Source: Sedimentisphaerales bacterium (GTDB taxonomy: Bacteria > Planctomycetota > Phycisphaerae > Sedimentisphaerales > SM23-30). Taken from it: a stretch of DNA of 48,997 bases. The notes under the pieces were generated by a model that saw only the letters and a program-made list of their open reading frames with translations, ran no database searches and had not been told where the DNA came from. A program made the position numbers and the translations under genes. Below, piece by piece: positions 1-48,997 of this stretch (position 1 is its first letter; every line of letters starts with the position of its first letter). The stretch spans positions 1 through 48,997 of the forward strand of contig JAFGHE010000091.1 of NCBI GenBank assembly GCA_016930295.1, read 5' to 3'.

Positions 1-1
1 C

Positions 2-274
2 CCCGGCGTCTAATCGTTTCTCGATCCGGAAGTCACCAATTAGAATATTAGGTTCCAGGCCGCTGCAAATATAATGGTCGTCGATGCCTGGCACTTCATC
101 AGGGTCGGCTTCAACCGGTGCGCATGCTTTTTCCCGTACGGTTTGCCGTCGTGCCATCTCCAGTGCACAAGTATCACACACTCTCAGGTGGTGCCTGAAT
201 GTGGTTGTTTGTTCAGCACTGGCGGCTCCGCTTATAAAAGCCTTGAAATCCTGTTCAGACAGACATTTTCCCAT
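2..274 (-). CDS. Serine/threonine protein kinase, N-terminal part only (truncated by the window edge), with N-terminal zinc-finger-like motif
   Basis: Manual reverse-strand translation, open to the window edge and absent from the ORF track: MGKCLSEQDFKAFISGAASAEQTTTFRHHLRVCDTCALEMARRQTVREKACAPVEADPDEVPGIDDHYICSGLEPNILIGDFRIEKRLDAG. HHLRVCDTC looks like a small zinc finger; IGDFRIEKRLDAG resembles the start of a protein kinase domain. Confidence 0.72.
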   Translation of the reverse strand, partial: MGKCLSEQDFKAFISGAASAEQTTTFRHHLRVCDTCALEMARRQTVREKACAPVEADPDEVPGIDDHYICSGLEPNILIGDFRIEKRLDAG

Positions 275-626
275 AGGTTGTCATTCCCCGAAATTCATGC
301 TCCCTTCTCACGGATTCGTTCAAAGTTCGTGACACATATACAAGATATATTTTAACCGAAAATACAGTAAATATCAATAGTTAACTCAAACAGAACACAT
401 ACTTTAATATGGGATTTAAGCTGGTATGATAACCTTCTTAGTTATGGGATATATAAAACTTAACGGACATGCCTTATTTTCAGGTTTTTGAGGATTTTGC
501 TGGTGTAGCAGGGCACAAAGGGATTTCGTTTTTTTGCAATATGGGTTATAATTATCGGATGTTATTTATATTATAAGACGATATACAAAAAAGAGAAATA
601 TATTGAATATATGAACAGGAAATGCA

Positions 627-1784
627 ATGGCTGTAAGAAGTAAAAAGCGACGGATTGCGGTAATAACCGGTACACGAGCAGATTATGGGATATTAAAGCC
701 GGTTATGGCAGCCATCGACCGGCACCCCCGGCTGAATCTTGGCGTTATTGTCACAGGTATGCATTTGCTTAAACGATTTGGCTATACACTCAGGGATGTG
801 GAGATGGATGGTTGGCAGATTGATGGAAGGGTGCGATTACAAAATGAGCAGGATGATGTTATCGGACACAGCCGCGGGCTTGGTCGGGCCATTACCCGAT
901 TGACCGATATTTATGCGGATTTCAAGACCGAGATTGTGCTGGTATTAGGTGATCGGCTGGAAATGTTTGGTGCGGCCGCAGCCGCCACAGCCAGTCAACT
1001 GGTGGTAGGCCATATTCATAGTGGTGATGCGGCCATGGGGATTCAGGATGAGGCCTATCGGTTTGCTATCAGTAAGCTGTCGCACCTTCATTTTGCCGCC
1101 TGCAGGGGATCAAAACAGCGATTGATACAACTGGGAGAGGATAAATTTCGTATTTATCAGACCGGCTCTCCGGCTCTGGATAATTTGTCAAAAAATATTT
1201 GTGATGATATTTCAGTATTAAATAAGTGGATTGGATTTGATATAAGGGAAGATTATCTGATTATTTTGCAACATCCAGCCGGTGGAACGGCTGATTTGGA
1301 AGAAAAAAGGATGAGCCGGACTTTGCGTGGAAGTTTACGTAAAGGATTGAAAATAATAGTTTTATATCCAAATTGTGACCCCGGTTTTTCCGGCATTTTG
1401 AGGGCAGCCCACAGCTTCTGTAATAGGTATAATGTACCATTATTAAGGAACTTACCCCGTGATGTGTATATGGGGGTACTTAAGAGGTCCCGGGCCCTGG
1501 TAGGGAATAGTTCCAGCGGAATTATTGAGGCAAGCTACCTAAATGTCGATGTTATAAACATCGGTCCTCGACAGTATGGACGGGACCGTGGAGAGAATGT
1601 AATTGACATAGATTATGGGCGGGCCAGCGTGGCCCAGGCCATCGAGAAAATATTAAGACGGAGAAATAAAAAGTCCAGACCCTCAAAGATATATGGCAGA
1701 GGGAAAAGTGGAGAGAAGATAGCGGAGATACTGGCACAGATAAAACTGGATCAACAACTTAGACAAAAAAAGATAGCTTATTAA
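627..1784 (+). CDS. neuC: UDP-N-acetylglucosamine 2-epimerase (hydrolysing), NeuC/LegG-like
   Basis: 385 aa; RRIAVITGTRADYGILKPVMAAI start, VLGDRLEMFGAAAAA, GHIHSGDAAMGIQDEAYRFAISKLSHLHF, VGNSSSGIIEA motifs typical of the family. Confidence 0.85.
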   Translation: MAVRSKKRRIAVITGTRADYGILKPVMAAIDRHPRLNLGVIVTGMHLLKRFGYTLRDVEMDGWQIDGRVRLQNEQDDVIGHSRGLGRAITRLTDIYADFKTEIVLVLGDRLEMFGAAAAATASQLVVGHIHSGDAAMGIQDEAYRFAISKLSHLHFAACRGSKQRLIQLGEDKFRIYQTGSPALDNLSKNICDDISVLNKWIGFDIREDYLIILQHPAGGTADLEEKRMSRTLRGSLRKGLKIIVLYPNCDPGFSGILRAAHSFCNRYNVPLLRNLPRDVYMGVLKRSRALVGNSSSGIIEASYLNVDVINIGPRQYGRDRGENVIDIDYGRASVAQAIEKILRRRNKKSRPSKIYGRGKSGEKIAEILAQIKLDQQLRQKKIAY

Positions 1785-1802
1785 ATAATAGAAAGGGAAA
1801 TC

Positions 1803-2660
1803 GTGACAGAAGCAGCAGCATTAGAAATTGCCAATCAATCGATAGAGATTGCGACTTTACCTGAGGTGACTATGCGAATTGTCGAAGTAGTACAGGATCC
1901 CCGAAGTACTGCCAGCGACTTACACAAAATTGTCCGAAACGATCCGGCTTTATCAGCGCGGGTATTACGGGTAGTGAATTCCGCATTTTATGGACTGCCC
2001 GGCCAGATCGGTAGTATCGATCGAGCCATTATGCTGTTAGGTCTGAATGCTGTAAAAAACATAGCTATAGCCGCCTCGATTGGAAAAATGTTCAAGAGTA
2101 GTGTGATATGCGATGATTTTTCCGGCAAGGATTTGTGGACACACAGTGTGGCTGTGGGCGCCACGAATAAACTCATTACGAGCAGTATTGGATTGGCGCT
2201 GCCGGATGAGGCGTTCCTGGCCGGATTGATTCATGATATCGGGCTGGTCGCGGTAATGCAATGTCACGGCCAGAAGATACCCGAAATAATTGACCTGGCA
2301 AAAGGGGGGGTATCCTTTGTGAAGGCAGAAGAAAAGGTGTTGGGAGCTGATCATCAGGAGATAGGCTCGGCTCTGACTGCCAAGTGGAAGTTTCCCCGTT
2401 CGTTCCAGTATGTAACCGGTTATCATCACAATCCTACCAACCTGGCCCAGGAAAACCGGCTTCTTTCAGTGGTCACCTATGTTTCGGATGTGATGTGTGC
2501 GCAACGGGATATTGGTATTTCTATTGTGGTGGAGACCGATATAGACGAAGCCCAATTTGACAAACTTATTGCCGAGATCGGAATATCTCAGGAACAATTG
2601 AATCAGATAGGAGATCATATCGAGAAGGAACTGGAGATTGTTCGGGCACTCATTGAATAG
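1803..2660 (+). CDS. HDOD domain protein
   Basis: 285 aa, GTG start after gaaagggaaatc; LPEVTMRIVEVVQDPRSTASDLHKIVRNDPALSARVLRVVNSAFYGLPGQIGSIDRAIMLLGLNAVKNI is a classic HDOD N-terminus. Confidence 0.9.
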   Translation: MTEAAALEIANQSIEIATLPEVTMRIVEVVQDPRSTASDLHKIVRNDPALSARVLRVVNSAFYGLPGQIGSIDRAIMLLGLNAVKNIAIAASIGKMFKSSVICDDFSGKDLWTHSVAVGATNKLITSSIGLALPDEAFLAGLIHDIGLVAVMQCHGQKIPEIIDLAKGGVSFVKAEEKVLGADHQEIGSALTAKWKFPRSFQYVTGYHHNPTNLAQENRLLSVVTYVSDVMCAQRDIGISIVVETDIDEAQFDKLIAEIGISQEQLNQIGDHIEKELEIVRALIE

Positions 2661-2684
2661 GTTATGATTATATTGGTTTAAAAT

Positions 2685-2712
2685 CAAAAAACGCCCGATA
2701 TGGGCGTTTTTT
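2685..2712 (+). terminator. Rho-independent terminator after the neuC-HDOD operon
   Basis: aaaaaACGCCCgataTGGGCGTttttt: GC stem followed by a T run 25-50 nt after the HDOD stop; A run on the other side could make it bidirectional. Confidence 0.8.
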
Positions 2713-2935
2713 ATGCGCCGACCAAAATGGATAAAGTTATAGGAGTTTCGATTTAGTCAGGTTGCCAAGAAGGAGGAATTATACATATAAAAACAGGTAT
2801 TATCACAGGAATTTTATTTTCTGTTTAACCGGCCTTTACAAAATTCCGAATAAAATATCATCATGTTATATTATTGGCAAAAGACGAGAAAACAGAATTC
2901 AATTTTCCCCACATTTCTATCGGAGGCAGTCATTG

Positions 2936-3298
2936 ATGTTTAGGGTGGATGATCGGCGTCATGCTGACAGGGTATATTTTTCCTGGCCCATTTGGTATGG
3001 TCACGAGGATAATGGTAATCTATTTCAGGGACGAATTGTGGATCTCAATAATACACACGTCAGTTTTATGGTAGAGAATCATTTATGTCCAGCGGTGGGT
3101 CAACACATTTTTACCCGGTTCAGCTTCCCCAGAAATTCGGACAATCGGTTTGAAATGGACGGTTATCTTCACTGGTCGGAGGTCATGCGGGTGGATGAGT
3201 CTGCGGCACACCTGCGCCGGGTAGCGGTCAGGTTACACCAGCCGGTATGCCTGGAGACGCAGTCACCGGAGGAGCTGGAAGCGACGGCGGGTGTTTAA
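2936..3298 (+). CDS. PilZ-like domain protein
   Basis: Downstream in-frame ATG at 2936 (SD cggaggc) preferred over the track start at 2762; FRVDDRRHADRVYFSWPIWYGH...GRIVDLNNTHVSFMV resembles the PilZ RxxxR...DxN motif (terminal G replaced). Confidence 0.55.
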   Translation: MFRVDDRRHADRVYFSWPIWYGHEDNGNLFQGRIVDLNNTHVSFMVENHLCPAVGQHIFTRFSFPRNSDNRFEMDGYLHWSEVMRVDESAAHLRRVAVRLHQPVCLETQSPEELEATAGV

Positions 3299-3363
3299 AC
3301 GAAACAAATCTTTCGGTTTTTGAGAACAGATCAGGAGTTGGGATCAAAAAAAGTCAGGAGGGG

Positions 3364-3395
3364 GCCGCTCCCCGTGAGGGGAGCGGCATTTTTAT
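3364..3395 (+). terminator. Strong intrinsic terminator
   Basis: Perfect 10-bp stem GCCGCTCCCC-gtga-GGGGAGCGGC followed by attttta; lies between convergent genes. Confidence 0.85.
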
Positions 3396-3412
3396 TAAAA
3401 AAAACCATGCAT

Positions 3413-6400
3413 TTATTTTTCTAATATAGTCACATAAAAGTCTTCCTGGGTATAGTCCCCATCGATTTTCTGATTATTAATGCGAAGTTTTTCCATGTCA
3501 TCTTTGGCCACCACTCCGAACGGACATTCCTGATTATCCGTATTTACATGTGCCAGATTGATCGAGCCTATGGTACCAGAGGCGTTGTTGGGTTGGCCAT
3601 AGATAAAATTACCTTCACTGTCCGGCGCGACGCCCACCGCTATGTTACTGGCCGCATAGGTGCCCATGACCGAGATAGTCCCCAGCAGGGCATTGATCTG
3701 GGAAGCAGCGGGAATACCGGAATCGGCTTCCGAGGCGATCACGCGATTATAGCCCACCGAAACAGTAGAGTCCAGCATGTCGGAGGATACATTGATTTTA
3801 TCGATTCTCAGTAAGGCATAGATATCAGCCTGATTCAGATTCAGAGCCTTGATCGTACCGATGGTATAGGTGGATTCGATCTTGCCGGTAATCGAACCTT
3901 TGGCCACGTTGATTTGCTGAATGCTGTTTTGAACGTTTAAATAGGCTGCGAGATCACCCTTGGCAATTTTCAGGGATCCCAGGGCGCCATTGATAGTAAC
4001 GTTGCCTTCAAGATCTCCGTTTTGCACAATCATTTTACCCAGCGTGCCATCCGTAATATCAATATCGCCGTTACATTGCCCCAGAATTAAACTGTCAATA
4101 CTGTCACTTTGAAGAGAACTCCCGGTAAATTCCCGGGCCCGAAAGATTTTCAAAGGACCATTAATGTTCAGTTCACTGTTTTCCAGGGCCCGATTGAGCT
4201 GTATTTGCGCCGGGCTGTCGGGACTGAAGCAGAGTTGGGTATTTTCCGTAACATCTCCTAATGTCAGTTTGGTGATAGCGCCGTCCAGGTTGATTCCTGA
4301 CCCGGTGAGATTAACATCCGGGGCTGTGAGTTTATTTAAATCGAAGCTGCCGGCAAGGCTGCCCAGGGCCGTGGTACCGGCGCCGTTTACTTTAATGGTC
4401 AGGCTGTCTGAGCCGGGCCCTGATAATAATTCAATCGATTGGATATCCGGCTGGTCCGTATCTCCCAGGCGTACTCTGGCCTGAGAGGTACCGGACATGG
4501 AAATGGTGACCAGGTCGCCGCTGTGGTCGAGGAACCGATACTTCTGACCCCTGCCTACCTGGGCATACAGGTCGGCCATTACCGTGATCGTATCGGTCGT
4601 CTGGTTGAAATCATTGGCCTCAAAGACAAATCGCTGCGTAACCTCCTGAGCTAAATCGGTATTGACATAAGCTCTTATCGTATAAGATTGGCCACCTGCT
4701 AAAGTAATAAATTCCGGCCCGACAAGCTGAAGGTCCGTTCCATCCAATTGGTTCAGGTTAATGGTTAAAGGATTATTACCGTGGTTGGTAAGGCGCCATA
4801 GATTGATATTCTGATTGGCGTCAAGTTTCATGCTGCCTGCATCTATGAAGCCGTCCGAGCTGTCATCCAGTTCGGTTACCTCCAGGACATTGGTATTTCC
4901 CATGGCATTCAATGAAACAGTGGAAAGGGGTGATTCGCTGTTATCGGTCACAATAGTCAGGTCGCCGGCTATTTCTTCCTGGGCCTCAGGAGCGTAACCT
5001 ACGGACACTACCAGGGATTCTCCTGCTTCCAGGATTATTCCATCATTAATATCCATATCAGAATCAAGAACAAAGCCGATAGCGATATCCAGGTCGGTGA
5101 TCGTCAAGTCGGCGTCACCGGTGTTTACCAGGGTGATGTTTTGCCAGGACTCTTCGCCGGCGTACACCGTGCCAAAATCGATTTGATCGAGTTCTTCCTG
5201 GGAATTGTCATAGACGGTCAAAACACCCCCCAGAACCTGAGTTTCCAGATTAATAGTTAAAGTGGATTGATCAGGATCGTTACTGATTATGGTTACAGTT
5301 CCTTCCAGAGTTCCCCGCTGTTCCGGTGTAAATTGCAGGACAATATCAATAGATTCCTGTGCGTCCAGAATCATATCATCTCCGGAAAAACCATCGATAA
5401 TCGAAAATCCCAGGGTGGCATTTACATCGGAAATGAGTAACGGATCCGAGCCGATATTTGCAATAGTGATCGTGGCGGACCCTGTATCTCCGCGGCAGAT
5501 GCTATCCAGAGTTAAGGTGTTATCGGTAATAGTTTCACCGGCAGCTAATGCGGTGATATCCGCCTGGGGCGGCTGAACGGCGGCGGTCAAGTCAATCGTA
5601 AGGTCACTCTGGAGAGGATCATTACAGACAATGATTACGGTATCCGAGTAAGAGCCTGCCTGGGTGGGCTCGAAGGTCACGACTATTTCCAGTTCGCCGC
5701 CCGGGGCAATGATCAGGTCATCGCCGTCATAATTGGGCAGGCTGACGGTATCAGGCTGGAAATCGCCGGTGGTGGATATCTGGGAAATAATCAGGTCATC
5801 AAATCCGACATTGGTCAGGGTTATGGATCGGGTAGCGGTAGTACAGGCCGTTACGGTACCAAAGTCAATAGACTGGCCGGAGGTAATGGAAATCCGGGGC
5901 GGTTCGGCCGGCGGATTGAGGATAAGCTCGTAAGTGCCGGATGAATCCTGGCCATAACCGGATACTTCAATAGTGTACTGCCGGCCTTCCACGACATCAA
6001 TTTCCAAAAGGGAATCCTGTTGGCCGTCATAGTCGTCGTTTTGATCAATGATATTCAGGTCGCTATCCCGGATAGTCAGGTATGAATCGAGATTTCCATA
6101 AATGGAAGTATCAATCTCAATGGTCATGGATCCGGTGGCCACGGCGGTAAACGTGAAGGCATCCGTGTCGCTGCGGTTTTCCAGAATTCCCTCGATGGTC
6201 GCGTAGTTACTGATGGTCTGGGCGGTTAAATAGGTATCGCCATAATCATCTTCGCCGTTGATATAACCCAGATTGGCGCCCAACAGGCTTTGGGTGTCCT
6301 GTTTTCCGTCAGAGCCGAAGCATAACCGGCGTGGATGCACGGGCAGGTAGGGGTTCATAATGGCGCTAGTATCGCTGACATGGTTGGCGCCGAAGGTATG

Positions 6401-7147
6401 AGCGGCTTCGTGGGAGATTAGATTGGCCAGATATTCGCTGAAGTTGAGCAGGCTGCCGCTGGAACTGGACTGATAGACGCCCAATTCCTCGCTGAAGGCA
6501 AAGCCGTAATTACTGGCATCGCTGTTGCCGGGTTCATAGGTGGCCACCCCGATCACGCCGCTGTTGGCCCGGAACCAGTCATTGGTACCGCCCACATAGA
6601 TGGTGGTGTATTCGCCCCAGGTTGGCTGGGTAGTGGTGACGCTGATGTTATAGGGCGCGTAATCCTGGCTTACAAACTCAGCGATGTAATTAATGGATTC
6701 CTGTTCGCTGCCGGCCCAGCCGAACATGGTCAGATCATAGGCGGGTATATCAACGAAACTGCTGCCCAGCCAGAAATCGCCTGACTGGCTGTAAACCCGT
6801 TCCCCGTCGAAATCAAGATAAAGTGTAAACGCGCTGGTGGCCGTAGCGGCTTGTGTGGCATTCGTACCCGTTGATTCAAATAGTAACGAACTGGTTTGAG
6901 ACATAACCAGGTCGAGATTCAGATCGATATTATCGAGGGAGCCGGTATCCGGCCGAGACCAGGTGGCCGGGTCGGAATAGAAGGCGTCCGGGATTCCGAA
7001 CCCTTCTTTGAGGAATTGGGACGGAATATCCGGATCCACCCAATCGGTGGATGCATTGAGCATGATCCGCGGATTGAGCGGTTCGAGGGTGAGTCGATAG
7101 AGGCGTGAATAATTTAATGGTTCTTTTTTGTTTTCCCTGGAATGCAT
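3413..7147 (-). CDS. Secreted metzincin-like zinc metalloprotease with LEPR-XLL-like N-terminus, PPC domain, four HYDIN/choice-of-anchor-D repeats and C-terminal repetitive region
   Basis: Start moved to 7147 (SD aggaggt, ATGCATTCC) from track 7195. LTLEPLNPRIMLNAS; HEAAHTFGANH (HExxHxxGxxH) with SAIMNP Met-turn-like segment; repeated (V)DFGTVxxxxxxxxxITLxNxGxxxLxI...F.P blocks. Confidence 0.85.
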   Translation of the reverse strand: MHSRENKKEPLNYSRLYRLTLEPLNPRIMLNASTDWVDPDIPSQFLKEGFGIPDAFYSDPATWSRPDTGSLDNIDLNLDLVMSQTSSLLFESTGTNATQAATATSAFTLYLDFDGERVYSQSGDFWLGSSFVDIPAYDLTMFGWAGSEQESINYIAEFVSQDYAPYNISVTTTQPTWGEYTTIYVGGTNDWFRANSGVIGVATYEPGNSDASNYGFAFSEELGVYQSSSSGSLLNFSEYLANLISHEAAHTFGANHVSDTSAIMNPYLPVHPRRLCFGSDGKQDTQSLLGANLGYINGEDDYGDTYLTAQTISNYATIEGILENRSDTDAFTFTAVATGSMTIEIDTSIYGNLDSYLTIRDSDLNIIDQNDDYDGQQDSLLEIDVVEGRQYTIEVSGYGQDSSGTYELILNPPAEPPRISITSGQSIDFGTVTACTTATRSITLTNVGFDDLIISQISTTGDFQPDTVSLPNYDGDDLIIAPGGELEIVVTFEPTQAGSYSDTVIIVCNDPLQSDLTIDLTAAVQPPQADITALAAGETITDNTLTLDSICRGDTGSATITIANIGSDPLLISDVNATLGFSIIDGFSGDDMILDAQESIDIVLQFTPEQRGTLEGTVTIISNDPDQSTLTINLETQVLGGVLTVYDNSQEELDQIDFGTVYAGEESWQNITLVNTGDADLTITDLDIAIGFVLDSDMDINDGIILEAGESLVVSVGYAPEAQEEIAGDLTIVTDNSESPLSTVSLNAMGNTNVLEVTELDDSSDGFIDAGSMKLDANQNINLWRLTNHGNNPLTINLNQLDGTDLQLVGPEFITLAGGQSYTIRAYVNTDLAQEVTQRFVFEANDFNQTTDTITVMADLYAQVGRGQKYRFLDHSGDLVTISMSGTSQARVRLGDTDQPDIQSIELLSGPGSDSLTIKVNGAGTTALGSLAGSFDLNKLTAPDVNLTGSGINLDGAITKLTLGDVTENTQLCFSPDSPAQIQLNRALENSELNINGPLKIFRAREFTGSSLQSDSIDSLILGQCNGDIDITDGTLGKMIVQNGDLEGNVTINGALGSLKIAKGDLAAYLNVQNSIQQINVAKGSITGKIESTYTIGTIKALNLNQADIYALLRIDKINVSSDMLDSTVSVGYNRVIASEADSGIPAASQINALLGTISVMGTYAASNIAVGVAPDSEGNFIYGQPNNASGTIGSINLAHVNTDNQECPFGVVAKDDMEKLRINNQKIDGDYTQEDFYVTILEK

Positions 7148-7369
7148 GGTTTTGTACCTCCTGGCAATAGTTGCACAGAACGTTCGGTCATGCATCCAGG
7201 TGCGTCCCTTACATTTATGTCAATATTTAAATATGCTAAATAAAGGCGCATGAAGCAAATGAGACCGGAGGATGTTAGAGTCTCAGAGGGAAAATAAAAT
7301 GAAACGGAGAAGGGTTGTAGTGGTTATATCAATCAGAAGGACAGTCGGGCAGGTAAAAGGTAAAATGAG

Positions 7370-8803
7370 TTATGGGACAAAAGGCATATCGCGTACTACG
7401 GTCACCTTTTTTATGTCCTCTATCAACTGTTCGGGCGGTGTTTTATGGAAATGGGCGCCCAGTGTGAACCAGCCGTTGGAATAGTCTTCGCAGCGATTTA
7501 CCTGGGCGATGAGATTGGTCGTTTTTTTCAGGCCTACGCTCATAAAGGTGATGCAGATATTCACGCCGGGTTCCAGAGCCTGAGGTGTTAAAATTCCGAC
7601 ACCGGAACGGGATATATTATGAACGACGATTCTTTGTGGTTTATCAAAGGTCAGGCGTTTGTCCGTTCGGTTTATGACCCGCATACTGGCCGGCATTCGG
7701 AAGTAATAGCGGTTGTATCGCCGGCCGGAGATATTTTGCTCGGGCTCTTGATTTTCCTGCGGTTCCTGCTTATCGGCCGTTTTTCGGGCCAGGTTAAGTT
7801 GATTTTCTATCATTCGGTTAAACGCGGTGACCACTTCGATGTCAAATTTATCAGGGGCATTGTCATCCAGTTGCTGGAGGGCATCGGTTATGGAATAGGT
7901 GAAATTGCGATAGGGTCGTACGGAGGTCATGGCTTCAAAGCTATCCACGATGCCGGCCAGACGTCCCATAAACGATATTTGTTCACCTTTGAGATTATGG
8001 GGATAGCCGGAGCCATCCATGCGTTCGTGATGCTGGGCCACAACGGCCAGGGATTCCGGATGGACATCGGGTAACTGTTCTAAATGGTCACATCCTTTTT
8101 GTACATGAGACTGGAGCAGGCTATATTCTTCTTTGGTCAGTTTTTTCTGCATATTGAGTACTTCGGGTGGAATGAAGAGTTTTCCGATATCATGGAGCAT
8201 GGCGCCGATGCCCAGTCGCTGCAGGGACTGTTCATCGGAAATGCCCATCTTTTCGGCCAGGGCCACCATGGAGGTGCAGACATTGACCATGTGGGTGGCG
8301 GTGTAGAAATCGTGGTTGGAGACCTCAAATAGCTGACTGAAGGCGTTGTCATTGTTTATGATGAGTTTGACAACTCCCTGGGCGATATTACCGGTCCTTA
8401 TGATTTCCTGTTTGCCCGGGGGGGTTTGCAGCATCTGGCTGGCCAGTTCCATGCTGGTGGAATAAAGGATCTGTGATTTTTTCTGCAGTTTGGTTCTGGG
8501 ATCAGTGATGATTTCTTCGAGTGATTCCTCGATCATCCGATAATATTTCTGGTGGTCCTTGATAGAGATATAGACAAATTCCACCCCTGATTCCATGAGC
8601 CGCTGTTGGTCTTTGGGTCCGAAATGCAGGTCCGGGGTGCGATATAATTGATATGAGGATCCGCTGGATAGATAGATATCCAGTTCAGCCAGGCTCTCGG
8701 GCGGCACATTTCGCAGCGGCACGGGCAGATACCCGGCCTGCCGGCACGAGATTTTATCAAGGGTTAGAGTGGCACTGGTGTCCTGCTCATTTATATCAAA
8801 CAT
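7370..8803 (-). CDS. HD-GYP domain phosphodiesterase with C-terminal PilZ domain
   Basis: LHDIGKLFIPPEVL ... QHHERMDGSGYP ... GRLAGIVDSFEAMTS; C-terminus RYNRYYFR ... HNISRSGVGIL retains PilZ RxxxR and NxSxxG motifs. Confidence 0.92.
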   Translation of the reverse strand: MFDINEQDTSATLTLDKISCRQAGYLPVPLRNVPPESLAELDIYLSSGSSYQLYRTPDLHFGPKDQQRLMESGVEFVYISIKDHQKYYRMIEESLEEIITDPRTKLQKKSQILYSTSMELASQMLQTPPGKQEIIRTGNIAQGVVKLIINNDNAFSQLFEVSNHDFYTATHMVNVCTSMVALAEKMGISDEQSLQRLGIGAMLHDIGKLFIPPEVLNMQKKLTKEEYSLLQSHVQKGCDHLEQLPDVHPESLAVVAQHHERMDGSGYPHNLKGEQISFMGRLAGIVDSFEAMTSVRPYRNFTYSITDALQQLDDNAPDKFDIEVVTAFNRMIENQLNLARKTADKQEPQENQEPEQNISGRRYNRYYFRMPASMRVINRTDKRLTFDKPQRIVVHNISRSGVGILTPQALEPGVNICITFMSVGLKKTTNLIAQVNRCEDYSNGWFTLGAHFHKTPPEQLIEDIKKVTVVRDMPFVP

Positions 8804-9007
8804 TGGTTCGACCCGCCATATTACTTACATAACCTCATGGTTTCGATTGTGTTTTTGCTTACCCATTTATAACTAATATCGTCCGAAAAAATAACTCTCT
8901 TTGGCCGAAAAGTGCAGGAATAGAGGAAAATTCCAGGGGAAACAGGTAGTACCATTTTGGTTGTTTAAGCAGGCACGGGGTTATACGTTGTGAGTAGAAG
9001 AATAGAA

Positions 9008-9120
9008 CACGGATAATACGGATCAGTACGGATTTTCACGAATTCAGATTTTTTGTACGCAAATTTCGCTGAAGGACGCAGATATTTTTTTGACACTGAT
9101 TGACACTGAAAGACACTGAT
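9008..9120. repeat. Short degenerate intergenic repeats (acacGGATAAtacGGATcagtacGGATT and tgacactgat/tgacactgaa/agacactgat)
   Basis: Directly visible: three ~10-bp TACGGAT-type units around 9008-9035 and three consecutive 10-bp GACACTGAt/a units at 9091-9120. Confidence 0.6.
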
Positions 9121-9181
9121 TTTTATAGTTACCCATAAGTGCCAGGGCGTATGAATAATACAATAATTTTCAGATTTATGA

Positions 9182-12100
9182 TTATGGAACGGTGATCAGG
9201 TTTAAGTCGGTTAGGAAGTTAGAAGTGTTATCGCGGGCGAAGCCGGCGTCCAGGGCGTTGACATTCTGGTCCCGGTCGAAATCGTAAGTATTGCCCAGGG
9301 CGGCCGGATTCAGGAAGTTAGAGGGATTGTCGCGTACTAAGCCGATGTCTATGGCGTTGACACTGGCGTCGGCAGTGGAGTTGCCGGTTTCGCCGATGGC
9401 GTTGCCGACGTAGAAGACATCATCATCTTGCAGGCCGGTATTGGGTGTGGCTAATACGGTTACTTGCAACCATTGTTTCTGGATGGCGTTATCGGGGAAG
9501 ATAATGGTTATGCGGTCGCAGTCGTTAAGGCCGGGGGCCGGGCGGATGGTGATGTCGGCAGGGGCGGGTGCCGCCGTCCAGGAATCAGGATTATTATCGT
9601 TACCGACCTTGAAGAGGAAGTCCGTCTCGGTGGGCACTCCCGGCAAATCGTAGATATCAATCATAATACCATTAATACCCCGGCTGTAGCTGGTATAGTT
9701 GGCGAATGTGGCTGTCTCACCCGGCAGAAGGGGTGTTTTATCAGGCGCTATGGCATTATCATCGTCAGGATTGGCAAGCGGTTCGTCCCCGTCAAAAGAG
9801 GAGTTGTTATAAAATATATGACGGGCGCATACCTGGGAATCCGAAACAGGATCAATCAGCCAGTTTTGCATAAAGACCGTAATATCCTCAATATTGATTG
9901 TATTGGGATCGCCGGCGAGATTGCAGGCGGGATTCCAACTCGGATCAGCCGGAGTAGTCAGCCAGGCAGCGGAAAAGGAATAGAAATCGACAAGAGTCAC
10001 GCCATAGCTACCCCTGGAATCGCCGGGGATGTCTTTTTGCCAGGCTAACATGGGGTAGCCCGTCGTCATATAAGGCATACGCCAGTTATCCTGGGTGCCG
10101 TTGGTTGTCTCATGCATAAAATCCCAGCCGGCAGCAGTAAATGTCTCAGCTATCTGCATCAGGGGGGTTTCCAAACCAGTAAGATCAACTGGATCACCGC
10201 TGTTGGTACCAACACCAACGGTCATACCGGAGGTAAGAGTATCCCAGAATGATACTGTAATCATACCTTCAGAAGAATTCAATCCGGCAAAACCACCGGT
10301 ATTAACACCTGTTCCGACGACCTGGCCATAAGCATAGCAATTTATAATATCACCACGATTATATCCTGTCAAACCCCCGACATAATCTGGTCCTTCGACA
10401 TAACCAAATGCATAAGAGTCTGAAATTGAATCGAAGTTATAACCGGTCAAACCGCCAGTATAATTACCCGTTCCTGTTACATAACAGGATGCATAAGAAT
10501 TGGATACTTTTGCATATCCTGCCAGACCCCCGACATATCTATTGCCACTAACATTTCCAGACGCATAACAATCAATGATATGACCATTCCTGCCAACCAA
10601 TCCACCCACGTAGTCATCGTTACCTTCTACATTTACATTGGCATAACAGTTTCTTATGATATTATAAAGAGTACCCACCAGCCCACCGACAGAACTGGAA
10701 CCTTTGACCATACCGGTCACAAAACAATTTTGAATGGAATACTGATTATATATTGAAGAATTATAAGCAAAACCTGCCAGACCACCTACATAAGCCGTGT
10801 TGCTAGCATTGATATTTACATTCCGAATACCAAGGTTGCGGATTTTACCATAGGAACCAAGCACGCCAAATATACCGACATCACTTTCCTCTTCCATTAT
10901 CAGTGAGTAATTGGAGATTACATGATCCTTACCATCAAAAATCCCATCGAAACTATCGTCACCATCCCCGATCGGGTGATTTTCGTTGCCTGGGTAACCC
11001 GACATATCAATATCAGTCATTAATATAAAACTCTTACCCATTTCCCAATCCTCACGATTAAGGCCAAGGCTGTGGAATTGTACAGCGGTCCATATCTGGT
11101 ACGGATCATCCATAGTACCGCTTCCTCCGCCGTATTTGCCCGGTTCCGGTCCGATACCGAGAAGCCAGGGATAACTGTTGCCCTCGTCAATGGTCCAGAT
11201 ATCTATAAAATCCCAGCCTGCGGATTCAAAGGTGATTTGCTGCATCATATCAACGGTATAGAGACCGGTACCGCCGGCACTGGCTGACTTTTGTGATGTT
11301 TGCATATCCCAGAATGATGCAGTAACCTTATAAGAGTTACCATCGCCAATTAAACCACCCACGTAGGCTGCCTGAGAGTTGACGAAACCCTTAGAGAAAC
11401 AATATTCAATACTGCCGCCGTTGTCGCCGATAAAACCACCGACATATTCATTACCAGTAACCTCTCCTAAGGCATAACAGTTTCGAATTTCTTCGTTCTC
11501 ATAGTTATAGCCGATGAATCCCCCGACCTGATCGTTGCCTGCCACATTACCGGCAGCAAAACATTTTTCTATATTATATTCGGATGAATCATAACCGATA
11601 AATCCGCCAACCTGGTTACCGGTACCGGTAACATTACCTGTGGAGTAGCAATAAAGGATCTTACCATAATTGAGACCGATAAATCCACCAACCTGGTTAA
11701 TTCCAGAAACAGTCCCACCGGCATAAGAATAATCAATACTAGAACTACTTGTACGGTAACCGATCAATCCGCCGGTATTTTGCTCACCTCCGGTGACATT
11801 ACATAATGAATGACAGTATTTAATTGAGCTGTTATAATTAGAATGATAGCCACCAACTAAACCTCCAACATCGAAATTTCCTGTTACAGAGCCATGACTA
11901 TAGGAATATGACAGTCCCCCATAGTTTGAGCCAATTAAACCACCGATACTGCTGTTACCTTCAACGGTACAATCGGCATAACAGGATAGTACGAAACCAC
12001 GATTATGCCCTACTAGGCCACCAACCCTGAAGGTCCCTTTAATGATTCCTTTGCTATAACAATTGATTATACTACCGGAATTTCTGGCAGCGATGCAGCC

Positions 12101-15100
12101 CATAGTGTCGCCGCTTCCGGCATTTATATCAACTTTTTCCATACCAAAGTTTGACACAGTACCTTCGTTGTCAATAAATCCAAATAATCCGACATAATCA
12201 ATTCCGCTGCCGGTCCAGGTAAAATCACGAATTACGTGGTCCATCCCATGGAAGGTACCGGTGAATCCCAGACTAATGTCATAATACCCAATAATATGAT
12301 TTTCAATACTATAATATCCAATTATATTATACGTTGTACCAGTAAATTCTTTCAAGCTGATATCATTCATTAACATAAAATGTTTATCCCAGTCAAGCGG
12401 GATCAGGCCGATAGTATTCATTTGCTCTGCGGTACGGATCTGGTAGGGATTTTCTTCAGAACCGTCGCCGCCGCCATAATAATAATCCACAGCCAGAGCA
12501 ATAACCTCGCTCCAGTTATTGTCTTCATTACTTTCCTCCACGGCATCTGCGGTATCGACTTTGGCTCGCAGAAAATATACGCCTGGCTCGAATGGAGGGC
12601 AAACTAAACTGACAATATTATCATAAGTCATACCGGCTTCCAGAATATCCACAGAACACTCACCGACAACATCCGTATCGTCGAGTGAATCCCAGTCAAT
12701 ATCCGATGATGAAGCCAGGTATAATTTAGTCATCAATCCACTTCCGTCAGCCTCTGCAGGTGCATTACCCATATTTCTCAGTACGATATTAATATCCAGA
12801 TTCTCTCCGGCGGATGCCCGGTAAATGATGACGGTGTCTTCATCAACAATCAAGTCCACACGCGGCTGATGAGTGGGATAATTTACTCCTTCATCAATAG
12901 TCCAGAATTTATCGAAATCCCAGCCGGCTGCGGTAAAGGTCGCTTCCATCATCATCTCAGATGTGATTTTACCATAGACCTCAACTGGTTCGCTGGTGAC
13001 ATTACCCACGCCGTCGGTTATCCCAATACCACTGGTTTGTATATCCCAGAATGATGAGGTAATATTCCCGCCGGTACCAAGAAGACCGCCGAAATCTTCA
13101 TTACCTTCAACCAGACCCGTGGCATAACATTCAGAAATATTAGAACCAGAGCCGGCCAGGCCACCGACATCATAATTGCCGAAAACATCCCCCCAAGCAT
13201 AAGAACCTCTGACTCCACCTCCGTTCTCACGACCTACTAAACCACCAATATACTGGCTACCTGAAATATTACCCAAAGCGTGGCTATACAGAATAGTACC
13301 TGATTCGAAAGAATTTGTACCCACCAGACCCCCAATCGAATAATGACCTGATACATTACCCGTGGCATAACAATTAATACATTCATTATTATTATAACCA
13401 ACCAGACCTCCAACATGGTAACCATTTGCCACCACAACATTACCCGTAGCATAACAATTAATCAGCCTGTCTTCATTTAAACCGATTAATCCACCGATAC
13501 AATTCCCTTCATCTCTTCCAGTGACATTACCTTGCGCATAACAATTGATTATTTCACCGGAATAATTATAACCTATCAGTCCACCTATTCTATGCTTCCC
13601 ATTAATCTCACATGTTGAATAACAATCAAGAATAGGGCCTGCATAATTTAAACCAACCAAACCACCGATATAATAACCATTATTATATGTTGAGACGGTG
13701 CCGGTTGTATAACAATTTGTAACAGGACCGCGATTGATAGCTATCAGGCCCCCGACTTCATAATACGAACCTGAGATTGTCATATTGAGCTGAGTATAAC
13801 AGCCTTGAATATGCCCCAGATTTTCTCTAACCATTCCGCTCAGGGGCTGATCAGCACTTGAACGGATGACCCCTATTATGTGACAGTTATTTAAATATCC
13901 CAGATTGAACTCGACCAGGAGGCTTTGGTAATCATCATTAATATAAAAATCTTCTATGCCCAGATTCCTGACGATACCCGTCTCACTTACGCAGCCAAAC
14001 ATACTTGCCGCAGAAATATAGGCCTGTTCAGGAAGATTATAACGAATGACATGATTCAAACCGTCAAACGTACCGGAAAAGCCGAGATAGTCAGTTTCGT
14101 TATTATAATACCCTATGGGATTCGGGTGTATGTTCACCCAATATCCAAAGTCACCTATTGCAGGAAAATCTACATCATTAATCATGATGATATGCTTATC
14201 CCAGAGATTTTCGTTCAGTCCGAGAGAATAGAGTTGGTTGGGAGTAGATATAATAATCGGATTCGAGGAGCCAGACCGGCCTTCAGCATAGCACTCATCC
14301 ACAACCAGAACGATGATATTACTCCAGTTGTTGAACTCATTGAATTCCGTTACCTCACCCAGGGCGTCGGTCTTTACCTTGATAAAGTAGAGTCCCTCCT
14401 GGGCAGGGATTGGGATGGTCAGGTTCTGGGTATAAGAGGAGCAACCGTCCAGGGGACCTAATACGATGCTGCTGCCCACCTGGCTTTCAGGGCCCAGACT
14501 ATCCCAGTCGATGGTGGCGGAATCGGATATATAAACAGATGTTTCAAAACTATCGGTAATAGATAATATCTCTGAATTGGTTATTGTTACATTAAACGAT
14601 ATATTTTCTGCCGGAGGCAGTTCATAATAGATATCGCTGTCGTGATACACTATCAGGTCGTTATAATCAGGTAATTGACCGGCCAGACGGGGGAAATACA
14701 CTCCATCACACATTTCCCAGGTATCCACAAAATCCCAGCCTGCATCGGTAAAGGTACTTTGTGTCATTAACTCCGCCGTGGTTTTACCAGTAACACCATC
14801 CGGATCGTCAACTTCGCCAATCCCTGTCATATTGGGATTACTATCCATATCCCAAAAGCAACTGATAAATGTACCACCTGATCTTCCTACCAGACCACCG
14901 GCAATTATACCATTTACCTTGCCGACGGCATAACAGTTTGTTAGAGTGCCGCCACCACCCAGTAACCCTCCTACATAAGTTGAACCGAATACTGAACCCA
15001 TGCTATAGCTGTTGGAAATCTCACCATAATTAAATCCAGCCAGACCACCGATATATTCACTATAAAGCGTGGCATCCACATCCATCGCAGTAAAACATTC

Positions 15101-16948
15101 AGTTATAGTGCCATTATTATTCCCAACCAGTCCTCCGATGAAGCCATTAGGATAACTTAAACTATCAGGATAAGCCCGCCTGAGAAGTTTACCCGTGGCA
15201 TAACAATTCGTAATAGTACCACAATTGATCCCAGCGAGGGCACCTACATACCGAAAAGATCCTACATCCATATTGACATTAATTAATCCAAGATTCTTAA
15301 TCTCACCCCCTGGGGTACTAAAATAGCCCACTAATGCGAATATCCCAGGCTCATGACTCCCTTCATCATTTTGCCAGGAATAATTTGAAATTACATGGCC
15401 GTTACCATCAAAGACACCCAAAAAGCCCTTGCCACTGCCACGGGAGCCGATAGTATTAAATGTCTCTCCGGTATAGGCAGACAGGTCAATGTCGGCCATT
15501 AAAATAAAATGTCGATCCCAGCATTCGCTATATGCACCAATCATTTGCATGTCTTCAGGTGTCCAGATCTGGTAGGGATCGGCTTCGGTGCCGCTGCCGG
15601 GCCATAAATCTGCCAGATCCCGGATTTCCTCGGGTGATAAAGCGCCATCGTAGATACGGACATCATCGATCACGCCCTTAAAATTCCAGCCGCCGGAAGG
15701 GTGGGAGCCGATGGTTAAGGGGCCCGGATTATCCGGATCGATGCGCCCGGTGGTCAGGAAGCTATTGTTTTGCAGCATTCCGTTTATATAGAGTTTCAGC
15801 TCATCGCCGTCATAGGTGGCGGCCACATGGGTCCAGTTCCAGGTGACATAACGATTGGATTCTACCAGTATATCCGCAGCCTCATTGCCATTGAGCCGGA
15901 TGCGGGCTCTCCAGCGACGATCATTAATAAACAAGGCATAGGTGCCGGCTTCAGTCATCTGACGATTGAGGATTGATATCGGGTTAACCGTATCGGCGTC
16001 GCTGTCGAGTTTTACCCAGGCAGCCATGGTTATTCTGTCCACGTCCAGATTTTCGTCGGGGTTAATCTCAACAAAGTCATCTATCCCGTCCAGTAGTAAA
16101 GCCCCGGACCCGTTCCAAATCTGGTTCGGGTCGTGGGTGATATGCGCACCGTTGATTAAAACACCATGATTATCTCCGATGTCATCACCGGCGTCGGTGT
16201 CAAACGTCCAAAGGGCTTTCTGGCTGACGGATATCAACTCGGCGATTTCGGATGCGGACAGGGCTTGATTATATATCCGTACATCATCAATCAGCCCGTC
16301 AAAATAGCAGCCGACAGTAGGGTGGGATCCGATGGTCAAAGGGCCAGGATTGTCGGTATCGAGGCTTCCCAGGACAACGTTAACGTTGCTTTGCAGGGCG
16401 CCATTAATATACAATCGCAAATCAGTACCGTTATATACGGCGGCCACGTGTGTCCAATTGGTAGTTACCTCCTCATCGGAATATACCAGCACATCTGCAG
16501 ATTCATAGTTATCGAGCCGGACGCGGGCTATCCAGAGATTAGTATTAATAAATAACGCATAGGTGCCACCCTCGGTCATCTGACGATTCAGGATGAATGC
16601 CAGATTAGCCGGATCGGCGTCGCTGTCGAGCTTTACCCAGGCGGCCATGGTAATATACGATACGTCCAGGTTGGAATCAGGATTAATCTCGACATAGTCT
16701 CCATCCCCATCGCAGTTCAGGGCGCCGCCGATATATCCATCGTCCCACAGGGGGTTGCCGGCGAGCAAGCCATCGTTAGTCCCGGCAGAGTCGAAGGCGG
16801 TCAATCCTTCGGTTTCATCAAGTGCCCACCATCCCACAGGTTCGAGGGGTTGGGCGTAACCGGCGGTGACCAGGGATAAAAGGATAATCAAACCCACGGC
16901 TGGCTGAATCAGCTTATTACGAGACGGATACCATAATATTTCCCACAT
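9182..16948 (-). CDS. Giant secreted GLUG-motif protein with two LamG-like domains, CARDB-like domains, and C-terminal dockerin-like segments
   Basis: ~2588 aa; signal peptide-like LIQPAVGLIILLSLVTAGYAQ; dozens of GGLVGxNxGxIxNCYAxGxVxG repeats; two LamG-like blocks (YVEINPDxNLDVxxITMAAWVKLDSDAD...GxIDDVRIY); C-terminal NALDAGFARDNTSNF-like repeat. Start moved to 16948 (SD ggaaagg) from track 16975. Confidence 0.9.
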   Translation of the reverse strand: MWEILWYPSRNKLIQPAVGLIILLSLVTAGYAQPLEPVGWWALDETEGLTAFDSAGTNDGLLAGNPLWDDGYIGGALNCDGDGDYVEINPDSNLDVSYITMAAWVKLDSDADPANLAFILNRQMTEGGTYALFINTNLWIARVRLDNYESADVLVYSDEEVTTNWTHVAAVYNGTDLRLYINGALQSNVNVVLGSLDTDNPGPLTIGSHPTVGCYFDGLIDDVRIYNQALSASEIAELISVSQKALWTFDTDAGDDIGDNHGVLINGAHITHDPNQIWNGSGALLLDGIDDFVEINPDENLDVDRITMAAWVKLDSDADTVNPISILNRQMTEAGTYALFINDRRWRARIRLNGNEAADILVESNRYVTWNWTHVAATYDGDELKLYINGMLQNNSFLTTGRIDPDNPGPLTIGSHPSGGWNFKGVIDDVRIYDGALSPEEIRDLADLWPGSGTEADPYQIWTPEDMQMIGAYSECWDRHFILMADIDLSAYTGETFNTIGSRGSGKGFLGVFDGNGHVISNYSWQNDEGSHEPGIFALVGYFSTPGGEIKNLGLINVNMDVGSFRYVGALAGINCGTITNCYATGKLLRRAYPDSLSYPNGFIGGLVGNNNGTITECFTAMDVDATLYSEYIGGLAGFNYGEISNSYSMGSVFGSTYVGGLLGGGGTLTNCYAVGKVNGIIAGGLVGRSGGTFISCFWDMDSNPNMTGIGEVDDPDGVTGKTTAELMTQSTFTDAGWDFVDTWEMCDGVYFPRLAGQLPDYNDLIVYHDSDIYYELPPAENISFNVTITNSEILSITDSFETSVYISDSATIDWDSLGPESQVGSSIVLGPLDGCSSYTQNLTIPIPAQEGLYFIKVKTDALGEVTEFNEFNNWSNIIVLVVDECYAEGRSGSSNPIIISTPNQLYSLGLNENLWDKHIIMINDVDFPAIGDFGYWVNIHPNPIGYYNNETDYLGFSGTFDGLNHVIRYNLPEQAYISAASMFGCVSETGIVRNLGIEDFYINDDYQSLLVEFNLGYLNNCHIIGVIRSSADQPLSGMVRENLGHIQGCYTQLNMTISGSYYEVGGLIAINRGPVTNCYTTGTVSTYNNGYYIGGLVGLNYAGPILDCYSTCEINGKHRIGGLIGYNYSGEIINCYAQGNVTGRDEGNCIGGLIGLNEDRLINCYATGNVVVANGYHVGGLVGYNNNECINCYATGNVSGHYSIGGLVGTNSFESGTILYSHALGNISGSQYIGGLVGRENGGGVRGSYAWGDVFGNYDVGGLAGSGSNISECYATGLVEGNEDFGGLLGTGGNITSSFWDIQTSGIGITDGVGNVTSEPVEVYGKITSEMMMEATFTAAGWDFDKFWTIDEGVNYPTHQPRVDLIVDEDTVIIYRASAGENLDINIVLRNMGNAPAEADGSGLMTKLYLASSSDIDWDSLDDTDVVGECSVDILEAGMTYDNIVSLVCPPFEPGVYFLRAKVDTADAVEESNEDNNWSEVIALAVDYYYGGGDGSEENPYQIRTAEQMNTIGLIPLDWDKHFMLMNDISLKEFTGTTYNIIGYYSIENHIIGYYDISLGFTGTFHGMDHVIRDFTWTGSGIDYVGLFGFIDNEGTVSNFGMEKVDINAGSGDTMGCIAARNSGSIINCYSKGIIKGTFRVGGLVGHNRGFVLSCYADCTVEGNSSIGGLIGSNYGGLSYSYSHGSVTGNFDVGGLVGGYHSNYNSSIKYCHSLCNVTGGEQNTGGLIGYRTSSSSIDYSYAGGTVSGINQVGGFIGLNYGKILYCYSTGNVTGTGNQVGGFIGYDSSEYNIEKCFAAGNVAGNDQVGGFIGYNYENEEIRNCYALGEVTGNEYVGGFIGDNGGSIEYCFSKGFVNSQAAYVGGLIGDGNSYKVTASFWDMQTSQKSASAGGTGLYTVDMMQQITFESAGWDFIDIWTIDEGNSYPWLLGIGPEPGKYGGGSGTMDDPYQIWTAVQFHSLGLNREDWEMGKSFILMTDIDMSGYPGNENHPIGDGDDSFDGIFDGKDHVISNYSLIMEEESDVGIFGVLGSYGKIRNLGIRNVNINASNTAYVGGLAGFAYNSSIYNQYSIQNCFVTGMVKGSSSVGGLVGTLYNIIRNCYANVNVEGNDDYVGGLVGRNGHIIDCYASGNVSGNRYVGGLAGYAKVSNSYASCYVTGTGNYTGGLTGYNFDSISDSYAFGYVEGPDYVGGLTGYNRGDIINCYAYGQVVGTGVNTGGFAGLNSSEGMITVSFWDTLTSGMTVGVGTNSGDPVDLTGLETPLMQIAETFTAAGWDFMHETTNGTQDNWRMPYMTTGYPMLAWQKDIPGDSRGSYGVTLVDFYSFSAAWLTTPADPSWNPACNLAGDPNTINIEDITVFMQNWLIDPVSDSQVCARHIFYNNSSFDGDEPLANPDDDNAIAPDKTPLLPGETATFANYTSYSRGINGIMIDIYDLPGVPTETDFLFKVGNDNNPDSWTAAPAPADITIRPAPGLNDCDRITIIFPDNAIQKQWLQVTVLATPNTGLQDDDVFYVGNAIGETGNSTADASVNAIDIGLVRDNPSNFLNPAALGNTYDFDRDQNVNALDAGFARDNTSNFLTDLNLITVP

Positions 16949-17369
16949 GTCATAACACCTTTCCCTGTAAGTCAAACCAATATTTATTCTGTCCTGTCAG
17001 GTATTGCTTTTTGCTCAGTTTTCACCCGGGATACAGAGATTTTTCGTCTCTCTCACGCCGGGCTGATTTATATTTGTAACGATCCTGAGTCTGGTATTTC
17101 TATAGGGTAATTAAAAGCCAGTTACTCATTTATTGTCGCTTTTTGCCCCTTTTTTGTCAATTAAAAACCAGGACAAACAATGTTCAAAATTCATGTTTGA
17201 ATCATAACCAGGATTTGGGAAAGCAGACAATCGGCCGAATTCTTACTAAGTGTATATTTGACAATTCGTTATAAATATCCTATTCATCGTTTGGACTAAG
17301 CGGTGGTTGCGGTTATAATTTTATCCATAACTATAAATTCAGGCCCGTTTTGGCCCGGAGAGATATGAT

Positions 17370-17747
17370 ATGCGGATGAAGCGATATGGGTTTACATTGA
17401 TCGAGGCGCTGCTGAGTTGTGTTATACTGGCGGTGGGCGCCGTGGTGATCAGCGGGCTGACTCAACGGTGTATGCAGAATAATGTGCGGGGCTGGGAGTA
17501 TGAGCAGGCGTACCGGCTGCTGGATGAGACGCTGGACAAGGTATTGGTTATGGGGATCCCTGCTCACGCGGATATGGGTGTGGTGCGCGGTGATTTTGGC
17601 GAGCGCTATGCTCATTATTCGTATGAATTACGATATGAACCGACCGATGACAAGGATCTGTATCGTGTGACGGGCACGGTACGCTGGAACGCAGGGTCGC
17701 AAACGTATCAGGTGCAGGCTGTCACCCTGATTTACAGGTGGGAATAA
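17370..17747 (+). CDS. Prepilin-like protein, GspI-like minor pseudopilin
   Basis: MRMKRYGFTLIEALLSCVILAVGAVVISGL: type IV prepilin/pseudopilin leader and TM helix; first of three pseudopilin-like genes. Confidence 0.75.
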   Translation: MRMKRYGFTLIEALLSCVILAVGAVVISGLTQRCMQNNVRGWEYEQAYRLLDETLDKVLVMGIPAHADMGVVRGDFGERYAHYSYELRYEPTDDKDLYRVTGTVRWNAGSQTYQVQAVTLIYRWE

Positions 17748-17752
17748 ATTAA

Positions 17753-18529
17753 ATGCAAAGGCACGAAAAAAGTTGTGAGTTGTGTGTTGTGAGTTGTGAG
17801 TGGAAATTTTATGATTTATCAACAGATAAGGCATTGTTCTATAAAAGGGATAGAGGGTTTACGCTGGTGGAGATATTGCTGGCGGCGATACTGGGGGCGC
17901 TGGTTGTGGTGGTGGCGCTGGCCATGTTTAACCGGGTTAGCCAGAGCCGAAGCATGATGACCTATTATTCAGAGGTAGGCGCCCATGGTCGCTATGGATT
18001 AAATCGGATCCGTACTGATATAGCCAATTTCTATCGCAACGTTGAGCCGGATAAAATGAAACTGGAGGGGATCAAGGCCGTGCGTGATGGATTTGCCGCG
18101 GACCGATTAATTATGTATGTTGTTTCAGATGAACAGGAACGGGCCGGTGAACCTGAATCGGATATTTACGAAGTTGAGTATCGTCTCTGCCGGGACAGGA
18201 GCAATAATAAACTATTCCTGGGCCGGCGGTGCGGTGCGGTAAAGGAAGAGAGGAGCGGGAACGCCGGCGGGGTCCTGGTCCCGATTGCCGATTATATCAG
18301 CGCGTTGACATTTGAGTATTCAGAAAACGGCCGGGACTGGTTCAACCAATGGCAGAACCCAAACAAATTACCCCGCCTGGTGCGGGTCAGTATGACTTTA
18401 AGTGACCCGGCCGGAAGGCGGCCGGATCTGGTAATCAGCCAGGAGATGTCACTGGAACCGCTGCCTGTCGTGACCTTTTCAAGACAGGATACACAGCCAC
18501 CGTCGGATCCTGTAATCAAAACGGAATAG
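17753..18529 (+). CDS. Prepilin-like protein, GspJ-like minor pseudopilin
   Basis: DRGFTLVEILLAAILGALVVVVALAMFNRV prepilin motif; 5 bp after the previous gene. Annotated N-terminal extension contains a low-complexity repeat, so the start is uncertain. Confidence 0.75.
   Translation: MQRHEKSCELCVVSCEWKFYDLSTDKALFYKRDRGFTLVEILLAAILGALVVVVALAMFNRVSQSRSMMTYYSEVGAHGRYGLNRIRTDIANFYRNVEPDKMKLEGIKAVRDGFAADRLIMYVVSDEQERAGEPESDIYEVEYRLCRDRSNNKLFLGRRCGAVKEERSGNAGGVLVPIADYISALTFEYSENGRDWFNQWQNPNKLPRLVRVSMTLSDPAGRRPDLVISQEMSLEPLPVVTFSRQDTQPPSDPVIKTE
17771..17803 (+). repeat. Low-complexity GTTGTGAG-type repeat in the GspJ-like leader
   Basis: agttgtgagttgtgtgttgtgagttgtgagtgg. Confidence 0.7.
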
Positions 18530-18550
18530 TGCGATATCGCACTTTTTATT
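18528..18550 (+). terminator. Possible intra-operon intrinsic terminator between gspJ-like and gspK-like genes
   Basis: 16-bp perfect palindrome agtgcgatatcgcact followed by tttttatt; begins inside the TAG stop codon. Confidence 0.55.
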
Positions 18551-18617
18551 GCTTGTCATCAGGGCTTATACGAACGAAAGGGCCTGTTGAGTGAAATTGC
18601 GAAAGTAAACGAAACAT

Positions 18618-20003
18618 ATGGCGTCAAACAACAAAGGAATTGTACTGGTTGTTGTATTGTGGGTATTGGTGGTGCTGGCCGTATTGACCGTGGCCCTGGC
18701 TAATAATACCAAGCTGGATAATGCCATACGCATCGGCGAGGGAGAGCGGGTGCGGGCCCGATGGCTGGCGCGGGCAGGTGTTTACCGGGCGATCAGTGAT
18801 ATTGCGCGGGATGATTCCATAACCGACGGGGAACATGACGGGTGGTTTGACAATGCCGGGCAATTCAAACAGATTCCGCTGCCCGGCGGGACCTTCACCG
18901 TGTATGCCGACAGAAATAATGCCGACTCCACAATTGTCTATGGCATTGTTGATGAGGCTGCCAGAATCAATATCAATACTGCCGACCTGAAGATGTTGCT
19001 GGCTGTACCCAACATGACGGAGGCCATGGCCGGCGGTATTCTCGACTGGCGCGTTCAACGGCAGGAGATATTAAAAGCCACCGGCAACCGGGTAACGAAG
19101 CCAGGCGGATCGGTAGTCGAAACGGAATCTGCCATAGAAACTTTGCGCACTGTCCCCTTTAGTACTGTCCGGGAAGCAGCTCTGGCCGCCGGCCTGACCA
19201 AGGAAGAGCTTTACGGAGAAGATACCAATTTAAACGGTGTCCTGGACGAGTGCGAAAATGATGGCGAGGAATCCTGGCCCCCGGACAATCGAGATGGTGT
19301 TCTGGATCAGGGTATCCTGGGCCGGCTGACCGTTTATTCTTATGAATTGAACCAGGATGGTCTGGGGCGCACGCGTATTAATATAAACAAGGCCTCTGAA
19401 GAGGAATTGATTAATGAACTGAGTTTATCGGCCGGAGAGGCTAAATGGATAGGTGAAAATCGTCCCTTTAGTACTATAGCGGATCTTCTGGACGACACGG
19501 TCCGAACCTCCATATCGGTATCTGATTCACCATCGGTCAGTGCGGCAGTGACCATGACAACAGAACTCCCGGCCGGCGAAGAAGAAGGTGAGGAGGAAGA
19601 GATTGTCAGCATCAGGCCGGACCTGGCGACGTTTAGCCGGATCGCCGATCAGATAACCGTCCGTGATGATGAGGTCATTCCCGGGCGTATCAATATCAAT
19701 ACCGCCGATAAAATTGTGCTCCAGTCATTACCGGGTGTCAGCCCCCAGGCAGCCGACCAGATCATCAAGGCTCGCAGCGAATTGCCCCAGGGTTTTTATA
19801 CTATTGCCGACCTGATACACCACACCAATATAATAATTCCCGACTTCAAAAAATGTGCCCCCCTGATAACCGTGCGCAGTAATGTATTCACTATCCGCAG
19901 CCTCGGCCAGACCGAATGGACCGGCATCCGTCATACGATAGAGGCCGTCGTGGCACGGGGAGACGTTAAACCGGTCGTATTATACTGGAAGGAAAGCGAT
20001 TAG
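18618..20003 (+). CDS. gspK: T2SS GspK-like protein with repeated ININTAD (SAM-like/HhH-like) segments
   Basis: MASNNKGIVLVVVLWVLVVLAVLTVALANNTKLDNAIRIGEGERVRARWLARAGVYRAISDI; ARININTADLKMLLAVPNM, RININKASEEELINELS, RININTADKIVLQSLPGVSP. Confidence 0.82.
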   Translation: MASNNKGIVLVVVLWVLVVLAVLTVALANNTKLDNAIRIGEGERVRARWLARAGVYRAISDIARDDSITDGEHDGWFDNAGQFKQIPLPGGTFTVYADRNNADSTIVYGIVDEAARININTADLKMLLAVPNMTEAMAGGILDWRVQRQEILKATGNRVTKPGGSVVETESAIETLRTVPFSTVREAALAAGLTKEELYGEDTNLNGVLDECENDGEESWPPDNRDGVLDQGILGRLTVYSYELNQDGLGRTRININKASEEELINELSLSAGEAKWIGENRPFSTIADLLDDTVRTSISVSDSPSVSAAVTMTTELPAGEEEGEEEEIVSIRPDLATFSRIADQITVRDDEVIPGRININTADKIVLQSLPGVSPQAADQIIKARSELPQGFYTIADLIHHTNIIIPDFKKCAPLITVRSNVFTIRSLGQTEWTGIRHTIEAVVARGDVKPVVLYWKESD

Positions 20004-22153
20004 TAATCATAGGGATCATAGGGTTCGAGGTTGGCGTATTTTAGGGCCAGGGTGCGGCGCAGGCCGGACTGGAACTGGACTATGGCTTTGGGGCCCTTGC
20101 GCAGGGGGATAATTTCCATGATACGGCCCGGGCCGAGTTGGGGATGTCGTACGAGCTGGCCTACGGCGAAATCATAGGTTTCATCGGGATAATCGTCATC
20201 CATGGACTCAGTTCCGTCAGAGTCATAATCCAGATCATCATAATAGCCGCGTTTATGGTCCAGGCCGGGAATACCACGGACAAATTGCGAGAGTATCTGC
20301 ACGGAGGTGGACCCCTGGAAGGACCGGCTGCCGGCATAGCTTAAGGCCAGCCGGTCTTTGGCGCGCGTCATACCGACAAAAAGGAGGCGGCGTTCCTCTT
20401 CGACATCCTGTCTTTCCATTAAACTGCGGGTATGCGGGATTAAACCGTCCTCCACGCCGACAATCAACACGCCGGGGAACTCCAGGCCCTTGGCCGCGTG
20501 CAGGGTCATCAGCGAAACCGAACCGGCCTCCATATCATAGGCGTCCGCATCGCTGATTAAGGATATCTGCTGGAGGTGGTCGGAGAGGGTAGGATGTTCG
20601 GTTTCCTGGTCGTATCTCTGGGCGCCGCTGATTAACTCCTTGACATTGGCCTGGGCCTCTTCATGGCATTCTGCCTTATGGATCGCTTCCAGGCCGGAAA
20701 GTTCATACGTTTTTCTCATTATCTCTGCCACCGGTTTTTCGAGATACGTATGCAGTTTATTGATAAGGTCGACGAATTTTTTTACTTTAGCCCGGGCAGA
20801 TACACCCAGAGATCCGACCTGTTCAAGATCGCTTAAAACCTGCCAGATAGTGACATGCGTGTTTTGAGAGTGGTCCAGGAGGCGGTTCAGGGTGGTCGTG
20901 CCGATTCCGCGGGTGGGCCGGTTGATAATACGCACCAGGGAAACCTGGTCGGCGGGATTGACCAGTATGCGCAGATAGGCGAGCATATCCTTGATCTCGC
21001 GTCGATGATAGAACTCCAGGCCGCGCACGATCTGATAGGGTATATGACCCAGGCGCAGGGCTTCCTCCAACACCCTCGACATGGAGTTGACCCGATAAAA
21101 CACCGCCATATCCCGGTAATTCAGGCCCGCCTCCAGTAATTGCTTTATCCAACGGACCATGCCGTCCGCTTCGCTGTATTCGCTGGAATAGTGCAGCAGT
21201 TCGCATGGGGCGCCTGAGGTACGGGTGGAGAGCAGGTCTTTGACCTTACGTTTTATATTAACGCGTATGACCTGGTCCGCGGCTTCCAGCACTTCGGGGG
21301 TGCTGCGGAAATTCTGTTCCAGCCGGACCACGCCCGTTTCGGGATAGTCCTTCTCAAAGGCCAGAATATTATGAATATCCGCGCCCCGCCAGCCATAAAT
21401 GGATTGATCCGGGTCGCCGGTGACAAACAAGTTGGAATGGTTGAGTGCCAGGCCGCGCGCGATCTGGTACTGGCAGTGGTTGGTGTCCTGATATTCGTCC
21501 ACCAGCACGTACTGATACCGGTTATTGAGCCGGTCCCGCAGTTGGGCATCGTCCCGCAGCAGAAACGCCAGTTTCATGAGCAGATCATCAAAATCCAGGG
21601 CATTGTTCTCTGCCAGATACTCCTGATACCTGCGATAAATACCGGCTAATATTTTTGTGATGAATTCAGGTTCCTCGCCAGCAAGGTTGTCCGGGGTCAC
21701 TAAATTATTTTTAAAATTGCTGATTTTTTCCAGCATGCGCCCCGGCGGATTGCTCTGGGTGTCCAGTTCACAACTTTTTAAGACCGCCCTCATGGCGGCC
21801 TTCTGGTCGGCATCGTCATAGATACTGAAGTCCGGCCCCACCCCGGCTTTATCCGAAAACTCGCGTAACAATCGCGCTGCCAGCGAATGAAACGTGCAGA
21901 TCGTTGCACCGGGCGGTATATGCAGATTCGTCAGCCGGTTGCGCATCTCCTGCGCTGCCTTGTTTGTAAACGTAATGGCCAGAATATGATAGGGTTTAAC
22001 CCCCCGGCGGATCAGGTATGCCACCCGATGGGTAATCACCCGGGTCTTGCCACTGCCCGGCCCGGCAATCACGAGCATGGGCCCGTCAATATGCGTCACC
22101 GCGCGCCGCTGGGCGTCCGTTAACGAACCAAGTAGTTCCTCGTCCAATATCAT
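20000..22153 (-). CDS. pcrA: ATP-dependent DNA helicase, UvrD/PcrA family
   Basis: 717 aa; LTDAQRRAVTHIDGPMLVIAGPGSGKTRVITHRVAYLI, VDEYQDTNHCQYQIA, GDPDQSIYGWRGAD, VSLMTLHAAKGLEFPGVLIVGVEDGLIPH. Confidence 0.95.
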   Translation of the reverse strand: MILDEELLGSLTDAQRRAVTHIDGPMLVIAGPGSGKTRVITHRVAYLIRRGVKPYHILAITFTNKAAQEMRNRLTNLHIPPGATICTFHSLAARLLREFSDKAGVGPDFSIYDDADQKAAMRAVLKSCELDTQSNPPGRMLEKISNFKNNLVTPDNLAGEEPEFITKILAGIYRRYQEYLAENNALDFDDLLMKLAFLLRDDAQLRDRLNNRYQYVLVDEYQDTNHCQYQIARGLALNHSNLFVTGDPDQSIYGWRGADIHNILAFEKDYPETGVVRLEQNFRSTPEVLEAADQVIRVNIKRKVKDLLSTRTSGAPCELLHYSSEYSEADGMVRWIKQLLEAGLNYRDMAVFYRVNSMSRVLEEALRLGHIPYQIVRGLEFYHRREIKDMLAYLRILVNPADQVSLVRIINRPTRGIGTTTLNRLLDHSQNTHVTIWQVLSDLEQVGSLGVSARAKVKKFVDLINKLHTYLEKPVAEIMRKTYELSGLEAIHKAECHEEAQANVKELISGAQRYDQETEHPTLSDHLQQISLISDADAYDMEAGSVSLMTLHAAKGLEFPGVLIVGVEDGLIPHTRSLMERQDVEEERRLLFVGMTRAKDRLALSYAGSRSFQGSTSVQILSQFVRGIPGLDHKRGYYDDLDYDSDGTESMDDDYPDETYDFAVGQLVRHPQLGPGRIMEIIPLRKGPKAIVQFQSGLRRTLALKYANLEPYDPYDY

Positions 22154-22309
22154 TTTATTCTCGGAAATATCACTTTCTCTTTTCTATTACGGGCATAAAA
22201 CTTTACTTTTACCACACAATCTACTTCTAAGCAAGAAGAAATATTTTTAGAAATGAAGAACTGACATTTTCTTTTTGCAATTTTCGGTTTGATTTGTTAG
22301 ATAGTTTTT

Positions 22310-23320
22310 ATGCCGGAATACAGGTATAATGTGATAACAAACCGGTGGGTGATCCTGGCGCCGCAGCGGGGGGGGCGTCCGCATGATTTTGCGCGGCCGG
22401 ATGGGGAAAGGTGCCCGGATTATGTTTCGCAGTGTCCGTTTTGTCCGGGTAATGAGAAGGAGACACCGCCGGAGGTATTTGCGGTGCGTCCTGACCAGAG
22501 CGGGCCGGATACTCCGGGCTGGTCGGTACGTGTGGTACCGAATAAGTTTCCGTTTCTCAAATTCGACGGCCATTCCCCGACCTCGCAGGATATCGCCGGG
22601 GCCCAAAAGGCGATGGGTTTTCATGAAGTTGTCATCGAATCGCCCAGTCACAGTAACGATCTGCCCCATCTTGAGCAAAAACAAATATGTTTATGTTTGG
22701 GTGCCTTGCTGGAGAGGTACAACCATCTGGCTGGCCGGGAAACTGTAAAACATATCTCACTCTTCTGTAATCACGGGCGTATGGCCGGTGCATCATTACT
22801 TCACCCTCATTTCCAGATCGCCGCCAGTACAATAGTATCACCCCGGCTGGACGGCCAGATTGAGCACTGCCGGGAGTATTTCACCGCCAATGGCCACAGC
22901 GTATTTGATAAATTTATCGAAGGTGAGCTAAAGGCTGCCAAACGGGTGATACTCCAGAACGATAATTTTATAAGCCTGTGTCCGGCCGCGTCCATGTGCC
23001 CGTTGGAAGTTTATGTGATCCCAAGAGTTAGCCAGCCGGAACTGGGCGCATTGAACGATAAGGCCATACCTGACCTGGCGGACATTCTTCAGAAAATACT
23101 CAGGCGTCTGGACGAAGGATTGAACGGCCCGGCCTATAATCTGGTATTTCACACTGCTCCTGTTGACTATGACGGGCCCAGGGAGGCTTTCCGCTGGTAT
23201 ATTCAGATTTATCCGCGCGTGGGGGTATCCGGCGGATTTGAGCTGGCCACGGACATCTACATTAATTCCATGGCTCCCACGTCAGCCGCGCAGTTTTATC
23301 GCGGCGAAAATGAAGAGTAA
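22310..23320 (+). CDS. galT: Galactose-1-phosphate uridylyltransferase
   Basis: 336 aa; RYNVITNRWVILAPQRGGRPHDF, CPFCPGNE, VVPNKFP, GASLLHPHFQIAAS (HxH active-site motif). Confidence 0.92.
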   Translation: MPEYRYNVITNRWVILAPQRGGRPHDFARPDGERCPDYVSQCPFCPGNEKETPPEVFAVRPDQSGPDTPGWSVRVVPNKFPFLKFDGHSPTSQDIAGAQKAMGFHEVVIESPSHSNDLPHLEQKQICLCLGALLERYNHLAGRETVKHISLFCNHGRMAGASLLHPHFQIAASTIVSPRLDGQIEHCREYFTANGHSVFDKFIEGELKAAKRVILQNDNFISLCPAASMCPLEVYVIPRVSQPELGALNDKAIPDLADILQKILRRLDEGLNGPAYNLVFHTAPVDYDGPREAFRWYIQIYPRVGVSGGFELATDIYINSMAPTSAAQFYRGENEE

Positions 23321-23340
23321 GGTTTTTGCCCGGCTATATC

Positions 23341-23429
23341 GACGCCAGCGTCAAAAGTATTGCGAACGTTTGTTTCTGGATTAAAAACAGCGATTTTAAT
23401 TGCCGATATCCACTATTGGCGGTGGTATC
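23341..23429 (+). mobile_element. MITE-like element copy A (89 bp), TSD TATATC at 23335-23340 and 23430-23435
   Basis: GACGCCAGCGTCAAAAGTATT...CACTATTGGCGGTGGTATC; same core as copies B, C, D; perfect 6-bp direct repeats immediately flanking. Confidence 0.9.
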
Positions 23430-23937
23430 TATATCCTGATGCGCAATACATTCTTCTGAGCCAATCACTTATCTTCAAACTCAATTATATCCCATTAACA
23501 ATTTGTCTTGTTATTTTATTATTTGAGGATTTTCGGAATGATGAAGTGGGGAGCCGGTCGGTTCAGCCATGGGATTACGATATGCTGTTTATTTCAAAGG
23601 AATATTGTAAAATGTAAAATAAACATATAATTATCATTATATTTTGGAGTATATTCATAACCTTATATATATCAATGGGTAACAGGATTTTAAAAAAAGC
23701 TTTCCTTTTTTGATGAGATATGTTATAAATATCATTTACATATAAGATGATATTAGTTGGCGTGTGAAGAGCAGAGACTATCCATGTTATAGCGGCCACT
23801 TTAGTAAACACCACCCAATCGTTTTGTATATCTTTGATAGAGAAGGAGTTAGCAGGCACGCCGGTGATTTGCAGTACCCGATGGGTATGCGTGAGTAGTC
23901 AGTAGAATTATCGTTAGCCTGACAGGAGACTGTAAGA

Positions 23938-24486
23938 GTGGCATCCAGGAGTAATGTTTCACATGACAATGTAAACGAGGCGGCCAGGATATTCGAGGAA
24001 CATGGAGAATATATACACAGGATTATCAATTTTCAGGTGAATAATAAGAGTTTGGCGGATGATATATACCAGGAGTTTTTTCTTTCATTGATCCGCAAGC
24101 CCGTGCCGTCGGATGTTGAGAACATCCGGAGTTATCTGTATCGGGCGATCTATAATGATGTTATGGATGTTGATCGCCGGTCGAAGCGATATCAGGAGAG
24201 AATAAAGGGATATGCTGATTTCCGGGAACAAATTACAGACGATGAGGACGTCACGAAAAATCTCAGCGCGCGTGAAGAGATTGAGAAGATGTTTGAAATA
24301 GTGGATAAATATGTATCTCGTATTGAGGCAAAGGCAATTCACCTGAGATATGGAGAGAATAACAATATACAGGAAGTGGCAAAAAAAATGGGGGTAAAAA
24401 CCAGGTCTGTGAGTCGGTATCTATCGTTAGGCACGAAAAAGATCCGACAGGCCTTATCTGTACAGGGAGTAAAAGAAGGTGACTGA
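23938..24486 (+). CDS. ECF-type RNA polymerase sigma factor
   Basis: 182 aa; GTG start with SD caggag; IYQEFFLSLIRKPVPSDVENIRSYLYRAIYNDVMDVDRRSKR (region 2-like) and IHLRYGENNNIQEVAKKMGVKTRSVSRYLSLGTKKIRQAL (region 4-like). Confidence 0.85.
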   Translation: MASRSNVSHDNVNEAARIFEEHGEYIHRIINFQVNNKSLADDIYQEFFLSLIRKPVPSDVENIRSYLYRAIYNDVMDVDRRSKRYQERIKGYADFREQITDDEDVTKNLSAREEIEKMFEIVDKYVSRIEAKAIHLRYGENNNIQEVAKKMGVKTRSVSRYLSLGTKKIRQALSVQGVKEGD

Positions 24487-25894
24487 TTCCAAAACGAAAT
24501 CTGAATGCAGAAAAGCGATTCCTTACTACTATAGTTATTTGTCTGGTGAGGGCGTCAGTGAGTGCCCGGCGGACATTTTAGAGCATATTCGAAGCTGCAG
24601 GCAATGTCAGGATCAAGTCAGCCGACTGAAGGACCATGTTTCTCAAGAGGATGGCAAGGAGCCTCAGGATTATAACAGGGACTTAGTCAATAAGGAACTG
24701 GAGTTGCATTTTGAGTATATCGACCGGCCGGTGAGTTGTCTGGAAGCGAGGGCATTCCTGCCCATGCTGGTGTTGCGTGAGAAAAGGATAGGGGTACCGA
24801 CACCCATAACGGTCCATTTTGATCATTGTTCGTCATGTGAGCGGCTGCTGGAAAAGGTGAAGTCGTTAAACCTGGGAGTAAGCCAATTACGGCAATTAAC
24901 GGAAATGATTTGTGTTAACCCGGCGGGAGAGAGCGAGAGTATTGAAGATGCTGCTGCTGAGAATACAATGGAAAGCGGGCTGTCAGCCGAATTGTTACGT
25001 GAGATATTAAACGGCAGGGGTTCAGGGATTGTAACGTATTACCGGGTTGAAGAAGCTTTCAGGGAAGGTTTGTCAGCCGATAAGTCAGAGGCTTACAGCG
25101 GCTGGCCGGTTAAAGTGGAAGTCATTGATCAGTCGTCGCAGAAAAAAAGAATACAACCGGTGGGGGCTGGCGCCGGGGATGTTGAGCCGGCTAAAGCCGG
25201 CAGTCCATTGAGGGCGGCATGGAGATGGCTGATGCCTACGGCGGCGGCGGCCGTGGTTTTGGTGGCGGCGGGATTGATGTTCTGGTCGTCCGGTCTTGAG
25301 GCAGATAATCTGGGCCGGATGAATGAGGCAGTGGCTAAACTAAAAAATATCCATATATCACGATTCAACCCTGAAACCAATCAGATCATACAGGAAACCT
25401 GGGTGTCGCGGTCTCTGGATATGATTATTTTCAAGGATACCAGGCAGGTTGTGGTCTGGGATATTTCGGATAGAAAGATTATTACCAAATATCTGGATAC
25501 GGGTACGGTTGAGAAGGATTCGGTCAGTGGTATCAGGCTGGAACGCATGAAAGGGAATATCCAGAGTTCGTTAGGGTTGGTGCCGTTTACTGACATGGCT
25601 CGAGGTTCTCTGCCGGCGGGGGCACAGTGCCAGGAAGTGGAGGCGCCCCTGTCAAAAGAGAACATGGCGGGATTGAAGGTATTTGATTTAATATGGACAA
25701 AGAAGAATTCCAATGGGGATCCTGTGTATTCAAAATGGCGGGGATATATTGATGAAGAAACAGGATTACCCGGCAAGACGGAGTTTTATCGGAAGTCAAT
25801 GGGAGAGAGTGATTATCGGCTGGAAGACGTTACCCTGATTGAGGCGGTCAGCGAAAGCAGGATTAAGGAGATTGTGCAGGAGATATCGGAGTAA
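24479..25894 (+). CDS. Probable anti-sigma factor: two HxxxCxxC-like motifs, one TM helix, extracytoplasmic LolA/RseB-like C-terminus
   Basis: Overlaps the sigma gene by 8 bp; HIRSCRQCQ and HFDHCSSCE; TM WLMPTAAAAVVLVAAGLMFW; C-terminal beta-rich domain. Confidence 0.72.
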   Translation: MTDSKTKSECRKAIPYYYSYLSGEGVSECPADILEHIRSCRQCQDQVSRLKDHVSQEDGKEPQDYNRDLVNKELELHFEYIDRPVSCLEARAFLPMLVLREKRIGVPTPITVHFDHCSSCERLLEKVKSLNLGVSQLRQLTEMICVNPAGESESIEDAAAENTMESGLSAELLREILNGRGSGIVTYYRVEEAFREGLSADKSEAYSGWPVKVEVIDQSSQKKRIQPVGAGAGDVEPAKAGSPLRAAWRWLMPTAAAAVVLVAAGLMFWSSGLEADNLGRMNEAVAKLKNIHISRFNPETNQIIQETWVSRSLDMIIFKDTRQVVVWDISDRKIITKYLDTGTVEKDSVSGIRLERMKGNIQSSLGLVPFTDMARGSLPAGAQCQEVEAPLSKENMAGLKVFDLIWTKKNSNGDPVYSKWRGYIDEETGLPGKTEFYRKSMGESDYRLEDVTLIEAVSESRIKEIVQEISE

Positions 25895-25902
25895 AGAGCC
25901 AA

Positions 25903-26715
25903 TTAAGGCTGCCATAAAGGGGTGCGATTTAAATAACTTCCCTCTTTTTTCTCGACATAGAGGTCGTCTGCGTTTAAGCCGTCAACATGCCCGTCAACAA
26001 AACCGGTATTCACGGTTTTATTAGGATGACGTCCATACACAGCATCATACTTTTGTTCCGGCATTATATTTTTGTATTCATTAATCCACATGCCCGGGAT
26101 AAACTGGGAATCTAGTCGGTTTTCGTTAAGCGTAACAGGGGTGGTATCTGTGGCATGGTACCAGTTTATCATACTATAACCACAATCTATTATTAAAAGC
26201 ACGGATGAGGGATGTGATATTTGATTCAGGCTTAAGGGGTACCCGATAAATTCATTATATTTTAGGAGATCTGTATTATATGTTATCATCTTGCATATCG
26301 ACTGGTTGACACCGTAATTGGACCATAAGATATTATGAATGGAGCCGAATACATGTTCTTTTGAAGGGCATAGGAATATAGTCTTACTTCCTTCATCCTT
26401 TCCTTGATAATCAAAGAAGTTATTAAACCACCACCAACCTGTTGGATCGTGACGGCCTTGAATGCGATTACCCGGATACCAATCGAGGGTTAATAAATCA
26501 GAATGACTAATAGTGTCGATAGAATATGGGAAAGTCCCATAATCGTATTCGTAGATATATAAACTGGATAATTGCTGTTTAATATTAGAGGCACATTGAA
26601 TGGAACGGGCATGAGATCTGGCCTTATTTAAACCAGGTAATAACAATGACAGAATCAGTGCAATTATAGCTATTGTCACCAGTAATTCGATTAAGGTAAA
26701 ACCTTTGCGTGCCAT
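25903..26715 (-). CDS. Pseudopilin-like protein with prepilin N-terminal motif (H-X9-DG type)
   Basis: [48 protein letters not shown]-terminal [17 protein letters not shown]. Confidence 0.88.
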
Positions 26716-26876
26716 TTAAAACTGCCTCATAAAATGCTATAGTAATACTACAAAAATTAGCATATTTTGCGAGGCATTTCAATACTGTTTTTCAGAGGCA
26801 ATTAAGGATTTGGTAATGAATCAGGATGACACGGAAGGGCATGATTGCATAACACATTGTTATATAGTAATTTACA

Positions 26877-28721
26877 TTAATCACAGGCTCGCATATAATA
26901 ATAAATCCATTCACCCATAAGCATACATTCTCCTGGCCAATAAGGGTTGTTTTGACAGGAAGCTTTTCTGCTTCGGGGCATGCCAGTGCCTCTGACAAAT
27001 CCAGAGGTTGATAGTTCCGGTCCCATTCGGGTGAAGTATTCGGTATAGTATCCATAACATGTTTCATATATTGGTTCAGGACAAGCTTCAATTGTTGCTT
27101 CCTGTAGGAGTTCTGTACAGGAATAGCAACCGAAGTGGCAGTTTTCGCTTCCGGTTATGGTTTGAGTGGAGGAGTCATCGAGGGTGGTGATTTGGGCCGG
27201 CAGATTTAGTGGTTTGTTGTCGATAATAACGGCGGTACCTTGCCATAGTTGTTGGAATCTGTCGCAGCGGGTTTGATAGAGGATGCGGTCGCTGTTCAGG
27301 TCAATAATAAAGACATGGTTTTTGTCGATATTTCCGAGTACCACGAAATGTTGGTTGTCCGGCAGATACAGGATAATCTGATAATTTTTCTGGAGTGTTT
27401 TCAGGGTTTTCAGATTGGTTTGAACGGCCTGGCCATAGAGTCCGTATTCTTTGATAAAGCGAGTGAGTTGATAGAGGCTGGTTGTTTTTTGGGGATTATT
27501 CTCCACCAGCCGGGCCAGTTGTTCAGGATTGATACTGATGCCATATTGGTCGGCAATATGGCTCAGGACGGCGGTGGCGCAATTTTGGGGATACAGCTCG
27601 GTTTCGGATAAGATGGCCAGTCTTTCGTTCAGGAGATAGTCGGTGTCGATGGGCGCGGCTGCGGAGGAGTTCTCAGGATTCACATATTTGATGGATCGAT
27701 GATAGTCGCCAATGAAATGTTCGATGGAGGTGTCGGGCTCATAATCGACCTGGAATTCCGCCGGGAGCGGTGTCCGGCCTTTAATGGACTTTAAGGTCCA
27801 GTAGTCCGCGTTCAGAAGCCGGGGTGGCGCGTCGGTATTATCATATCGTTCCATTTCGATAGTACGGGGGACCCAGTCCGAACCGACTAATTGAAAATTA
27901 TCGTAGGTATGGATTATCAGGAAATTGTCTATTTTATTAAGAGCGTAATAGAGTACGGCATACTCTTTATCTGGATCCAGGACGAAAAACATTTCCGAGT
28001 CGTCGGGGTAGAGACAAGACAGATGGATTTCATGTTTGTCTTTTTCGACGATTTCTGTAGCCGACAGGTCCGCGGTAACGAGTTGGTTATACTCATATAT
28101 TCCGTATCCCCAGGGGATGACGCCGGCGGTCAAACAGCCGTTGACCACTACGGGAATATCCCGGGGTGGTTCGTTGACGGTCGCATGGTTGCCGGATTTG
28201 AAATAGGTGGTGTATTTGGCTCCATCCCAGGCAAATATCCGGGTCTGGTTTAATTTGGTATTGAAGTTTTCAATCATCATGTTGTTCGAATTTGTCCGGA
28301 CGGAGTCGCTACGTGAAATAATATCAATTTGCCAGAAGAACCGCCGGCCGTCGTATTTGATAATAACGTTCGATTGCATGGAATATTCGTTGGTTATCTT
28401 ATAGCGGACGTTCGCGGGAATGGCCTGGAATTTCAGGACTCGGAGTTTATCCGCTTTTTCCGGGGAATCGGCCTGGTTCAGGTAGTTCTGCTGTTCCAGA
28501 TGAATCTGAGCGTCAATTACATCAGGATCAGTGGTCAGGGGTGCTTTATATTCATCATGTTTGGCGGTAATGGTTCCGGCCGGGATCCAGGTCCGGCGGG
28601 GATGACTCGTAATGGTTTTCAGGATAGAATGAATTTCATCCGGTTCCAGTACTCGCTGAGCCAGGGTAATTTCCTGCGTTGTTAGCAGGATAACAAGAAG
28701 AAATGCTCCTTTGATTTTCAT
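26877..28721 (-). CDS. Secreted protein with LolA-like N-terminal region, C39-like papain-fold peptidase domain and cysteine-rich C-terminus
   Basis: Signal peptide-like MKIKGAFLLVILLTTQEITLA; ELYPQNCATAVLSHIADQYGISINPEQLARLV...TSLYQLTRFIKEYGLYGQAVQTNLKTLKTLQKNYQIILYLPDNQHFVVLGNIDKNHVFIIDLN (Cys ... His ... Asp); then NCHFGCYSCTELLQ...ACD with 8 Cys. Confidence 0.75.
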   Translation of the reverse strand: MKIKGAFLLVILLTTQEITLAQRVLEPDEIHSILKTITSHPRRTWIPAGTITAKHDEYKAPLTTDPDVIDAQIHLEQQNYLNQADSPEKADKLRVLKFQAIPANVRYKITNEYSMQSNVIIKYDGRRFFWQIDIISRSDSVRTNSNNMMIENFNTKLNQTRIFAWDGAKYTTYFKSGNHATVNEPPRDIPVVVNGCLTAGVIPWGYGIYEYNQLVTADLSATEIVEKDKHEIHLSCLYPDDSEMFFVLDPDKEYAVLYYALNKIDNFLIIHTYDNFQLVGSDWVPRTIEMERYDNTDAPPRLLNADYWTLKSIKGRTPLPAEFQVDYEPDTSIEHFIGDYHRSIKYVNPENSSAAAPIDTDYLLNERLAILSETELYPQNCATAVLSHIADQYGISINPEQLARLVENNPQKTTSLYQLTRFIKEYGLYGQAVQTNLKTLKTLQKNYQIILYLPDNQHFVVLGNIDKNHVFIIDLNSDRILYQTRCDRFQQLWQGTAVIIDNKPLNLPAQITTLDDSSTQTITGSENCHFGCYSCTELLQEATIEACPEPIYETCYGYYTEYFTRMGPELSTSGFVRGTGMPRSRKASCQNNPYWPGECMLMGEWIYYYMRACD

Positions 28722-28770
28722 GATCAGGTCTCTTTATGATGAACAGGGAAACATGATATTAGACTGTACG

Positions 28771-30147
28771 TTATACCGATTTATACGGATGGAACATGGA
28801 ATGGATATATTTTTTCCATTCATTTTCCGTAAGAATGTCTCTGATTTCGTCGTCCTCGGTCCATATTTCCTTCAGACGTTGGACTAATAGACAGGTATTC
28901 ACATTGATCAGGTTATAATGATACGTTTTAACAAGCTGTTGGTCTTCTTTCTGTTCCTGATGACAGGAGATGGAATTAGGATCGATTTGATGGATTGTCA
29001 TCTGATGTATCGTGCCGGTTGGATTGGTGCCGTTAAGATCGATCAGATCCAGGATCACATCGCCGGCTTTTTCACTCGAATAGTCAAAACCGGCCAGATG
29101 ACCGCTGGAGACAGGATTGTCTAGACTGGCTCCGATAAATTCGATACCCTCATATTGGACCGAACAGGGCCCCCAGTAATCGAAATAATTATCTCTGGGT
29201 TGTGCCAAAATACGCGCCGTTCCGGGTCCCGGCGGGTTATCGGCGTCGTACGGGCGGTTATCAATAGAGCCGTAGTTGGGATCGGAGATCAGAACGCCCA
29301 TATAAAACACCTGGATATCATTTTCGCTCTCGTTGACCATATCAACAAAGAGAGTGGTCGTTTCTCCAATGGAGAGGGTGATTTCAGAGTGACCATCACT
29401 ATCGAGGATATAGTAATTCAGATCAGGAACCGGCGCCGGTGGTTCGTTGGGTTCAGGTGTCTGAGGTGGTTCCGGAAGGGTGACGGCAGAGGCGCCCCAG
29501 AGCCAGTATTCAGAAAACAGGAACAGGTCATTCATTTCGATGATCCCGTTTAAGTCGAGATCGACCAATTCGCAGGCACTGTTTTCCCGGCAGTCCTGTT
29601 CGAGCCAGAAAGAGGTCATGATATAAAAATCCTCAAGGTTGACCAGATCGTTATTATTAAAATCGCGGCTGGGGGAATGGTGAAAGTAGATACAGGAGCG
29701 TGGTTCATCCCAGCTTTCGTTGTAATCGTAAAATCCTACATTTGGATCACCGATTCCTACGGCGTGGTAATCCACAATGAACCAATTGTCTGCCTGGGCG
29801 TTTTCATCGGTGTACATATCGATTCCCCATATCCAGGAGTCAAAGTATTCCCAGACGATTGCTTCATTGCCGGCGGCGTCAAAACGCGAGCCGGCCCAAT
29901 CCCCGGTGTTTGGGTCCCAGCCGCGTGCGTACACATTGGCCAGGTCTCTGTCTATCCCGGCTACGAAGAGTCCCCCATTCCAATAACCGTTATCATTGGA
30001 ACTTACTATTAAGGTTAAGGTGCTTCCTACCATTAGATCTCTCCCGTCAAAAGGCGTGCATCCGTCCGGTTCAAAAACTGAAACCATTACCTCTCCGGAT
30101 GCCAAAGTGATCAGGCAACATATCATTATTAAAGCTTTTGTCAGCAT
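28771..30147 (-). CDS. Secreted protein with dockerin type-I-like repeat pair
   Basis: Signal peptide MLTKALIMICCLITLASG; DFNNNDLVNLEDFYIMTSFWLEQDC...DLDLNGIIEMNDLFLFSEYWL; strong SD aaaggaggaggt. Confidence 0.8.
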   Translation of the reverse strand: MLTKALIMICCLITLASGEVMVSVFEPDGCTPFDGRDLMVGSTLTLIVSSNDNGYWNGGLFVAGIDRDLANVYARGWDPNTGDWAGSRFDAAGNEAIVWEYFDSWIWGIDMYTDENAQADNWFIVDYHAVGIGDPNVGFYDYNESWDEPRSCIYFHHSPSRDFNNNDLVNLEDFYIMTSFWLEQDCRENSACELVDLDLNGIIEMNDLFLFSEYWLWGASAVTLPEPPQTPEPNEPPAPVPDLNYYILDSDGHSEITLSIGETTTLFVDMVNESENDIQVFYMGVLISDPNYGSIDNRPYDADNPPGPGTARILAQPRDNYFDYWGPCSVQYEGIEFIGASLDNPVSSGHLAGFDYSSEKAGDVILDLIDLNGTNPTGTIHQMTIHQIDPNSISCHQEQKEDQQLVKTYHYNLINVNTCLLVQRLKEIWTEDDEIRDILTENEWKKYIHSMFHPYKSV

Positions 30148-30757
30148 GGCGGACCTCCTCCTTTGTTATCGTCAATAAATCGGTGCAATTTTTTTCCATC
30201 AGCGCGTAGTTTTCCTGCTGAATCACTGCCGATAATCGTCAGGAAGAGTGACAACGAAAAAAAATGACGTAATTTTACTGTTAATGTGAAAATGTACTAA
30301 TTGTAACGCTATATAGTTTTCCTTTTCCGTCTAATAAGCGTTTCTGAGTCGAGACATGTTGATTGAAAAAATGATAAATATTTCAATTTTAAATCAGAAT
30401 TCAAACTAAGTTATTATTATGATTATAGATAATAGGACTTAAAATAATTTTCGACAGGAACGGCAGGAGTATTCCCGGGGAGCTGGAAGTAGGGATTATG
30501 TCGAATGTATCGATTATACTTTTTATTGATATATACGAGGGATAGACTAATCAATAATGGCCTGCCATGAAGAATTTATATATAGATCATTCCAAAAGCT
30601 ATCCGATAATTATATATGGATACTTAAATTGACCTGTTTTCAATCTTAAATAAAAGTAAACAAATAATTACTAATATTTATCGACTACCATCCTTAATAT
30701 ATAAGATCTTGTTATCGCCCGGCATTTGACTTTGGCGGACTCCCTTTCCGGAAGCTT

Positions 30758-30827
30758 TTGGTTTTAAGCTCAGGATTGAGGAGAGTCTTACGTAAGAAGG
30801 AATCCTGAAGAACTAGAACAGAACCAA
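30758..30827. ncRNA. Nested inverted-repeat structure in a long intergenic region; candidate structured RNA or regulatory element
   Basis: Nested pairs: TTGGTT/AACCAA (30758-30763 / 30822-30827), CAGGATT/AATCCTG (30771-30777 / 30801-30807), CTTACGTAAG (30787-30796). Confidence 0.3.
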
Positions 30828-31020
30828 AGAGAACAAAAAATTAAAATCGAAAGAGGAATTTCGTCGAAGTGGCTTTAAGTGTCTGTAAAACAAGTAATTA
30901 TATGAATACGAGTTTTTTGCTATTTTACAAAAAAGTAATCAACATTTTGAATGTCAGCAACGCCTATAGAAATAGAGTGGCCGATATGTTCTGCAAGATG
31001 GGGCAGAGGTATATTTCTAT

Positions 31021-31052
31021 ACTGGCGTTGTTCCTGCATAAGGACAACGCCA
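31021..31052. repeat. Strong inverted repeat (hairpin) in the intergenic region
   Basis: actggcgttgttcct-gcata-aggacaacgccagt: near-perfect stem with a single bulged T. Confidence 0.7.
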
Positions 31053-31379
31053 GTTCAATTGGCATAGAGCTGGATACTGATATGTAATCACCAGGAAACC
31101 ACTGGAACATAAGCGATTTTAATTTAAGGAGTTACATATATATCTATGAATCATGGATTTAATAGTAAGCCCTGCGGGATTACATTTTATCCGAAACCAG
31201 AGTATCAACGAGGATTTTACTGAGTAATTTACGGACACTCTGAGAATGAAAATAGTAGGAATCCATACAATGAGTGAGAGAGATTTCGCCGTATCGCCGA
31301 TATAGACCCACCCGATATATTTAATGGAGAGATTGTTTGATATAAGTTTGTTTTATTTACAGGATGGTAGAGAAAACTA

Positions 31380-32804
31380 ATGAATGATTCAATGAACAGC
31401 AATAGCAATGGCAACCCAGATGTGGATCATATGAGTAAGATAGCCTGTCAGTATGCGGGTTATTTGCCGATACCACTGCGTGATGTACCGCCCCAGTCCC
31501 TGGCGGCATTAAAAGTGTATCTTCTGATTGATCAGAAGTATCAGTTATATCGTAATACGTTTTTGCATTTTGAGCAAAAGGATTATGATAGGCTGCTGGA
31601 ATCGGGTGTGGATTATGTCTATATACCCGTGGATGACCATGAGCAGTATTTCCGGACTGTAGAAGAACATCTGGAGACCATTATTTCGAATCCCCAGACT
31701 CAGGTTGAGCAAAAGGCTAAAATTCTCTATTCCACCAGTATGGAACTGGCGAATCACCTGTTAAAGGAACCGCCGGGAAAAGGGGAGGTTGACCGGGCCA
31801 CCAAAGTATCGCGGGCCACGGTTAAATTAATACTGCAGAATAACAAGTCATTTAATAATCTTTTTAAGGTATCCAATCATGATTTTTATACCGCGACGCA
31901 TCTGGTCAATGTCTGCACGAATGTGATTGGCCTGGCCCAGCGGACCGGAATTGTTGATTCCAAGTCATTGAACAGGATAGGGACGGGGGGGCTTCTTCAT
32001 GATGTGGGAAAAATATTCATTCCTACTGAAATTCTGAATTCACCGAAGACGTTAACCTCGGAGCAGCATACCTTAGTGAGGTCCCATGTTGATCGTGGTT
32101 GTGAGCATCTCTCTCGGGTGGACGATTTTCCTGATGAGGTAATGGATGTGGTATCACAACATCATGAGAGGATGGACGGTTCCGGTTATCCCCGGGGGCT
32201 CAAGGGTGATAAAATCTCGATTTATGGGCGTCTGGCCGGCATTGTCGATACATTTGAGGCTATGACATCAGTCCGGCCTTATCGTAAGGAGGTGTATTCG
32301 TTCAGTGATGCCATGCAGCAGCTCGAAGATGAATCACCGGACAAATATGATACGGATATAGTCCGGGTCTTTAATCGGCTGATGGATCAGCAATTCAGTA
32401 GCCGTCAGGCGGGCAGTGACGGCAGTCAGGAGGACTACCTTTATAACGGCGCTGAAGGCACATCCAAAGCCAGGAAGGACGAATACCCCCAATATCATTT
32501 TCGTTTAAAAGCCAAATTACGAAACATTAATTATCAAGACCAGAATTTCACGTTTGAGCCTTCCCGGGAGATTGTTTTGCATACCATCTCCAGATCGGAG
32601 CTCGAATTATTAAGCCCGCATCCTATTGTCAAAGGTCAGAATATCTGTGTCACGGTAGCGCGGGGCAAGCCGTTGAAAACATTTAACCTTATTGCCCAGG
32701 TTAAATGCTGTATGGATCACACGAACGGCTGGTATACCGTAAAGGCCAGGTTCCATAAGCTCCAGACGGATGAATTAATCAACGATATCAAGGAAATATC
32801 ATAG
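31380..32804 (+). CDS. HD-GYP domain phosphodiesterase with degenerate C-terminal PilZ domain (paralog of 7370-8803)
   Basis: LHDVGKIFIPTEIL ... QHHERMDGSGYP; shares AGYLPxPLRxVPPxSLA...YQLYR and SNHDFYTATHxVNVCT with the paralog; PilZ motif residues altered. Confidence 0.92.
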   Translation: MNDSMNSNSNGNPDVDHMSKIACQYAGYLPIPLRDVPPQSLAALKVYLLIDQKYQLYRNTFLHFEQKDYDRLLESGVDYVYIPVDDHEQYFRTVEEHLETIISNPQTQVEQKAKILYSTSMELANHLLKEPPGKGEVDRATKVSRATVKLILQNNKSFNNLFKVSNHDFYTATHLVNVCTNVIGLAQRTGIVDSKSLNRIGTGGLLHDVGKIFIPTEILNSPKTLTSEQHTLVRSHVDRGCEHLSRVDDFPDEVMDVVSQHHERMDGSGYPRGLKGDKISIYGRLAGIVDTFEAMTSVRPYRKEVYSFSDAMQQLEDESPDKYDTDIVRVFNRLMDQQFSSRQAGSDGSQEDYLYNGAEGTSKARKDEYPQYHFRLKAKLRNINYQDQNFTFEPSREIVLHTISRSELELLSPHPIVKGQNICVTVARGKPLKTFNLIAQVKCCMDHTNGWYTVKARFHKLQTDELINDIKEIS

Positions 32805-32854
32805 AAACAGGAATGGCGTATCGTTCAATCGCGGCAAGGAGCCGGGCGGCAGGA

Positions 32855-34891
32855 TTACAAGGTAATGGAGACGGTGAGGAATTTTTTAAATATAGTAAAC
32901 ATGTCTTTTTTGTTGAGAGGTTTAGAGAGGTAATCATCGCATCCCGTCTCAATACATTTTTCCCTGTCTCCCTTCATAGCGCTTCCTGTTAAGGCGATAA
33001 TAGGAAGTTGGATGCCCGCCTCACGTAAATATTTTGTCACATCATAGCCGTTCATTCTGGGCATTTGCATATCCATGAGAATCAGGTCAAACGATTGAAT
33101 GGAATCCAGTAATTGAATAACTTCTGAGCCGTCGTTTACGAGGGTGGTTTTCAGGCCGGCTTTTTTTAGGATTAAATCAATTAATTTTTGATTGGTCAAA
33201 TTATCTTCCGCCACGAGTATATGTCCCTGAAATTTGAGATTATCATCGTTGTCGGAAAGAGTAAGGCGTGTCTGGATTTGTTTTTCGCCCAATAAGGGAG
33301 TTGATTCCCCGATATCGATATTGGCAGGTATGAGCAGGGTAAAGGTTGATCCGGAACCCACCTGGCTTGTCACGGTAATGGAGCCGCGCATGATTTCGGT
33401 AATACTCTGCGTAATTGCCAGGCCGAGTCCTGTTCCGCCGTAATGTCGGGTAGTGCTGCCGTCTGCCTGCTGAAAGGCCTGAAAGATGTCGGTGAATTTA
33501 TTCTGCGGAATGCCGATTCCCGTATCCTCTATATCAAAACGTATATAGTATTTGTTATTTTTATATTCCAGGGAAACAATGACATGGATATGACCCTGTT
33601 TCGTGAATTTTATGGCGTTTCCGACGAGATTGATAAGGATTTGCTTAAGACGGGTCGGGTCGGTTTTAATTATTTCAGGTAATTTGGTTCTATGCAGGAT
33701 TTTGAATTCCAGGTCTTTTTCCCGCGCGCCGCCGGCCATCAGGGATTCGAGGTTGTTGAGTATCTCTTCCAGGCTGCAGGCGATGGTTTCGACCTGGAGT
33801 TTTCCCGCATCGATTTTGGAGAGATCAAGGATGTCATTGACCAGAGTTAACAGGCTCTTGCAGGCCCCGTCAATGGTATATACATAATCCCTTTGTGTGA
33901 AGGTAAGTTTTTCGTGTTTTAATAATTCACAAAATCCTATGATGGCATTCATAGGAGTACGGATCTCATGGCTGATATTGGCCAGAAATTCATTTTTCAG
34001 CCTGTTGGCCTCTTCCGCTTTCTCTTTGGCCAGGCGCAGGTTCAGTTCCGCTGTTTTCCACAGGGTAATATTTTTATCAACTCCTCGATACCCTTTAAAT
34101 TCGCCTTTCTGGATGATGGGAAATCCGTTTTTCAGCACGCAGGCCAGGCTGTTGTCCTTCCGGACAACCCAGTTTTCGATATCCACCATACGTTCATTTT
34201 GATCAAATATCGAGTTAAAGGTATCGGATATTTTTTCGGCTTCTTCTTTCGTCATAAAGTCATACAGTGTTTTTCCGATAACATCCGAGGCATCATAGCC
34301 GAGAAAGTTTTTGATGGATTCGGAAACATAGGTATATCGACCTTCGGTATCGAGTTCCCATATCCAGTCTTCACTGCAGAGAACAATGTCACTGAGTCTT
34401 TGATTGACTTTTTCCAGTGATTCATTCTGCAGGCAGGCCAGGCATGCACGGGCCAGTTTAACATTTAGCGGGATAAGAGATTTGACGATATAGGGATCCA
34501 GGTCCTCGTTGTTTTTAATGATGAAGATAAGTCCGAAATCCGGCAGTTCCATCAGGTGGTAATGGTTATTATCCTCAGTGCAGCCGTGGAGCGGCAGGTT
34601 TTGGATAAAATCGGGTAATGGATTGTCCTGGCGGCATGGAGGTATCAACGTCGCGATTGCCTGATAATATTTGCGCTGGTAAAGTGAGCGAGGTATGGAG
34701 TAAATGGGTTCGTAGTGATAATTGTTGTTCTGATCGTTTTTTAAGATTAAAATGCCGCCGGCAGAGCAATTGAGTTTTCTCAGATACGTGGATAAGCATT
34801 CTTTTAACATATTGCGCAGATCGAGACTGTTGCCAATGGACATGGCGATCTCGTAAAATATTAATTGAATTTGCTCTGCTGATAGCTGCAT
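32855..34891 (-). CDS. Hybrid sensor histidine kinase (GAF-like, PAS, HisKA, HATPase, receiver)
   Basis: NEFLANISHEIRTPMNAIIGFCELL; TRLKQILINLVGNAIKFT; GTGLGLAITQSI; ILVAEDNLTNQKLI...LILMDMQMPRMNGYDVTKYLR. Confidence 0.93.
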   Translation of the reverse strand: MQLSAEQIQLIFYEIAMSIGNSLDLRNMLKECLSTYLRKLNCSAGGILILKNDQNNNYHYEPIYSIPRSLYQRKYYQAIATLIPPCRQDNPLPDFIQNLPLHGCTEDNNHYHLMELPDFGLIFIIKNNEDLDPYIVKSLIPLNVKLARACLACLQNESLEKVNQRLSDIVLCSEDWIWELDTEGRYTYVSESIKNFLGYDASDVIGKTLYDFMTKEEAEKISDTFNSIFDQNERMVDIENWVVRKDNSLACVLKNGFPIIQKGEFKGYRGVDKNITLWKTAELNLRLAKEKAEEANRLKNEFLANISHEIRTPMNAIIGFCELLKHEKLTFTQRDYVYTIDGACKSLLTLVNDILDLSKIDAGKLQVETIACSLEEILNNLESLMAGGAREKDLEFKILHRTKLPEIIKTDPTRLKQILINLVGNAIKFTKQGHIHVIVSLEYKNNKYYIRFDIEDTGIGIPQNKFTDIFQAFQQADGSTTRHYGGTGLGLAITQSITEIMRGSITVTSQVGSGSTFTLLIPANIDIGESTPLLGEKQIQTRLTLSDNDDNLKFQGHILVAEDNLTNQKLIDLILKKAGLKTTLVNDGSEVIQLLDSIQSFDLILMDMQMPRMNGYDVTKYLREAGIQLPIIALTGSAMKGDREKCIETGCDDYLSKPLNKKDMFTIFKKFLTVSITL

Positions 34892-36009
34892 TATTCTGCC
34901 AGTACTCCGACGACCGATGTCTTGTTATAGAACTCCAGATAATCTTTTTGGCTGTTGGCGATTTCGCCGATGGTCAGGGCGCCGATAAGAGGGATATCGT
35001 TATGGGACACCGCCTCCAGTTCGCGAATAAACTCATCTCCCAGGAAGAGAACCCGGGAAATACAGTCGATAAACAGGATGGTTTTTTTCTCACACTCGGT
35101 ATTAAAGGTATTCTCACTGAGGGTGAGTGCGGTATGGGCCGCATTGACCAGGGAATCGACATCACCGGTAAGAATATGAACATAAGATTCCTGAGGTACT
35201 TCTCCCACGCAGACCAGAGAATCATTTTCGCCGGCCATTAAAGGATCACGTACGATTTTTTCGGTTCCCAGTTTGTTAATGCCGAAGGGATAACTCTTGG
35301 CGATATCAAAAAAGTTGTCATCCGTAAACGTCATTTGAGAATGTTGTTCGACTACTTCGCGATAGACCTGGAAAGCCGGTTTCCAGTCCAGGGTTTGAAT
35401 GATATTCTGGTCAGACTCAGTTACTTTATAGGGACCTGCCACTTCGTTCCAGCCATGACAGACCCCCACACCACTTTCCATATTCAGCATGATTAAAATC
35501 ATGCTATCCTGAATGAGTCCTTCGTTGGTAAACAGGCATGGTTTTTGTTTGAGGCTCAGGGAGCCGGCGCCGCCGCCGATGTAATTAAACTCCAGGCCAA
35601 ACACATTGAAGAGGCTGTCAATGACGGCGCCGATTCGTTTGGCGAATCCATCCACAAAGACCAACATGGTTTTGGTGTCACCGGTAGAGAGGCTTTCATC
35701 GATTTGCGATTCATAGTCAATCTCCATATCACTTAAACGGGATATGGTCTGTACCTGTGCGTCTTCAAATAAGCCGGCGACAATACATCCTTTGGACAAT
35801 TTATCTTTGCCATAGATGATTTCCGGAAAGATTCCGCCAAAGATTGGTTTTGACAGGCTTTTTAATTTTTGATTGACATTATCGGGTGTAAAGCCGTTTT
35901 CATCACAGGCCAGCACCAAGATGGATCGAACGTCATCATTGTGTGACATCGTGTCAATTAATTCGTTAAATTGCTCAACAGTTCCGGTTTTATCTGCTTT
36001 TATAATCAT
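34891..36009 (-). CDS. FIST domain sensory protein
   Basis: 372 aa; SILVLACDENGFTPDNVNQKLKSLSKPIFGGIFPEIIYGKDKLSKGCIVAGLF ... PLIGALTIGEIANSQKDYLEFYNKTSVVGVL; TAATG stop/start overlap with the downstream kinase. Confidence 0.87.
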   Translation of the reverse strand: MIIKADKTGTVEQFNELIDTMSHNDDVRSILVLACDENGFTPDNVNQKLKSLSKPIFGGIFPEIIYGKDKLSKGCIVAGLFEDAQVQTISRLSDMEIDYESQIDESLSTGDTKTMLVFVDGFAKRIGAVIDSLFNVFGLEFNYIGGGAGSLSLKQKPCLFTNEGLIQDSMILIMLNMESGVGVCHGWNEVAGPYKVTESDQNIIQTLDWKPAFQVYREVVEQHSQMTFTDDNFFDIAKSYPFGINKLGTEKIVRDPLMAGENDSLVCVGEVPQESYVHILTGDVDSLVNAAHTALTLSENTFNTECEKKTILFIDCISRVLFLGDEFIRELEAVSHNDIPLIGALTIGEIANSQKDYLEFYNKTSVVGVLAE

Positions 36010-36482
36010 TGTAACTTTTCCCCTTTTCTATGAATAGAAGCACCAGCCCGGCAAATAAGACTTTATTTGTATCGGGCGTCAGGAAGTTGACCTTTTATAT
36101 ATCCCGGCTTGAATTTTATATAATTATGAGAACAGGGATTTTCTATTTCATTTATCAGACGTCGTGTGCCAGTATAGTTATAACTGATTATATATCAAGA
36201 GGTAACAAATCTCTACGTGTGGGTGATAACAAGGGATGGATTCAAATATTCAGGATTTTTCTTAATTTCTGCAGTATGCTGAGGGGAACTAGTCAGATAT
36301 GTCCTATAATACTGAACAAATTGGTGACTTACTCATTATCAATGGAAGAATCTTTATAGTAAAGGGTGTACAAAATACCAGTTCAAGCGAATGCCCATCC
36401 CGGGTATAAGTATTTTTACTGATTTTAAAATCGGCCAAAATGATTGCAGAGCAAACAGAGGGATGTTCTTAAATTATGAAAA

Positions 36483-36571
36483 GATGCGCCCGTCAAAAGT
36501 AGATATTGGCAATTAAAATCGTTGTTTTTAATCCAGAAACAAGCGTTCGAAATACTTTTGACGCTGTCGTC
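36483..36571 (-). mobile_element. MITE-like element copy B (89 bp, inverted), TSD TGAAAA at 36477-36482 and 36572-36577
   Basis: GATGCGCCCGTCAAAAGTAGATATTGGCAATTAAAATCG...ATACTTTTGACGCTGTCGTC; ~94% identical by eye to copy C in reverse orientation; perfect 6-bp flanking repeats. Confidence 0.92.
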
Positions 36572-36697
36572 TGAAAAGTTACTTGAAATAGTGGCAGGAA
36601 TGATTATGATTTACATAAGATATTGCATAAGTTATTCTGAGATAAAGAGTTGTCATGACAGTTGTGCGAGGGGGCAGAAAGAACTGGAGCGTATAAG

Positions 36698-38026
36698 TTG
36701 TCCGATATCGATGATTTCAAGGCGCTGTGCAAAGTAGCCGGTGTGTCTATTGAGGCAATCAGTGATATTTCCGTTTTATCAGAACAGGTTAGGGCGGGTA
36801 CTCTGATTATTCCGAATTCACTGGCTATTCACCCGATGGAAGGTGCGGATGGAGATTTTGAAGGCAGGCCCGGAGAGTTGACCTGCCGTCGTTATAAGCG
36901 GTTTGCGGCCGGGGGCGCCGGGCTGATTTGGGTGGAAGCCATTGCGATGGTTCCTGAAGGTCGAGCCAATCCCAGGCAACTATGGCTTCATGAAGGCAGC
37001 CTGGATGCTTTTGCGGAAATGGTCGCAATGATGCGTCAGGCGGCCACGGAAAGTATGGGGCCGGATCATAAACCAGTCATAGTTGCTCAATTGACCCATT
37101 CCGGACGTTATAGCAAGCCCGACGGTATCGCCAAACCGCTGATTGGTCAAAGGGACCCATACAGAGATCCGCTGATGCCGGAAGCCAGGCCAACCACGGA
37201 CAGGGAATCAAAAGTTGACGATCATTGCATTATGACAGATGAGTATCTGGACGATTTACAGCAGGCTTATGTTAAAGGGGCCGGGCTTGCGTTTAAAGCA
37301 GGATTTGATGCCGTCGATATCAAATCCTGTCATGGTTACCTTGTGAATGAACTGCTGGCCGGCCGGGACCGAAAAGGCAGGTACGGAGGTTCCTTTAAAA
37401 ACAGAACCCGGTTTATGCTGGAAATCATTGATAAAATTCATGTGACACTGGGTATGGACAGAGTGGTTACGACTCGTCTGGGCTTTTATGACGGTATTCC
37501 TTATCCATACGGCTGGGGGGTTGATAAACAGGATTATACCCGTTGCGACCTGACAGAGCCGAAAAAGCTGCTGAAAGAATTGAATGATCGCGATGTGCGT
37601 TTAATCAATTTTACGATTGCCAATCCCTATTACAACCCGCACCTCGGTCGGCCGTTCAACCAGCCGGTCAAGGGCGGCTATGCCGAGCCGGAAGATCCGC
37701 TCAGGGGCGTGCAGAGATTGATTGATATAGCCGGTCAGGTCCAGAGAGAATTTCCGGAACTGGCCCTGGTGGGGACCGGCTATAGCCGACTGGGCTATCG
37801 CATGGGCCATGTAGCCGCGGCGACGAAAGCCTCCGGCCGGGCCAGGGTGATCGGAGTCGGCAGAATGGCGTTTGCGTATCCGGATTATGCCAAAGATTTA
37901 CTTATCAGGGGGACTCTGGATAAAAATAAGGTTTGTGTCGGCTGCAGCGGCTGTTCTCAGCTTTTGCGCAATGGTCAGCCGGTTGGGTGTGTGGTACGAG
38001 ATAATAAGGTGTACGGCTTGAAATAA
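36698..38026 (+). CDS. NADH:flavin oxidoreductase / Old Yellow Enzyme family
   Basis: TTG start at 36698 with SD ctggagc preferred over track 36662; NSLAIHPMEGADGDFEGRPGELTCRRYKRFAAGGAGLIWVEAIAM, GFDAVDIKSCHGYLVNELL. Confidence 0.88.
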   Translation: MSDIDDFKALCKVAGVSIEAISDISVLSEQVRAGTLIIPNSLAIHPMEGADGDFEGRPGELTCRRYKRFAAGGAGLIWVEAIAMVPEGRANPRQLWLHEGSLDAFAEMVAMMRQAATESMGPDHKPVIVAQLTHSGRYSKPDGIAKPLIGQRDPYRDPLMPEARPTTDRESKVDDHCIMTDEYLDDLQQAYVKGAGLAFKAGFDAVDIKSCHGYLVNELLAGRDRKGRYGGSFKNRTRFMLEIIDKIHVTLGMDRVVTTRLGFYDGIPYPYGWGVDKQDYTRCDLTEPKKLLKELNDRDVRLINFTIANPYYNPHLGRPFNQPVKGGYAEPEDPLRGVQRLIDIAGQVQREFPELALVGTGYSRLGYRMGHVAAATKASGRARVIGVGRMAFAYPDYAKDLLIRGTLDKNKVCVGCSGCSQLLRNGQPVGCVVRDNKVYGLK

Positions 38027-38053
38027 TGATTGGCAATCTGAAAGGATAACACA

Positions 38054-38848
38054 ATGGATGAGATGCCGGTAGCAATTGTAACCGGAGGCAGCCGGGGAAT
38101 CGGTAAAGGGATCGCTAAGGAATTGGCTGGTCTGGGGTATGCCGTGGTAGTCAATTTTTATGGTTTCAGGGATAACCAGCCCAACGATACCACGGCCCGG
38201 CAAACACAGAGGGAAATCCGGGAGTCCGGGGGTATCTGTGAGATATGTCAGGGTGATGTAGCCGGCGAACAGGACAGGGGGGCTTTGGTGGATTTTGTCA
38301 GGGAAAAATTCAGTCGTTGTGACATGCTGGTTAATAACGCCGGCGTAGCTCCTTTGCAGCGCAGGGACATTCTCGAATCGACCGAGGAAAGCTATGATCG
38401 GGTCATGAATATCAATCTCAAAGGTCCGTACTTTTTGACACAACGTGTGGCAAACTGGATGATCGAACAAACAAAAACACATTCGGATCGGTCCTTCAGG
38501 ATATGCAATATCAGCAGCATTTCCTCTTATACGAGCAGCCCGAGCCGGGGTGAATATTGCCTGAGCAAGGCAGGTATCAGTATGATGACCCGGCTTTATG
38601 CCGACCGGCTGGCATCCTATGGGATTGGTGTCTTCGAGGTTTGTCCCGGCCTGGTCCGGACGGATATGACCAGCGCGGTCAGGGAACAATACGATACGTT
38701 GATTGCTGACGGATTAACACCGATCAAACGCTGGGGTTATCCTGAGGATATTGCCAAAGCGGTCGGAGCGATTGCGCAAGGACGTCTGGATTTTTCGACC
38801 GGTCAGGTCATCCATGTGGATGGTGGATTTCATATAAGGCGATTATAA
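38054..38848 (+). CDS. Short-chain dehydrogenase/reductase (3-ketoacyl-ACP reductase-like)
   Basis: VAIVTGGSRGIGKGIAKELA; LVNNAGVAPLQ; ISSISSYTSSPSRGEYCLSKAG; PGLVRTDM; VIHVDGGFHIRRL. Confidence 0.92.
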   Translation: MDEMPVAIVTGGSRGIGKGIAKELAGLGYAVVVNFYGFRDNQPNDTTARQTQREIRESGGICEICQGDVAGEQDRGALVDFVREKFSRCDMLVNNAGVAPLQRRDILESTEESYDRVMNINLKGPYFLTQRVANWMIEQTKTHSDRSFRICNISSISSYTSSPSRGEYCLSKAGISMMTRLYADRLASYGIGVFEVCPGLVRTDMTSAVREQYDTLIADGLTPIKRWGYPEDIAKAVGAIAQGRLDFSTGQVIHVDGGFHIRRL

Positions 38849-38850
38849 AG

Positions 38851-40896
38851 ATGGAGACCAGGAAAATCAGAACCATTTCGAATCAAATGATTACAGAGCA
38901 TTATTATAATACGGTGATTATCGGTGCGGGCGCTGCCGGCATGAATTGTGCCGGGAAACTTCATGAGACGATGGATCAGAAGGGCATCTCAAATCCTCAA
39001 GAACGTATAGCCGTGGTAACGGCAGGTGTTGGATTAGGCGCTTCCAGAATGAGCGGCTCGGATAAGCAGACCTATTACAAGTTGGGAACCAGTCCGGATA
39101 TCGCTGACAGTGCGGAAAGCTTTGCCCGGAGCCTGACAGCGGGCGGGTGTTGTCATGGCGATCTGGCACTGGCTGAGGGGATCGGGTCTTTGAGAGGATT
39201 CTATAATCTGGTGGAGGTGGGGGTTCCGTTTCCTCATGACGGCCTGGGCAGCTATATCGGTTACAAAACAGACCATGATCCCTGCGAAAGAGCAACCTCA
39301 GCAGGACCTAAAACAAGTAGGATTATGAGTGAATGCCTGGAGAAGGTGGTCAGACATTATGGTATCGAGATATTTGATCATCAGGAGGTTACTGATTTTC
39401 TGACTACGGGCACAGGTGCGGATAAAAGGATTGTGGGCGTAGTAACGCTTTATAAAAAGGAAATTACCGAGAATACTTTTGCGATTCATGTTTTTTATGC
39501 TGAGAATTTTATACTGGCGGCGGGCGGGCCGGGAGCGTTATACCAGAGGAGTGTCTATCCGCCCGGGCAGACGGGTATCCACGGGATAGCGTTTAAAGCG
39601 GGTCTGGCCGGCGAGAATCTGACCGAATCGCAGTTTGGTCTGGCCAGCACGAAATTTCGCTGGAATGTATCAGGCACGTATATGCAGGCCATACCGCGAC
39701 TATTCAGTACAGACGCAGAGGGTCATGATGAACGTGAGTTTTTGACGGAATTTTTTCCTTCGATGAGCAGGATGGCCACGGATATTTTTCTGAAAGGATA
39801 TCAATGGCCGTTTGATCCACATAGAATCGAGAACCTCCAGTCATCGCTTATAGATGTCATTGTGTTCAATGAATCGCAAAAAAACAGACGGGTATTCATG
39901 GACTTTCTGCATAACCCTATCGGCAATGAAAAAATGAATGAGTTTCGCCTGGAGGATCTGGAAGAGGAGGCGCTGGCCTATCTCAAAGCCACGGGAGCCG
40001 TGCAAATGCGTCCCATCGACCGCCTGGAACATATGAACCGGCCGGCTATTGATATATATAAAGAACATGGTGTCGATCTGTTTTCAGAGCCGTTGGAGGT
40101 CGCTGTATGTGCTCAGCATAATAACGGCGGTTTTGCAGTCAATGTATGGTGGGAATCCAATATACCCCATACTTTTGTCATTGGCGAGATGGCGGGGACT
40201 CATGGTATCAAACGGCCGGGCGGGGCCGCACTCAATGCCGGCCAGGTTGGCGCCCTGAGAGCGGCGGAATTTATCGTAAATGCGTACGGAAGTGAAATCG
40301 CTCAGACAATGAGCGATAATTCCCAGGTTCATCAAAAGATAGAAGACGTGATTAAAAAACTCGATACTCTTAAAGGCTCTGGTTCCGATTCGCCTCCCCA
40401 GAATGTTATAGATGAAATTCAGAATAGAATGACGGTATGCGCCGGCCATATTCGCAAGCTTGAAAAGGCGGAAAAAGCCATGGATAAGGCAGTGAGACTT
40501 TACCATAATATAAATGATAATGGCTTTAAACTGAAAGGTGTAAACGATATAATTACGGCTGTTCAGGCACAGCATCTGGCCCTGACAAGCATTGCCTATT
40601 TAAAGGCGATTATCGAATTATTAAAAGCCGGAAGTGGTTCGAGAGGTTCGCATCTGGTTTTAAGTGACGATGGTGTCGAGGTACATCCTGATATAAAAGA
40701 TCCAGACACCGGCGGGCCGCTTCGATTTAAACAGGAGAATGAAAAGCTTAGAAAAACAATTTTGACCGTCACCTTTAATGAAATGGCCGAAGATTTATTC
40801 GATTGTGAGGCTGTGCCTGTTAGAAGTGCGCCAAAAGAAAGGAAGCCATTCGAGACGGCGTGGAAAGATTATCGAAAAGGACAGATTTATCAGTGA
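38851..40896 (+). CDS. FAD-dependent oxidoreductase, fumarate reductase/succinate dehydrogenase flavoprotein-like
   Basis: NTVIIGAGAAGMNCAGKLHETM (Rossmann), NFILAAGGPGALY, HNNGGFAVNVWWESNIPHTFVIGEMAGTHGIKRPGGAALNAGQVGALRAAEFI. Confidence 0.85.
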   Translation: METRKIRTISNQMITEHYYNTVIIGAGAAGMNCAGKLHETMDQKGISNPQERIAVVTAGVGLGASRMSGSDKQTYYKLGTSPDIADSAESFARSLTAGGCCHGDLALAEGIGSLRGFYNLVEVGVPFPHDGLGSYIGYKTDHDPCERATSAGPKTSRIMSECLEKVVRHYGIEIFDHQEVTDFLTTGTGADKRIVGVVTLYKKEITENTFAIHVFYAENFILAAGGPGALYQRSVYPPGQTGIHGIAFKAGLAGENLTESQFGLASTKFRWNVSGTYMQAIPRLFSTDAEGHDEREFLTEFFPSMSRMATDIFLKGYQWPFDPHRIENLQSSLIDVIVFNESQKNRRVFMDFLHNPIGNEKMNEFRLEDLEEEALAYLKATGAVQMRPIDRLEHMNRPAIDIYKEHGVDLFSEPLEVAVCAQHNNGGFAVNVWWESNIPHTFVIGEMAGTHGIKRPGGAALNAGQVGALRAAEFIVNAYGSEIAQTMSDNSQVHQKIEDVIKKLDTLKGSGSDSPPQNVIDEIQNRMTVCAGHIRKLEKAEKAMDKAVRLYHNINDNGFKLKGVNDIITAVQAQHLALTSIAYLKAIIELLKAGSGSRGSHLVLSDDGVEVHPDIKDPDTGGPLRFKQENEKLRKTILTVTFNEMAEDLFDCEAVPVRSAPKERKPFETAWKDYRKGQIYQ

Positions 40897-41013
40897 TTCC
40901 TTAAAAAAGAATAAGGCGAAGTAGGAATATAACTGTTTTAATATCAATAGGTTATAATTAATTAAAATAGCAGATATATCATTATGTTTGGAGTAATACG
41001 AAAGGATTGACAA

Positions 41014-41685
41014 ATGGTGAGACATTCAAGATCGAACGTTTTATGGGCCATGAAGGAGACAGGACTCATACCTGTTTTTTATAATGGCGATTTCGAAGTC
41101 GCCCGGCAGATCATGACGGCCTGTGCTGATGGCGGCGCCCGATGCATCGAATTTACTAACAGGGGTGACCGGGCAATCCAGGTATTTACCCGACTTACAG
41201 AATACCGGGACGTTCATCGGCCGGATATTATGTTAGGCACTGGCTCGGTATGCGATGCTCCGACCGCGGCAGGGTATATCGGGGCCGGGGCCGATTTCGT
41301 GGTTGGTCCGCTCCTTGACGAAGAAACCGCTATACTCTGCAATAAAAGAAAGATCCCATATTCTCCGGGTTGCGGCAGCCTCACAGAAATTCACCAAGCC
41401 CATGCCCTGGGCGTTGAAATATGCAAGATTTTCCCGGCCAAGGAAGTCGGCGGCCCGGCCTTTATAAAAGCAGTCATGGGGCCGTGTCCCTGGGCAGAAC
41501 TCATGCCCACCGGCGGCGTACTGCCTACGCGCGAATCCCTCACCGAATGGTTCCAGGCCGGGGTGGCCTGTGTCGGTATGGGTTCCAAACTCATTACCAG
41601 CGACCTGATAGCCGCCCAAAACTATCCGGCGATCACAAAGAAAGTAAAAGAAGCGATTGAACTTATAAAAGAAATAAGGGGGTAA
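41014..41685 (+). CDS. eda: 2-dehydro-3-deoxy-phosphogluconate (KDPG/KHG) aldolase family
   Basis: GLIPVFYNGDFEVARQIMTACADGGARCIEFTNRGDRA; MLGTGSVCDAPTAAGYIGAGADFVVGPLLD; EICKIFPAKEVGGPAFIKAVMGPCPWAELMPTGGV. Confidence 0.88.
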   Translation: MVRHSRSNVLWAMKETGLIPVFYNGDFEVARQIMTACADGGARCIEFTNRGDRAIQVFTRLTEYRDVHRPDIMLGTGSVCDAPTAAGYIGAGADFVVGPLLDEETAILCNKRKIPYSPGCGSLTEIHQAHALGVEICKIFPAKEVGGPAFIKAVMGPCPWAELMPTGGVLPTRESLTEWFQAGVACVGMGSKLITSDLIAAQNYPAITKKVKEAIELIKEIRG

Positions 41686-41700
41686 TCGTACCTCCATGGC

Positions 41701-41717
41701 GAGGTTTGAGAAACCTC
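41701..41717. terminator. Possible hairpin terminator between convergent eda and the histidine kinase gene
   Basis: GAGGTTT-gag-AAACCTC; no clear T run on either side. Confidence 0.35.
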
Positions 41718-41721
41718 TTCA

Positions 41722-42996
41722 TCACGGTATAGTAAAACAAAAACAGCTCCCTTTCCCTGGCCCGGCTGATTCCACCCATAGCCTACCCCCATGAATTTCG
41801 ATAATCCTTTTCACAATCGCCAGCCCTGTTCCGCTGCCATTGCTTTTACTGTTCAGTTTCTCGAATAAACCGAAAACCTTCTCCTGATACTGCTCCTCGA
41901 TCCCTATCCCGTTATCACGAACATATAAAACCGTTTCATCTCCATCCTGCCGTGCTCCGATTTCAATGCGGGGCTGGGTTTGATCCCCCATATACTTCAC
42001 TCCGTTTTCGATCAGGTTTTGCATTACTTCCACCAGTCGTGTCCGATACCCAACCACCGTCGGCAGACCTTCCTTCACCCGGATCTCCACACCTCGTTCC
42101 CGAATCAAACTCGCTAATAAGTTTATCGCTTCATGCGTCACTTTGTCCAGACCAAACGCATTCCTTGAATTCTCCAGTCTCCCGATCCGCGACAACTCCA
42201 GCAACTCTTCCAGCAAATTAGTCATTCGCGCCGCCGCATACCCAATCCAGTTAAGGGAATCTTCAACCTGTTCCGTATTCCCTTCCTTTAAACCTTCTTT
42301 TAGCATTCCCAGAAAACCATGGATCGTCACCAGGGGTGATCTCAGATCATGCGAAACCGTATAAATAAAACGCTCCATCTCCGCATTCTTGGCTTCCAGT
42401 TCGCAGATCAGCTTTGTTCGTTCTTCTTCGGCCTCTTTTTGTTGCGTGATATCCGTAATCGTACAACGCAGCCCTACCGGCTCTCCCTGCCCATCGGTAT
42501 CCGCCACACTCTCAACCAGCCCGTAGAACTCACTTCCATCTACGCGGATCATTTTTAATTCACAACTCTGCCGCTCTTTCGTTTCCAGCACAATTTTCCG
42601 ATGCGCATACAGTACATCCCTGAAAGCCTCCACAACATACTGAGAAATCCCTCGTTGAAGCAGACGCCCTCTCTCAATTCCCAGTAACCTGGCCCCCGTA
42701 AGGTTCACCTCCTTAATGATACCCTTGACATTGAAGGTGAAATATCCCACCGGCGCCAGATCATACAGGTCGAAATATTTATTCCGCGAGTCCTCCAACT
42801 CCCCCTGCAACCGCCGCAATTCTTCGTTCTGCATCTCCAGTTCAATCTGATATACTTGCAGTTCATGCACTAACTTTTGTATATCTTCCCGGGGAATCTT
42901 ATCGACAATTGACGGCGTCTCCCGCATAAACTCCTCTGCTCGACCCCGCAGCGTATGCAACTGCTTAAATTTCAATCTATCTTCTTCCATTTCCAA
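41722..42996 (-). CDS. PAS domain sensor histidine kinase
   Basis: LAPVGYFTFNVKGIIKEVNLTGARLLGI (PAS); FIYTVSHDLRSPLVTIHGFLGML; VMQNLIENGVKYMG; GTGLAIVKRIIEIHGG. Confidence 0.93.
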   Translation of the reverse strand: MEMEEDRLKFKQLHTLRGRAEEFMRETPSIVDKIPREDIQKLVHELQVYQIELEMQNEELRRLQGELEDSRNKYFDLYDLAPVGYFTFNVKGIIKEVNLTGARLLGIERGRLLQRGISQYVVEAFRDVLYAHRKIVLETKERQSCELKMIRVDGSEFYGLVESVADTDGQGEPVGLRCTITDITQQKEAEEERTKLICELEAKNAEMERFIYTVSHDLRSPLVTIHGFLGMLKEGLKEGNTEQVEDSLNWIGYAAARMTNLLEELLELSRIGRLENSRNAFGLDKVTHEAINLLASLIRERGVEIRVKEGLPTVVGYRTRLVEVMQNLIENGVKYMGDQTQPRIEIGARQDGDETVLYVRDNGIGIEEQYQEKVFGLFEKLNSKSNGSGTGLAIVKRIIEIHGGRLWVESAGPGKGSCFCFTIP

Positions 42997-43068
42997 ATCC
43001 TCTAAAATTTGCCAAACAGGCTTTATACCCTGGAATCAAAACATCAAAAACCATGCTCCCGGTTTCTC

Positions 43069-46062
43069 CTACACCTTCCCCGTCACATCCTCAATCGCCA
43101 GCAATATATATTTCGCCTTCCCGTCATTGCCCCCGACAATCTGCCGCCCATTCAGCAGCATCACCCGTTTCCCGATCCTCTCGAAATCATGTTCCACCCG
43201 AAAATCTTCAAATTTGTTCTGCTGGGGCAACACACTCTCCAGCAATTCCCGCAGTCTTGGGATATTCCACTCTCGGTTCCCCAGTTCATAAAGATATCTC
43301 CCCAGGATTTCCTTTGGGTCCGATTGGAAAAATCCATAGAACGACCGGCTTGCCGAAATCACCTTAAGCCTCCCATCTAATACCAAAAGCGGTTCCCGTA
43401 CCGTATTGACAATATTCTCGGCATAGATATGTGCATCTATTGCCGCTTCCTCTGCCTTCTTGCGATCGCTGATGTTCTGAAAAGTAATCACCACACCATC
43501 GATCACATTGGCAACCGTCCGATAGGGAAAAATCCGCATAAAAAACCAGCAATTATCCTTGCTGCGCACTTCCTTTTCAATAGTCTCCAGCGTTTTCGCT
43601 ACTTTCCGGGCATCATCGACCATACCATCATATTCCAGGTTCGATACGATATGGCCGATAGGCCGATCGAGATCCGTATTGATCAGGTTAATCAACTCGC
43701 ACGCCTTCGGCGTAAAACGCTTCAACTGCATCTGGTTATCCACGAAGATCGTTGCGATATCCGTACTGTCCAGAAAATTTCGCATATCATCGTTTGTATG
43801 GGCCAATTCATCCACCCGGCTCTGGAGTTCTGCGTTCACCGTCACTAATTCCTCGTTCAGCGATTGCAACTCTTCTTTGGAGGTCTCCAGTTCTTCGTTC
43901 GTGCTTTGCAATTCCTCGTTCGTGCTTTGCAGTTCCTCATTGGTACTCTTGAGCTCTTCATTGGAAGTCTCCAGCTCTTCGATCGTTGTCTGCAAGCTCT
44001 CTTTCGTGTATTTAATCTCCTGCTCCAGATCCGCGATCCGCTGGTGCTCTGCCTTAATCCGTTCGCTTTTCTTTACTTTACCCGCTTTAGCGGATTTATC
44101 CTCCAGTACATCTTCAAATAGAACCACCAGTAATCCCTGCAACGCTTCCGGCTCCATAAAAGGCCTCACTGTCAAATTAATGCACTGGTGTTCCCCATTT
44201 GTTTTCACGCGCAAATGTTCATAGATAACCTCATGCTTCTGCGTCAACGCCTTGTGGATCGCCGTGGCCAGTTCGACCTTCAGACCCGGACGGGCCATAT
44301 CCATTATATTCCAGTGCGCCTCACCGGACGCCGGCTCCAGGTATTTTCCTGTTCGGCCATGGATATAAACAATACGGCCTTTCTCGTCGATAATCACACT
44401 CGGCGGAACGTAATCTTCCAGCATCACCTTTTCCACCAGTTGCGCCACCGTCAGTTCCTTCGCCTTACCTGGCCTGCCCTGAGCGGCGCCTCCACCAAGC
44501 TGATAATCCCGCCGGATTATCGGAAATTGAGCCAGGACGTGAAGTGTCGTTGCCGAATCCTTACGACGAAAAACCCTCCATTTCTTATCCACGGTGGAAA
44601 ACAGGTCCGTGAATTCGCCGATACTCTCCGAGGAACCCAGCATCAAAATACCTCCCGGTTTTAAACTGTAATGAAAAACCGGTAAAATCTTCTTTTGCAA
44701 TTCACCGTCCAGGTAAATAAGCAGATTACGGCAGCAGAGCAGATCCAGCTTCGTAAATGGCGGATCGCTGATAATATTCTGCGGGGCAAAAATCAACATT
44801 TCACGGATACTTTTCTTGATGCGGTACGAACCGTTCTCTCGGTCAAAAAAACTCTGCAATCGAGAACTGCTCACGTCCGCCGAGATACTCCCCTGGTAGA
44901 TACCTTCCCGGGCTACTCTAATCGCATCTTCGTCAATATCCGTGCCGAAAATCTGTATATTGAAATAAACCTTGTATTTGTCCATATATTCCCGCAGGAT
45001 AATCGCCAGGGAATAGGCCTCTTCACCGCTGGCACAGCCCGGAATCCATATCCGAACCATATAATTGTCCGGCTTGTTTTCAAAGAGCTCTGGAAAAACT
45101 TTCTCTTTCATTATCTCGTAGGAGTCCGCATCCCGGAAAAAGCTCGTCACCCCAATTAACAGTTCCTTGAACAGGGTCCTTATTTCATGTGGATTTCTCT
45201 CCAGAAAACGGACATAGTTGGAAATAGTATCTATCTGATGCACATGCATCCGCCGTTCAATACGGCGGTAAAAGGTATTCTTCTTGTATAGGGAAAAATC
45301 ATGGCCCGTCTCGTTCCGCAGCAGAATAAATATCTTTTGCAGCCCATGGCTCTCTGCCCTGACTGGAACCGTTTCTTCCCCCTTACGATGTATAACATGC
45401 TGCATATATTTGAGCAGTTGCTCCGGTATTTCTTCCACGGCCAATATAAAATCCACCATCCCGGTATTGATGGCGCTTTGAGGCATACCATCATACTTGG
45501 CTGTCTCCGGAGACTGCACCATTACCATCCCCCCCTCGCCCCGGATCTCTTTGATACCCAGGCTGCCGTCCGATCCCGTTCCCGACAGTACTATACCTAT
45601 CGCCTGGCCTTTCTGGTCCAGGGCCAGCGAGCGGAAAAAACTATCCACCGGCAGGCGTGTTCCATCCACACCTTCCAATTCCATCAAATGAAGCTTCCCC
45701 CGCAATATCTCCAACCTCTTGTTCGGGGGGATGATATATACCTGGTTGGGCGCCACCTGGGTTCCGTCCTTAATCGATGAAACCTTCATTTTGGTGTGTT
45801 TTTGCAATAACTCCGGCAGCAGGCTGATATGCGTCGGATCCAGATGTGGTACCAGCACAAACGCCATCCCATTGTCCGCCGGCATATTCTTAAAAAAACC
45901 CTCAAACGCCTCTAATCCGCCCGCAGAAGCCCCTATGCCCACGATAGGTAAGCCCTCTTTGGCTTCCTTCGCTTCGGCCGTATCAGCTTCCACTGTTTCC
46001 CTGGCTTCGGTCTTCATGGTCGTTTTTTTTGTTTTATCTTTACCGTTTTTTTTCGTTGCCAT
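43069..46062 (-). CDS. Chemotaxis CheB/CheR fusion protein with coiled coil and PAS domains
   Basis: LPIVGIGASAGGLEAFEGFFKNMP (CheB); CheR segment IWIPGCASGEEAYSLAIIL; coiled coil SNEELKSTNEELQSTNEELQSTNEELETSKEELQSLNEEL; PAS repeats. Confidence 0.95.
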   Translation of the reverse strand: MATKKNGKDKTKKTTMKTEARETVEADTAEAKEAKEGLPIVGIGASAGGLEAFEGFFKNMPADNGMAFVLVPHLDPTHISLLPELLQKHTKMKVSSIKDGTQVAPNQVYIIPPNKRLEILRGKLHLMELEGVDGTRLPVDSFFRSLALDQKGQAIGIVLSGTGSDGSLGIKEIRGEGGMVMVQSPETAKYDGMPQSAINTGMVDFILAVEEIPEQLLKYMQHVIHRKGEETVPVRAESHGLQKIFILLRNETGHDFSLYKKNTFYRRIERRMHVHQIDTISNYVRFLERNPHEIRTLFKELLIGVTSFFRDADSYEIMKEKVFPELFENKPDNYMVRIWIPGCASGEEAYSLAIILREYMDKYKVYFNIQIFGTDIDEDAIRVAREGIYQGSISADVSSSRLQSFFDRENGSYRIKKSIREMLIFAPQNIISDPPFTKLDLLCCRNLLIYLDGELQKKILPVFHYSLKPGGILMLGSSESIGEFTDLFSTVDKKWRVFRRKDSATTLHVLAQFPIIRRDYQLGGGAAQGRPGKAKELTVAQLVEKVMLEDYVPPSVIIDEKGRIVYIHGRTGKYLEPASGEAHWNIMDMARPGLKVELATAIHKALTQKHEVIYEHLRVKTNGEHQCINLTVRPFMEPEALQGLLVVLFEDVLEDKSAKAGKVKKSERIKAEHQRIADLEQEIKYTKESLQTTIEELETSNEELKSTNEELQSTNEELQSTNEELETSKEELQSLNEELVTVNAELQSRVDELAHTNDDMRNFLDSTDIATIFVDNQMQLKRFTPKACELINLINTDLDRPIGHIVSNLEYDGMVDDARKVAKTLETIEKEVRSKDNCWFFMRIFPYRTVANVIDGVVITFQNISDRKKAEEAAIDAHIYAENIVNTVREPLLVLDGRLKVISASRSFYGFFQSDPKEILGRYLYELGNREWNIPRLRELLESVLPQQNKFEDFRVEHDFERIGKRVMLLNGRQIVGGNDGKAKYILLAIEDVTGKV
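43855..43985 (-). repeat. DNA-level tandem repeat encoding the (S/T)NEELxST coiled coil
   Basis: caattcctcgttcgtgctttg / caattcctcgttcgtgctttg / cagttcctcattggtactctt / gagctcttcattggaagtctc: 21-bp units. Confidence 0.85.
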
Positions 46063-46271
46063 GAATTCCTGCTTTTAAAACAGCTCTTCAATAATCCTAT
46101 TACATTTATTCCAGACCGCTTCTAACACCAGCTTCCCTGCAAGCCAATCCTTATTGCCATGTAGTATTATTATAGTCGCCGTCCCTCATCTTTTCCATCT
46201 TTTTACCCGATAATGCCATTTTAAAACCCTAACTCCGGTAGAGGGCCGGCGAGTTCCTGAGGGATTACATA

Positions 46272-46359
46272 GACGCCAGCGTCAAAAGTATTTCGAACGT
46301 TTGTTTCTGTATTAAAACAACGATTTTAATTGCCAATATCCACTTTTGACGGGCGCATC
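46272..46359 (+). mobile_element. MITE-like element copy C (88 bp), TSD TACATA at 46266-46271 and 46360-46365
   Basis: GACGCCAGCGTCAAAAGTATTTCGAACG...CCACTTTTGACGGGCGCATC; perfect 6-bp flanking repeats. Confidence 0.93.
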
Positions 46360-46461
46360 TACATATAGATCTGATATCCACCTGTCGTATTTGTTCACAA
46401 CGCTATTTCCAGCATCGGACTATCAGGCGGAAGAAATCACAACTATCGTATAATCGCAGAC

Positions 46462-47292
46462 TTATATCAAATCCCGTCGGCTCCAGATGATATGGCCGGC
46501 CAGGGTGGCGGTTATCAATACTGATCCGAGTACACACAAGTGGCCAAGGGGCCACTGGTTTCTTATAAAGATGTCGGCTTTGCCGATATAATAGAAAAGG
46601 GAGGCAGGATAGAGCCAGTTCATGGGCGGCCACCATTCTGAGATAATGTAGATGAAATATTGGATGACCAGGAAAATAATGGTGATGTTTATTGCCTGTA
46701 CCCGCCGTCGAAAGATAGATGAGCTCAGTAGCGCGATTGCTCCGACGGTACTGGCGAGCATGCCGGCGTTGATGGCTAATCGGAATAAGCTGTATAGTGG
46801 AATTTCATCGTCAAATTCGTAGATGTGGGTAGAGGCCACGGTTCCCAGGAACATGACTATGGTCAGGAGAAACATCCCTGCCAGTGTCAGCAGGGCGACA
46901 CAGATATAGACCTGCGTTTTAGTGACCTGACGGCACAGGATCAGCTCCATGGTACCCCGCTGTTTTTCGCCCACCAGCAAACCGCTGGGTACGGCTACGG
47001 CATAAATCATATAGAGCGTCAGGATCATGGGGTGTTGATAGCCAATGGTGATCAGGCCGGTGATATTGCCGACCTGCAGGGCTTCCCCGCCGAGGGCGGC
47101 CTTGATAAAGGAAGGAAGCGTATTGATCATATTCAGGAAGACCCTGACCTTTTCATTATCATGGACGATACCGCAGACTGCCAGTTGAAAAAGAAAGATG
47201 ATCAATCCGATGAGGAACAACATCAGGGCCGTGCGCCTGCACCAAAAACGCAGCAGTGTCAGGGGAAATTGACAGTGTGACGACCTTGTCAT
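46462..47292 (-). CDS. ABC transporter permease (ABC-2 type)
   Basis: Multiple TM segments; GLLVGEKQRGTMELILCRQVTKTQVYIC motif typical of ABC-2 permeases; 4-bp overlap with the ATPase gene. Confidence 0.82.
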   Translation of the reverse strand: MTRSSHCQFPLTLLRFWCRRTALMLFLIGLIIFLFQLAVCGIVHDNEKVRVFLNMINTLPSFIKAALGGEALQVGNITGLITIGYQHPMILTLYMIYAVAVPSGLLVGEKQRGTMELILCRQVTKTQVYICVALLTLAGMFLLTIVMFLGTVASTHIYEFDDEIPLYSLFRLAINAGMLASTVGAIALLSSSIFRRRVQAINITIIFLVIQYFIYIISEWWPPMNWLYPASLFYYIGKADIFIRNQWPLGHLCVLGSVLITATLAGHIIWSRRDLI

Positions 47293-48209
47293 GGTTTCTC
47301 TCCTGTAGGGCTGCGGTCAGCGCGTCGATAATATTGCATGAAGGCGTCTTCCAGGGAGTTTTGGGGCGTGGAAATTCTATCCACCGGAAATTTTGCCAGC
47401 CATTTTAATATCCGATCAGCGGGCCCGTGAAAGGCCAGATGTAGTAAACGATCATTTGTTTCAATGATACGCACGCGGTCCAATTGTGCCAGAGACTCGG
47501 CGGTAATGGATACAGAGTTCAGAAACCAGACCTTCAGATGAGTTTCGCCCTGGTGCACGATATCTGAGATGGGCGCCAGTTCCACCAGATGTCCTTCACG
47601 CAGAATTGCGGCCCGGTTACAGACCGAAGCGACATCACTTAGATTGTGGCTGGACAGTAATACGGTTGCTCCCTGATGAGCCGCCTCTGCAATCAGGTCT
47701 AATACGATCTGACGGACAAGGGGATCCAGGCCTATGGCCGGTTCATCCAGGATCAGTAGATCCGGCTGGTGCTGGAAGGCATAGATGATACCGATTTTCT
47801 GGCGGTTTCCTTTGGAGAGCTCGCCGGCCGGTCGATCCAACTGCAGATCGAGACGCTCAGCCAGTTCTGCCCTGCGTTTTTCAATGTGACTATGGTTGCC
47901 CAGTTGCCCCAGCATTCGAAGTGCCTGTCGGCCGGTCAGGTCCGGCCATATCTGAAAATCGCCGGGCAGATAGCCGATACGTTCATGCTGTGTAGCCCGG
48001 CCAAAATGTACTTTTTCTCCCAACACGGAACAGGCGCCCCTGCTGGGCTTGAGCAGCCCCATCAGGCATCGGATGGTGGTAGTCTTGCCGGAACCATTAG
48101 GGCCCAGATAACCGAAAATTTCCCCCGGCTCTATGCTAAAGGTCAGATCCTCTATACCGCGCGACCGACCATACCATTTGGTTAAAGATTGTAAAGCTAA
48201 GGTAACCAT
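47289..48209 (-). CDS. ABC transporter ATP-binding protein
   Basis: GYLGPNGSGKTTTIRCLMGLLKPSRG (Walker A), GELSKGNRQKIGIIYAFQHQPDLLILDEPAIGLDPL (signature and Walker B). Confidence 0.94.
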   Translation of the reverse strand: MVTLALQSLTKWYGRSRGIEDLTFSIEPGEIFGYLGPNGSGKTTTIRCLMGLLKPSRGACSVLGEKVHFGRATQHERIGYLPGDFQIWPDLTGRQALRMLGQLGNHSHIEKRRAELAERLDLQLDRPAGELSKGNRQKIGIIYAFQHQPDLLILDEPAIGLDPLVRQIVLDLIAEAAHQGATVLLSSHNLSDVASVCNRAAILREGHLVELAPISDIVHQGETHLKVWFLNSVSITAESLAQLDRVRIIETNDRLLHLAFHGPADRILKWLAKFPVDRISTPQNSLEDAFMQYYRRADRSPTGEKP

Positions 48210-48249
48210 GATTTTACTGTGTATAAAAACGATTTATTATATAAGTATA

Positions 48250-48341
48250 AATACCGCCATCAAAAGTCAATCCCGGCGAAACGCCGGGACAGGCTTTATA
48301 AGTCAGTATCAAAGCTGCCACATACTTTTGACGCCGGCGTC
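48250..48341 (-). mobile_element. MITE-like element copy E (92 bp), same ends but different core, TSD AGTATA at 48244-48249 and 48342-48347
   Basis: aataccgccatcaaaagt...atacttttgacgccggcgtc; internal hairpin tcccggcg-aaa-cgccggga; perfect 6-bp flanking repeats. Confidence 0.85.
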
Positions 48342-48415
48342 AGTATAGCATATGCAATCCCTTAATAGCAAAATGAAATTCTACCATCATCCGGAACCTG
48401 AGCCGCTTTATGATA

Positions 48416-48504
48416 GATGCCACCGTCAAAAATGGATATTGGCAATTAAAACCATTGTTTTTAATCCAGAAACAAACGTTCGCAATACCTTTGACGCTGG
48501 CGTC
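48416..48504 (-). mobile_element. MITE-like element copy D (89 bp, inverted), TSD ATGATA at 48410-48415 and 48505-48510
   Basis: GATGCCACCGTCAAAAATGGATATTGGCAATTAAAACC...ATACCTTTGACGCTGGCGTC; perfect 6-bp flanking repeats. Confidence 0.92.
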
Positions 48505-48614
48505 ATGATAATGTTGCAAAAATATCGAAAGAAGCAACTACAAAACAAAGTGCTGAAAATAACGTGCAAAACCGGCTGATTTACAAATTCAATGATAACA
48601 AGAGATAAGAAGAA

Positions 48615-48654
48615 GCGGGCGAGAAAATTCGAACCGCCGACGTCCAGCTTGGAA
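48615..48654 (-). pseudogene. tRNA-Gly(TCC)-like 3'-half relic / possible att-site fragment
   Basis: Reverse complement TTCCAAGCTGGACGTCGGCGGTTCGAATTTTCTCGCCCGC resembles the anticodon loop to acceptor stem of tRNA-Gly; T-stem pairing is poor and no 5' half follows. Confidence 0.4.
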
Positions 48655-48997
48655 ATTACTTGTTCTGGCCTTAAGTGCTTGTCTGGGCTGATTTATATGC
48701 GTTTTTAGGCGTCAAAAACGGGTTTACGACACAGAGACAACACCCATACAACTGGCAAAACAAAGACAGCTCAAATAAAAGTGACGCCAGAATGACGCCG
48801 GCGCGGCACTCTCCCGTCCCCCCAGGGGGGATAGGGCTTGATGGATATGATACTCCTCCCTTACAAATTTCTGGTGCAAAAAGTATCCAGAGTTTGAAAC
48901 AGATGCTTTCTGAATACCTGCCAAGGATAATTGCTTCCTTGACGGCCTGGCCGGCCTTGTGATAAAATGACAAAAGTTTCTAAGGTCTAGCCCCCTC

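Follow-up and report, generated by a model that had tools for sequence, protein, structure and literature searches.

The window, i.e., the whole stretch of 48,997 nucleotides analysed here, makes up the entire contig C170 in the draft genome (4.23 Mb, 329 contigs) of a Sedimentisphaerales bacterium. Near the end of this contig lies a short repeat, termed element E, located 40 bp from a leftward open reading frame (ORF, 47289-48209) that reads as an ABC-transporter ATPase, with a GPNGSGKTT motif seen by eye. Reading the sequence between 48244 and 48347 gives the order AGTATA / AATACCGCCATCAAAAGT CAA TCCCGGCGAAACGCCGGGA CAGGCTTTATAAGTCAGTATCAAAGCTGCCACAT ACTTTTGACGCCGGCGTC / AGTATA—that is, 18-bp ends resembling those of four copies of a second type in the window (type 1), a 6-bp target-site duplication (TSD) and a GC hairpin, all of which had been pointed out in a first-pass annotation and are indeed present (Table 1). 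The predicted fold of the element consists of an end stem and two hairpins, and one weak terminator-like match is found on its minus strand. Additionally, on the minus strand at 48236-48263, an end TTGATG and a flanking TATAAT separated by 16 nucleotides form a promoter-like arrangement 27 bp ahead of the ABC transporter ORF.

Table 1. Coordinates of element E, its parts and related copies in the window, and elements carrying the 23-bp insert elsewhere in the genome
Feature	Position	Strand	Remarks
Left TSD AGTATA	48244..48249	.	Basis: sequence reading
Element E, probable MITE of 92 bp	48250..48341	minus	GACGCC end read first
Left terminal inverted repeat (TIR) of E, AATACCGCCATCAAAAGT	48250..48267	.	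Consensus GATGCCGCCGTCAAAAGT
E-specific GC hairpin, TCCCGGCG-AAA-CGCCGGGA	48271..48289	.	Subfamily T3 has TTTTAC-CAAT-GTAAAA in its place
Core arm of E, CAGGCTTTATAAGTCAGTATCAAAGCTGCCACAT	48290..48323	.	Common to subfamily T3
Right TIR of E, ACTTTTGACGCCGGCGTC	48324..48341	.	Contains the perfect 12-bp palindrome GACGCCGGCGTC
Right TSD AGTATA	48342..48347	.	
Type-1 copy	48416..48504	-	74 bp from element E
Type-1 copy	46272..46359	+	
Type-1 copy	36483..36571	-	
Type-1 copy	23341..23429	+	
Carriers of TGTCTCATCCCGATTCATCGGGG	Contigs C30, C45, C104, C108, C220, C224, C247, C35, C79, C110, C77		Loci L288-L297, L299

The E region, used as a BLAST query against its own genome, returned 14 copies that are full-length and contain the GC hairpin, together with about 26 further matches having just the right-hand ~53 bp in common with E. 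Of the 13 E copies with readable flanks (a set that leaves out C237:9439, a type-1 copy), seven are bordered by an exact 6-bp TSD and 11 by one with at most one mismatch. The two findings that would have undermined the first-pass reading—chance resemblance of the E-type ends and a lack of further copies in the genome—are both contradicted by these numbers. A whole-genome search with the pattern GAYGCCRSCGTCAAAAGT, allowing up to 3 mismatches, detected 521 end-like sites versus 29 in the reversed control, and this excess of ~490 sites translates into ~245 elements in the genome; both inner boxes are exact in 165 own-genome elements. A 1.55-Mb sample (37% of the genome) yielded 135 paired elements; of these, 99 measure exactly 89 bp and 12 exactly 92 bp. 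Contigs already seen to have ends are over-represented in this sample, and its element density thus differs from that of the genome. Draft contigs often start or stop inside a copy (C15, C21, C34, C60, C64, C71, C111, C113 and C152, among others). All copy counts are lower bounds, since these repeats break the assembly.

The duplications were then considered across all subfamilies. Among the 128 copies with both flanks available, an exact 6-bp TSD was found in 63 and a TSD with no more than one mismatch in 87, whereas random re-pairing of left and right flanks yielded on average 2.8 copies (9 at the most) at the latter threshold; no TSD length other than 6 bp was preferred in this set. Judging from these TSDs, the E family appears to have spread by transposition. 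The duplicated target is 72% A+T, compared with 52% for the sampled genome, and 107 of the 128 copies are intergenic, even though ~86% of the sequence lies in ORFs (of at least 90 aa). Moreover, the median divergence from consensus is similar for E (6.5%, 14 copies), type 1 (6.7%) and T3, a third subfamily (7.9%), which fits amplification during the same era.

The ~26 partial BLAST matches, once their sequences were read, turned out to represent this third subfamily, T3. In T3, TTTTACCAATGTAAAA, likewise an inverted repeat, occupies the position of TCCCGGCGAAACGCCGGGA in E, and ~53 bp of the two types are near-identical, such that the main difference between them is one hairpin—GC-rich TCCCGGCG/CGCCGGGA in E versus AT-rich TTTTAC/GTAAAA in T3. 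Aligned directly, the cores of E and type 1 score near chance (65 of 1000 shuffles were equally good), and this likeness to shuffled sequence explains why the first-pass annotation regarded the E core as unrelated. That view is refuted by the remaining comparisons: E and T3 align with a z of 10.6, T3 and type 1 are matched by only 1 in 1000 shuffles, and the left arm of an older E variant and that of type-1-like copies by 0-1 in 1000. T3 and some intermediate copies therefore connect E to type 1, and an element from another genus (genome G140) aligns with type 1, T3 and E. As read from these alignments, all members belong to a single lineage in which the cores drift, and the one foreign part of E is the hairpin next to its left end. 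The earlier suggestion of at least two subfamilies can be extended to at least three in this genome, with common ends and a 6-bp TSD, and to more core types in related genomes. The companion proposal—a single enzyme moving different cargo cores—holds insofar as different cores do sit on common ends; these cores, however, are diverged versions of one core and not independent cargo. A single enzyme moving all subfamilies would be the simplest interpretation.

The arms of the subfamilies occur in mosaic combinations. E copies carry young arms in 8 cases, old arms in 3 and mixed arms in 2, and the commonest T3 types have young arms in 15 copies and old arms in 7. One-way descent without exchange would require the same changes to have happened twice; therefore, arms and hairpins were probably exchanged between copies, the alternative being that the hairpin was replaced on two occasions. 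A separate observation concerns the E copy at C177:17360-17450 (L008, L088), which has no matching TSD and in which the hairpin loop is inverted (AAA for TTT), which suggests that an inversion took place at the hairpin or that recombination occurred locally.

We also found that a 23-bp hairpin insert, TGTCTCATCCCGATTCATCGGGG or a close variant, is present at one exact spot of the right end, between ACTTTTGACG and CTGGCGTC, in 11 copies belonging to type 1 (9), T3 (1) and E (1). Exact matches to its 19-bp core were found within the elements only, and in six of the 11 carriers (L288, L292, L293, L295, L296 and L297) the lengthened element is bordered by exact 6-bp duplications. The insert diverges from its consensus at 6 of 252 sites (2.4%) and the host elements at 66 of 887 (7.4%; p 0.003), a difference that is suggestive only, because one copy lacking a recognisable left end inflates the host figure and the host consensus is broad. 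This pattern fits either of two histories: the hairpin inserted late and site-specifically, or an end module moved from one subfamily to another. A more far-reaching version, which we consider rather improbable, would have a modular MITE with exchangeable hairpins, in which the core hairpin is swapped whole (E versus T3) and TGTCTCATCCCGATTCATCGGGG, as a parasite of the MITE, inserts site-specifically into the right-end palindrome of existing copies of all three subfamilies.

Other genomes and collections were also examined. When GTDB-species genomes were scanned for the exact pattern, elements of 89-90 bp with the same ends and other cores, flanked by visible 6-bp repeats, were identified in metagenome-assembled genomes of Phycisphaerae (Tobar13.5m-G41) and Sedimentisphaerales (CSMAG_2046) and in the FCB group-labelled Gpa_11. 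Among 162 genomes of the order, exact end matches were confined to the family of the window; when a less strict pattern was applied to the 13 genomes belonging to that family, the own genome yielded 165 elements, G140 23, G132 4 and G143 1, with none in the reversed control. Within G140 alone, elements with the same inner boxes (e.g., C217:9299 and C5:2361) differ strongly in their cores and have other hairpins; as judged from such loci, cores change much faster than ends. The element had no match in Rfam or in plasmid and phage collections, and viral contigs contained 13 single-end matches—about the number expected by chance—none of which had a partner end at MITE distance.

Taken together, being short, non-coding, intergenic and present in high copy number, with TIRs and a TSD of fixed length, these elements have the anatomy of MITEs moved in trans by a DDE-type transposase, and a length of 92 bp leaves no room for a transposase gene. 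Element E is thus very probably a copy of a MITE subfamily, mobilized in trans by a DDE-type transposase that reads the ends, in which the core hairpin has been replaced. Mechanistically, such a transposase would recognise the 18-bp ends through the outer GAYGCCRS and the inner box CGTCAAAAGT, cut at the GA/TC termini and join the ends to a staggered AT-rich target, giving rise to the 6-bp duplication. The core would go unread by the enzyme, being merely tolerated at ~89-92 bp, and we propose that it can, for this reason, drift and be recombined. The E subfamily would have originated from a T3-like element through substitution of a GC hairpin for its AT hairpin, with arms and hairpins later shuffled between subfamilies by exchange.

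The autonomous element behind these copies may have been lost or may be unassembled. None with these ends was found in the 1.55 Mb sampled from the incomplete assembly; where unpaired ends were looked at in these stretches, they belonged to copies that were truncated or lay at contig ends, and in one case to a type-1 copy interrupted by an insertion sequence (IS). Transposase loci were retrieved with PF01609, NF033559, PF00665, PF00872 and PF01797; none of the DDE_Tnp_1, IS1634, rve, IS256 and Y1 loci examined in the MITE-bearing genomes, whose assemblies are incomplete, is bounded by these ends. As for the insertion sequences themselves, one of the IS1634 family lies in a type-1 MITE (L100:5238-7248 and the end of L159) and is split between contigs C18 and C305.

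The IS1634 family deserves attention as a special case of the DDE-type explanation, in which the MITEs would be derivatives of an insertion sequence of this family and would be moved by its transposase. A transposase of this family is present on contig C18 (609 aa, NCBIfam NF033559, E=4e-90), and 6-bp repeats are possible in the family, having been reported for one member, ISGka5 (PMC8024623). The right end of the C18 copy holds GTCAAAAAGTGGATTTT, which is near the type-1 GTCAAAAGTGGATATT over 17 bp; 17 of 3000 random 47-mers from the window score equally. This resemblance is, however, subterminal; the outer ends differ (CCCAAWTTTCGCACTTGGCGG versus GAYGCCRSCGTC), the C18 copy itself sits within a type-1 MITE and is flanked by a 4-bp TTAA duplication, unlike the 6-bp duplication of the MITEs, and neither a second IS1634 in the genome (C102) nor the one in G143 has such ends. 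We treat the IS1634 relation as a lead, not as membership, and derivation from this family as unlikely on the ends compared here. Farther removed is a REP/REPIN-type repeat moved through single-strand hairpins by a RAYT (an HUH tyrosine transposase), which would be in line with short, palindromic, intergenic and abundant elements and with the Y1_Tnp genes detected, one in this genome (C153:3221-3544, L231) and several in G140 and G132. The clear 6-bp TSD runs contrary to HUH transposition, which is not known to make one; moreover, the element ends were not found near the RAYT locus of the own genome, and no copy of the E hairpin with its full 8-bp stem occurs outside the elements in the 1.55 Mb. 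In G140, one element (L270) is located ~300 bp from a RAYT and is the sole element seen near a transposase locus, but a single case among four loci is not above chance. The first-pass annotation had called for a comparison of the E core with known REP sequences; CGTC-tagged REPs without a known enzyme have been described (PMC3733652), yet the stem base of the E hairpin is flanked by CAA and CAG and has neither a GTAG nor a CGTC tag, so this hairpin is not REP-like, and a RAYT-driven origin is very unlikely.

Two other explanations were weighed against the MITE interpretation. The first takes the repeats for a family of structured regulatory RNAs or terminators instead of mobile DNA; it would agree with the predicted fold and the weak terminator-like match of E, but Rfam gave no match, the TSDs show insertion and the core fold varies between subfamilies and genomes, such that the two-hairpin fold is not conserved in every core. 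Likewise, scoring of 228 ends showed that -10 boxes are not enriched beyond the ends at a spacing of 16-18 bp from the outward TTGACG, and for this reason an outward hybrid promoter (with the TTGACG of the end as -35 and a flanking -10) was rejected as a general role of the family. We accordingly see little chance that an RNA family explains these elements. Least plausible of all would be a derivative of a strand-biased circularising integrative element using a tyrosine recombinase: such elements do have a 6-bp footprint and imperfect inverted repeats, but in them the 6 bp on the right are derived from the donor site and the flanks need not match (PMC10782965), whereas exact matches were found in 63 of 128 copies here.

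The MITE family and its E subfamily are new, and the kind of mobile DNA to which they belong is already known; the papers searched contained no description of this MITE family in this planctomycete group (Phycisphaerae, Sedimentisphaerales). Its closest counterparts in organization include the Correia/NEMIS elements of Neisseria—abundant intergenic MITEs with TIRs and a TSD, occurring in related versions of 107 and 155 bp, which are distinguished by an internal module (PMC2229807). Those elements have TA ends and other sequences, while in the E family a hairpin is replaced in place, with a 6-bp TSD and barely any change in length. The CGTC-tagged REPs are also short palindromic intergenic repeats for which a dedicated enzyme is not known (PMC3733652), but they are single hairpins of 20-40 bp with an unpaired CGTC tag, in contrast to the TIRs at both ends and the TSD of E. 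The combination of fixed ends with swappable, drifting cores would define what the transposase needs—18-bp ends, a length of ~89-92 bp and a 6-bp staggered cut—and the many copies and subfamilies offer a good natural record of recombination among small bacterial elements.
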